Below are positions 1 through 48,598 of a stretch of 48,598 nucleotides of DNA, one piece after another. The DNA lies in NCBI GenBank assembly GCA_027013295.1, contig JALUXP010000087.1, positions 1-48,598 on the forward strand, given 5' to 3'. Source of the stretch: Sulfurimonas sp. Its GTDB lineage: Bacteria; Campylobacterota; Campylobacteria; Campylobacterales; Sulfurimonadaceae. Positions within the stretch are counted from its first letter, which is position 1, and every line of letters begins with the position of its first letter. The position numbers and the translations under genes are program-made. Under the pieces are notes generated by a model. It had not been told where the DNA came from. It saw nothing but the letters and a program-made list of their open reading frames with translations, and ran no database searches.

Positions 1-1
1 T

Positions 2-106
2 GAGCTTATTGAGTCAGCTTCGAGTGTGAATGAAGATGGTGAGATAATTCCAACTGAAGATGAGAAAAAAGATGGTGTTGATGCACTAGAAGCACTGTTT
101 AATTAG
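2..106 (+). CDS. 3' end of an unidentified gene
   Basis: The first 35 codons of this frame run open from the window edge to a TAG. They encode an acidic tail (Glu/Asp-rich, ending in DALEALFN). The start and any domain lie outside the window, so no function can be given. It points toward the permease gene, with the REP-like palindromes between the two stop codons. Codon use and the acidic composition look like a real C-terminal tail rather than chance, but this is only moderately certain. Confidence 0.5.
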   Translation, partial: ELIESASSVNEDGEIIPTEDEKKDGVDALEALFN

Positions 107-128
107 TCCCATAAAAGAACAAAGTTAT

Positions 129-158
129 CTCGCTCCTAAGCTCCAACTTTGGAATCCA
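129..158 (+). repeat. REP-like palindrome, degenerate copy
   Basis: An imperfect palindrome matching the pattern CTCnTTCC-AAGCTCCA-CTT-GGAAT seen more perfectly at 1225-1255 (reverse strand). Several stem positions have decayed. With the opposite-facing copy at 193-223 it makes an inverted pair, the usual form of a REPIN. It lies between two convergent genes, which is the normal home of such repeats. Confidence 0.55.
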
Positions 159-192
159 TATATAAAAGTATCTGTTATTTGAAGACTTGTAT

Positions 193-223
193 GCGTTCCC
201 ATCGAGGACGATGGGAACGAGTT
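193..223 (-). repeat. REP-like palindrome, perfect 11-bp stem
   Basis: A perfect 11-bp inverted repeat (CGTTCCCATCG, loop AGGA, CGATGGGAACG; arms 194-204 and 209-219) followed by GAGTT. It shares the GCnTTCCCA...TGGGAAnGAGTT frame with 1225-1255, while the stem interior differs in a compensated way. There is no T-run on either side, so it is more likely a REP element than a classical terminator, although it sits just past the permease stop codon and could still halt transcription. Confidence 0.65.
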
Positions 224-224
224 A

Positions 225-1184
225 TTAGCCTCTTTTCATATATGGATTAAGTTTTAATAAAATTAAATCCGCAAACATATTTCCCACCAAAGTCAAAAAA
301 GCTGTTATCATCAGAGTACCCATAATGATGGGGTAATCTCTTGAGAGTGCAGACATAAAAAATAACTGTCCCATCCCATCAATACCAAAAATAGCCTCTA
401 AAATAACACTCCCACCAATGAGACCAGGGAGGGATAGACCAAGAAGTGTAACGATAGGTGGTAAAAGGTTTGGAAATATATAATGTCGTAACAAGATGCT
501 CTCACTTAGACCTCTTGCTTTTGCAAAATAGTAATAATCACTCTTGAGTATCTCTAAAGTAAGGGAACGAATATAGATGATCATGCTCCCTAAACCACCA
601 AATATTATCACACTTACAGGAAGAACTAGATGCCAAGCCATATCTGTATAGTAAGAGATGCCAACCTTAGGTTCGATAGAGTGAAGTCCTGCAATAGGAA
701 ACCAGTTTAAAGTGAGTGCAAAAAATATGATAAAAAGAAGTGCTAAATAAAAACTTGGCATTGAAAAAGAGACTAAAGATATTTGGCGGATGACATAATC
801 ACTCTTTTGTTCATAATGAAGTGCTGACTTTATCCCAAGGTACAAAGAGATGATAAAAACTGCGATTAGAGCACTTATATTCATACTCAGCGTAATAGGA
901 AGTCTCTTCAATATCTCGACACTCACCTCTTGCCCTGTTACAAACGAGATGCCAAAGTTAAGGGTTAAGATGTTGAGAGTCCAATCAATATATTGTTCAA
1001 AAAGGGGTTTATTAAGTCCATAGACCGCTTTGAGTGTTGCTATAGCTTCATCTGTCATATTTGGATTGAGCTCACCTGCATTTAAAAAAGAGTTTGGTGC
1101 TGCATGGATGGCTAAAAACGAGATAATAGAGATGAGTAGCAACATAAATGAGATATAAAAAAGTTTTTTTAAGAGGTTTTGCAT
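225..1184 (-). CDS. ABC transporter permease, DppB/OppB type
   Basis: Inner-membrane permease of an oligopeptide/nickel-type ABC importer (BPD_transp_1, DppB branch). The 319 residues show an N-terminal membrane segment near 10-28, a periplasmic loop with the family's GLNKPLFEQY-like stretch, five further hydrophobic segments, and the cytoplasmic EAA loop near residues 220-240 (ARGLSES...FPNLLPP), which docks the ATPase. Length is normal. No substrate-binding protein, second permease or ATPase lies next to it in the window; the upstream gene is a porin, so its partners must be encoded elsewhere or beyond the left edge. Peptides, nickel and related ligands are all possible substrates. Confidence 0.85.
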   Translation of the reverse strand: MQNLLKKLFYISFMLLLISIISFLAIHAAPNSFLNAGELNPNMTDEAIATLKAVYGLNKPLFEQYIDWTLNILTLNFGISFVTGQEVSVEILKRLPITLSMNISALIAVFIISLYLGIKSALHYEQKSDYVIRQISLVSFSMPSFYLALLFIIFFALTLNWFPIAGLHSIEPKVGISYYTDMAWHLVLPVSVIIFGGLGSMIIYIRSLTLEILKSDYYYFAKARGLSESILLRHYIFPNLLPPIVTLLGLSLPGLIGGSVILEAIFGIDGMGQLFFMSALSRDYPIIMGTLMITAFLTLVGNMFADLILLKLNPYMKRG

Positions 1185-1224
1185 GAAGCAATTATAACGA
1201 AATAGTGTTTATTTTATATTGATT

Positions 1225-1255
1225 GCATTCCCAAGCTGGAGCTTGGGAATGAGTT
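1225..1255 (-). repeat. REP-like palindrome, 12-bp stem
   Basis: Arms 1226-1237 (CATTCCCAAGCT) and 1240-1251 (AGCTTGGGAATG) pair perfectly around a GG, followed by AGTT. Same orientation and same outer bases as 193-223. It lies between the porin stop codon and the permease start codon, so it is within or just outside a possible porin-permease transcript. Confidence 0.65.
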
Positions 1256-1269
1256 AAGTAGCTCGAAAG

Positions 1270-2460
1270 TTAAAAATTATATTTTAAACTTGCTAAAACT
1301 ACGGCTTTAGCTGGATCGCTAGCCTTTAAAGTACCTTTTGGATCTCTATGAGCATAGACAAGTGTTGTGTCTAAGTTACCATAAGATTTTGCTAACTCAA
1401 AAGTAGTTTCTATGAGTCTGTTTTTGGTAGTATCAGAAGCATTTACATAATACACTGAGAAATCAAATAAATTAGCAACAGGAACATTTGCAGTTACATT
1501 GACAGTTTGCATATCTTGTGAACCTGCGATTGCTGTCCAGTAAGATTCTGTATAAAGTTTTGTATATCCCTCACCAGAAAGGTTTTTCGCAGAGAGATCT
1601 TTACCACCAGTTGATTTATTTTTACCAGTTTGGGAGTAAGATACGGTGAGACTAAAGGTGTCTTCCATAGCATAACCCAGTTTTAGAGCATATGCATTTG
1701 TATTGATATTAGAAGTGCCTGACATATTGGTTCCGCCAGTATATTGTGCCCCTAGAATGATCCCATCCATCTCATAATCAGCTTGAACCCAAACATCAGA
1801 TAAATAATTTACCACATTATAGTACCACGCTTGGAGTGTTAGGGATTTTAATGATTTATTGATAATCCCTCCTATGTAAGCACCATCATGGAATTTTGAG
1901 AAGTTTGTATTACCTTTTGTATTCATATTTGCAATAACCCAACCTGGATCTCCATTTTCAATAGCACCATTAGAACCACCAATATAAGCTGCAATTATAG
2001 TAGTGTCGGCAAGGTCATTGTTTCTTACCACTGCCGCTTCAAATGTATTGTAAGCAGCAGACCAAGTTTCAGTCCAAAGAAGAGGAGTATCTAAGGTCAT
2101 ACGACCTACAGTGGCATTTGTTTTTCCAACATCTGCAGAGATATTTAATGTATCCATCCAATAGGAATCATCTGTGGCATTTGTAGTTTCCCAACCTTTA
2201 GAGATAAGCTGACCTTGAAGACCCAGTGTTGATAAAACTGTTAGGTTTGCATTAGCTCTGACACCTTCTTGTATATCAGCACTAAGACCTAAACCCACTG
2301 TTGCTTGTCCTCGAGCTGTATCTTTGTTAAAGAGAGCCTTACCCGTATCATCTGCATAATAATAGAATCTAGCATCACCACTTGTTTTTATATTCTCAAA
2401 TGCGAATGCACTTGTACTCATTAGTAGTGCAGATACTAAACTTGATTTAATTAATTTCAT
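1270..2460 (-). CDS. Outer-membrane porin (Opr/MOMP-like)
   Basis: A 396-residue protein with a clear signal peptide (MKLIKSSLVSALLMSTSAFA, cleavage probably after AFA at residue 20) followed by alternating polar/hydrophobic strands, many Gly/Thr/Asn/Tyr residues and almost no cysteine. It ends in KYNF, the aromatic C-terminus needed for Bam-dependent insertion. This is the look of the OprD/Opr-type porins of Campylobacterota, trimeric or monomeric beta-barrels for small solutes. Substrate cannot be read from sequence. Purine-rich AAGGA lies about 13 bases before the ATG, a long spacing. The downstream permease could be a functional partner but nothing proves it. Confidence 0.8.
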   Translation of the reverse strand: MKLIKSSLVSALLMSTSAFAFENIKTSGDARFYYYADDTGKALFNKDTARGQATVGLGLSADIQEGVRANANLTVLSTLGLQGQLISKGWETTNATDDSYWMDTLNISADVGKTNATVGRMTLDTPLLWTETWSAAYNTFEAAVVRNNDLADTTIIAAYIGGSNGAIENGDPGWVIANMNTKGNTNFSKFHDGAYIGGIINKSLKSLTLQAWYYNVVNYLSDVWVQADYEMDGIILGAQYTGGTNMSGTSNINTNAYALKLGYAMEDTFSLTVSYSQTGKNKSTGGKDLSAKNLSGEGYTKLYTESYWTAIAGSQDMQTVNVTANVPVANLFDFSVYYVNASDTTKNRLIETTFELAKSYGNLDTTLVYAHRDPKGTLKASDPAKAVVLASLKYNF

Positions 2461-2542
2461 ATTTATGTTTATATTCCTTATGATTTGTTAGAAGTATTGT
2501 TACATAACTAAAATATATAATTGCACAAATAGTGATTAATAT

Positions 2543-3373
<831 letters not shown>

Positions 3374-3503
3374 TTAATTGTACTTTGTAAAAGGAAGGGA
3401 AACCCTCCATCTATTTATCACGCAAGCGGAACCAGTCCCGCTTACTACGCTAACACTAAGTTTCCTTCAGCAGGAAGCTCACGCAACTTGTTGCTTTAAA
3501 AAT

Positions 3504-4214
3504 TTATTTCTCTAAATCTTGTGCTATACGAATCATTTGGCAAAAATTCTCTACTGCCAAAGCTCCACTACCTACAAGGACACCATCTACACCTTCACAA
3601 GCTAAGATATCTTTTGCAGTGTCTATTTTGACACTTCCTCCATAAAGTAGAGGTGCTGATGATTTTTCTTTCAGTGCTAAATGTATCTTAGAGATATCTT
3701 CGAGTGTTGGAGTTAGTCCTGTACCTATAGCCCAAACAGGTTCATATGCTATGATAAGGTTTTCATAACTAGTATCAATACCCTCATACTGAAGTTCCAG
3801 ATACTTCATCATTACACCCTCACCCTCTTCTCTTATCTCAAGTGGTTCACCTACACAAAAAACTATCTTAAATCCTAAATTTTTATAGTAATGAAACTTT
3901 TCTACTAGAAGTGTTTGTGCTTCACCTAAAATATGTCTGCGTTCAGAATGCCCTATAAGTATAGTATTGATACTAAATTCTTCAAGTTGTTCGCTCCCTA
4001 TCTCACCAGTAAAAGCACCATTTTTTGCTGGGTAAGCGTTCTGAGCACCTTGATATATCTGACCAGCATGTACAGCTAAAGAGCTTTGTGCAGGAAATAC
4101 TAGAACTTCTTGCTTAACATTTGTCTTATCAAGAAAATTTTCTACATCCATAAGATAAGAAGATGTTTGTGCTCTTGTAAGGTTTGTTTTAAGATTTGAT
4201 GCAACTATCATCAT
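3504..4214 (-). CDS. tpiA: Triosephosphate isomerase
   Basis: Interconverts dihydroxyacetone phosphate and glyceraldehyde 3-phosphate. Catalytic residues are visible: Asn7/Lys9 (ASNLKTN), His89 in IGHSERR, and Glu158 in AYEPVWAIGTG; a GGSV phosphate-binding motif lies near the end. At 236 residues it is about 15 shorter than the usual enzyme, as is normal in Campylobacterota. The ATG follows directly on the pgk stop codon (TAG-ATG, no gap), so translation is probably coupled within gapA-pgk-tpiA. Confidence 0.96.
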   Translation of the reverse strand: MMIVASNLKTNLTRAQTSSYLMDVENFLDKTNVKQEVLVFPAQSSLAVHAGQIYQGAQNAYPAKNGAFTGEIGSEQLEEFSINTILIGHSERRHILGEAQTLLVEKFHYYKNLGFKIVFCVGEPLEIREEGEGVMMKYLELQYEGIDTSYENLIIAYEPVWAIGTGLTPTLEDISKIHLALKEKSSAPLLYGGSVKIDTAKDILACEGVDGVLVGSGALAVENFCQMIRIAQDLEK

Positions 4215-5408
4215 CTATCCTATCACTAAAGGTGCAACACCAGGTAGGATTTTACCCTCTAAAAGTTCCAGAGAAGCACCACCACCAGTAGAGATAAAAC
4301 TCATCTCTTCGTCGATGCCTACGCGTTGTACAAGGTCTGCAGTATCTCCACCACCAACAACTGTAGTTGCGTAAGAATCAGCAACAAAATGTGCTATCTT
4401 CGTTGAGCCGCGTGCATATTTTTCCATCTCATAAACACCCATCGGTCCGTTCCATAAAATGGTCTGAACATCACCTAAACCCTCACGATAAAGTCTTACA
4501 GTTGCAGGACCAATATCTAGTCCCATCCAATTATGAGGTATCTCTTGTGCTGTCGTTATCTTGATAACTGAATCAGCTGAAAATTTTTCTGCAGCAACAA
4601 CATCTACAGGTAGGTAAAATTTAACACCTAGTTTTTTTGCCTCATCCATAATATGTTGTGCATCATTGAGTAAATCATCCTCAACTAAAGAAGCCCCTAT
4701 ATCATAGCCTAACTGCTTTAAAAATGTAAAAGCCATACCACCACCAATAAAGACTTTATCTACTTTTGGAAGTAGATTAACAAGGGCTTCTAATTTGCCC
4801 GAGACTTTTGAACCACCAACGATGGCTGCAAATGGGCGAACAGGTTCATTAATAAGTTTTCCAAAAAACTGAATCTCACGCTGAAGTAAAAAGCCTGCTG
4901 CTTTTTTATCTTTTGCAAAAAAATGTGTAATACCCTCTACAGATGCATGTGCACGATGCGATACACCAAAGGCATCATTGATATAAAATTCTGCCATAGC
5001 AGCTAAATTCTGAGCCAATGTAGCATCATTTTGTGTCTCACCAACTTCAAATCTTAGATTTTCAAGCAAAAGAACTTCACAACATTCAAGTTTTTTAACT
5101 TTATCCATAGCATCTTCACCCACAACATCAGAAGCTAAAGCTATCTCTCTTTTAAGTAGATGGTGCAATCTTCTTGCTATTGGTGCGAGGCTGTATTTTT
5201 CATCAATTCCACCTTTTGGACGCCCAAAGTGAGAAGCTAGAATAACCGCACAGTCTTGATCTAAACAATAGTTAATAGTTGAAAGAGCAGAACGAATGCG
5301 TCTATCATCAGAGATATTTCCAAACTCATCCATGGGGACATTAAAATCACAACGGATAAAAACTTTTTTCCTAGTTAAATCTAAATTTTTTATGTTTAAG
5401 AGTTCCAA
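4215..5408 (-). CDS. pgk: Phosphoglycerate kinase
   Basis: Transfers phosphate between 1,3-bisphosphoglycerate and ADP in glycolysis/gluconeogenesis. 397 residues, normal length. The N-domain start with FIRCDFNVP and ASHFGRPKG binds the phosphoglycerate; [10 protein letters not shown] opens the nucleotide domain; the C-terminal GGGDTADLV and [13 protein letters not shown] motifs bind ATP and the phosphates. Eight bases separate it from gapA upstream and none from tpiA downstream, so the three form one operon. Confidence 0.97.
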
Positions 5409-5416
5409 ATTTTTCC

Positions 5417-6418
5417 CTATTTGCTAATGTGTAGTGCCATATCGATCAATCGTGTTGAGTATCCCCACTCATTGTCATACCAAGCCATAATTTTGATCAT
5501 ATCTCCACCAATAACTTGAGTTAAATCCTCAGCTACGATAGAACTATATGCACAACCTACAAAATCTTGGGATACTCTCATCTCTTTATCTATAAGCAGA
5601 AGTCCCCTCAAGTTAGTCTCGGCAGCCTTGTTAAAAACTGCTGTAACTTCCTCTTTTGTCGTCTGTTTACTCACAACTACATTGAGATCTACCATAGAGA
5701 CATCGGGAGTTGGAACACGAACAGATTGACCGTGCAGCTTCCCTTTGAGTTGTGGCATAACAAGAGATATAGCTTTTGCAGCACCAGTTGTCGTCGGTAT
5801 CATATTGATAGCACCTGCCCTTGCACGGCGTTTGTCTTTTGAGTGTTTTACATCTAAAATATTTTGATCATTTGTATATGAGTGGATCGTTGTCATAAGA
5901 CCTTTTTGTATCCCAAAAGCATCATCGAGTACCTTTGCTACAGGTCCTAAACAGTTTGTAGTACATGATGCATTAGAGATTATCTTTTGTCCAGCATATA
6001 ACTCTTCATTGACACCCATGACAAAGGTATCTGTTTGCGTGTCTTTTGATGGTGCTGAAAACAAAACTTTTTCTACACCATTGTCGATGTGAACTTGTGC
6101 TGAGTCTTGTGTCAAAAAGACACCAGTACACTCTAAGACCATATCAGCACCATACTCTGCAAATTTTAAGTTTTTAGGGTCACGGTCATTAAAAATACGA
6201 ATCCGTTGTCCATCTATCTCAATATTTTCATCATCAATTTGTTCCACCTCATTTTGAAATGCCCCATGAACTGAATCATTTTTTAAAAGATACAGCATCA
6301 TATCCATACTTGCCATATCGTTAATCGCAACAATCTCTACATCGTCTCTCGTTGCAGCGATTCTTGCCACACAACGACCTATTCTACCAAATCCGTTAAT
6401 TGCTATTTTAAGTGCCAA
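5417..6418 (-). CDS. gapA: Glyceraldehyde-3-phosphate dehydrogenase
   Basis: Oxidises and phosphorylates glyceraldehyde 3-phosphate with NAD(P)+. 333 residues: the Rossmann start INGFGRIGR at 7-15, catalytic Cys152 in [12 protein letters not shown], and the C-terminal WYDNEWGYS. An Asp (IND, position 34) after the second beta strand favours NAD+. First gene of the gapA-pgk-tpiA operon; a 63-base divergent intergenic region separates it from nadD and must hold both promoters. Confidence 0.97.
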
Positions 6419-6466
6419 AATAATATCCTCTAGAATAAAAATTGGGTAATTTTATCGAAACTTAGC

Positions 6467-6472
6467 TATAAT
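6467..6472 (+). promoter_or_regulatory. -10 box for nadD, suggesting a leaderless mRNA
   Basis: A perfect TATAAT with only nine bases between it and the nadD ATG. A start point at the normal distance would leave a 5' leader of about two or three bases. No Shine-Dalgarno sequence is present in the preceding 20 bases. There is no good -35 box, which is usual for the Campylobacterota housekeeping sigma factor. Confidence 0.6.
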
Positions 6473-6481
6473 TCGTATTAA

Positions 6482-6988
6482 ATGAAGACTGTAGCATTTT
6501 TTGGAGGTTCTTTTGACCCTCCCCATATCGGACACAAAGCTGTTGTGAAGGCCGCTCTGAATTTAAAAGATGTTCAAAAAGTGATAGTAATGCCTACCTA
6601 TTTGAGCCCTTTTAAATCGTCTTCTTATTATAGTGCTCATAAGCGATATAATTTATTGAAAAAGATGTTCAAAGATTATAATGATGTAGAAATTTCTCGT
6701 TTTGAGATAGATAAAAAGGAAAAAGTAGCTTCTATTGTCAGTGTGTTACACCTTTTAAAAAGCTACTCTAAGATCTATCTTATCATAGGCGCTGATAATT
6801 TAACCTCATTACAAAACTGGCATCGGTATCAAGAATTAGAACAAAAAGTTACCTTTGTTATCGCGCAAAGAGATGGTATTTTAATACCCAAGAGTTATTT
6901 AACACTCGACATAGATGAAGATATCTCATCTACACATATTCGAAAAAAACAGGAGCAAAAGTATTGCAAAATAGAATTAAACACATAA
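6482..6988 (+). CDS. nadD: Nicotinate-nucleotide adenylyltransferase
   Basis: Makes deamido-NAD from nicotinate mononucleotide and ATP in NAD synthesis. The nucleotidyltransferase signatures are present: GGSFDPPHIGH at 8-18 and SSTHIRK near the C-terminus. 168 residues is short for the family (about 180-210), with a clipped C-terminus. The last 25 bases overlap rsfS, so the two are translationally coupled. The lack of any ribosome-binding site before the ATG is discussed as a finding. Confidence 0.93.
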   Translation: MKTVAFFGGSFDPPHIGHKAVVKAALNLKDVQKVIVMPTYLSPFKSSSYYSAHKRYNLLKKMFKDYNDVEISRFEIDKKEKVASIVSVLHLLKSYSKIYLIIGADNLTSLQNWHRYQELEQKVTFVIAQRDGILIPKSYLTLDIDEDISSTHIRKKQEQKYCKIELNT

Positions 6989-7290
6989 CAGATGTACTCG
7001 ATACAAACAAAGCAGAAAAAATCGAGGTTTTTGACCTTCGAGAAAAAAATTACATAGTTGACTATGCTATTATCGCTTCTTCATTAGGGAGTAGGCATAC
7101 ACTTGCGCTTCTTGACCACCTAAAAAAGGGGATTAAGGATAAAGAAATCTTCAACAATGTAGAGGAGAGTGGAGACTGGGTTGTCATCGACCTTGGTGAT
7201 ATTCTCATCCATATCATGACACCCGAGTACCGTGAAAAGTATGATATGGAAAGTTTTTTAAGTGAGCTTGGAGACCCTAAAAATCAGTAA
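6964..7290 (+). CDS. rsfS: Ribosomal silencing factor RsfS
   Basis: RsfS/Iojap-family protein that binds ribosomal protein L14 and blocks subunit joining when nutrients are scarce. 108 residues with the conserved pattern IEVFDLREKN, DYAIIASSLGSRH, and ESGDWVVIDLGDILIHIMTPEYREKYD. It starts with TTG; AGGAG eight bases upstream, inside nadD, supports that start. The nadD-rsfS order is common in bacteria. It ends two bases before the convergent transglycosylase gene. Confidence 0.94.
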   Translation: MQNRIKHITDVLDTNKAEKIEVFDLREKNYIVDYAIIASSLGSRHTLALLDHLKKGIKDKEIFNNVEESGDWVVIDLGDILIHIMTPEYREKYDMESFLSELGDPKNQ

Positions 7291-7292
7291 TT

Positions 7293-8870
7293 TTATCTTT
7301 TAATTTTATCTTTATTTGCCATCTTAGCTATCTCTTTGAGCTCGTTAGCTTTAGCATCTTTCATCTTTTGGGTAAGTTTGGCTCTAAAAGCCTCTTGCTC
7401 TTTGAAAACTTTTGCTTTTTCAGCCTCTTGCTCTTTTAAAATTTTCTCTTTCTTTTTTTCTTTCTCCATCTTCTGTAAAATATCTTTATAATCATATATA
7501 GACTCAACATATCGAACAGGTTCACTTCCTCTTGCATAACCATATTTTACTGTACGGTAATATCTTTTTTGAGAGAGAAGTGGCAATGTAACTTTCAAAT
7601 CAGACCAGATATTTTCATTGAGACCAAACTTTTTTGCTAATTTTCTAGCATCTCTTACATGCCCCATTCCAATATTGTATGCAGCGAGTGCAAATTTAAG
7701 TCTATCCTCTCCCTCTACCTCTTTTGGAACATAACGCAACATTTGCTTAAGATGTCTTGTCCCACCCATCACACTTTGTTTGGGTGAGAGTCTATTTTTT
7801 ACACCTAGCATTTTTGCTGTTGAGAGTGTGAGCATCATAAGACCACGCACCCCTGTAAAACTTTTTGCCCTTGGATTCCAGTGAGATTCCTGATAAGATT
7901 GGGCCGCAATGAGTTCCCAAGGTACATCATATTTCTTGGCTGCTTGTTTGAAATATTTTTCATATTTGTAAAGTCTTGATTTAATTCTCTTGTAAAACAT
8001 TTTTGTATCATAATAATCAAAAAATAAAATATAACTATAGTAATGGTCTTTTAAAGCCGCCATTTTTCCACTCTGGTTAAAACTATTGAGCCATGAGTAC
8101 ATATCGGCTTCTAGTTCTTTAGAATTTGGTGTCAATACCCAAGCAAGTTGTTCTCTATCACCTACAGTAAAGGCTAAAGCCAGATCCGTAAAATAGCGTA
8201 AGTTTAAAGAGTATATATGCGAATCCGCTATGGTACAATCAATCTTGTGGGACGCAACCTGTTCTAGAAGTTCTTCAGTGGAGTATTCAGAAGTATAAGT
8301 TGCATTTATCTCATTACCCTCAGCTATGAGTCTCTCGATGGTTTCACTATAGCTTGTATCTTTTCCAACTGTGATTTTAAGTCCAACTAAGTCCTCCTCA
8401 TCTCTAGGAAATTTACCACTCCCTATCATCCCTCTATAGCAGATAACTTGTTGCTGTACTTCATAATATGATGGTCCAAAATTGAACTCTTTTGTTCTAT
8501 GAGGAGTTTTAGTGAGAGATGCAGATATAATATTGTACTTAGGGTCTTTACTGAGATGCACAGCTTCTTGCGTAGTATTTGCTGTCGTAATATTTAACTC
8601 TACACCTAGATGTGTGGCATATGCGGTTAAAAGGTCATACTCAAAACCTTGTGGCCCATCCACCCCCAGATAATATGTAGTTGGAGAATTGAGCAATACA
8701 ACATTGAGTGTTTTACTTTTTTTTATTTTACTTAGCAAAGAGGGTGCTTCTATTTTATGCCCCGGTTTATAAGCACTATGACTTAACCAACCAAAAATAA
8801 AAAATGAGATTGGAAATAATATAAATAAAACGAACTTTATCCGTTTTCTAAGACTCATTAATTTTTTCAT
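7293..8870 (-). CDS. mltF: MltF-type membrane-bound lytic murein transglycosylase
   Basis: Cleaves peptidoglycan glycan strands with anhydromuropeptide formation. The 525 residues have an N-terminal membrane anchor at about 12-30, a periplasmic solute-binding type 3 domain at about 50-285, and a lysozyme-like SLT domain at about 300-450 with the catalytic Glu328 in QSYQESHW, plus the GVRGLMMLT and AAYNIGMGH motifs. The tail (about 455-525) is a Lys/Glu-rich predicted coiled coil with a repeated KEQEA-KAK unit, an addition not found in E. coli MltF. The N-terminus is a signal anchor rather than a lipobox. Convergent with rsfS. Confidence 0.88.
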
Positions 8871-9038
8871 GAGTATTAGTGTACTACATTCATCTTATGC
8901 AAATATAAAACGGTTTACAAAGTCTATTGAAGTGTATTAGCAAAAAAATAATAATTTTAAAAAAAAGTAAAGCATTATTTAGATATAAATCTGCTATAAA
9001 AATTTTAAACAATATTTTAGAAAATACAAGGTTAGCAA

Positions 9039-9293
9039 ATGGCACTTTTAATAAATGATGAATGTATAGCTTGCGATGCATGTAGGGAAGAATGTCCTAC
9101 TACGGCTATAGAAGAAGGTGACCCTATATACTATATAGATCCCGATAGATGTATAGAATGTGTAACAGTATATGATGAACCAGCATGTATTTCTGTTTGT
9201 CCTGTTGATTGTATAGTGCTAGACAAAGATAATGTAGAATCAATTACAGAACTACAATTTAAGTATAAAACGATTTTAGCAGAAGTAGAATAA
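9039..9293 (+). CDS. 2[4Fe-4S] ferredoxin, YfhL/Alvin type
   Basis: A small electron carrier of 84 residues. The first cluster is bound by C9-x2-C12-x2-C15 plus a later Cys and the second by C38-x2-C41-x8-C50-x3-C54-P; C19-P and C58 complete the two sets. The eight-residue insert between the second-cluster cysteines and the C-terminal helix are marks of the Allochromatium (YfhL) type with low-potential clusters. AAGG lies seven bases before the ATG. It is followed after three bases by ppx, so they are likely cotranscribed, although a functional link is unknown. Confidence 0.92.
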   Translation: MALLINDECIACDACREECPTTAIEEGDPIYYIDPDRCIECVTVYDEPACISVCPVDCIVLDKDNVESITELQFKYKTILAEVE

Positions 9294-9296
9294 AGC

Positions 9297-10766
9297 TTGT
9301 CTAAGCGAACAGCTATCATAGATATAGGTTCCAACTCGGTTAGTATGGTTATCTATGAAAAAACTTCCCGCTTTGCTTTTAATCTCATATATGAGTCCAA
9401 ATCTAGGGTACGCCTTTGTCAAGATGCTTATAAAAACGAAGCAAATCTTCAAAAAATTCCCATGCAAAGAACTTTTGATGCTTTGAGTGACTATATGAAA
9501 GTTATCGCTTCACTTAAAGCAAAAAAAACTTTATGCGTAGCTACATCAGCACTTAGAGATGCACCCAATAAAAAAGAATTTCTCAAAAAAGTAAGTGATA
9601 AACTTGGTCTTAAGATAAAGACAATAGATGGTCAAAGGGAAGCTTACCTTGGGGGTATAGCCTGTGCAAATTTATTGCCAACTCAAGAAAATGCACTCAC
9701 CATTGATATTGGTGGAGGCTCTACAGAGTTTGCCCTCATCAATCAAAAAAATATTAAAGAAACTATCTCACTAAATTTGGGAACTGTAAGACTCAAAGAA
9801 CTTTTTTTCGATAATGCCAATGCAAAGGAAGCTATAAAATATATAGATGACAAACTTCAAAAACTCAATGCAATAACAAGCAATAAATTAGTAGGCATTG
9901 GTGGAACAACAAGGGCTCTCTCTACAGCTATTATGAAAGAGATAGAGTTTCCACTTATTAAACTTCATGCTTTTGAGAGTGATGCAAAAAGATACAAAAA
10001 TTTTATAGATAAAGTATTGGTTGCAGATGAGAAAGAACTTCTAAAATTGGGCATCAAAGAAAATAGACTTGATGTCATTAAACCAGGAGCACTCATCCTT
10101 CAAAGAGTGATAAAAAAACTCTCTATCTCTGAGATGATTGTAAGTGGTGTTGGGGTAAGAGAGGGTCTTTATCTCTCAGATCTACTCAGAAATGCCAAAG
10201 ACAAGCTTCCAGCCAACTACAATACCTCTGTGCGTAATATATTAGATCTGTATGTTGATGATAAAAACTATTCAAATAACCTTTCAAAACTCTCGAAAAT
10301 ACTTTTTAATCTACTCCAAGATAAACTACACCTTGATGCAGAGCATAGAGCATCACTATCTACAAGCGCACTACTCTATCCTGCTGGGTCAAGTATTCAT
10401 CAATTTTCTCTTAACAAACACAGTTATTACCTACTTCAAAGTAGCTTAGAATATGGTTTTACTCAAAAGCAGATTGTTTTAATCTCCACTCTTGTACGAT
10501 ACGCTAAAAGAAAGTTACCATCGCAGACCCATGTAGATAAATATGCAGTTTTATTACCAAAGAAGGAGATGCTTGATGCTCTAAGTTACATACTCTCCTT
10601 AAGTATAGCACTACTAAGTCATCGACCTAGAAATATCGACTTTACGCTTGAACTCAAAGAAGACACTCTGCATATAACAACTAAAGATAAATTCTATCTT
10701 ACACAAGAGGCAGTTGAGGCTCTTGAACCACTTAAAAATATTTCTATTAAACTCCTACGAGTTTAA
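9297..10766 (+). CDS. ppx: Ppx/GppA exopolyphosphatase/guanosine pentaphosphatase
   Basis: Hydrolyses terminal phosphate of polyphosphate and/or pppGpp. The 489-residue protein has the actin-like ATPase-fold motifs: AIIDIGSNSVSMVIYE at the start, the second phosphate loop LTIDIGGGSTEF near 139, and GIGGTTRALST near 200; an HD-like helical C-terminal domain follows at about 310-489. Starts with TTG, since the DIGSNS motif would be lost at the next ATG; the ribosome site is weak (AATAAAG). The stop overlaps that of convergent bamA by four bases. Ppx and GppA cannot be told apart by eye. Confidence 0.9.
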   Translation: MSKRTAIIDIGSNSVSMVIYEKTSRFAFNLIYESKSRVRLCQDAYKNEANLQKIPMQRTFDALSDYMKVIASLKAKKTLCVATSALRDAPNKKEFLKKVSDKLGLKIKTIDGQREAYLGGIACANLLPTQENALTIDIGGGSTEFALINQKNIKETISLNLGTVRLKELFFDNANAKEAIKYIDDKLQKLNAITSNKLVGIGGTTRALSTAIMKEIEFPLIKLHAFESDAKRYKNFIDKVLVADEKELLKLGIKENRLDVIKPGALILQRVIKKLSISEMIVSGVGVREGLYLSDLLRNAKDKLPANYNTSVRNILDLYVDDKNYSNNLSKLSKILFNLLQDKLHLDAEHRASLSTSALLYPAGSSIHQFSLNKHSYYLLQSSLEYGFTQKQIVLISTLVRYAKRKLPSQTHVDKYAVLLPKKEMLDALSYILSLSIALLSHRPRNIDFTLELKEDTLHITTKDKFYLTQEAVEALEPLKNISIKLLRV

Positions 10767-12994
10767 AATCTTTGTCCCATTGTAAACGCAAAATGTTGAG
10801 TTCTATCACCAGGTTGAGCATTTAAAGCTTTTGCAAACATAAGCTGAATAGGACCTACAGGAGAGAACCACTCTATCCCTGCACCATAACCACCACGAGA
10901 TATCTCAGTCAACACATCATTACCAATAAATCCCCAATCTAAATAGGTAACAATACGCATCCTAGCTTTAGGGACAAGAGGCATAGAAAGTTCTACCGAG
11001 TTTGAAAAAGTCTGTTTAGCACCCACTCGTCTTTTAGTTCCATTACTTTGCGTAATAGAGGGAGACAAAGAATATGACTGATAACCACGGATAGAACCCA
11101 ATCCACCCATATAAAATCTCTCAGCAACAGGTAGATAGCCTGTATCGGCCGCAAAATTATATCTTGCTTTATACCTTACAATTGCATCAAAATTGAGCAA
11201 CTCTTGCAAACCTTTATAAGCACCAAAGTTTGTTCTTGATTTGAAAAAATTTGCTTCTGCACCAAGTCCTGACTTCTGAAAACTTTGAGAGAGAGAAAAA
11301 CCTTTTCGAGGAAGATAAAAATCATCAGTATTATCAAATTTAGTACTCATTGTTACTGAACTTTTAGCATAAGATTGAAAAAAGAAACTGCTACCATTAT
11401 ATTGAAAACCAGGTTTCAAATCATAGGCATTTCTGGAATAACCATAACCAAGATATCCAGATATATGCCTAGAAAATCTATGTCCAGAACCAATACTTAT
11501 ACCATCACTTTTAACAGTATAATAATTATAAACATAAGAAGAGTGATGCACAGAAAAGTTACCACTAAAATCACTATCGTTTAAGCGATTGTTTGTAATA
11601 TTAAAAGAGTAAGTCTTTGTTTTTTGAGACTTTTGTGCTTTGACACCTACATTGATGCCTGATCCCCAAACATTTCTATCATTGATAGCGACACTTAAAA
11701 GCAATCCTCCGTAAGAGCCATAACCACCACCAACTTGTACATTTCCAGTAGGTGCTTCTTTGACTTTTACCACGAGGTCCATTGTTTCATTATCTATGCG
11801 TTTTTCTTCTATGGTTTGACCTGTAAAAAAGCCTAAACGACCAAGCGCATTTCGCGAATCTGTTAAATCTGCAAGGGAGTACATGTCTCCAGGACCAAGA
11901 TAGAGTTCACGACGGATAATTCTATCGAGTGTTCTTGTGTTTCCTGAGATAAGTACATTTCTAATTTTTACTTTATTACCTGGCATAATTCTGTAAACAA
12001 CTTCAACTGTTTTATCTTTTTCATTTTTTTTAAGATCGGGAACAACCTGAACAAAAGCATAACTCAAATCCGCAATAAGTGTTTTAATTCTTTGTGAGTC
12101 TTCACGAAAGGTTTTGATATTGAAAGGTTTATTTTCTACAAGTGTGATAACCTCTTTTATCTTTGCTTGACTTATCACCTTTTTTGTTTGATAAAGAGTA
12201 ATTTTATTAACAGTATAAGGTTCACCCTCTTTTATTTGGTAACTAATAGAGGCTGTATAGTCATTAAAATCAACTTTGACAAATGGAGAGTTTACTTTTG
12301 CATCCAAATACCCATACTGCATATAATAATCACGGATACGGAGATGATCATAAGAGATGTCTCGCAAACTCATTTTTCCATTATTGCGACCAAAGAACCA
12401 ACCCATCCACTGTGCCTCTTTATTTGCTATCACAGTGTTAAAATCTGAGGGCTTTAAACCTTTTACACCACTATAATTTAGTTTTGTAATGATGATTTTC
12501 TCCCCTTCATTGATAGCAAAAATAACTTTTATACTACCATTATCGAGATACTTTTTTTTTATCTCTACTACAGAGTCTATTTTTCCATCTTGAGAGATTG
12601 ATTCAATGATTCTTTTTTTTGCTGCTTCAAGTTTTTTCTCATCATAAAGTGTACCCCGTTTAATGCGGATAACATTCTCTTTAAACTCTTTATCACTATC
12701 CTTATAACCCTCTACTTCTATCTTGGAGATAAGTGCTTTTTCTACAAAAGTAAAAGTAAGTATATCATCAGTTACATCAGCTTTTATATCTTTAAAATAG
12801 CCTTGTTTAAAATACTTTTTAATCGCACGATCAATATCTTCATCACTAACATCATCGCCTGTATTAAATTTCAACATTCTTAATGCCACTGATTTAGAGA
12901 TATGGACAATACCTTTGTATTGAATCGTATTTATCACTCTAGCAAATATATTTGTTGTTAAAAAAATTAGCACGACAGCTAAAAGTAATCTCAT
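10763..12994 (-). CDS. bamA: Outer-membrane protein assembly factor BamA
   Basis: Omp85 protein that folds and inserts beta-barrels into the outer membrane. 743 residues: signal peptide (MRLLLAVVLIFLTTNIFA), five POTRA repeats from about 20 to 415, then a 16-strand barrel to the end with the conserved GLGSIRGY motif near 630 and a C-terminal GQRF. Length is a little under E. coli BamA. It is divergent from tyrA across 99 bases; the bamA/tyrA pair is also adjacent in Campylobacter. No Skp, FabZ or LpxD genes follow, unlike in gammaproteobacteria. Confidence 0.96.
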   Translation of the reverse strand: MRLLLAVVLIFLTTNIFARVINTIQYKGIVHISKSVALRMLKFNTGDDVSDEDIDRAIKKYFKQGYFKDIKADVTDDILTFTFVEKALISKIEVEGYKDSDKEFKENVIRIKRGTLYDEKKLEAAKKRIIESISQDGKIDSVVEIKKKYLDNGSIKVIFAINEGEKIIITKLNYSGVKGLKPSDFNTVIANKEAQWMGWFFGRNNGKMSLRDISYDHLRIRDYYMQYGYLDAKVNSPFVKVDFNDYTASISYQIKEGEPYTVNKITLYQTKKVISQAKIKEVITLVENKPFNIKTFREDSQRIKTLIADLSYAFVQVVPDLKKNEKDKTVEVVYRIMPGNKVKIRNVLISGNTRTLDRIIRRELYLGPGDMYSLADLTDSRNALGRLGFFTGQTIEEKRIDNETMDLVVKVKEAPTGNVQVGGGYGSYGGLLLSVAINDRNVWGSGINVGVKAQKSQKTKTYSFNITNNRLNDSDFSGNFSVHHSSYVYNYYTVKSDGISIGSGHRFSRHISGYLGYGYSRNAYDLKPGFQYNGSSFFFQSYAKSSVTMSTKFDNTDDFYLPRKGFSLSQSFQKSGLGAEANFFKSRTNFGAYKGLQELLNFDAIVRYKARYNFAADTGYLPVAERFYMGGLGSIRGYQSYSLSPSITQSNGTKRRVGAKQTFSNSVELSMPLVPKARMRIVTYLDWGFIGNDVLTEISRGGYGAGIEWFSPVGPIQLMFAKALNAQPGDRTQHFAFTMGQRF

Positions 12995-13093
12995 TACAAT
13001 CCATTATTTATAAAATAAAGAGAGATTTTACCTAATAGGAGGTTAATTTTCGGTAAACTTTTAATAATTTAATTATATAGGTAAATTTTTTAT

Positions 13094-13924
13094 ATGAATG
13101 TAGCAATAATAGGACTAGGACTCATGGGTGGTTCTTTGGCTCTAAGTCTCAAAAAACTTGATTTTATAGAACAAATAGTTGGTTATGACCATAATGAAGA
13201 GCATCAAGATCAAGCATTAGAACTTGGTCTAGTTGATGCAATAGCAACGCATGAAGAGATAAAAAAGAGTGATCTAATATTTCTTGCTATCCCTGTTGAT
13301 GGAGTTATTAAAGTGATGTCTACATTCACTGATGTAGCAAATGACACCACCATTATAGATTTAGGCAGTACAAAAGCGAAAATTGTAGCTTCAATCCCAA
13401 AACGCATAAGAGAGAATTTTGTAGCAGCACATCCTATGACTGGTACAGAAAACTTTGGTCCGAGTGCAGCCATAGAAGGTCTCTACCGTGGTCATGTTGT
13501 TGTACTTTGTGATTTAGAGGAGAGTGGACAACTCCAACAAAATGTAGCCAAAAAAATATTTAAAGCACTAGGTATGAAAAAAGCATTTATGAGGGCTGAT
13601 GAACACGATAGGCATGCGGCTTTCATATCTCACATGCCACATGCCATCTCTTATTCACTCGCAAACACTGTTATGAACCAAGAAAATAAAAATAATATCT
13701 TAGCCCTTGCTGCTGGTGGTTTTCGTTCTATGAGTCGTCTGGCAAAAAGTTCCCCTTATATGTGGGAAGATATCTTTAGACAAAACAAAACAAACCTACT
13801 CGAAGCGATAGGACTCTTTGAAGATGAACTCACTAAGCTCAAACAAAATATCATTGATGAGCAATGGCAAGATCTCCACAAAACTATAGAATCCGGCAAA
13901 AAGCTCCATGATATTTTAGACTAG
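13094..13924 (+). CDS. tyrA: Prephenate dehydrogenase
   Basis: Oxidative decarboxylation of prephenate (or arogenate) on the way to tyrosine. 276 residues with the NAD-binding GLGLMGGS at 7-14, HPMTGTE near 115 and DEHDRHAAFISHMPHA near 172-187, which holds the substrate-binding His residues. It is a stand-alone dehydrogenase with no chorismate mutase or ACT domain, so feedback control by an ACT domain is absent. The following acyltransferase-like gene begins just after its stop and may be coupled to it. Confidence 0.95.
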   Translation: MNVAIIGLGLMGGSLALSLKKLDFIEQIVGYDHNEEHQDQALELGLVDAIATHEEIKKSDLIFLAIPVDGVIKVMSTFTDVANDTTIIDLGSTKAKIVASIPKRIRENFVAAHPMTGTENFGPSAAIEGLYRGHVVVLCDLEESGQLQQNVAKKIFKALGMKKAFMRADEHDRHAAFISHMPHAISYSLANTVMNQENKNNILALAAGGFRSMSRLAKSSPYMWEDIFRQNKTNLLEAIGLFEDELTKLKQNIIDEQWQDLHKTIESGKKLHDILD

Positions 13925-13935
13925 AAGAGAAGCTT

Positions 13936-14625
13936 ATCAGATACTTACAACTAGACTTTATCCGTGGCATCGCAATCATTTTAATGGTGTTTTTTCATCT
14001 ATCTTTTGATTTAAATAATTTTCACTTTATTCATATTGATATTTATCATGCGCAAGAGTGGGCATATTTACGCAAAATTATTCTTGTTTTATTTTTAGGA
14101 AGCGTTGGTATCTCTCTAGTCTTAGCCAATAAAAGCAGTATAAACCTTGATAAAGTAAAAAAGCGTTTTTATCTACTTGCGGGTGCATCCTTACTTATAT
14201 CTATTGCAAGTTATATTACATTTCCTAAAACATATATATACTTTGGTGTCTTACACTTTATTATGCTAAGTTCTCTTTTGGGTTTATTATTTATCAAGCA
14301 TGAGAATATAGCATTACTTCTAGGTTTAACAATTCTTATACTCTTCAATTTAAGCCTTATAAATATGCATGCACTTTACAATAGTGTCCAACCCATACTC
14401 AATTTACCTTTAAAAACCGAGGATTTAGTACCCCTCATACCATGGTTTGGAGTCGTGCTTATTGGTATATTTATAGGAAGAAAAAAACTTTTTTTATTTC
14501 CTCTAGCTCACAATAAATTCTCTTTAGGCATCAGTTTCTTAGGTAAACATGCCCTTGTCATATACCTTGGGCATCAAGTATTTTTATTTGGCATCATAGC
14601 GGGTGCTGACCACTTTTTGCACTAA
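13936..14625 (+). CDS. DUF1624/HGSNAT-like membrane protein with unclear start
   Basis: A multi-pass membrane protein resembling the HGSNAT_cat/DUF1624 and acyltransferase-3 type families. The diagnostic N-terminal motif RYLQLDFIRGIAIILM-FFH is encoded from about 13939, but the first ATG in frame is at 13984 and would cut the LDFIRG motif off. Between the in-frame TGA at 13909-13911 and that ATG there is no ATG, GTG or TTG. GAAGAGAAG at 13924-13932 looks like a ribosome site, so ATC at 13936 or CTT at 13933 could be the start; I give 13936. About 230 residues, some six or seven hydrophobic segments, and a C-terminal GKHALVIYLGHQ segment typical of the family. Substrate unknown. Confidence 0.65.
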   Translation: MRYLQLDFIRGIAIILMVFFHLSFDLNNFHFIHIDIYHAQEWAYLRKIILVLFLGSVGISLVLANKSSINLDKVKKRFYLLAGASLLISIASYITFPKTYIYFGVLHFIMLSSLLGLLFIKHENIALLLGLTILILFNLSLINMHALYNSVQPILNLPLKTEDLVPLIPWFGVVLIGIFIGRKKLFLFPLAHNKFSLGISFLGKHALVIYLGHQVFLFGIIAGADHFLH

Positions 14626-14631
14626 AGATAG

Positions 14632-16059
14632 TTATAAAATCTCATATCTCGCAACTATCTCTTTTAATTGTTTTTTATCAATCATCTTTTTACTATCTGC
14701 ATAAAAATTAGTCTCAATAATCTCTAAAATTTCAGCTACTTGTGCATCATCTTTGTAAGGGAGTAACTTCACAAATAATAGTTTTTCATCTTTCATATCT
14801 AAGGCTTTGGATTTTTTAGATTTTTGAAATGGTTTTATAAATGATAAAAAGATCCCAATAACTATACCAAGAAAAAATATAACACTTCCATAGAGTGTAG
14901 AAATTCTGCAACTATTTCCATTACTCTTTATACTCTCTTGTTTTTGCACTTTTGCTTTTTTAATATTTAAAGCTTCTTGTTTTAGCCCTGAACTTTGAAC
15001 TTTGATATGAAATGCTTTTGTTTGTATCGTTTTAATCTTTTTTGTTTTTGGGTTGAAAAACTTTAGACTAAATGGGGGGATGGTAAAATTACTATCCGAT
15101 ACAAAAGCCATTTTCTGTGTCAGAACCCCATCTACTATCTTGATTTTTTCATCAAAAACGCTTACCCCATCAATGAGAGGTTTAAAACTTTTAATATCTT
15201 CTAAATTACCCTCACCTACAACTTTAATATTAATATTTACCGCTTTGTTTGCCTTTATGGTATCTTTATCTATCTCTGCAGAAATTTTAAAATCTCCAAC
15301 TAAGCTTAGAGAATTTGGAAGAGTTTTAACATCAACTGTCAGTTCATTAGAGTAATAAGACTTCCATTTTATTCTCGATATAACACCTGCCCAAGGGTCT
15401 CTTGTATGGGTACGAAAAGCTATACGCATTTGAGCTGAAGAGATTTTTAGTTTTCCTACCCGTTGTGCTGCAAGTCTATAAATTTTTTCTGTTATGGTGT
15501 ACCCATCTTTTTTATATCTTTTTGATTTAGATTCCTCTTTAACCCAAAACCCATTAAAATTCGGAGCTATAAATTCACTATCTAGTGCTTCAGCATCATC
15601 ACGCTGCTTAAATAACAATTTCATCTCAAAAGGCTCACCTACATAGACCTCTTTCTTATCACTTTGTAAAGTCAAAACAAAAGGGGTATCTTTTGTAATC
15701 TTTTGCTTAGAAACCTTTACTTTTACACTGTTTGTCTTCACCATCTTAGAATCTATCTCTACTTTGACAGGTGCTATCACACAAGACTTTTGTGGTAAAA
15801 ATTTATAAGAAAATATATAACTTTTCGTCATTGTTCCATTGATCATTTGAATGCTTGTTTGATTCCCTGTAGAGATAACATTTTCTCCACAAAGTGTGGC
15901 TATTGTAGGTCTTACAATATTATCTCCATTGAGCATAATCTCGTAAGTAACCATCTCTCCTCGCTCTACATCTGGTGAATCAACAGTTGCAATAATTTTT
16001 GCTAATAACGGATACTGTACTAAAAATATAAATATTAAAATCTTACCAAGGTTTTTCAT
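14632..16059 (-). CDS. batD: BatD-like protein
   Basis: Periplasmic, membrane-anchored protein of the aerotolerance (Bat) operon. From the ATG at 16059 it has 475 residues: signal peptide (MKNLGKILIFIFLVQYPLLA), Ig-like beta-rich repeats including KKEVYVGEPFEMKLLF and NKAVNINIKV-type strands typical of BatD, a transmembrane helix about 60-80 residues before the end, and a cytoplasmic tail. A longer frame begins at 16155, but GAGGA seven bases before 16059 and the signal peptide favour the shorter start. It overlaps the end of the vWA-TPR gene by 17 bases. Its exact molecular role is not known. Confidence 0.85.
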   Translation of the reverse strand: MKNLGKILIFIFLVQYPLLAKIIATVDSPDVERGEMVTYEIMLNGDNIVRPTIATLCGENVISTGNQTSIQMINGTMTKSYIFSYKFLPQKSCVIAPVKVEIDSKMVKTNSVKVKVSKQKITKDTPFVLTLQSDKKEVYVGEPFEMKLLFKQRDDAEALDSEFIAPNFNGFWVKEESKSKRYKKDGYTITEKIYRLAAQRVGKLKISSAQMRIAFRTHTRDPWAGVISRIKWKSYYSNELTVDVKTLPNSLSLVGDFKISAEIDKDTIKANKAVNINIKVVGEGNLEDIKSFKPLIDGVSVFDEKIKIVDGVLTQKMAFVSDSNFTIPPFSLKFFNPKTKKIKTIQTKAFHIKVQSSGLKQEALNIKKAKVQKQESIKSNGNSCRISTLYGSVIFFLGIVIGIFLSFIKPFQKSKKSKALDMKDEKLLFVKLLPYKDDAQVAEILEIIETNFYADSKKMIDKKQLKEIVARYEIL

Positions 16060-17944
16060 TTTTGTCCTCATTTTCAATGGTTTGTTCATTAAGTCTATAC
16101 AGATAAGTGTTTTGTTGTGAATTAAGCTTGTCAATCCATTTATCCTCTTCTGCATTACTCATCTCTTTTTTTGACTCACTAGATTGGGCGTTACCATTTT
16201 TATCTTTATTTTTATCTTTTGTCTGTTCTTTTTTAGCTTTATCTTTTATCTCTTTAGCTTGTTGCTTTGTATCTCCACCATTGTTTTGATCTTTTTGATT
16301 TTTATCATCACCACCAGATTCTTCATCTGATTTTTCACCCTTATTTTGTTTTTTATCATCAGATTTTGAATTATTATTAGGCTGTTTCTTTTTAGATTTA
16401 TCCTCTTTATTTGAGTTTTTATTCTTATTTTTTGTGTCGTCTGCCTTATCTTGATTGTCGCCTTGTTCATCAGTTTTTCGTTCTTTAGAGTCTTTATTTT
16501 TATCCTGATTTTTTTCTTGTTTTTCTTTTTTTGCTTTTTCTTTCTCTTTTTTTAGGACTTTTTTCACAGCCTCGAGATCTTCTCGTGTCTCTTTATTCTC
16601 TTTTATTTTGAGTGATTGTTCATAATACTTCACCGCTTTTTCTAAAGTATTTTTTGTTCCTAAACGAACGAAAGCATTCCCCATATTTGATAATTTTTTT
16701 GCAACTTGATATTTATCCTGTAATTTTGCTTGAGAATAAAGGCTCAAGGCTTTAAGATAATTTTTCTCTTTATAATACGCATTTGCTGCATCATAATAAG
16801 CTTGGGGATTATTACTCTGCTTTGCATATTTTTCAAAAAGTGTCCCAGATGCGTTATAGTCTTGTGCATCATAGAGTTTTTTTGCATCTTGAAGTTGCAT
16901 AAAGTCTAACAATTTAGCTTCCGCTGGAGTATAACCCAACATTAATGCAAATAAGACAAATACAGAAACAGGTAGATTATGCTTCTTTTTTAGATTGATT
17001 GAGCTTAACGCAATGAGTAAAATGATCATAGCTAAAGCAACAGGATAATAAAACAGAGCAATATATCTTTGTATCTCTTGACTTTTGAGCTCTTTATGTT
17101 GGGAATTATCTATAATCTCTTTGAGCATAGTTTCTATATCTTTTGATGATGTAGTATTTTGAATATATGTACCACCTGTCTCTGTAGCAAGTTTTGAGAT
17201 AGCTTCATTAAGTGAAGAGATGATAATATCTCCATCATATTTGATAAAAGAACCATCATCCTGCTTAATAGGTGCACCAGCTTCCGTTCCCATACCAAGA
17301 ACATAAACCACAATCGAATTTTCTTTTGCATAAGCTATCTCTCTCGAGAAGTCTTTCTCATCACCACCATCACTCAAAACAAGTAGATATTTTTTATCCG
17401 TATTGGTATCACTTTTTGCCACAGTTTTAAGCATGGTAAGAAAATTCGTACCTTTTTGTGTAATACTCGTTGTGTCTAACTTAGAGAGCAAAAAAGAAAC
17501 AGCCTTGTTATCAAAGCTTAAAGGGGAGACAAGATAAGAATTCTTTGCAAATGCAATCACACCAATTCTATCTTTAGTAGCTTTTTGCAGAAGATAGAGT
17601 GCTTTTTTCTTAGCCAAACCAAGTCGATCTGGATATACATCTTGTGCTAACATAGAATCCGATATATCAAGAGCAATCAAAATATCTGCACTACTAGACT
17701 TAACTTTCATCGTACCATTTTCTATCACTGGCTCTGCTAATGCGACAATGAGTAAAACTCCTACTAAAAAAAACAGAGCATTTCTTGCTTTTAGAGTAAG
17801 AGAATTTGTACTCACTCTTAATCTGTCCATCACATCTTGAGAAAAATAATGTTCTTGTGATGCTTTTTGGGTCAATAAAAACCCAAAAAGCACAACAAGG
17901 ACTGGTAACATATAGTATAAAAATGCAGGATGTAAAAATATCAT
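16043..17944 (-). CDS. batB: BatB-BatC fusion: vWA domain plus TPR
   Basis: A 633-residue inner-membrane protein. Two N-terminal hydrophobic segments (about 8-24 and 57-72) precede a von Willebrand A domain at about 85-290 with a MIDAS motif (DISDSM, D-x-S-x-S). A third segment near 302-320 and a fourth near 330-345 lead to a TPR region at about 355-465 of BatC type. The rest is a very Lys/Glu/Asn/Asp-rich low-complexity stretch (about 470-600) ending in KPW. In Bacteroides batB and batC are separate; here they are one gene. It begins directly at the end of batA (no gap). Confidence 0.85.
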   Translation of the reverse strand: MIFLHPAFLYYMLPVLVVLFGFLLTQKASQEHYFSQDVMDRLRVSTNSLTLKARNALFFLVGVLLIVALAEPVIENGTMKVKSSSADILIALDISDSMLAQDVYPDRLGLAKKKALYLLQKATKDRIGVIAFAKNSYLVSPLSFDNKAVSFLLSKLDTTSITQKGTNFLTMLKTVAKSDTNTDKKYLLVLSDGGDEKDFSREIAYAKENSIVVYVLGMGTEAGAPIKQDDGSFIKYDGDIIISSLNEAISKLATETGGTYIQNTTSSKDIETMLKEIIDNSQHKELKSQEIQRYIALFYYPVALAMIILLIALSSINLKKKHNLPVSVFVLFALMLGYTPAEAKLLDFMQLQDAKKLYDAQDYNASGTLFEKYAKQSNNPQAYYDAANAYYKEKNYLKALSLYSQAKLQDKYQVAKKLSNMGNAFVRLGTKNTLEKAVKYYEQSLKIKENKETREDLEAVKKVLKKEKEKAKKEKQEKNQDKNKDSKERKTDEQGDNQDKADDTKNKNKNSNKEDKSKKKQPNNNSKSDDKKQNKGEKSDEESGGDDKNQKDQNNGGDTKQQAKEIKDKAKKEQTKDKNKDKNGNAQSSESKKEMSNAEEDKWIDKLNSQQNTYLYRLNEQTIENEDKNEKPW

Positions 17945-18874
17945 CTAGTTATATCCTCTTTTGTTTCTAAAAAATACATAAAGTAGCAAGGAGAAAAATG
18001 AGATAAAAAGAGGAAACATATAGTAGTATCTAAAATATGTAAAAGTTTCATTTTCTATCTCTGATTTTTCTAACTCGTTTATCTTTGCATACACTTTGCT
18101 AAGTTCATTTGCACTTGCTGCACCAAAAGCGACACCACCTGTTTGTTTTGCAATATCAAGCAATACCTCTCGATTGTATTCATTTGGTCTACCTATCCCG
18201 ATAGGATATACTTTTACCTTCTCTTTTTTAGCCAAATCAATAGCAGCTTCATAAGGAAATTTACTATCTGGTGTATTAAACCCATCTGTTAACAAAATAG
18301 CTATTTTTGTCTTTGACTTACTCATTTTAAGAAGATTTACACCCTGAGCTAAAGCTTCATACAAAGCTGTATATTTCCCTGCCATTCCTATATAAAGGTT
18401 TGAGACTATCCCTTTGAGAATGTTTGTATCATAAGTAAGAGGTGACGCAATAAAAGAATATGCTCCAAATACAACAAGTCCCATATTGTCATTTTTTCTT
18501 TTTGAGATAAAGTCAGAAACTATTAACTTTACAATATCAAAACGAGTTGCATTAAGGTGAGAGGTATCAAAACCTTTTGCTTGCATCGACTGCGATGCAT
18601 CTAAAATAAGTGCTATTTCATACCCATTCTTTGGTTCTAGTTTATATGGCTCATCTTTGACTGGTGACATCAATGCCAAAACCAACATAACAATCCCAAG
18701 CCATTTTAAAAACCAAAGTAATTTTGATGCGTTTACTGTATTACTCATAAACTGTGCAGTATGAGGAAAATAGATAGAGGGTATTTTCATCTTGCACAGA
18801 CTTGCACAAAGTATGAACAACAAGATAAGTAATGCTAAACTTGGAAATTCAAAGTAGATTCCATCAAACATCAA
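17945..18874 (-). CDS. batA: BatA-like vWA membrane protein
   Basis: A 309-residue protein of the Bat operon: an N-terminal hydrophobic segment near 10-25, a second near 53-68, the vWA domain at about 85-275 with a complete MIDAS start (LDASQSM) and the LLTDG motif, and a final membrane helix near 285-303. The domain faces the periplasm or cytoplasm depending on topology; in known Bat proteins it is flanked by the two membrane regions as here. It overlaps the preceding small gene by 11 bases and abuts batB. Confidence 0.87.
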   Translation of the reverse strand: MMFDGIYFEFPSLALLILLFILCASLCKMKIPSIYFPHTAQFMSNTVNASKLLWFLKWLGIVMLVLALMSPVKDEPYKLEPKNGYEIALILDASQSMQAKGFDTSHLNATRFDIVKLIVSDFISKRKNDNMGLVVFGAYSFIASPLTYDTNILKGIVSNLYIGMAGKYTALYEALAQGVNLLKMSKSKTKIAILLTDGFNTPDSKFPYEAAIDLAKKEKVKVYPIGIGRPNEYNREVLLDIAKQTGGVAFGAASANELSKVYAKINELEKSEIENETFTYFRYYYMFPLFISFFSLLLYVFFRNKRGYN

Positions 18875-19280
18875 TCATCCCCTTGTAAAGTTCAATATAT
18901 CCTAGTGTTTCATCATCAAAAGCATCTACACTTTTTTTGTATTTATATTGTTCTAAACGATCTACAATATTGGCATACATCCCTGCTTGTCGCTCACCAT
19001 CATCTTTAAATATATATCCATAATGTGTGATAGCATACGCTGCTTTTTTTGTCTCTTGTAAATTTATCTTTTGCAAAAATTTATAATACTCTTTTCTTTG
19101 ATTGTAAGCATTTCTTTTTTGAATATATTTATAAAGAAGATATGCCACCGCTCCAAGAAAAAGAAGAATAAGTATGAGAGTTCCAAGAAGATAATAAAAT
19201 GAATATTCTTGAACCTCTACTATACCCTTAATGTCATGAAGAGGGATCTCATATATTTTTTTAGTTAGATCTTTCATCAT
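18864..19280 (-). CDS. Small membrane protein of the Bat operon (DUF4381-like)
   Basis: 138 residues with one strong transmembrane helix near 28-50 and a mostly helical, Lys/Tyr-rich cytoplasmic part. Position between the DUF58 and BatA genes is where DUF4381-type proteins lie in many Bat/MoxR operons; sequence similarity to that family cannot be proved by eye. Overlaps the DUF58 gene by four bases and batA by 11, so it is surely translated as part of the operon. Confidence 0.7.
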   Translation of the reverse strand: MMKDLTKKIYEIPLHDIKGIVEVQEYSFYYLLGTLILILLFLGAVAYLLYKYIQKRNAYNQRKEYYKFLQKINLQETKKAAYAITHYGYIFKDDGERQAGMYANIVDRLEQYKYKKSVDAFDDETLGYIELYKGMIDV

Positions 19281-20107
19281 CGACCTTCAAATAATCTTCT
19301 AAGATTTACACTTGGAGCATCATCTGTATAAACCTTGGTAAATCTGATTTGATGCTTACGAAATGTCTCAAAAAGTCTATGGTCATGCTGATGCACTTTC
19401 TTAGCATAAGACTCTACGCTTGATTTATTGAAGTCACCTTCTAAAACCGCCCCACTCTCAGGATCAACTAAAGAAGAAAATCCCATTGGAGGGGGTTTTT
19501 CTTCATATTTATCTCTCACAACTATACAGACTAACTCATGTTTTTTCGCTAACAATTTAAAATCTGGTATTTCAAAAAAATCCCCTACAATCAAGACAAG
19601 AGACTTACGCTTTAGCCTTTTGTAAAGGGTATCTGCTATCACTTTAAAGTCTAGCTTTTTCCCTAGTGCATCAAACTCAAGAATATCATTTGTGAGCGTT
19701 TGAACTTGGTGTACTTTTTTACTTGGTTTTAAATGATGTTGCATTTTATCTGTAAAGATGTATGAACTCAGTAGATCTCCATTTTTTACAGTTGAGAAGC
19801 CTAAAAGTGCGTTGACATCAGCGATAGTTTCTTGCTTAAACTTGTCACTTCCAAAATGTACACTTCCATTTAAGATAGAGACTAGAACAACATTAAGCTC
19901 TCTCTCCTCACGAAATATCTTAATAAATGGTTTTTGCATCTTCGCTGTAATATTCCAATCAATATGACGAATATCATCACCACTTTGATATTCACGAAGT
20001 TCTATAAAGTCATACCCCTCACCTTGAAATATAGAGGGATTGTTCCCTACCATTTCGCTAAAGACTTGTCGCCTTGCTCTTACTAAGATTTTTTTTAGTT
20101 TACTCAT
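19277..20107 (-). CDS. DUF58 protein of the MoxR/Bat operon
   Basis: 276 residues. The DUF58 signature FIELREYQSGDDIRHIDWN lies at about 31-49 and is followed by a vWA-like fold (VVLVSILNGSVHFG) that lacks a D-x-S-x-S MIDAS start. DUF58 proteins are regular partners of MoxR ATPases; they are thought to link the ATPase to vWA clients, but no reaction is established. Sixteen bases separate it from moxR. Confidence 0.88.
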   Translation of the reverse strand: MSKLKKILVRARRQVFSEMVGNNPSIFQGEGYDFIELREYQSGDDIRHIDWNITAKMQKPFIKIFREERELNVVLVSILNGSVHFGSDKFKQETIADVNALLGFSTVKNGDLLSSYIFTDKMQHHLKPSKKVHQVQTLTNDILEFDALGKKLDFKVIADTLYKRLKRKSLVLIVGDFFEIPDFKLLAKKHELVCIVVRDKYEEKPPPMGFSSLVDPESGAVLEGDFNKSSVESYAKKVHQHDHRLFETFRKHQIRFTKVYTDDAPSVNLRRLFEGR

Positions 20108-20123
20108 CTGTGATTATCTTGAT

Positions 20124-21068
20124 TTACGGAATTTTTACTGATTCTAAAACATTTTGAACAATTTCATCCGTAGTGATTCCCTCAGCTTCTGCTTCATAAG
20201 TCAGCACAATACGATGACGCATCAACTCTTTTGCAATGTAGGCAACATCTACAGGAGTTACAAAGTCCTTACCACGCATATATGCCATAGCTTTTACTGC
20301 TTTAAACATATCTATACTTACCCGTGGAGATGCACCAAACTGGATATAATCTTTGATAGATTCAAGACCATAGTCACTTGGATTTCTTGTTGCGTTGACT
20401 AACTCAATTATATAAAGTTCCACTTCCTCATCTATGTGAATATCTTGAATCGCTTTTTTAATCTCATTGATATCATCAATAGTCGCTACTGGTTCTATCT
20501 TTTGAGAACTTGCAGTTGAGATGCGTCTTGCTATTTCTAACTCCTCATCTTTACTGTTGTAATCTACTACGATTTTTAGCATAAAACGGTCAAGTTGTGC
20601 TTCTGGAAGCTGATATACGCCCTCTTGTTCCACAGGGTTTTGTGTTGCCATAACAAAAAATGGTGGGTCTATCTTAAAAGTTGCATCTCCTAGAGTCACC
20701 TGCTTCTCTTGCATCACTTCAAGTAATGCGGACTGCACTTTAGCTGGAGCACGGTTAATCTCATCTGCAAGCAATAGATTTGTGAAAATTGGACCCTTTT
20801 TAATCTTAAACTCATTAGTTTTAGGATCATATATCTCAGCACCTAAAATATCTGAGGGAAGAAGATCAGGAGTAAATTGAGCGCGCTTAAAATTTAAACC
20901 CAAGGCAGATGCAAGTGCATTGACTGTAGTTGTTTTTGCAAGTCCTGGTACCCCTTCTATTAGGATATGACCTTCACACAAAAAAGCTATCAAAAGGGAG
21001 TCTATCATCTTATCTTGACCAACTACTACTTTACTTACTTCTTTTTTTATTTGCGCTATCGTACTCAT
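20124..21068 (-). CDS. MoxR-family AAA+ ATPase
   Basis: 314 residues, the chaperone-like ATPase of the operon. Walker A is GVPGLAKTTT (the MoxR form with A-K-T) at about 38-47; Walker B LLLADEINRAP near 103; sensor-1 ATQNPVEQEG near 147; the MoxR lid domain fills the C-terminus. The family helps assemble or activate vWA-domain proteins such as the BatA and BatB encoded downstream. First gene of the operon; a 149-base gap with a hairpin separates it from the LPP20-type gene upstream. Confidence 0.93.
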   Translation of the reverse strand: MSTIAQIKKEVSKVVVGQDKMIDSLLIAFLCEGHILIEGVPGLAKTTTVNALASALGLNFKRAQFTPDLLPSDILGAEIYDPKTNEFKIKKGPIFTNLLLADEINRAPAKVQSALLEVMQEKQVTLGDATFKIDPPFFVMATQNPVEQEGVYQLPEAQLDRFMLKIVVDYNSKDEELEIARRISTASSQKIEPVATIDDINEIKKAIQDIHIDEEVELYIIELVNATRNPSDYGLESIKDYIQFGASPRVSIDMFKAVKAMAYMRGKDFVTPVDVAYIAKELMRHRIVLTYEAEAEGITTDEIVQNVLESVKIP

Positions 21069-21157
21069 ATATCACCTCGAAATTAATTTAAAAAATTATA
21101 CAGTAGAGGAGTAAATGGTTGGTAATGCTAGAGGAGATTTGTGTGTGAACTATTCTC

Positions 21158-21188
21158 TATCTCTTAACATCTTTTGTGATAAGAGATA
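21158..21188 (-). terminator. Possible terminator hairpin between LPP20-type gene and moxR
   Basis: TATCTCTTA (21158-21166) and TAAGAGATA (21180-21188) pair perfectly over nine bases with a 13-base loop, 30 bases after the LPP20-type stop codon. No T-run follows on the minus strand, so it could also be a processing site or operator before moxR. Confidence 0.4.
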
Positions 21189-21217
21189 AATTTATGAGTG
21201 TTTCTACATGAAAATAA

Positions 21218-22222
21218 TTAATTTCCAGTAATAAACTTAATGATTCCTAATTCTTTTATCTTTTTTTCATATTTAGCTGTACGAGCCAAAGCATCTTCAA
21301 AGCCTTCGCTTGAACCCTCTTTTGTTTTATAGACTACACTTGAGACTACATTTCCATTTTTATCCGTTGCTTTAATAGTTGTTTTTCTCAAGGCAAAAGT
21401 TAAGTTAGCAAATTTGGCATTTGTCGATTTATATTTTCTTTTTTTTGCCTTCGTTGTAATCTCGATCAAGACATTGTATTTTGAAGCATTAAAAGTAGCA
21501 TTTTTAGCACTCAGCTTTGATTTTATTAAAGAGGCTAAAGGCTCTGAATTTTTATCTGAAACTATTTTAAAGACCAATTCATTTCTTGCTTGACGCATAA
21601 CTCTTGTATATTCAGTGTATCTTGTAGTATATTTTGAATCATTGTAAGAGGGGTTAAGTGCATGAAGTAAGGGAAAAAAACTATCAGTTTGTTTTAGTAA
21701 CACATCTATATCTACGGAAAGTTTTAACTTCTCAAAGACACCAGCCTGTTCAAAAAATTTCCATTCTGTTTTTAGCTTTGTGTCCACTTGATCTAGTTTT
21801 CTTTCATAAGTAGCCGTTAGGATTGCTCGGTCAACTTTCACAAGTAATACCCATTGACCCTTGTCTTGCGTACTCTCTAAAACTTTCACATCTGTGTACT
21901 GTATATCTTTAGACTTTGAGACAACATCACTTTTTGTTTGTGCTAATACTTCTTCATCACCACCTTGGCGAGTAGCTGTAACAGAAGATGAGAAGTTGGA
22001 AGATACATTGACAGAAATTTTTGCACTAATAGTAGAAAGTGCATCACTCTTAGCATCTCGTTGCGTATCACCATACCCAACTGCATAAAAATACTTTGCA
22101 TCATCTGCAGGTGGATTATTTATCCAACTCATTGTAGCTGAGTTCTTTGCACCCGAAGCATAAGCTCCGTGAGAAGTGAAAAGAGCTAGTGCTAAAACTA
22201 TAAATAATGATTTTAAATTCAT
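21218..22222 (-). CDS. LPP20-domain exported protein
   Basis: 334 residues with a cleavable signal peptide (MNLKSLFIVLALALFTSHGAYA) and no lipobox cysteine. An LPP20-type domain at about 28-145 is recognised from SWINNPPADDAKYFYAVGYG followed by a helix of D-A-K-x-x-A-L type and the W-V-L-L-V-KVDRA strand. The remaining part (about 150-330) is alpha/beta and unassigned. LPP20-domain proteins include Helicobacter Lpp20, FlgP and FlgT, all envelope proteins. Its start lies three bases from the end of the lipoprotein gene upstream. Confidence 0.72.
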   Translation of the reverse strand: MNLKSLFIVLALALFTSHGAYASGAKNSATMSWINNPPADDAKYFYAVGYGDTQRDAKSDALSTISAKISVNVSSNFSSSVTATRQGGDEEVLAQTKSDVVSKSKDIQYTDVKVLESTQDKGQWVLLVKVDRAILTATYERKLDQVDTKLKTEWKFFEQAGVFEKLKLSVDIDVLLKQTDSFFPLLHALNPSYNDSKYTTRYTEYTRVMRQARNELVFKIVSDKNSEPLASLIKSKLSAKNATFNASKYNVLIEITTKAKKRKYKSTNAKFANLTFALRKTTIKATDKNGNVVSSVVYKTKEGSSEGFEDALARTAKYEKKIKELGIIKFITGN

Positions 22223-22225
22223 TGA

Positions 22226-23563
22226 TTAGTCCTTCGTTTGTTTTGCTTCTTTAGCTTCTTTAGCAGCCGCTTCTTTTGCAGCATTTTCTTGCTCTACTTT
22301 TACATTGTATGCAAGCACTATTATATCTGTAATAGCTTCGTACTTTTCTGCTAGATTTGATTGTTTGTGTGCGTAATAAGCACCAATAAAAATATTTGGC
22401 AATAAGTATACAGCATTCTTAACTAACCTTGCTATACGCTTATTATATTTTGCTTGTAAATTTGATGGTACATAGGATTTAGCACGAGCAAGTGATTCCA
22501 ATTCTGTAGGGAATTTTAAAATTATATTGTTTGTAACTATATTTGTTAATGCAAGACCAAAAGAGGTATCTGCTTCTGTCGCACCTGAGAGAATCTGTTT
22601 TGAAACTATGTTGACATTTTTTGCAAGATTTACATAGTTTTCATCATCTATATTTATATCACTTTGAAGTGCAATTACTGCTTCATCTAAAAGAGTAAAG
22701 TATACCTGCTCTTTTTCATCAGCTATGGATTCTGCCTTATTGATTCTCTCTTCGATTACTGTCAAATCATTCTCGATAGCTAGTTTCTCTTGGCTTGTTA
22801 AAGGTGTATAATCTTTATGCTCTTTACTTTTTGTTTGTGCAGTATCAGTTTCTAGAGTAGTCTCTTTCTCACCTTTCTCAGCTTTAAGCATGGCAACATC
22901 TTCAAAAGATTGCAACATATCAGATCTTGCAATAGTTAAGTCTTTTTGCATATTTATTGGGGTAAGAGCTATCATAGCACTACCAAGATTTAGATAAACA
23001 TTACCACTCAATGCTTCTACCTCTTTCATCTGACCATCTTTGAATTCTAAGAAGTTATTGAGTGAACCATCAAAGTTAAAAATATTTGGCCAATTTTTTG
23101 TATCATTACCATAAAATGCTTCAAGTTTTTGAATAGCTCTAAAAGTTAAAGGGGAGATTGGCTGGTTAAAAATAGCACCGGCAAGATTTGCATACCCACC
23201 TAAAAGACTTAAAGTTGCAGATGAACCTAACATTTTTCTTTGTATATTTTCTGTGTATTGTAGCGTTGCAAAATAAGGCTCTGTTTGAAGTATATTTGCT
23301 ATATCTTGCTTTTGTGTAGCATTGAGTTCAGCACTAATCATCAAAGGCCATTGTGCATCTGCAGAGATTGGCATTTTAAATGCCATAATATTGTTTTCTC
23401 TGACAATTGTCATACCTGTTGCTACACGGTTCGCCTGCTTCTCAAGTGTTGGAACCTCCATTTGTGATGCAAAACCCTCTTGAAGTGATGCACAACCACT
23501 CATTACTATACCTACTGTAGCTACAGCTACTATTTGAATCCATAAAGACTTCATCTTTGTCAT
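22226..23563 (-). CDS. Lipoprotein of unknown function
   Basis: 445 residues with a lipoprotein signal (VGIVMSGC, lipid-modified Cys24). I do not recognise a family. The mature part contains a hydrophobic glycine-rich patch near 112-132, a charged Glu/Lys region near 235-300 likely to be coiled coil, a basic hydrophobic patch near 385-405 and an Ala/Glu/Lys-repeat tail (KEAAAKEAKEAK). AGGAAAG four bases before the first ATG supports it. Between the other two exported-protein genes, tightly linked to the LPP20-type gene, so probably the same assembly. Confidence 0.7.
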   Translation of the reverse strand: MTKMKSLWIQIVAVATVGIVMSGCASLQEGFASQMEVPTLEKQANRVATGMTIVRENNIMAFKMPISADAQWPLMISAELNATQKQDIANILQTEPYFATLQYTENIQRKMLGSSATLSLLGGYANLAGAIFNQPISPLTFRAIQKLEAFYGNDTKNWPNIFNFDGSLNNFLEFKDGQMKEVEALSGNVYLNLGSAMIALTPINMQKDLTIARSDMLQSFEDVAMLKAEKGEKETTLETDTAQTKSKEHKDYTPLTSQEKLAIENDLTVIEERINKAESIADEKEQVYFTLLDEAVIALQSDINIDDENYVNLAKNVNIVSKQILSGATEADTSFGLALTNIVTNNIILKFPTELESLARAKSYVPSNLQAKYNKRIARLVKNAVYLLPNIFIGAYYAHKQSNLAEKYEAITDIIVLAYNVKVEQENAAKEAAAKEAKEAKQTKD

Positions 23564-23662
23564 TTTCTTTCCTAATATTAAATTGAGCGAACTTTAGCAT
23601 ATAAAATAACAATTTAACATTAAATGTGTAAAATTATTTATATTTAGCTTCATATAACTTTT

Positions 23663-24604
23663 TTATTCGTACTCATCATCACTGCTACCAGCCATAGAGT
23701 CTCTATCTTTTCTTAATGCTGCATTTGCTTTATCTTGTTTTTTTGTGCGGTCAAGTAGATCATAAAAGTTATCAAATCTTGCTTTGGCATTTATGACTAC
23801 CTTATCTTTAAAACCACCTTGTGCCATAGCTTGCTCGTAGTTATACTGTGCACGCTTTAAAAGTTTCATATTTTCAGTTATACTAGCCTCTGCTTCATAT
23901 AAAATTGCAAGATTATAAAAATAGTTCATATCTTTTTTACCTTTATATCTATTCATCGCTTTGATAGCACCTTTATAGTTTTTTTGTTTTGCATAAGGGA
24001 TAACGACCTCTAAACCTTCTGGAGTTGATTTAAATTCACGAAGTTGATATGTTTTGAGTGGAGAGATGTCTGAGATGAAATATTTCACGACTTTGTCAAC
24101 TCCTTGAGCTGCAAGTTCATTCTCTGTTGGTAATTTTGTTTTATCTTTTGACTGACGATTTGCTCTTGAGCTATACTGTTTTACTAAAAATTCATCTACC
24201 CCACGAGCTAATGTAAAAGTGACATCTAATGAAAGTGAAATTTTATTGCCATTGTCTTTAAACTCATAGTTTGAGATGCTCATATTGAGTGCAACACCAT
24301 CATCTCCACCTAAAGGGTCAAGTGTGATAAAATTTGTTTCAGTTATCTTTGCTTTGACACTTTCAATAAGCATAGTCTCGAGTTGTGGATTTGTTTTTTT
24401 TGCATTAGCCACATCTGGATTAATCCAGAGTGCAAGATAAGCACTATCAGAGATAAACTCATCTTTTGTTTCTATCTTAGAGATTTTTGCTGCCTCTTTA
24501 GGAGCTGTATAAGAGGGGATAACTATCCTTGCTGCACTCCCTCCACAAGCACTAAAAAACACACTCACGCCTACTACCATTAAAAACGAAACTATTTTGT
24601 TCAT
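23663..24604 (-). CDS. Lipoprotein, LpoB/CsgG-like N-part with helical repeat tail
   Basis: From the ATG at 24604 it has 313 residues, with a lipobox (VFFSAC) at Cys19; a longer frame to 24649 would push the signal peptide inward, and AAAGGG eight bases before 24604 supports the shorter form. The first half (about 45-200 of the mature chain) has the alternating strand-helix look of LpoB/CsgG-type periplasmic domains; the second half (YNLAILYEAEAS, AQYNYEQAMAQGG) is TPR-like. The tail is very acidic. The LpoB/CsgG match is a guess by eye. First gene of the three-gene cluster. Confidence 0.6.
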   Translation of the reverse strand: MNKIVSFLMVVGVSVFFSACGGSAARIVIPSYTAPKEAAKISKIETKDEFISDSAYLALWINPDVANAKKTNPQLETMLIESVKAKITETNFITLDPLGGDDGVALNMSISNYEFKDNGNKISLSLDVTFTLARGVDEFLVKQYSSRANRQSKDKTKLPTENELAAQGVDKVVKYFISDISPLKTYQLREFKSTPEGLEVVIPYAKQKNYKGAIKAMNRYKGKKDMNYFYNLAILYEAEASITENMKLLKRAQYNYEQAMAQGGFKDKVVINAKARFDNFYDLLDRTKKQDKANAALRKDRDSMAGSSDDEYE

Positions 24605-24785
24605 ATTTGAACCCTTTAAATTAATTATGCTTATTTTACACTTATTCAAATAAATTAGGCATTAAATATCTCATTGTTTTTTAACATTTGACATTGTATT
24701 TAGTTTTGGAGTTTTTATACTTTGATGATTTTATCGCCTAAACGGTACAAAAATCAACAAATTATAAAATTTTACTCAAAATATG

Positions 24786-24814
24786 TTGACATAAAAAAAC
24801 TTTTTGCCTATAAT
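24786..24814 (+). promoter_or_regulatory. Strong sigma-70 promoter of tRNA-Lys
   Basis: Perfect TTGACA (24786-24791), a 17-base spacer and perfect TATAAT (24809-24814). A seven-base-pair hairpin (CCTCTTA-AGTA-TAAGAGG, 24820-24837) sits just before the tRNA and may guide leader processing. Confidence 0.85.
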
Positions 24815-24842
24815 TTCGACCTCTTAAGTATAAGAGGCAACA

Positions 24843-24918
24843 GTCTTGTTAGCTCAGCTGGTAGAGCACGTCACTTTTAATGATGTGGCCGATGGTTCGA
24901 ATCCATCACAGGACACCA
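24843..24918 (+). tRNA. tRNA-Lys (UUU)
   Basis: Full cloverleaf: acceptor GTCTTGT pairs with ACAGGAC (one G-U), D-arm GCTC...GAGC, anticodon stem CGTCA/TGATG around CTTTTAA with anticodon TTT, T-arm GATGG-TTCGAAT-CCATC, discriminator A and encoded CCA. Confidence 0.97.
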
Positions 24919-25103
24919 TTTTTTATTTATTTGCACTTCAGCTTAAAGCTCACTTACTAGATGTAAGCTTCACTTTAAACTTCAGCACAACTAAATCAAA
25001 AAAACAATTTATTAACTTTGAATTTTTCTTTTATCAAGGAAATAATTCACGAAGCATACATTAGTATGTGAGTGTATTCTTGACACAGAGAAAAGTAAAA
25101 TTT

Positions 25104-25178
25104 GGCCCCGTCGTCTAGCGGTTAGGATCCATGGTTTTCATCCATGTCACAGGAGTTCAATTCTCCTCGGGGTCACCA
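25104..25178 (+). tRNA. tRNA-Glu (UUC)
   Basis: Acceptor GGCCCCG with CGGGGTC, anticodon stem CATGG/CCATG around TTTTCAT with anticodon TTC, T-arm AGGAG-TTCAATT-CTCCT and encoded CCA. No good promoter of its own is visible in the 185 bases after tRNA-Lys, so it may be read from that promoter. Confidence 0.95.
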
Positions 25179-25286
25179 ACACTTACACCTATTTCAAACA
25201 CTTTAACAATATTTCAATCTAGCATACAGTTACAGATTAAGATGGAATAAGAATTTTTAAAAAAATTTATATTGACTTTTTTAGAG

Positions 25287-25302
25287 TGGCACTATTTTTG
25301 CT
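25287..25302 (+). promoter_or_regulatory. Sigma-54 (RpoN) promoter
   Basis: TGGCAC, five bases, TTGCT: an exact fit to the -24/-12 consensus TGGCAC-N5-TTGCW, located 27 bases before the ATG of the TPR gene. In Campylobacterota sigma-54 mainly drives flagellar hook, basal-body and motor genes under the FlgS/FlgR system. Confidence 0.82.
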
Positions 25303-25328
25303 TAAAAGAGACAAAATAAGGGGGATGA

Positions 25329-27671
25329 ATGGCTGAGACAGAAGAAGAGATAATCATCATTGAAGAAAGCGATGCAGCTAGAAGTGATGAGGAAGTTAAG
25401 AGTACCCTTCTCAAAAACGATAATTCCCAAACAAAAAAGAAAATAATTTTTATTGGTATTGGCGTTTTTATAGTTATCCTCATCATCATAACTCTTGTCT
25501 TAACCCTCTCATCACAAAAGAAACCAAAAAAGGAATTCTCTTTAGATGCTATAGAAAAGAAACTACAAGAGAAGGGTTCAAAACATCTTGCACTCACTAA
25601 ACTTGATGATATGATAGCCAAAGCAAACTACCTTTATACAAATGGTTCTAAAGATAAGGCACTCTTCTTATATGAAAAAATTGCCGAATACAGTGAATCT
25701 ATCTCTCACTATAACCTTGGTGTTGCACAGCTCAAAAACAAACAATATACTATAGCACTCCAATCATTTCAAAAAGCTATTAATAATGGCGAAAAAAGAT
25801 GCGTAAGTGCAATCAATGCTGCCGTATGTTCTTTACATATAAACGATAAAATAAATTTTAAATATTATACAGACCTAGCCTATGCGTATCTTCCTCACGA
25901 AGTAAACTCTGACTTATATTCCTACTACTATACTCTCATCCAATACTATAAAGACAACTACTTAGAAACGCTCAGTGCGCTTAACAACCCTACAACTGAT
26001 GCATATCCAAAAACTCAAAAACATATCAAAGCAAGAGTGAATGCACTTTTAGACAACAACTATGATGCCATTGAGAACCTAGAAAATAATTATGATAAAA
26101 AAGATTCTTTTGCTCTTGGTCTTCTCTATGCAAGAGTGGGAGATCTTAATCTAGCAAAACAACATCTCAATGAGGCACTGCAAAATAATATAGAGCCTGT
26201 AAAATCTGCTTTAGCACTAGGTTTTGTCCAACTTAAATCTGGTCAAGTTACGGCTGGTGGTACACTTATTCAAAATACAACCGATATGTTTGGTGAAGAG
26301 GTTTATAAACCCTATCCGATCAAAGTTACTCTCAAAAAAGAGCTTTTTGATCCAAAAGAGGCACAAAAGAACTACAGAGAAGAGATGCTCTCAAGTAAGC
26401 TCATAAAATATCAAAAAATCTTTTACTTTTCCCCGTATAAGATTTTCAATCCAAAATACTCTATACAAGAGATAAAAAAAGGCACTACAAATATCTATCT
26501 TGATAGTATAGATAATGCTAAAGTATATCTCAACAAAAGTGCATCAAGTTCCTCTGTAAACAAAGGTATTGTCCAAGCCATTAAGCTTGCACTACAATTT
26601 AAAACAAGAAAAGCAAATGAAAAACTTCTCTCTCTTGTGAAAATACAACCTAAGCACTCCATCCTTCATTACAATCTTGCGCTTACTTACGCACAAATGG
26701 GAGACATGACTCATGCCTATCAACATTTTCTAAGCTCTTATCATCTTGATGCTAAAAATTATCTCTCTGGGATTTATGCAATCATGACGGCACAACTCAT
26801 AAAAAAAGATCATAAACGACTCAAAGCAGACATTAAAGAGTACCTTACACTTGAGAATGATTCAGAAGATAACGACCTCCTAAAAACCATACTTTATATA
26901 GCTGACAACAATACAATAAGTGCTGTTGATTGGCTCAACAACAACTATAAACAAAAAGCATTTTATCTTGCACTTGAAGCACTTATTGCTATTGAGATCA
27001 AAAACGATGCTGTTGCTAAAAAAGCTACAACTGCACTTACCACCTTGTACCCACACGATATTGTCCCCCATATGATCTATATAGATGCACATTTCAATCA
27101 CCTAGAAGAAAATGAATATGCTTTTAGTGTTATAAATTATCTGAAAAAGCAAAAATTTTCTTTCAATGACTTGTATTATGGTCCTTATATCACTAGATAC
27201 CTTTATGTTCGTCAAAATCTCAACATTGGGAGATTATATTTCTTGCGAAAACAGCTCAGTAATGTTCTAGGAGCTACGACAAACTATACTCAGGAACTCA
27301 ATGGTGCGTTGGCTCTTGCTTGCCTCTACGATAAAGCTTTTGAAGAATCTTATGTATTGTACAATCATCTGATTGATGACTTAAAAGTAAGAGATGCTTA
27401 TACCCTGTTTTTAGGTGCAGTAGCCTCTACGGCTGCAGAGCATCATGCCAATGCTATCGCATTACTAGAACTATCGAAAATGAAAAATAAAACTTTAAAA
27501 GAGAGCCGTTATGCACTTGGTCTCTTATATTTAGAAGATACAAATAATATGGGAGCAGCTATCCAACTCAAACAGGTTGGTGATAATGGTTTTACATCTG
27601 ATTATTTTAATTTTGAGATTGATACAGATAAACTGTATCAAAGGAGGATTGAGAAGAGGGCTAGTCTTTAG
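25329..27671 (+). CDS. TPR membrane protein, PflB-like flagellar motor component
   Basis: 780 residues. A very acidic cytoplasmic N-terminus (1-38), one transmembrane helix at about 39-60, then tandem TPR-type helical hairpins over nearly all of the remaining periplasmic part (clear examples near 95-165, 265-325, 445-500 and 660-760). This architecture and length match Campylobacter PflB, a motor-disk protein with an N-terminal membrane helix and periplasmic TPRs needed to hold stators. The sigma-54 promoter fits. AAGGGGG sits four bases before the ATG. It is not next to other flagellar genes, so the assignment is an inference. Convergent with ftsH, overlapping it by 11 bases. Confidence 0.65.
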
Positions 27672-29619
27672 CCATTGTAGCATCTTGCTTTAGCTCTTCT
27701 TCTATATCATTTTCTACAACTTCAACTTTGGATTCAATATTGTTTTTCTCTTCAAAGTTAATAATAATTTCACGAACCTCATCACCTGAAATATTTTCTT
27801 TTTTGTAGAGAAGTTTTACCATCTCTTCTATAGCATCATTATACTCATTGAGACGGGTGAGGACTGTTTCGTATCTTTCTTGTAGCGATTTTTTGATAAA
27901 TTCATCACTATCTTGTGCCATTTTTTCGCTGTATTCACGAGCTACTGGCATACCATTTGCTAAAAATGATTGACGGGATTTTTCAAGAACCATAAGACCA
28001 GCTACATCACTCATACCATAGGTTTGCACCATAGATTTGATGATATCTGTAGCACGCTCAAGGTCATTTCCTGCACCAGTAGAGATCTCACCAATAAAGA
28101 CCTCTTCAGCAGCACGACCACCAAGTAAAACATCTACTTCTGCCCACATCTCATGTTGTTGCATCATGTATTTATTTTCCTCAGGCTTATTGAGTGTATA
28201 GCCAAGTGCTGCAAGTCCACGAGGAACAATAGACACTTTAGATACTTTCTTAGCACCTTTAGTAGTTTCAGCTAAAAGAGCATGACCACTCTCATGGTAT
28301 GCTACTATCTTTTTCTCTTTTGGATTAATTCTTCTTGATTTTTTAGCAAGACCTGCTAATGCTCTCTCTACTGATTCAAAAAAGTCTTGCTGTTTGACAG
28401 TTTTTTGACTTTTTCGTCCAGCTAATAGTGCAGCTTCATTAACGATATTAGCCAAGTCTGCACCTGCCAAACCAGCGGTGAGAGTGGCAATAGCCTCTAC
28501 TTCAACATCATCATCAAACTTAACATCTTTCATATGTACTTTTAAAATTTTAATACGACCATCATAATCAGGCTTGTCAACTAGTACCTGTCTATCAAAA
28601 CGACCAGGACGGAGCAGTGCTTGATCGAGTATCTCTGGTCTATTTGTAGCTGCTAAGATGATGACTGGGGTATCAGCACCAAATCCATCCATCTCTGAGA
28701 GAAGTTGATTGAGTGTCTGCTCACGCTCATCATTGCCACCCATCATACCACCAGAAGCTCTACTCTTACCAATAGCATCAATCTCATCTATAAAAATGAT
28801 ACTTGGTGCATCTTTCTTTGCTTGCTCAAATAGATCACGAACACGAGCAGCACCAACGCCAACAAACATCTCGATAAAACTTGAACCTGTGACAGAGAAA
28901 AATGGTACTTCAGCTTCACCAGCAACAGCTTTGGCTAAAAGAGTCTTACCAGTACCAGGACTACCCACTAAAAGAACACCTTTTGGGATTTTAGCCCCTA
29001 TCTCTACATATCTAGCAGGATACTTTAGAAAATCAACTATCTCCTGCACTTCCTCTTTAGCTTCTTCTACGCCTGCAACATCATCAAACTTAGTATTTGG
29101 TTTTTCAGAATTGATCATATTTTTACTTCCACCCATTCCGAGTATGCCTCCACCCATACTTTTTTGCATTCTACCAGCAAAAAAGAGCCATAAACCCATA
29201 ATGATAAGAAACGGAAATAGCCAACCAAACATCTCAGTAAACCAATTTGTTTCACTAAATCCAGTATAGTCAATGCCTTTTTTGTCTAACTCTTTAACGA
29301 GATCTGTATCACCTTGAATAACTCTCGTAGTGTAGATAGTACCATCTACCCCTTTAGCTTTGATAAAACTTTGACCAATCTCTACTTTAGATACACTTTT
29401 TGAAGCCACCAAACTTTTAAGTTTAGAGTAACTCACATGTTTCGCTCTTTGTGAAGTATTTGTACCATTATTTAAACCTGTATTGTCACCAACAAGTGCT
29501 TTAAAAAGCAAAATTACAACTACTGAAAAGATAGCAAAGGTTATCAAAGGATTTTGATTGAAGAAATTATTATTATTATTGTTTTTTTTATTATTATTTT
29601 GATTTTGATTATTTTGCAT
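27661..29619 (-). CDS. ftsH: ATP-dependent zinc metalloprotease FtsH
   Basis: Inner-membrane AAA protease for damaged or regulatory membrane and cytoplasmic proteins. From the ATG at 29619 it has 652 residues: an Asn/Gln-rich N-terminal leader (2-23), helix 1 at about 25-42, a periplasmic domain, helix 2 near 130-150, Walker A GSPGTGKT at 219-226, Walker [10 protein letters not shown], and the zinc site HESGH with His442, Glu443 and His446. A frame extending to 29658 adds 13 residues, but AAGGAAA nine bases before 29619 fits the shorter start, and TAATG joins it to prmA. The ftsH-prmA-cheY order is also that of Campylobacter jejuni. Confidence 0.96.
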
Positions 29620-30455
29620 TAAGCTATTTTCCTTTTTGTTAACACTAAAGTTACCCAATCATCTTGAGCTATTCTTGTGAGTATGTTTAAATCTTTGTAG
29701 AACTTCAGAACTTTATCTTCATATTTGTCCAATATTCCAGACAAGATCAATATTCCATCTTCTTTGAGAGCATTTTTTAAGTCTTTTGCTATAAATGTAA
29801 GCACATCCGCTACGATATTAGCTACCACTACATCATATTTTTTGTCTGTATTTGAGCAAGAACCTTCCCAGATATTATTGAACTCTACACCATTGAGTTG
29901 TGCATTGTCTAAAGTGTTTTTAACAGAGACTGGGTCTGTATCACAGGCATCTACTTTTGCACCTAGTTTTATTGCACCAACACCAAGTATTCCACTTCCG
30001 CAACCAACATCTAGGACTTCAAAATCTTTTTTTACATACTTAGCTATAGCTCTTAATGAAGAAGCAGTAGTGGGATGGTGTCCTGTTCCAAATGCTAAAG
30101 CTGGGTCTATCTCAATATTGATTAAATTCTTACTTGGCTCATCCCATGTTGGATGTATATAAAAATCTTCTATCTGTATAGGCTCAATACTTTGCTGATA
30201 TACTTTTACCCAATCATCATTTTTTAGTTTTTTTTGAGTACACTCACATTCAATATTTGTAGAGAGAGCTTTTGAAAGAGCTTCTGTGAACTGCTCAATT
30301 CCCCAAGAAAGGGTCTCTAAATCCTCTTCGTTTCTAACAATAAATCCATCATCACTCTCTTCAAATCCAATATCGACCGTATCATCTAAAAAGTCTCTAA
30401 AAAGATCTAAGTGCGATGAAACCTTGATAGTGAGCTCATAATAGCTTTCTCTCAT
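29619..30455 (-). CDS. prmA: Ribosomal protein L11 methyltransferase
   Basis: SAM-dependent trimethylation of ribosomal protein L11. 278 residues from the ATG at 30455: an N-terminal L11-recognition part, then a Rossmann methyltransferase with motif [22 protein letters not shown] near 145-165, [13 protein letters not shown] just before it, and the post-motif NIVADVL. A frame up to 30500 would overlap cheY; the conserved N-terminus YYELTIKV begins right after the Met chosen here. Between cheY and ftsH in one operon. Confidence 0.92.
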
Positions 30456-30471
30456 TATTGGCTTATATCCA

Positions 30472-30846
30472 TCACTCCGGAACACCCATAACAACAGCAA
30501 GTTTTTCTTTAAGTACCTGTGGTGTAAATGGTTTTACTATGTAGTTGTTAACACCAGCTTTAAGTGCAGTAATAACCTCAGATTTACCACCCTCAGTAGT
30601 TACCATAATGATTGGCAAATCTACAAAACGCTCATCACCACGAACTTTTTTAACCAACTCAAGTCCATTCATCTCTGGCATATTCCAGTCAGTAATAAGC
30701 ATTTCAATATCTGGATTAGTGTCCATTTCACTCCAACCCTCAACTCCATCAGCACCTTCTAAAATATCTTTATACCCTAAACGAGCAAGAGTATTTTTAA
30801 TAATACGACGCATTGTAGAGCTATCATCAACAACAAGTATTTTCAA
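30472..30846 (-). CDS. cheY: Chemotaxis response regulator CheY
   Basis: Single receiver domain of 124 residues that, when phosphorylated by CheA, binds the flagellar switch. The acidic pocket Asp7/Asp8, phospho-acceptor Asp53 (LITDWNMPEMNG), Thr83/Thr84 and Lys105 (YIVKPF) are all present. No output domain. It keeps the Campylobacter neighbourhood with prmA and ftsH. A 73-base AT-rich gap before it may carry its own promoter. Confidence 0.95.
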   Translation of the reverse strand: MKILVVDDSSTMRRIIKNTLARLGYKDILEGADGVEGWSEMDTNPDIEMLITDWNMPEMNGLELVKKVRGDERFVDLPIIMVTTEGGKSEVITALKAGVNNYIVKPFTPQVLKEKLAVVMGVPE

Positions 30847-30919
30847 CTAGAATCCTTTATATATAACTATTTTATAAAATTATTATCATTATGATAGCAA
30901 AATTTTTATTTTATTTCTA

Positions 30920-31630
30920 TTAATTTAACAATTTAAACATTTTTTTTAGGTCTAATCTACCTTCATAATATGCTTTTCCTATGATAACACCATCAACTTT
31001 CTTTGTCGCAATAAGTGCTTTTATATCACTTTCATCTTTAACGCCACCACTTGCAATCGTACTTATACCACTTGCTTGTGCAATATCAACTGTAAAGTCC
31101 ACATTCACCCCTGACAAAGTACCATCTTTGCCTACATCTGTACAGATGATAGCTTCAACACCAGCATTTGCAAACTCTTTTGCGAGATCAGTAGCCCTCA
31201 TAGAGGAGACTTCCCCCCAACCCTCAACTGCAACAAAACCATCTATCGCATCTATCCCGACAGCTATTGGGTATTTAGCTGCCATATCTTTTACAAATTG
31301 TGCATCTTTAACAGCAATTGAGCCTAAAATAATTCTATTTATTCCAATTTCTAGCATTTTTTGGATAGTAGGCTCATCTCTAATGCCACCACCCAACTCT
31401 AATTTTACCTTACAATTTTGTCGAATTTTTATAATTTGTTCTAAATTTTTAGGTTCCCCTGCAAAAGCACCATTGAGATCAACGAGATGCACCCACTCGG
31501 CACCCATCTCTTCAAATTTTTTCACCAACTGCCAAGGTTCATCTGAATAAATCTTTGCACTCTCCATCAAGCCCTTTGTGAGGCGAACTGCTTTTCCATC
31601 TTTTAAATCTATTGCTGGGTAAAGTGTCAT
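30920..31630 (-). CDS. hisA: ProFAR isomerase HisA
   Basis: 1-(5-phosphoribosyl)-5-[(5-phosphoribosylamino)methylideneamino]imidazole-4-carboxamide isomerase of histidine synthesis. 236-residue TIM barrel with the catalytic Asp8 ([14 protein letters not shown]), GGGIRDE phosphate site near 80, a second catalytic Asp in [11 protein letters not shown] and IASGGV near 195. It begins at the base after the hisH stop codon, so hisH-hisA are coupled. Confidence 0.96.
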
Positions 31631-32242
31631 TTATAATCCTATAAAATTTTCTAAAATTTTCAAGCCATTTTTATGGCTTTTTTCTGGGTGAGGTTGAATA
31701 CCCATTATATTGTCATGTGCAACTGCAGAGGTAAACTCATAACCATAGTTTGTACGCCCTATAATATCTGCTTCGTTATCACAGAGAACATGATAGGTAT
31801 GCACAAAGTAAAGGTAATGAGCATCATCTAAGTTCTCAAAAAGCGGATGTTTTTTTGTAAATATTCTATTCCAACCCATATGTGGCACCTTAAGAGGTTC
31901 ACTAAATTTTGATCTATCAAAAGCTTTTACTTTACCCTTGATGATGCCAAGACCTTGATGCTCACCAAACTCATCACTACTCTCAAAAAGTAGTTGCATC
32001 CCAAGACAGATACCTAGCATATGCTTACCACTCTTTGCATACTCCCTAAGAGCATCTAGCATCTCTCTCTCTCTTAGATGCTCCATCGCATCTCCAAAAG
32101 CACCAACACCAGGTAAGACAAGTTTGTCATATTGTTTAAACTTGCTTGGATCACTTTCTACAACACTCTCTTTACCCAAAGAGCTAAAGGCATTTTGTAC
32201 ACTTGCAAGATTTCCCATATTGTAATCAACTATCGCTATCAT
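31631..32242 (-). CDS. hisH: Imidazole glycerol phosphate synthase, glutaminase subunit
   Basis: Class I glutamine amidotransferase that feeds ammonia to HisF. 203 residues with nucleophile Cys79 in GICLGMQLLFE, the oxyanion region LPGVGAFGDAM near 43-53, and the catalytic His/Glu in QPHPEKSHKNG near 182. hisF is not in the window. TAATG overlap with the PDC sensor gene upstream. Confidence 0.96.
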   Translation of the reverse strand: MIAIVDYNMGNLASVQNAFSSLGKESVVESDPSKFKQYDKLVLPGVGAFGDAMEHLREREMLDALREYAKSGKHMLGICLGMQLLFESSDEFGEHQGLGIIKGKVKAFDRSKFSEPLKVPHMGWNRIFTKKHPLFENLDDAHYLYFVHTYHVLCDNEADIIGRTNYGYEFTSAVAHDNIMGIQPHPEKSHKNGLKILENFIGL

Positions 32243-33147
32243 TATTCATCTGCCCTCAACTTTGTAAATTTTATATATATCGCCAAACTCACAATCAGCA
32301 TAGCAACACCACCAATAATATAAATAGCCTTCACTAACATTTGAGGGTCTGTTATGGCAAACTTAAACACAAGCATGAGTGCTTCTATGGAAAGTGCGAT
32401 AATAATAGATCCTAAGAATTTCACCATTGTCTTGTGTGGCCCTGATATGCTATGCTCTTTATGCCTTCCAAGAACCTCCTCCTCTATGAGTGTCTTTGCT
32501 AGATCAAATATCGCCAAGGACAATGTTAAAAGGATAGTAGCTTTAAACATATCTTCTATTACCATATGTTTTACAGAGATTTCATTTGCAAAAAAGCTCT
32601 CAATAGCACTAAAGAAAAGCAACAAAGCAACTGCCATGAGTGCAAATGAAAAAGCAGAATATGCATATTTGAACAAACCCGAAAAGAAAGAATCTGATTT
32701 GTTGAAATGGGAGATTTTGATAACCTCACCCAAAGGCATATCCAAACATGCTACATATTTTAAATCGCCATTTTCACTATAGATTGGTTGTGATGCAGTG
32801 ATAGTTAAATCTTGTGTTATAAGTGATGGATATGGGTCAGTAATGCTACATCTACCCTCACGAACAGCACGATAATAATAAGCACGATCTGCTCTTATCT
32901 TACCAGCATCATCATCTATCTGTCTGTTTGCTGTAAAAGTTGGAGTGACCTGAACACCACGATGATCTAAAAGATAAACCCCCTCACAATTTTCCAAATC
33001 TGCTTTTATCTTCAGCAGTCTTGGCATAATCATCTCTACACTCAGAGATGGAAGTCTATTTGGTATATTTTTTGAAAATAGGTAACAAAAATACGCCCTA
33101 GCTTTTGTACGACCTTCGGAAAACTTTTGTATATCCAATGCAACCAT
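32242..33147 (-). CDS. PDC sensor-domain membrane protein without output domain
   Basis: 301 residues. A PDC/Cache-like domain occupies about 35-145 (YLLDHRGVQVTP, RAYYYRAVREGRCSITDPY, ITASQPIY, YVACLDMP), the same motif order as chemoreceptor ligand domains. Four transmembrane helices follow at about 161-182, 201-219, 242-263 and 272-293. There is no N-terminal membrane anchor, no kinase, HAMP, GGDEF or methyl-accepting domain. Such proteins are known in Campylobacterota but their function is not. It is coupled to hisH by TAATG. Confidence 0.72.
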   Translation of the reverse strand: MVALDIQKFSEGRTKARAYFCYLFSKNIPNRLPSLSVEMIMPRLLKIKADLENCEGVYLLDHRGVQVTPTFTANRQIDDDAGKIRADRAYYYRAVREGRCSITDPYPSLITQDLTITASQPIYSENGDLKYVACLDMPLGEVIKISHFNKSDSFFSGLFKYAYSAFSFALMAVALLLFFSAIESFFANEISVKHMVIEDMFKATILLTLSLAIFDLAKTLIEEEVLGRHKEHSISGPHKTMVKFLGSIIIALSIEALMLVFKFAITDPQMLVKAIYIIGGVAMLIVSLAIYIKFTKLRADE

Positions 33148-33233
33148 GATATGACCTTTTTTTTATTGATGTAATTATAGCAAAAGGCTATTTACATTGA
33201 CTTTGATATAATTGCGTATTACAAAGGATTTTG

Positions 33234-34118
33234 ATGATTGGTTATTACCTCTTTTTATTTTTAGAAAAATTTTTAATGCTCTTGCCACATAAAACAAGAA
33301 AATCTTTTTTTACACTCCTTGGGAAAATCGCTTATCTCGGTTCAAAAAAGTATAGGCGAATTGCTTACCAGAACTTAACTTATGCCTTTGATGGAAAAAT
33401 GAGTGATAAGGAGATAGATGAGATAACGAGATATTCCTTTAAAAATCTCATGTATAACTTCTTGCATCTTATGGAGCTTCGCTATATGTCCAAAGAAGAT
33501 TTAGCAAAAAAGGTTACAGTCCAAAATAAAGAGGCTGTTGATAAGGTTCATGCCCAAGGTCGTGCAGTTATCTATGTAACAACACATTACTGCTCATGGG
33601 AGTTGGGTGGTGCATCTTTGGGTGCCTTTGTTGAACCACTCGCTGCAGTTTACAAAAAGCTCAAAAATTCTCAATATGAACAGTGGTTACTAGAAGCACG
33701 AGCCTCTTTTGGCAATACCAACCTAGAGAAAACCAATGTTGTCAAGCCCCTGATAAAACTTATCAGAAAGGCAAAGGCTTCTGGACTACTTATAGATACA
33801 AATATGAATAAAAAAGAGGGTGTTATTGTAAACTTTATGGGTAAACCCATCAGACAAACTTCTACTGCAGCCTATCTCGCTAGAAAGTTCAATGCTGCTA
33901 TCATTCCTGTTACTATACGAACTGATGATGAAGAGCACTATACGCTGATGCTTTTTGATGAGATAAAAGTTGAAAAAACTGATGATATAGATGCAGATAT
34001 TCTCAAAGCTACACAGCTTCAAGCTGATTGGCTCAGTGAGATCATCACTAAAGAGCCAAAGTTTTGGTTTTGGTTACATCGTCGTTGGAAAAGTGATAAA
34101 GCAGAGATATACAATTAG
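33234..34118 (+). CDS. LpxL/HtrB-family lipid A acyltransferase
   Basis: Late acyltransferase that adds a secondary acyl chain to Kdo2-lipid A at the inner membrane. 294 residues with an N-terminal hydrophobic region and the catalytic H-x4-E motif (TTHYCSWE, His118 and Glu123 from the ATG). A TTG lies one codon before the ATG, but AAAGGA five bases before the ATG favours ATG. It ends one base from the convergent AI-2E-family gene. Which lipid A position is acylated cannot be told. Confidence 0.9.
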   Translation: MIGYYLFLFLEKFLMLLPHKTRKSFFTLLGKIAYLGSKKYRRIAYQNLTYAFDGKMSDKEIDEITRYSFKNLMYNFLHLMELRYMSKEDLAKKVTVQNKEAVDKVHAQGRAVIYVTTHYCSWELGGASLGAFVEPLAAVYKKLKNSQYEQWLLEARASFGNTNLEKTNVVKPLIKLIRKAKASGLLIDTNMNKKEGVIVNFMGKPIRQTSTAAYLARKFNAAIIPVTIRTDDEEHYTLMLFDEIKVEKTDDIDADILKATQLQADWLSEIITKEPKFWFWLHRRWKSDKAEIYN

Positions 34119-34119
34119 A

Positions 34120-35154
34120 CTAAGCCTCTTTTGCCCTAGCCTCATAAAGTTTTAAAATAGTTAGGAAAAAAGCGGTAATTGCAGGTCCTAGTATCATTCC
34201 CCAGAAACCAAAAGTAGAAAGTCCTGCTAAGATAGCAAAGAAAATCACTATCTCATGTATCCGAGTATCATCATCTGTTAAAAGTTTCTGATTTATCCCT
34301 TTGATAATGAGTGGTTTCACAAAAGTATCAGCGATGACAGATATAACAATGATAGAGTACAGTGCAATAAATATGGCAGTATTGGTATCCCCAAGAGAGA
34401 ACTCCCACAACATAAATGGTAACCACATAAAAACTCCACCAATCACTGGAATAAGAGAGGAAAAACCGTACATAATACCAAATAGAAGTCCATTGTATCC
34501 CATAGCAGAGATAGCCACACCAAACAAAATACCCTCAAAAGTAGCAGTAACAATAATAGAGTAAAAAACAACACTCATGACAGAGGTCAACTCTTTTACA
34601 AGTTGCGATGATTCTTCATCAGATATTTGGATGATTCTTTTTAAAAAGCTTACAACTTTTTTCCCATTATACTGAGAAAAAAAGTAAAAGATAATGACCA
34701 AAAAGGCATTTTTTAAAAAACCAGCACTAAAAGCCCCAATAGCACCAGTTAAAGAGATAAGTTTTTTTGTTATCTCATTCATATCAACATAGTGTAAATT
34801 TTCCATAATATAGGGTTTCAAAAAAGCCAAATACTCTGGAGGATTCGTAAAAAACTTTGTAATGTGTATAACAAGAATATCAAAAGATTCTTTTTCTATA
34901 CTATTTAATCTTATGGTAAGTTCAGTTAAAAAATATCCAAGAGGAGCGAAAAAGAGCACAGCCAATAAGAAACTAGATAAAAGTGCTGCCAATAATTTTG
35001 ACTTAAATAACTGCCCAAAATAGCGGTCTAAACTTGATGTGCTGATAGCTAAAAGGGCTGCGATAGTCATCGTCAAAATAAAAGGTGTATATAGGAGATA
35101 CATCCAATAAAGGGAGACTCCAAATAATATGCTTACAAAATACTGCGGTTTCAT
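34120..35154 (-). CDS. AI-2E family transporter (PerM/DUF20-like)
   Basis: Multi-pass inner-membrane protein of 344 residues. Hydrophobic pairs lie at the N-terminus (about 6-40), near 55-75, and in the C-terminal half, which holds GLLFGIMYGFSSLIPVIGG and the family's VIVISVIADTFVKPLIIKG segment. Family members export AI-2 (TqsA), or exchange Na+ for H+, or do not have a known substrate, so the role is open. GAAGGA nine bases before the ATG at 35154 supports that start over the longer frame to 35178. Third gene of panB-ruvB-this. Confidence 0.85.
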   Translation of the reverse strand: MKPQYFVSILFGVSLYWMYLLYTPFILTMTIAALLAISTSSLDRYFGQLFKSKLLAALLSSFLLAVLFFAPLGYFLTELTIRLNSIEKESFDILVIHITKFFTNPPEYLAFLKPYIMENLHYVDMNEITKKLISLTGAIGAFSAGFLKNAFLVIIFYFFSQYNGKKVVSFLKRIIQISDEESSQLVKELTSVMSVVFYSIIVTATFEGILFGVAISAMGYNGLLFGIMYGFSSLIPVIGGVFMWLPFMLWEFSLGDTNTAIFIALYSIIVISVIADTFVKPLIIKGINQKLLTDDDTRIHEIVIFFAILAGLSTFGFWGMILGPAITAFFLTILKLYEARAKEA

Positions 35155-35227
35155 AGATAAAATCCTTCGGAGGAGCAAATTTTATTTATAAAATTTAGCC
35201 CAGAGAAGATATAGATTTTATTGTATT

Positions 35228-36241
35228 TCAAAATAGTGTCCCATCCTCGTTTATATAGTTTATATTGAGCACATCATAGGTAGCTCGAGTAGCTTTTCGC
35301 CCTTTTGCTGTTCGTTCCAAATAACCATTTGCCAAAAGATAGGGTTCAAGTACATCTTCAACAGTCCCCTCATCTTCACTCAGTGATGCAGCGATCGTAC
35401 TCAGTCCCATAGCTCTACCTTTGGCAGATGCTAAAAGTTTTAAAAGTCTTAAATCCATCTCATCAAAACCAAAAGAGTTAATACCAAGCTCCTCAAGTGC
35501 AAATTTTGTTCTATGATGCTCTATACTTTCTTCATCAGCAACATCTGCAAAGTCACGCACCCGACGCAATATTCTAAGAGCTATACGAGGTGTTCCGCGA
35601 CTTCTTTTTGCAATCTCGAATGAGGCTTCTTTGATGATCTTTTTTTCTAACTTTAAAGAGGCTTGTGTAATGATTTTTGAAAGTTCTTCTGAAGAGTAAA
35701 AGTTCATGCGAAAACTCATACCAAACCTATCTCGAAGTGGGTTTGAGAGCATCCCTGCACGAGTTGTCGCACCTATGAGGGTAAATCTTGGTAGATCAAT
35801 TTTCACAGTTTGTGCAGCGGGACCACTTCCTATGATAATATCTATACGAAAATCTTCCATCGAAGAGTAAAGTATCTCTTCAACTGCTGGAGAGAGACGG
35901 TGAATCTCATCTATAAACAATATATCACCTTTCTCTAAGTTTGTAAGTATAGCTGCTAAGTCGCCACTTTTTTCTATCATTGGAGCGGCAGTTACTTTGA
36001 TGTTCGCTTGCATCTCATTTGCTATGATGAGAGCTAAGGTAGTTTTACCTAAACCAGGGGGTCCATAGAAAAGAACATGGTCTAGTGCCTCATCTCTTTT
36101 TTTTGAAGCCTCTATAAATACACTCAGATTTTTTTTAATCTGATCTTGACCTATGTATTCACTCCAAGCATCAGGACGCAATGTCACTTCAGATATCTCT
36201 TCATCTGCACTAAAAGTTTCTATCTCTACAATGCGTTCCAT
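35228..36241 (-). CDS. ruvB: Holliday junction branch-migration ATPase RuvB
   Basis: Hexameric AAA+ motor that drives branch migration with RuvA. 337 residues with Walker [14 protein letters not shown] near 57-69, Walker [10 protein letters not shown] near 108, sensor-1 [11 protein letters not shown] near 155 and the C-terminal winged helix ([19 protein letters not shown]...[13 protein letters not shown]). ruvA and ruvC are not adjacent. TAATG overlap with panB. Confidence 0.97.
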
Positions 36242-37032
36242 TAGTAAGTATGTTCCTCTTTTGGGAATTTTTTTGTCTGTACCTCTTGTGCGTAAGAGCT
36301 TAGTGCATCTTTAACCAAAGATGCACCATCTATATACTTCTTAACAAACTTAGGTGTAAAATCTTCAAAGAGTCCTAGCATATCTGAAAATACTAAAACT
36401 TGCCCATCAACATCTTTTCCAGCACCTATCCCTATAACCGGAATGCTGACGCTTTGTGCAATCTCTTTTGCAACATCTGCTTTGACCCCCTCTATAACCA
36501 TACAAAAAGCACCAGATGCCTCTACGACTTTAGCATCTTCTAGGAGAGATTCTTGTTCCTCCTCTGTTTTACCTTTGACTTTGTAGCCACCCTCACCTCT
36601 CACAGACTGAGGTAACAATCCAATATGCCCACATACAGCGATGCCATTATTCACAAGATGCTCTATAATCTCCGCTTTGCCACTACCACCCTCTATCTTG
36701 ACACAGTCTGCATCTGTTTCTTGGAAAACTCTCATTGCATTATCTAATGCTTTTTCTTTTGTTGTGTAGGTACCAAAAGGCATATCACAAACAACAAAGG
36801 AGTTTTTTGCACCTTGGCATACTGCATTTGTATGGTATATCATCTGATCAAGCGTAGCACTTAAAGTATCTACCTTTCCAGCAAAACTCATGTTGAGTGA
36901 ATCACCTACAAGTATCATGTCACTACTAGGCTCTAAGAGTTTTGCAAAGAGTGCATCATAAGCAGTTATCATCACAAGAGGTTGAAGACCTTTAGCTTTT
37001 TTGATTGAAGTTATCGTCATTTTTTTATTCAT
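36241..37032 (-). CDS. panB: 3-methyl-2-oxobutanoate hydroxymethyltransferase
   Basis: Ketopantoate hydroxymethyltransferase, first step of pantothenate synthesis. 263 residues with [13 protein letters not shown] near 21-33, the Mg-binding VGDSL near 42 and the conserved [19 protein letters not shown] (catalytic Glu) and GIGAG motifs. First gene of the panB-ruvB operon, divergent from the Hpt gene across 54 bases. Asn/Lys-rich MNKKM start: M5 is also possible. Confidence 0.96.
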
Positions 37033-37086
37033 AAAAGTATTTTAACTAAAAACTGATACAATTACATTAAATAGGAGAAATATTTT

Positions 37087-37494
37087 ATGGGAATAAGGAC
37101 CAATCTAGATGCTTCTTTTGATTATGAGATAGTAGATGAGTTTTATGACCATTATACTATGATGGTTGAGAGCATGGAAGTTATGATAATAGATTTGGCA
37201 AATGAAGAGATGTATAAAAGAAGTTTAAATGAACTTTTTCGTGTTTTTCACAATATCAAATCAGCTTCTGGTTTTTTAAAGATCACCCCAATGAATAGAC
37301 TTTCAAGATTTGTCGAAGAATTTTTGGAAGATTTGAGGTCTAACCCTAAACCTATCAATGAGAAAACTGTCAATTGGCTCTTAGAGGTAAGTGATGTTTT
37401 TGCTCAATGGCAGACCGAGATAAGAGAAGACCTTGACCTAACCAAAGTAAAATACTCCCTACTTAAAATACCAGACTTGGATGATAAAACTTGA
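37087..37494 (+). CDS. Histidine phosphotransfer (Hpt) domain protein
   Basis: 135 residues forming one helical Hpt domain. The phosphorylatable His55 lies in FHNIKSASGFL, with Lys58, Ser59 and Gly62 as in CheA P1 and ArcB-type Hpt domains. No kinase, receiver or membrane part is attached and no kinase gene is close, so its donor and target are unknown; chemotaxis or a phosphorelay are the options. AGGAG lies seven bases before the ATG. Its TGA overlaps the trpA start (TTGA). Confidence 0.85.
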   Translation: MGIRTNLDASFDYEIVDEFYDHYTMMVESMEVMIIDLANEEMYKRSLNELFRVFHNIKSASGFLKITPMNRLSRFVEEFLEDLRSNPKPINEKTVNWLLEVSDVFAQWQTEIREDLDLTKVKYSLLKIPDLDDKT

Positions 37495-38231
37495 AAAAAT
37501 TAGTAGCATATATAACTTCAGGCTATCCTGAAAAATCTTTTAGTATCGACCTTGGTTTAGCTCTTGGTGAAAATGGTGTAGATGCACTAGAACTTGGAGT
37601 TGCATTCTCAGACCCTGTAGCAGATGGTCCACTCATAGAAAAAGCAAATCATAAAGCCTTAAAACTTGGTTTTAAATTTGAACATCTTTTAGAGATAACA
37701 AAAGAGATAGCTCCTAAGGTTGATACACTTTGGATGGGCTATTTTAACTCATTTTATCAACAAAAGATGGAGCAACTTTTACCTCTTGCCAATAAACTCC
37801 AACTCAGTGGGATGATCATCCCAGATCTACCACATGAAGAAGCATTATTATATAAAGCACTCTTTGATAAAAACAATATCTCTAACATCTCTTTTGTAGC
37901 CCCAACAGACTCAGACCAACGCATCAAAGAGCTTGTCAGTGATGCACAAAAGTTTATCTATATGGTTGCATACACTGGCATTACTGGCTCAGGAGTGGCC
38001 GAAGACTTGCAACCTTTTTTATCAAATATCAAAAAGTACACTAAAACACCAGTATATGTAGGTTTCGGAGTCAATGAAAAAACAGCAAAAGATAAAGTCA
38101 AAGGTGCAGATGGTGTGATAGTAGGGAGTGCTTTTGTAGATATACTCTTAAAAGATGAACTTTCATATAGTAATAAAATTTTAAAGTGTAGTGATTTGGC
38201 AAAAGTTATAAAGGATAAGATAAATTCTTAA
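37491..38231 (+). CDS. trpA: Tryptophan synthase alpha chain
   Basis: Cleaves indole-3-glycerol phosphate to indole. 246 residues with the catalytic Glu34 and Asp45 in LELGVAFSDPVADGP, the IPDLPHEE loop, and GFGVNEK/GVIVGSA phosphate-binding motifs. Starts with TTG that shares bases with the Hpt stop codon; the ribosome site is weak, so it depends on coupling. trpB is not beside it, which is unusual; the beta chain must be elsewhere. Confidence 0.95.
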   Translation: MKKLVAYITSGYPEKSFSIDLGLALGENGVDALELGVAFSDPVADGPLIEKANHKALKLGFKFEHLLEITKEIAPKVDTLWMGYFNSFYQQKMEQLLPLANKLQLSGMIIPDLPHEEALLYKALFDKNNISNISFVAPTDSDQRIKELVSDAQKFIYMVAYTGITGSGVAEDLQPFLSNIKKYTKTPVYVGFGVNEKTAKDKVKGADGVIVGSAFVDILLKDELSYSNKILKCSDLAKVIKDKINS

Positions 38232-38290
38232 CTGATTTACTCGAAGAAAAGCATCTCATCTTCGGGATTGGAAATATACCTAAAACAAGT

Positions 38291-38366
38291 TGGTCTCCCT
38301 ACATGGACTCGAACCATGAGCTATCCCTTAGGAGGGGACTGCTTTATCCAGTTAAGCGATAAGGAG
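38291..38366 (-). tRNA. tRNA-Arg (CCU)
   Basis: Acceptor CTCCTTA with TAGGGAG (one G-U), D-arm GCTT...AAGC, anticodon stem GTCCC/GGGAT around CTCCTAA with anticodon CCT, T-arm CATGG-TTCGAGT-CCATG, discriminator A and encoded CCA. It reads the rare AGG codon and is the boundary between the trpA side and a gene-poor stretch. Confidence 0.95.
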
Positions 38367-38778
38367 AAATAATTATTTTTCGAGTCAAAATTGAGTCGAG
38401 AAGTTGTTAAAATATCATTCCTTAAAGTTCTTTTTAATTCCTCAAATCCTATCTTAAAGAACTTCTATTTTTTATTAATTCTTTTCAGTGTATAATACTT
38501 CTGATAAGAGTATGTCCCTAACTTCAATTACACAAAAGGTGCAAAATAGCTGTTGATAGAAAATAATTTACAGAAAAAATAGAAACTGGCTTAAAATCTA
38601 ACGGAAATTATACTATACCACCCAAAAAAGTCAAGACAACCTTTTCAAAATCCTTATTCCTTCCTAACCTGTAACTTTATGCTACATTTTCTTTTTGATT
38701 TCAATATTTTTCTAACCTTTAAAAATCAAGACAATAGATAATAGGATTATATACATACCTTTCTACACAAATATCTAT
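38367..38778. other. Gene-poor AT-rich stretch beside tRNA-Arg
   Basis: 412 bases with no credible coding frame. It holds a nine-base-pair inverted repeat with a 22-base loop (AAGTTCTTT 38425-38433, AAAGAACTT 38456-38464) and a GAGTCAAAATTGAGTC near-repeat next to the tRNA. I see no integrase or transposase fragment. It reads like decayed DNA leading into the broken AbiEii-like gene. Confidence 0.6.
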
Positions 38779-39233
38779 CTAACTATCCATTCCCATTATC
38801 TTAACTAACTCCTGCTTCATATCCAATAACTCTTCCCTACTAAACAAACTCATCAAGCCTAACATCTGTATATAGTTCTCTAAACCAGCAAGCAGTGCTG
38901 GATGTGTAAACTCTTTGTCTTTTTGGACTAATCTTCCACTCAGTGAGACTAAAAACTTTCTAATCTTTTTAGCATTTACAGATGTGTCATTTGCAATCTT
39001 CCAAACAAGTACACAGGAGTGGTCTACTAGAAACAAGTCAATATCAAAACTCAACCTATGTTAAAAATAATAGAGAGTGCAGTTCCAGCACCAAATTTTA
39101 TAATATTTGTTGGAACTGTTTGTGGAAATGCGTCTTTGAAAAATAGTTCAAGAGCTTTTATCTGATCTTGATAATTCTCTTTGGAGTTGTTTACAGTTAA
39201 CAGTAACATTGGTTGAAATTTAGTTTGCATCAC
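38779..39233 (-). pseudogene. Frameshifted AbiEii-like nucleotidyltransferase remnant
   Basis: Two short frames in series: 39051-39233 (60 codons, ending IIFNIG) and 38779-39054 (91 codons from a TTG). The first ends with FGAGTALSIIFNI and the second begins LSFDIDLFLVD, which together make the GGTALS...hRLSFDIDLF core of AbiEii/AbiGii nucleotidyltransferases, the toxin part of type IV toxin-antitoxin systems. The break falls at the TGA/TTG overlap near 39051-39056, and loss of one base would explain it. The joined product (about 150 residues) is short for the family (about 250-300), so internal loss is likely too. The C-terminal helical part is unassigned. Confidence 0.5.
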
Positions 39234-39309
39234 ACACTCCTTATCTTTTTTTACAATTATAGCACATTTAGCTATTTTTTGAGATTATCAAACCTCCTCA
39301 GTTTCCATG

Positions 39310-39371
39310 TAAGTGCCTCTCCATAAATAGCCTTATTGCTGAAGTTGGGGTTATTTATGGAGAGGCACTTA
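39310..39371. repeat. 20-bp perfect inverted repeat, MITE-like
   Basis: Arms 39310-39329 and 39352-39371 are exact reverse complements starting with TAAGTGCCTC, with partial pairing continuing inside (CC/GG). Both outermost dinucleotides are TA, as for a TA target duplication. The right arm plus its inner flank (AGTGCCTC... to ...CCCCAACTTCA on the minus strand) recurs at 46944-46973. No coding sequence lies between the arms. It could instead be a bidirectional terminator stem. Confidence 0.7.
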
Positions 39372-39454
39372 AAGTTCTACATTGAGTGGTTAGAAAAAGG
39401 TTAGAAATTAAAAGAGTTAAGTTGTTTAAGTGTCGTATTGTAGGGGTTTAAAGA

Positions 39455-39529
<75 letters not shown>

Positions 39530-39552
39530 TTGTGTAAAAGTTCTCTTGTAAA

Positions 39553-39629
39553 TGGTGTCAGAGGGGGGACTTGAACCCCCGACCCCCGGCTTATGAGACC
39601 AGTGCTCTAACCAGCTGAGCTACCCTGAC
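39553..39629 (-). tRNA. tRNA-Met (CAU)
   Basis: Acceptor GTCAGGG with CTCTGAC, anticodon stem CTGGT/GCCGG around CTCATAA with anticodon CAT, T-arm GGGGG-TTCAAGT-CCCCC, encoded CCA. The paired first acceptor position and lack of the three G-C pairs typical of initiators point to elongator Met; a lysidine-modified Ile2 tRNA cannot be excluded by eye. Confidence 0.93.
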
Positions 39630-39724
39630 ATCTTTTAAGAGGACGGAATTATAATGTGATTTACCTAAAATTTACCTTACTTTGGGTAATATTCTAAAAA
39701 TAAATACACATAAAGGAATTTTAC

Positions 39725-39985
39725 ATGAGTTTTCAACCATTAGGAAATAGAGTTTTGGTAAAACGAGTAGAGTCAGCTACAACGACTGCATCGGGAATAA
39801 TTATTCCCGATAATGCTAGTGAAAAACCATCACAAGGTGAAGTGATAGCAGTAAGTGAAGAAGTTAAAAATCTATCAGCTGGAAACACAGTTTTATTTGG
39901 TAAATTTACTGGTAATGAAGTGACATTGGATGCTCAGAAGTATCTTATAATAGATGTTGATGACATCTTTGGAATCATAGCGTAA
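39725..39985 (+). CDS. groES: Co-chaperonin GroES
   Basis: Heptameric lid of the GroEL chamber. 86 residues, with the [12 protein letters not shown] start, the mobile loop around [19 protein letters not shown] and the GEVIAV turn. AAGGAA six bases before the ATG. The 95-base upstream region, shared with divergent tRNA-Met, has no CIRCE element; a weak TTTACC...GGGTAA inverted repeat is present. Confidence 0.97.
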
Positions 39986-40010
39986 TAAATAAAATTGAAG
40001 GAATTTTAAG

Positions 40011-41654
40011 ATGGCAAAAGAGATAATATTTTCAGATAACGCTCGTAATGCGTTGGCTCGTGGTGTTGCACAACTTACAGATGCAGTAAAAGTGACTATG
40101 GGACCTCGTGGTCGTAATGTACTTATACAGAAATCTTATGGAGCTCCTGTACTTACAAAAGATGGTGTATCGGTAGCTCGTGAGATAGAATTAAAAGATA
40201 AGCTTGAAGATATGGGTGCACAACTTGTTAAAGAAGTAGCATCAAATACCGCTGATGAGGCAGGAGATGGTACGACAACTGCAACTGTTCTTGCAAACGC
40301 TATTTTTAGTGAAGGACTGCGAAATATTACTGCTGGGGCAAATCCAATTGAAGTAAAACGCGGGATGGATAAAGCTTGTGCAAAGATTTTAGAAAACCTC
40401 AAAGCTGCAAGTAAAATAGTAGATGGTAAGCAAGACATAGCACAGGTTGCGACTATCTCTGCTAACTCTGATGCTACTATAGGTGATATGATAGCAGAAG
40501 CTATGGAGAAAGTTGGTCAAGATGGTGTTATCACTGTTGAAGAAGCTAAGGGTATTTCTGATGAGTTAGATGTTGTTGAGGGTATGCAGTTTGACCGTGG
40601 TTATCTTAGTCCTTATTTTATCACAAATACTGAGAAAATGACTGCGGAGATAGAAAATCCTTGGATTCTTTTAGCTGATAGTAAAATCTCTTCTTTAAAA
40701 GATTTACTTCCAGTTTTAGAGCAAGTTCAAAAAACTTCTCGCCCACTTCTTATCATCGCTGAGGATGTAGAGGGGGAGGCTCTTTCAACTCTAGTTGTAA
40801 ACAAACTTCGAGGAGTTTTAAACATCTCTGCAGTAAAAGCTCCAGGTTTTGGAGATAGAAGAAAAGCTATGCTTCAAGATATTGCAACACTTACAGGTGG
40901 TACTGTGATAGCTGAAGAGACAGGACATACACTAGAGGGTGCTGAAATCTCTTTACTTGGTCAAGCTTCTCGTGTAGTGATCGACAAAGATAACACTGTT
41001 ATCGTAGATGGTTCAGGTGCAGAAGATGCAGTAAAAGCTAGAATTTCTGAAATCAAAACACAACTTGAGAGCACTTCAAGTGAGTACGATAAAGAAAAAC
41101 TTCAAGAGAGACTTGCAAAACTTAGTGGTGGAGTAGCTGTTATCAAAGTTGGTGCCGCAACTGAGACTGAAATGAAAGAGAAAAAAGATAGAGTTGATGA
41201 TGCACTGAGTGCAACAAAAGCTGCCGTAGAAGAGGGTATCATCATTGGTGGTGGTGCTGCACTTGTTCGTGCAGCTGCAAAAGTTTCTTTAGAATTAGAA
41301 GGTGATCAACAAATAGGTTGTGAGATAATCCTTCGTGCCGTAAAAGCACCGATGAAACAAATCGCAGAAAATGCTGGATATGATACAGGTGTAGTTGTCA
41401 ATGCTGTAGAAAATGCAGAAAATGAAAAGATCGGTTTTAACGCTGCAAATGGTGAGTATGTAGATATGTTTGAGGCGGGAATCATTGACCCACTAAAAGT
41501 AGCGAGAGTTGCTCTTAGTAATGCTACATCAGTATCTTCTATGCTTCTTACGACAGAAACAGCTATCTATGAATTGCCAGAAAATAACCCAGCACCAGCT
41601 GGAGAGATGGGTGGTGGTATGCCACCTCAAATGGGCATGCCAGGAATGATGTAG
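40011..41654 (+). CDS. groL: Chaperonin GroEL
   Basis: 547-residue 60-kDa chaperonin. Nucleotide motifs [12 protein letters not shown] near 29, [10 protein letters not shown] near 86, and GGGAALVRA near 412 are present, and the C-terminus is the expected Gly/Met-rich tail ([14 protein letters not shown]). Twenty-five bases after groES, in the same operon. A small membrane-protein gene starts at the base after the stop. Confidence 0.98.
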
Positions 41655-41891
41655 GTGAACAATCCTTTTGAATCAGGGCACATAAAGAATTATTTGCTTC
41701 TTTATGCGAGTGTTGTTGTTATAATGATTTTATTTTTTATAGCATCAACACTTTTTCATGATGTAGATAAGATTGAGAAAAAGGTTTTTAAAGACAAGAG
41801 TCCCAAATCAAAACTTCAAAGAGATGAGGTTCAGAAGGAAAATGGGTCTAGTTTAAAGACTAGACTTAAGTTGATGGATAAAAAGTATTAG
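41655..41891 (+). CDS. Small single-pass membrane protein coupled to groEL
   Basis: 78 residues starting with GTG right after the groEL stop codon (TAG-GTG), with AGGAATG inside the end of groEL as a likely ribosome site. One strong transmembrane helix at about 12-33, then a Lys-rich cytoplasmic tail. No family recognised. It ends eight bases from the convergent exbD gene. Its place as third gene of the groESL operon makes a heat-shock response likely. Confidence 0.65.
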   Translation: MNNPFESGHIKNYLLLYASVVVIMILFFIASTLFHDVDKIEKKVFKDKSPKSKLQRDEVQKENGSSLKTRLKLMDKKY

Positions 41892-41899
41892 AGTTTATA

Positions 41900-42289
41900 T
41901 TATTTTTTAGTAACGATAAAAAGTTGTTCATGTTTTAAACGCTTGAGTATATCCATCACTGTTACAAAGTCTTGAAAACGAGATTCTTTGTCACTTCGTA
42001 AAACTACAGTCTGTTGTTTATCTATCTTAGAGAGTCTCTTCTCAAGTTCTGCCGCATTAACTTTCTCTTTTTCAAAAAACATCTCACCTTTGACATTGAC
42101 ATAGATACTTATCTCTTTTTTAAGGTCTTCTTTTTTTGTAGCTTTTGCTTTTGGTAGTTCAACTGGTATGACACCTTGTTTGATAAAAGTAGCCGTTGTA
42201 AGAACCATGACGAGCAGTACAAGCATGATATCTATAAATGGGATTACATTGATAGAATCAAATCTTTTTGGAGCTTTTTTACACTTCAT
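41900..42289 (-). CDS. exbD: ExbD/TolR-family proton channel subunit
   Basis: 129 residues: short cytoplasmic N-terminus, one transmembrane helix with the essential Asp (VIPFIDIMLVLLVM, near residue 20), and a periplasmic domain ending in VVLRSD and LFIVTKK. Works with ExbB to energise TonB-dependent receptors, or as TolR/MotB-like units. Overlaps exbB by 11 bases; no tonB follows. Confidence 0.92.
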   Translation of the reverse strand: MKCKKAPKRFDSINVIPFIDIMLVLLVMVLTTATFIKQGVIPVELPKAKATKKEDLKKEISIYVNVKGEMFFEKEKVNAAELEKRLSKIDKQQTVVLRSDKESRFQDFVTVMDILKRLKHEQLFIVTKK

Positions 42290-42722
42290 TGGCTACATCA
42301 TACTTTGTTAAAATACGCTCTATCTTACGAAGAGTAATTGTGTAGGCTACGATAGCTGGCATCGCTACAACAAGACCCATAGCAGTAGCTTTCAGCGCAA
42401 GTGCAAGTCCTATCATAATCTTTTTTGCATCAACTGCACCCACATCACCAAGAGTATAAAAAGTTATCATGATTCCTACAACTGTCCCAAGTAACCCAAC
42501 ATAGGGGGCATTCGTTCCAATAGCACTGAGAACACTAATGTTGTCAGTTAAGTCTAAGTCAAGATTATCTCTATGTTTATAGTCCTCTATACGAACACTT
42601 TTATAAAACATCATCCTCTCTATAAACAACCAGAGCGTCACGATACTCATCAATATCAAAATCCCCATTATCCCATAATCTAGTGCATTTTCTGCATAGG
42701 TCAAAAAATTGTTTGTTTGCAA
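42279..42722 (-). CDS. exbB: ExbB/TolQ/MotA-family proton channel subunit
   Basis: 147 residues with three transmembrane helices (about 14-33, 65-90 and 108-135). The family core APYVGLLGTVVGIMITF and GLALALKATAMGLVVAMPAIVAY is intact. It is a short form, as in many Campylobacterota ExbB. Lies 23 bases after pyrC and is probably cotranscribed with it. TonB-type versus Tol-type cannot be settled without the partner gene. Confidence 0.92.
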   Translation of the reverse strand: MQTNNFLTYAENALDYGIMGILILMSIVTLWLFIERMMFYKSVRIEDYKHRDNLDLDLTDNISVLSAIGTNAPYVGLLGTVVGIMITFYTLGDVGAVDAKKIMIGLALALKATAMGLVVAMPAIVAYTITLRKIERILTKYDVANEV

Positions 42723-42745
42723 ATCTATTTCCTTGTTTTAGTTAT

Positions 42746-43753
42746 TCACTCTACGCTTTGTATCGCCCATTTTAAGGTTTCCCCTGCATACATTGGGACA
42801 ACATTTGAGTATTTTTGTGGAATTATAAAAGCTCTTTTTTCAAGAATAATCTCCTTAAATTCTGGGCAAATTCCGTAGATGCTCTGTGCGTTATCACTTA
42901 CAAATGCTTGGAGGTTATCTAGTTTATCATACTGTTCAAATATCTCACATAAAAGCTGTAAGGCGATAGGTGCTGTAAAAACACCAGCCGCACAACCACA
43001 ACTCTCTTTTTTCTCCTGTGGATGCGGTGCTGAGTCAGAACCAAACATCACTTTAGGATGTGCTTCAAGAGCAATACTCAGTAGTGCATCTAAATCTTCT
43101 GGTCTTTTTGCGATGGGTTTACAAAAGTTGTGTGGCATCATCATACCCCCAACAACATCATCGAGTGTTAAGAGTAAGTGATGCACTGTGATGGTAGCGT
43201 AGAGGTTATCAAACTTATCTAGCATATCTACAGCAGCTTTCGTTGTGATGTGTTCCATGATGATTTTAAGGTCTGGAAAGTTTGAAGCAAGGAGTTCATA
43301 AATGCTCATAAACTCAGCCTCTCTGTCCATCACAAAACCATCTGTTTCTCCATGGACACAAAGAGGAATTTCGAGTTCGCTCATAGCCTCCAGGGTAGGT
43401 CGCATCTCTTCTATGTCAAAAGAACTGACTCCACCTTCAGAGTTTGTCGTAATTCCTGCAGGATAGAGTTTGATAGCAGTGAGTTCATTTGCTACACTCT
43501 CTAGAAATTTTTTATCATAGTTTTTGTAAAAAAGAGTCATATATGGTTCAAAATAGTCGTTTGGAACAGCTGCCATTATCCGCTCTTTATAACTTTGTAT
43601 ATCTTCAAGTGAACTTACTGGAGGAACAAGGTTTGGCATAACAACAGCACCACTAAAGCTATATGCACTCAGGGGTGCTATGTTTTCGAGCATAACACCA
43701 TCGCGGAGATGAAGATGCATATCTAGGGGCATCAAAAGAGTATGAGTTTTCAT
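42746..43753 (-). CDS. pyrC: Dihydroorotase, PyrC type
   Basis: Ring closure of carbamoyl aspartate in pyrimidine synthesis. 335-residue metal-dependent TIM barrel with His13 and His15 in PLDMHLHLRDG, the Lys expected to be carboxylated in TAIKLYPAG, CVHGE and IIMEHIT His ligands, and the catalytic Asp in FGSDSAPHP. TAGGATTATT just before the ATG supplies AGGA; this element lies in an inverted repeat discussed as a finding. Confidence 0.95.
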   Translation of the reverse strand: MKTHTLLMPLDMHLHLRDGVMLENIAPLSAYSFSGAVVMPNLVPPVSSLEDIQSYKERIMAAVPNDYFEPYMTLFYKNYDKKFLESVANELTAIKLYPAGITTNSEGGVSSFDIEEMRPTLEAMSELEIPLCVHGETDGFVMDREAEFMSIYELLASNFPDLKIIMEHITTKAAVDMLDKFDNLYATITVHHLLLTLDDVVGGMMMPHNFCKPIAKRPEDLDALLSIALEAHPKVMFGSDSAPHPQEKKESCGCAAGVFTAPIALQLLCEIFEQYDKLDNLQAFVSDNAQSIYGICPEFKEIILEKRAFIIPQKYSNVVPMYAGETLKWAIQSVE

Positions 43754-43891
43754 AATAATCCTATAAATTATTTTTAAAGGATTATAGCAATTCTGTTATG
43801 AGAAGTATATTAAACCAAGATTAGTCTCCTCAATTGGTAGGTAATACTTTTAATGCCAATCCCCCTCCCACAAGAAACTGCTCTCTTTAAA

Positions 43892-44464
43892 TTATTTTGT
43901 TTGTATACCTTCTATGACTATATCTATTTTAATCTTGTCACTAACAAGGAGTCCACCAGTTTCTAATAATTGGTTGAAGTTGATGTTAAAGTCTTGTCTA
44001 TTGATAGCTCCATGAAGTTCAAAAGCTATACGAGTATTTCCCCAAGGATCTTTTATAGTGTCACTAATATCTTCAAGTTTCATATCTATAACTTTTGTGA
44101 CATCTTTGATAGTCAGTTGCATTTTTACATCATCACCATCTTGTTTGATGAGTTTCATTTGCATCATAGGGTATTTTGCTACATCAAAAAAGTTGACACT
44201 TCGTAAGTGTGCATCCCTTTTTGCATCTTGCGTTGTTAAACTTGCTACTTCAACAGAACCATTTAAAGCTGAAAATTGTTTTGTTTTTTCATTTAAACTA
44301 AAACTTCCTGAAAACTTTTCAAAATTTCCTTTTACATTACTTATCATCATATGTTTAGCTTTAAAACCTATGTCTGAATGACTTGTATCAACATTATAGT
44401 TTGAACCATAAAGAGAACCTAAACCTATCATTGCACTAAGTGCCAAAACCTTAACTAACTTCAT
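43892..44464 (-). CDS. yceI: YceI-family periplasmic protein
   Basis: 190 residues with a signal peptide (MKLVKVLALSAMIGLGSLYG) and a lipocalin-like YceI barrel that binds long isoprenoid chains in its family. Motifs YNVDTSHSDIGFKAKHMMIS at the start, KRDAHLRS near 83, YP-MQMK, and AFELHGAINRQDFNI near 150 are typical. Divergent from the TetR gene with three shared operator-like sites between, so it is probably the main target of that regulator. Confidence 0.92.
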   Translation of the reverse strand: MKLVKVLALSAMIGLGSLYGSNYNVDTSHSDIGFKAKHMMISNVKGNFEKFSGSFSLNEKTKQFSALNGSVEVASLTTQDAKRDAHLRSVNFFDVAKYPMMQMKLIKQDGDDVKMQLTIKDVTKVIDMKLEDISDTIKDPWGNTRIAFELHGAINRQDFNINFNQLLETGGLLVSDKIKIDIVIEGIQTK

Positions 44465-44499
44465 TTGTAATCCTTGTGTTTTTATTTACACTGAGTATT

Positions 44500-44515
44500 T
44501 AGTGTAATTACTCTA
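44500..44515. promoter_or_regulatory. TetR operator-like site 1, at the yceI start region
   Basis: TAGTGTAATTACTCTA, a 16-base near-palindrome. It lies immediately downstream of the yceI -10 box, over the likely transcription start, so a bound repressor would block it. Confidence 0.7.
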
Positions 44516-44517
44516 AA

Positions 44518-44547
44518 AGTATATCAATAAAATAAGCACGAAGTCAA
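44518..44547 (-). promoter_or_regulatory. yceI sigma-70 promoter
   Basis: On the minus strand TTGACT (44542-44547), an 18-base spacer and TATACT (44518-44523). It is 54 bases before the yceI ATG and is flanked on both sides by operator-like sites. Confidence 0.75.
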
Positions 44548-44562
44548 GAGCAATTACTCTAA
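44547..44562. promoter_or_regulatory. TetR operator-like site 2, upstream of yceI -35
   Basis: AGAGCAATTACTCTAA, a variant of the same palindrome with one arm weaker. It touches the outer edge of the yceI -35 box. Confidence 0.55.
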
Positions 44563-44634
44563 TCATCTTAAAAATTCATTTCCAAATCTTTTTAAAGTGC
44601 CTTGTTTAGGTATTATTTGAGTATAAAAAGAATA

Positions 44635-44663
44635 TTGACATTTTAGAGTATTTACACTATACT
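44635..44663 (+). promoter_or_regulatory. TetR gene promoter with operator site 3 in the spacer
   Basis: TTGACA (44635-44640), a 17-base spacer and TATACT (44658-44663). The spacer holds TAGAGTATTTACACTA (44644-44659), whose reverse complement matches site 1 at 15 of 16 bases, so autorepression is expected. Confidence 0.75.
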
Positions 44664-44682
44664 TTTGAAATAAGGGGATACA

Positions 44683-45267
44683 ATGTCTACAAAACAAAAG
44701 ATTTTAGATACAGCACTCAAGTTATTTAATGAAACAAATACACAGTCAGCTACTACAAATCATATAGCTAAAGAGATGGGCATAAGCCCTGGAAATCTGC
44801 ACTACCATTATAAAAATCGTGAAGAGATAGTTTTTTTACTTTATAAACAACTACGCCAAGAGACTACGCTTACTGTAGAGCATCTACCAAAAGATATACA
44901 AGCACTCCAAGAGCATGAAAAACTTCTTATACAAGTGCAGTGGAAATACCGTTTTTTCTTTAAAGAGATGCTCTTTTTGTTTTCTAAAGATGCACAGTTA
45001 GAAAAAATGTATATAGAAGACAACATCAAGCATCGTGAACGCATAGCTTATAGTATAAGAACTTTTGAAAGGAATGGAGAGTTGTCCTTGAAAGATGAAA
45101 AAAGTTTTGAATTTTTAGTTGACTCCATCTTACTCTCTTGGCAGTTTTATGCTTCATACTTACACACTTTAGGCAAAGAGCTAGATACTCAAGGTGCAAT
45201 AGAAGTGATAGAATATACAAAAAATGCCATGCAACCATACCTAACACCATCCCAACTAAAAGGATGA
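44683..45267 (+). CDS. TetR/AcrR-family transcriptional regulator
   Basis: 194 residues: an N-terminal helix-turn-helix at about 6-52 (TTNHIAKEMGISPGNLHYHYKNREEI, split here by function) followed by an all-helical ligand domain. The HTH form with GNLHYHYKNREEI is characteristic of a subgroup often annotated only as TetR. AAGGGG seven bases before the ATG. Divergent from yceI; likely represses both genes. Ligand unknown, a lipid or quinone-like molecule being reasonable given YceI. Confidence 0.88.
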   Translation: MSTKQKILDTALKLFNETNTQSATTNHIAKEMGISPGNLHYHYKNREEIVFLLYKQLRQETTLTVEHLPKDIQALQEHEKLLIQVQWKYRFFFKEMLFLFSKDAQLEKMYIEDNIKHRERIAYSIRTFERNGELSLKDEKSFEFLVDSILLSWQFYASYLHTLGKELDTQGAIEVIEYTKNAMQPYLTPSQLKG

Positions 45268-45276
45268 GTGTGCTTA

Positions 45277-46632
45277 TCAAATCTTACTTTTGGCTTCTAA
45301 TATGAGTGTATTTATAGCATCTTCATAAATAAGAGCATCCTCTTTTGAAGTTGATTCAAATCGGGTTACTAATACGGGTGTGGTGTTTGATGCTCTTACA
45401 AGTCCCCAACCATTTTGAAAGTTGATGCGTACCCCATCTACATCGATGATATTTTTTATAGTAGGGAAATCTGCGGATGGATTTTGAAGTAGTTCTTTAA
45501 CTTTGTCTATGATTTTAAACTTTTCTTCCTCTGTTGTTTTTACTTTAATTTCTTCAGTTGAAAAGACCTCAGGAAGTTTAGCAAGCTCTGCATCTAAGTC
45601 GATGCCATCATGGATAAGCTCTAACATTCTTAGTGTAGCATAGATAGCATCATCATAACCAAAATAACGATTTTTGAAAAAGATATGACCACTTACCTCA
45701 CAAGCCAAATCAGCATCAATCTCTTTCATCTTTACTTTTAGGTTTGAATGTCCTGTTTTGTACATCACAGCACGAGAGCCTCTTTTTTCTAACTCATCAT
45801 ACATCACTTGGGAACATTTTACCTCACCAACAACAGTAGGCTTGTCCATCTTCATGCTGTAAAGAAGAGCCATCATATCACCTTTGATGTTGTTCTTGTG
45901 CGTGAGAACTGCTATGCGGTCTGCATCTCCATCATAGGCAAAAGCGATATCTGCATCTTGAAGTGCCACTTTTACATCAGCGAGATTTTCTTCTACGGAT
46001 GGATCTGGGTGGTGGTTTGGGAAAGTCCCATCTGGTTCGGTAAAAAGACCTTTTGTATTAAGTTCTAGTGCATCAAAGATTTTTTGGGTGACTACACCGG
46101 CTACCCCATTTCCACAATCATACACTATCTTTGTAGGCATCCCTTTAAGATGCCCAAACTCTGAAACTAGAAAGTCAACATAGCGGCTCACTGCATCTAT
46201 CTCTGTGACATCTCTTTGCACTTTTGGTATATCGGTCATGCTCTCACACTCTCTACCAAGTGCGTAGATCTCTTCACTGAAAAATGGTGCTTTGTCTATA
46301 GTGATTTTGAAACCATTATATTCGCTTGGATTGTGTGAACCTGTTATCATTACAGATGCACTTGCAGTAATGCCATTGAACTCATTATAATTACAAAAAT
46401 AGTTTACAGGAGTAGGTACCATCCCCATTCCAAGAACTTTTTTTCCACCTGCATTGAGTCCAGCAACGAGGTACTCAAAGAGTATTGGTGAGTGACTTCT
46501 CGCGTCATAACCAACAGCTACATACTCACCCTCTATTTTAGATGCAAGAGCATAGCCAATTTTTTTGACACTTGCTTCATTTAATTCTTTTTCGTATATA
46601 CCACGGATGTCGTATTCTCTATAGATGCTCAT
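45277..46632 (-). CDS. manB: Phosphomannomutase/phosphoglucomutase
   Basis: Alpha-D-phosphohexomutase supplying sugar 1-phosphates for lipopolysaccharide and glycan synthesis. 451 residues, four domains: the phosphoserine loop ITGSHNPSEYNGF near 96-108, the metal loop YDGDADRIAV near 234, the sugar loop CEVSGHIFFK near 313 and the phosphate loop RASNTTPVLVTRFE near the end. GAGGAG eight bases before the ATG. Nine bases from the convergent TetR gene. AlgC-type dual specificity is likely. Confidence 0.92.
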   Translation of the reverse strand: MSIYREYDIRGIYEKELNEASVKKIGYALASKIEGEYVAVGYDARSHSPILFEYLVAGLNAGGKKVLGMGMVPTPVNYFCNYNEFNGITASASVMITGSHNPSEYNGFKITIDKAPFFSEEIYALGRECESMTDIPKVQRDVTEIDAVSRYVDFLVSEFGHLKGMPTKIVYDCGNGVAGVVTQKIFDALELNTKGLFTEPDGTFPNHHPDPSVEENLADVKVALQDADIAFAYDGDADRIAVLTHKNNIKGDMMALLYSMKMDKPTVVGEVKCSQVMYDELEKRGSRAVMYKTGHSNLKVKMKEIDADLACEVSGHIFFKNRYFGYDDAIYATLRMLELIHDGIDLDAELAKLPEVFSTEEIKVKTTEEEKFKIIDKVKELLQNPSADFPTIKNIIDVDGVRINFQNGWGLVRASNTTPVLVTRFESTSKEDALIYEDAINTLILEAKSKI

Positions 46633-47047
46633 TTAAATCTCCTCAAACCTTGTCTATTTTCGTAGACAAGGGCTTTATAGTGTTTTTTTGTAAAAGGAAG
46701 TGAAATGATACACTTAAAAACATTAAACAAAAGAATTGCTACAAGGTCACAAGGTATATTCTAAGTAAGAGGGCATAAATAACTCAACTCTCAAACATAG
46801 AAAAGTCAACTTCACCCAATAAACAGGCACTTTACAGTATCATTCTTTACCACAAAATCTATATAAAGGTGAGTTTTTTGGTGGTATAGATATGGATGCT
46901 TAACTTCCACCACACAAATGAGACAGGCATCTCTGTTCCATTGAGTGCCTCTCCATAAATAACCCCAACTTCACAGAGAAATTATATCCACCTAGCTGTA
47001 TGTGGATTTATAAAGCATGAAAAACTTCGACTAAGTTACAAAATAAA
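46633..47047. other. Gene-poor region with a hairpin and a repeat copy
   Basis: 415 bases with no credible gene. At 46648-46671 a perfect nine-base-pair hairpin (CCTTGTCTA, loop TTTTCG, TAGACAAGG) lies just before the phosphomutase ribosome site. At 46944-46973 is the 30-base copy of the repeat from 39.3 kb. The rest is AT-rich with no recognised fragment. Confidence 0.6.
46944..46973 (+). repeat. Second copy of the 39.3-kb repeat arm
   Basis: Thirty bases identical to the reverse complement of the right arm plus inner flank of the inverted repeat at 39310-39371 (AGTGCCTCTCC...CCCCAACTTCA). Only one arm is present here, with no matching inverted arm nearby, so this is a solitary end. Confidence 0.75.
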
Positions 47048-47500
47048 TCACTTTGCTATTAAGGAAAAAAATATATATTGAAGCTCTACGGAGTGCTTAT
47101 CATTAAGTCCTTTTTGTAAATTCATGTTATCTCGAAGTTTATTTAGCCCTTCTTCTGGATCGGCAGCAAACTCCATCAATTTACTCAATCTTCCAGTATC
47201 TTGCGTTGCTTTAACAGCAGAACTTTCTTTCATATATTCACTATAACTTCCAAATTCGCTATCTTCTGCAATTTTTATATTTTCTACATCGGAAGCAAAT
47301 TTTCCTGCACTAAGCTTTTTCGCAACATCTTCCATCACTTCCGCTGCACTCTTACCAATAGTTTTTCCTATTTTTTCTGCTTCATTCTGCAATCCCTCTA
47401 CCGCACCCTTTTGCTGTGAGACTTTTTGGGATGCTTCCATCTTATCAGTAGCAGTAGCACCATCAACCCCACCCTGAGCAATGAGTTTAGCTTGTGTGCT
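47048..47500 (-). pseudogene. Fragment resembling a conjugation (TraG-type) protein
   Basis: An open frame of 150 codons from a TAA at 47501-47503 to a stop at 47048, with the only ATG at 47440. The product is soluble, Ala/Gly/Lys/Glu-rich and helical (AQGGVDGATATDKM, AAEVMEDVAKKLSAG, ENIKIAEDSEFGSYSEYM), the composition of the cytoplasmic/periplasmic tail of TraG-type mating-pair proteins. The last 20 residues no longer fit that pattern. No start signal and no neighbouring tra genes, so it is probably a remnant. The family call is from composition only. Confidence 0.4.
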
Positions 47501-47843
47501 TTATTGTTTAGATTGCTCTCCATATTGAGCGTTTTTGAAGAGTTAGGGCATAGTTGATAAATAGTGCATTTTTTATGAAATAGTGAAAAGTACTGTATAG
47601 CCAATAATTGGAAAGTTTAAGAATGGTGCGCTCGAAGGAATTCGAATCCCTGACCGCCGGTACCGCAAAACTGCAATATAGCCCTATAATACGGGCTTCA
47701 CGAGACTGTGTCACCTATAATTAACCCCTAATCACCCATAATCCATCTTTTTAGTGACACTTTTGGTGACACTTTTTGAGAAGCATTTGAGCATATTAAA
47801 TTCAATATATTTTGAATCCGATGCGTCAAGGATTGAAAACCTT
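47501..47843. other. Element boundary with tRNA 3' fragment and repeats
   Basis: 343 bases without a credible gene. It contains the tRNA 3' fragment (47624-47665), a five-base-pair hairpin (AGCCC 47680-47684, GGGCT 47693-47697), and GTGACAC at 47754-47760 and 47766-47772 plus the inverted form GTGTCAC at 47708-47714. This arrangement is that of an integrase attachment site; no integrase gene is seen. Confidence 0.55.
47624..47665 (-). repeat. att-like 3' portion of a tRNA gene
   Basis: Read on the minus strand it gives the 3' side of an anticodon stem (ACCGG), a variable loop, a complete T-arm (AGGGA-TTCGAAT-TCCTT), the 3' acceptor strand CGAGCGC, A and CCA. The 5' half of the tRNA is missing. 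An acceptor pairing with GCGCTCG is typical of tRNA-Arg. Such 3' duplicates mark the end of an integrated element. Confidence 0.7.
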
Positions 47844-48125
47844 TTATGCAGTAGCTTGTAGCTTAACACCTAAAGAATTTAGAACCTTTGTAACTGTTTC
47901 AAATTTTGGATGAGCATTAGCTGAAAAAGATTTATATAGGCTCTCACGACCTAAGCCTGTATCATTGGCGATTTTGCTCATTCCTTTAGCTTTAGCTACA
48001 TTTCCAACTGCTTCAAAGAACTCGTTCATATCTCCATCTTGAAGAACTTGTGTTAAATACTCAGCTATAACTTCCTTGTCATCAAGGTACTCAGCTATAT
48101 CAAATGTTGTAAGATTATTCATCAT
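47844..48125 (-). CDS. HigA-like antitoxin (addiction-module antidote family)
   Basis: 93 residues: acidic N-terminus with TFDIAEYLDDKEVIAEYL, then a helix-turn-helix at about 50-80 (MSKIANDTGLGRESLYKSFS) and the closing KFETVTKVLNSLGVKLQ. This is the order of the downstream protein of RelE-type pairs of the HI1419/HI1420 class. It binds the toxin and the shared promoter. Overlaps the toxin gene by 11 bases. Confidence 0.88.
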   Translation of the reverse strand: MMNNLTTFDIAEYLDDKEVIAEYLTQVLQDGDMNEFFEAVGNVAKAKGMSKIANDTGLGRESLYKSFSANAHPKFETVTKVLNSLGVKLQATA

Positions 48126-48414
48126 CTAACTCCTCATTAATTTGTTTTGCTTTTTTTATATCATCACTTTGGGTTGACTTGTCACCACCAATCAAAAGAA
48201 TCACAATTTCTTCATTTTGAGTGGTGTAATAAACTCTATATCCTGGACCAGTAGTTATCCTAAGTTCAGATATATTTTCTCCAATAGATTTATGATCTCC
48301 AAAGTTACCCAATTTCATTCTATCAATTCTACGAAGTACGGCTACTTTACCCTTTATATCTTTGAGTTTACGCAGCCATTTCCAAAATGTATCTGTTTGT
48401 TTAATTATGTACAT
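48115..48414 (-). CDS. RelE/ParE-family toxin (HigB-like)
   Basis: 99 residues from the ATG at 48414: TDTFWKWLRKLKDIKGKVAVL, RIDRMKLGNFGDHKSIGENISELRI, GPGYRVYYTT and the C-terminal IVILLIGGDKSTQSDDIKKA match HI1419-type RelE-fold mRNA interferases. A longer frame to 48519 has no support because the promoter lies at 48421-48449. Toxin precedes antitoxin, as in higBA. Intact, so the pair is probably active. Confidence 0.9.
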   Translation of the reverse strand: MYIIKQTDTFWKWLRKLKDIKGKVAVLRRIDRMKLGNFGDHKSIGENISELRITTGPGYRVYYTTQNEEIVILLIGGDKSTQSDDIKKAKQINEELDDE

Positions 48415-48420
48415 AATGAT

Positions 48421-48449
48421 ATTGTATCCTAAAAGATACAAAATGTCAA
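48421..48449 (-). promoter_or_regulatory. Toxin-antitoxin promoter and operator
   Basis: On the minus strand TTGACA (48444-48449), a 17-base spacer and TACAAT (48421-48426). The inverted repeat TTGTATC (48422-48428) / GATACAA (48435-48441) covers the -10 box and spacer and is the expected autoregulatory site of the antitoxin. The leader is short, with +1 close to the toxin ATG. Confidence 0.75.
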
Positions 48450-48490
48450 TTCTAATATTAAATACTGACTTAACTACACTTTCCAAGAAA

Positions 48491-48598
48491 TCATCCAGTT
48501 TTGAGTAAAAAATCCACAAACTTATTAGGCTTGTAAGTCCTATTATTCGAACTCTGTTTATTTTCCTTCAAAAACTGATTTGATTTAATGATAGTTTC
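48491..48598 (-). CDS. 3' end of an unidentified gene at the right edge
   Basis: A frame open from the window edge for 35 codons to a TGA at 48491-48493; the peptide is Lys/Asn-rich (KSNQFLKENKQSSNN, then KFVDFLLKTG). No domain can be seen in so short a piece. It would be the gene upstream of the toxin, 42 bases before its -35 box. Confidence 0.4.
   Translation of the reverse strand, partial: ETIIKSNQFLKENKQSSNNRTYKPNKFVDFLLKTG

Follow-up and report, generated by a model that had tools for sequence, protein, structure and literature searches.

A 62-bp palindrome in a Sulfurimonas genome as a probable deletion derivative of a dispersed double-hairpin transposon

Introduction

Several bacterial MITEs with TA as target, namely RUP, Correia/NEMIS and ERIC, are described, in the portions of the sources available, as short, dispersed and highly base-paired sequences with terminal inverted repeats; the ends of RUP match an IS, IS630-Spn1 (PMC2229807, PMC10969869). 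In the accessible part of the report on REPINs, two inverted structured repeats with compensatory changes form one unit, and single repeats of this type are read as defunct remnants (PMC3116915). The CIR repeats of Caulobacter and Brucella, as far as the corresponding part of the source tells, have two arms and a linker, and the account given assigns them a GANTC motif in a loop but no terminal inverted repeats (PMC2229807).

Here we describe a palindrome from a Sulfurimonas sp. contig, located in a window of 48,598 nucleotides (the whole stretch of DNA analysed), and the family of elements to which it belongs. Like RUP, Correia/NEMIS and ERIC as those sources present them, the element is short, dispersed, bounded by TA and by terminal inverted repeats, and highly base-paired; unlike them as so presented, it has two inverted arms, conserved internal loops and ends of several transposon types. 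It shares with REPINs the arrangement of two inverted structured repeats as one unit and the presence of compensatory changes. It differs from the available description of REPINs in its longer arms, its separate terminal stem and its target-site copies, and its link to Y1 consists of one remnant (locus L248, see below). From the CIRs, which it resembles in having two arms and a linker, it is set apart by a 33-bp terminal stem. ERIC, too, is a TA-flanked imperfect palindrome, and the series GCAAG...CAGGA...AACGCAGC can be followed by eye in the same order in both; however, ERIC is 127 bp long and forms a single hairpin, whereas our element has two arms. The MITEs of Thiomargarita, to judge from the part of the report available, are other MITEs than these (PMC4853749). 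A search of the literature, most subscription journals lying outside its coverage, returned no recognisable description of the present elements.

Results

The palindrome and its family in the Sulfurimonas genome

Positions 39310-39371 of the window read TAAGTGCCTCTCCATAAATA-GCCTTATTGCTGAAGTTGGGGT-TATTTATGGAGAGGCACTTA and span 62 bases: a TA, 58 bp and a second TA. The perfect 20-bp inverted repeat with TA at either end, and the 30-base copy at 46944-46973 (AGTGCCTCTCCATAAATAACCCCAACTTCA, the reverse complement of the right arm and inner flank), are exactly as an earlier note on this DNA had them. A scan for arms of at least 16 nt spaced within 60 nt returned three inverted repeats in the 48.6-kb window, of which this was the longest (23 nt, 96%). 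DNA folding gave z-scores of -9.1 and -9.4, none of 200 shuffles being equally stable. Read against the family described below, the element comprises the left TA (39310-39311), the outer 18 bp (20 with the TA) of the family's 33-bp end as left terminal inverted repeat (39312-39329, plus strand), a GCC (39330-39332, plus strand), a right end of type A (39333-39369, plus strand) and the right TA (39370-39371), the two TAs being target-site copies. The first 20 bases are thus terminal repeat, and the last 40, which run to 39371, match end A at 40 of 40 positions; this outer stretch of end A is made up of the 33-bp terminal repeat followed by TTATTGC from the stem of the first arm.

The genome measures 2.06 Mb in 134 contigs, and the window is its contig C87. 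BLAST with the 101-bp region around the palindrome returned 59 matches in this genome, and the outer 14 bases (one mismatch at most) matched 55 times, versus none for the reversed control pattern. Chance is excluded for the inverted repeat with its dispersed copies. Hand sorting of the 55 ends (TAAGTGCC) yielded 11 in resolved pairs (7 elements), 2 half elements on C65, 31 single ends and 11 that run off a contig end within the element. Five of the single ends (with a mismatch and an extension of 20 bases or less) are possibly chance, about 0.7 chance matches being expected by a hand estimate. TA lies outward of nearly all 55 ends, as is partly built into the search pattern. The earlier note had taken identity over 30 bases as a mark of recent spread, an interpretation that the family does not bear out: both sites are two of the 55 ends of one dispersed family, and the one at 46944 is a single end with transposase debris.

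Beyond the common 33 bp, the end continues into either of two interior types, A and B. In the resolved full copies, C120:14119-14387 and C99:22757-23025, an A end is paired with a B end. Elements with these ends therefore exist in full, the lack of any such element having been named in the note as what would speak against its reading. Other Sulfurimonas genomes hold copies of 232-288 bp (267 typical) with the variant TAAGTACC; altogether 6 of 100 genomes, the present one counted, match the family. The set viral_contigs gave no match to the family, and viral spread was rejected. Two end matches beyond Sulfurimonas, in Clostridium and Bacteriovorax, came without a partner end and without an arm and were taken as chance.

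Two further observations concern single ends. Another palindrome, GACCTTACGCACC...GGTGCGTAAGGTC (L029, L137 and L138), resembles the CTGACCTTACGCATC end type of L206; on C43 (C43:60700-60772, L029) it lies immediately next to a single end of the family to which the window element belongs. At C76:34332-34852 (L030), the frame of a gene seems by eye to enter a 21-bp single end, which would supply its last codons (LIYGEALK).

Structure of the full element

The full element, of about 265-270 bp, consists of the TA copies, a 33-bp terminal stem (TAAGTGCCTCTCCATAAATAACCCCAACTTCAG) and two imperfect hairpin arms of about 96 nt, which repeat one motif in opposite orientation on the two sides of a CCC-NNN-GGG centre. 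From its outer to its apical part, each arm comprises an outer stem of about 19 bp, a 3-bp clamp, a loop with AAGGC opposite AACGAA, an 8-bp stem, a second loop with GCA opposite AA and an 8-bp apical hairpin. Fold energies of 13 elements ranged from -116 to -147 kcal/mol, the terminal stem enclosing the two long hairpins. Among 22 arms, two-sided changes were seen in 33 of 38 pairs, and none of 500 shuffles reached the covariation score of 0.659. When 82 arms were taken, in an alignment fitted to the model, 95.4% of the cells were paired and the score was 0.928, versus 0.24 after shuffling. The letters of the internal loops are conserved, with a column-mean majority of 0.82-0.95 in the four strands versus 0.53 in the outer stem. 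Rfam, applied to nine loci, recognised only tRNAs at gathering score and no other known RNA family.

A broad end pattern was used to list type-1 ends in 20 genomes and gave 35 facing pairs in 13 of them. Left and right ends showed 17 differences over the 35 elements, against an average of 55.6 when right ends were reshuffled within genomes, and none of 100,000 such reshufflings went as low; in 22 of the 35 pairs the two ends were identical. Thus, the ends of one element share mutations that are absent from other elements of the same genome. This agreement points to a correction of one arm on the other, as template switching between the arms of a palindrome would produce; selection for pairing is the alternative. 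Under either account the mismatched loops persist, although arm correction should erase them.

End types and candidate transposases

At least three end types carry the same arms, with target copies of TA, of TAA (TACCAA...) and of 4 bp (GGGCACCTCTAA...). For type 1 (TAAGT...), TA flanked the element left and right in 23 of the 31 paired rows (one row is without left flank and two are the same element); of the remaining eight, one lacks a flank and others resemble mutated ends. Type 2 (TACCAA...) had TAA on both sides in five of six rows, and in the sixth by eye. Type 3 (GGGCACCTCTAATAACC, in the complete genome G350) showed a 4-bp duplication in 15 of 17 two-ended elements, 18 loci having been fetched. 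Many dispersed copies with terminal inverted repeats and target-site duplications, the hallmarks of a MITE, are thus observed. The earlier note's description of the palindrome as a minimal MITE with a TA target stands as to type and target; it fails as to the unit, the palindrome being more probably a deletion derivative of the element of about 265 bp.

Ends of type 3 flank an intact IS5-family transposase on a plasmid of Aliarcobacter faecis (L300; NF033581, E 2.7e-79). The ends of this element read GGGTACCTCTAAAAAC, flanked left and right by ATAT, and match those of the GGGCACCTCTAA... sister type, but an arm is lacking in it (R3 reached 8.2 bits at best, E 1.4), whereas our elements carry arms. 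N-terminal IS5-type transposase fragments lie at type 3 ends at L269 and L271. For the sister type, therefore, the ends appear from these three loci to be held in common with an autonomous element. The sister type also has the features of IS5 ends (GGGTACCTCTAA, 4 bp), which the window's end type, with TA only, does not. The same arms behind different end types imply different transposases, or at least different subgroups. Near a GGGCACCTCTAA end at L271, a Mutator/IS256-type transposase gene (PF00872, positions 735-1921) sits beside the broken IS5-type fragment.

The second site of the window bears another kind of transposase. Positions 46941-47069 (plus strand) code for the C-terminal ~43 residues of a transposase of the IS701 family (NF049921, E 4.2e-4; 44% and 50% identity by tblastn to two plasmid IS701 proteins). 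This remnant overlaps the single end at 46944-46973 (minus strand), which consists of 30 bp of terminal repeat with the TA mutated to TG and is without a flanking TA (TTG, then AGTGCC). The same IS701-like piece is found on C63 (L124 378-521; E 9.4e-6, 52-53% identity), likewise at a family end, so that tails of ~43-48 C-terminal codons stand beside one family end at two loci. The sequence at 46944 thus shows a single end joined to debris of an IS701-type transposase. The 30 bases of the family end fall into register with the coding stretch ISxSPT...TSQ, and an IS701-like gene may be the origin of the end or may have recombined with it. The ends of the two plasmid IS701 copies differ from those of the window family, for whose transposase the IS701-like tail is the only hint.

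The earlier note had thought of IS630/Tc1-type elements as partners. That an element of this kind supplies the transposase is unlikely: the target copies are TA, as it would require, but DDE_3 (PF13358) found no match in the genome at E values up to 1 in a search that was positive in control genomes, the debris beside the end is IS701-like and the sister end type is of IS5 kind. An IS630/Tc1 transposase may also have been lost, or may lie within an assembly gap. As for the full element bearing a transposase between such ends that the note envisaged, the places listed in the 20 genomes searched (19 with a match) included no facing pair at the distance of an IS.

Origin of the short forms

The sequence ...TAAATA-GCC-TTATTGC... 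in the window palindrome could be reached from a full copy in two microhomology steps, at TAAATA (before GCC) and then at C.TATTGC, which would make the GCC a deletion junction. A comparison between species bears on this. A 55-bp palindrome (L079, genome G095) and an element of about 265 bp (L185, genome G096) have the same terminal TA before the same ATG, which suggests that minis can arise through deletion in place; the ends of the two differ in sequence, and two independent insertions at one TA also fit. For the window element no empty site was found, the relatives aligning only from about 39419 on. Minis of 50 bp and 55 bp recur in type-3 genomes; shrinkage, or else transposition of minis, is general. 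We consider it very probable that the 62-bp palindrome goes back, through internal deletion, to a non-autonomous DNA transposon of about 265 bp, which would be moved by a DDE transposase acting in trans and could have shrunk by folding.

The short palindromes could instead be mobile themselves, the window copy having jumped as 62 bp with two terminal repeats sufficing for the transposase. Minis of equal size at different sites (three of 50 bp and three of 55 bp in G346, G386 and G344) speak for this, as do two 54-bp minis, on C125 and C27 of the window's own genome, that share their left junction. However, the latter two differ inside (AAATCTC and AAACCTC) just as full-length B ends do and have their junction at a shared CCTCT, so that recurrent deletion explains them; the 62-bp form was seen once in this genome, and shrinkage in place is indicated once (L079/L185). 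We regard independent movement of the short form as distinctly unlikely.

Deletion also offers an account of single ends. In two pairs of loci, L030/L058 and L031/L074, the intergenic region with a single end in the present genome contains a full copy in a different species, which would favour deletion as their source. The genomes of L058 and L074 have the variant GTACC where the present one has GTGCC, independent insertion being also possible, and one or two such coincidences are expected by a hand estimate. An insertion truncated from the start, in the manner of 5'-truncated retroelements, was also weighed as a source of the single ends: their outer end is intact and their inner edge varies, the intact outer end being partly built in, since the search was keyed on it. 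Alignment of a C128 end with L105 revealed no insertion in common, and in the comparison of L080 with L181 a different element, of GGGCACATCTAA type, occupies the site.

Arms across the genus and the phylum

A covariance model of the arm, R1, was applied with strict filters that make all counts lower bounds. Arms were found in at least 82 of 135 Sulfurimonas genomes and, in the phylum, in at least 54 of 397 genomes and 23 of 68 genera. They occur mostly as inverted pairs about 10 bases apart, and a measurable pair was present at 40 of 51 loci examined. BLAST with the arm consensus gave no match in plasmids or phages. Fragments of the arm led to a second double-arm element in the present genome (C23:39149-39414; L136 350-615), with terminal stem AATACCAATCCCAGC..., ends TACCAATCCCAGC and TAA on both sides, whose terminal stem and outer stems are unrelated to those of the window family. 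The larger element of which the window palindrome is probably a remnant is thus a member of a class that occurs across the phylum and combines a conserved double hairpin with ends that can be exchanged.

Against ERIC, R1 scored 6.7 bits, not the best; R2 recovered one of three ERIC loci, at rank 8 of 39; and R3 recovered none of the three, with a best match in one further set (12.4 bits, E 0.38). Kinship with ERIC is a lead, the three arm models giving no reliable recovery of it. Elsewhere in the window, the tRNA-Lys/tRNA-Glu spacer at 24919-25103 gave two weak arm-model matches (15.5 and 13.7 bits; RNA fold z -3.8), and a toxin-antitoxin-like pair, an addiction-module antidote (PF21716) and a Gp49-like protein (PF05973), occupies 47844-48519 (minus strand).

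Discussion

The likeness to REPINs raises the question of whether a Y1 (HUH) single-strand transposase moves the family, as RAYTs are thought to do for REPINs. The structured hairpins form an inverted pair with compensatory changes, as they do in the accessible account of REPINs (PMC3116915). At L248 (G386:C1:1293224-1294147), moreover, the 924 bp between GGGCACCTCTAA-type ends hold a Y1_Tnp (PF01797) remnant and, on the opposite strand, an N-terminal IS5-type fragment. The second of these makes the Y1 sequence possibly a passenger, and target-site copies are present in the family (TA; 4 bp in 15 of 17). To our knowledge, Y1 elements of the IS200/IS605 type are without such copies. We hold movement by a Y1 enzyme to be improbable. 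That the hairpin serves the tRNA-Met/tRNA-Asn unit, as a terminator or in mRNA processing, and is not a mobile sequence is very improbable, for although it folds strongly and lies 3' of these two minus-strand genes, no T-run follows it, a terminator scan omits 39310-39371, and the same sequence stands at dozens of unrelated sites, a copy number that contradicts such a primary role while a secondary effect on transcripts is possible.

Movement in trans and shrinkage by folding could proceed as follows. A DDE transposase would recognise the terminal repeats and insert the element at TA. Whenever the element became single-stranded at a replication fork it would fold on itself, and the polymerase would copy one arm off the other, keeping the arms matched while their sequence drifts. 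Were the polymerase to skip the hairpins instead, by slippage at the fork, a short palindrome like that of the window, or a single end, would be left. The unpaired loops would escape this evening-out and are probably selected as a site of contact with protein or RNA.

A more speculative reading, which we put forward tentatively and with less than even confidence, sees in the phylum-wide double hairpin a payload module carried on unrelated transposon ends (TA, TAA and IS5 types), the lasting unit being the arms and not the ends. The conserved loops, unpaired in the folded single strand of DNA or RNA, would then serve for binding or processing, and since the arms are inverted, either strand would on exposure offer one of them in its active sense. 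If so, one conserved folded core would have spread through a bacterial phylum by means of several types of transposon, and why mobile elements keep a structured interior would become a testable question. The family would also provide a natural system for following, by comparison of genomes, how the arms of a palindrome stay matched, are corrected and collapse into short palindromes and single ends. A short palindrome or one-ended repeat that stands alone in these genomes can accordingly be debris of an element, as opposed to a regulator or a sign of recent transfer.
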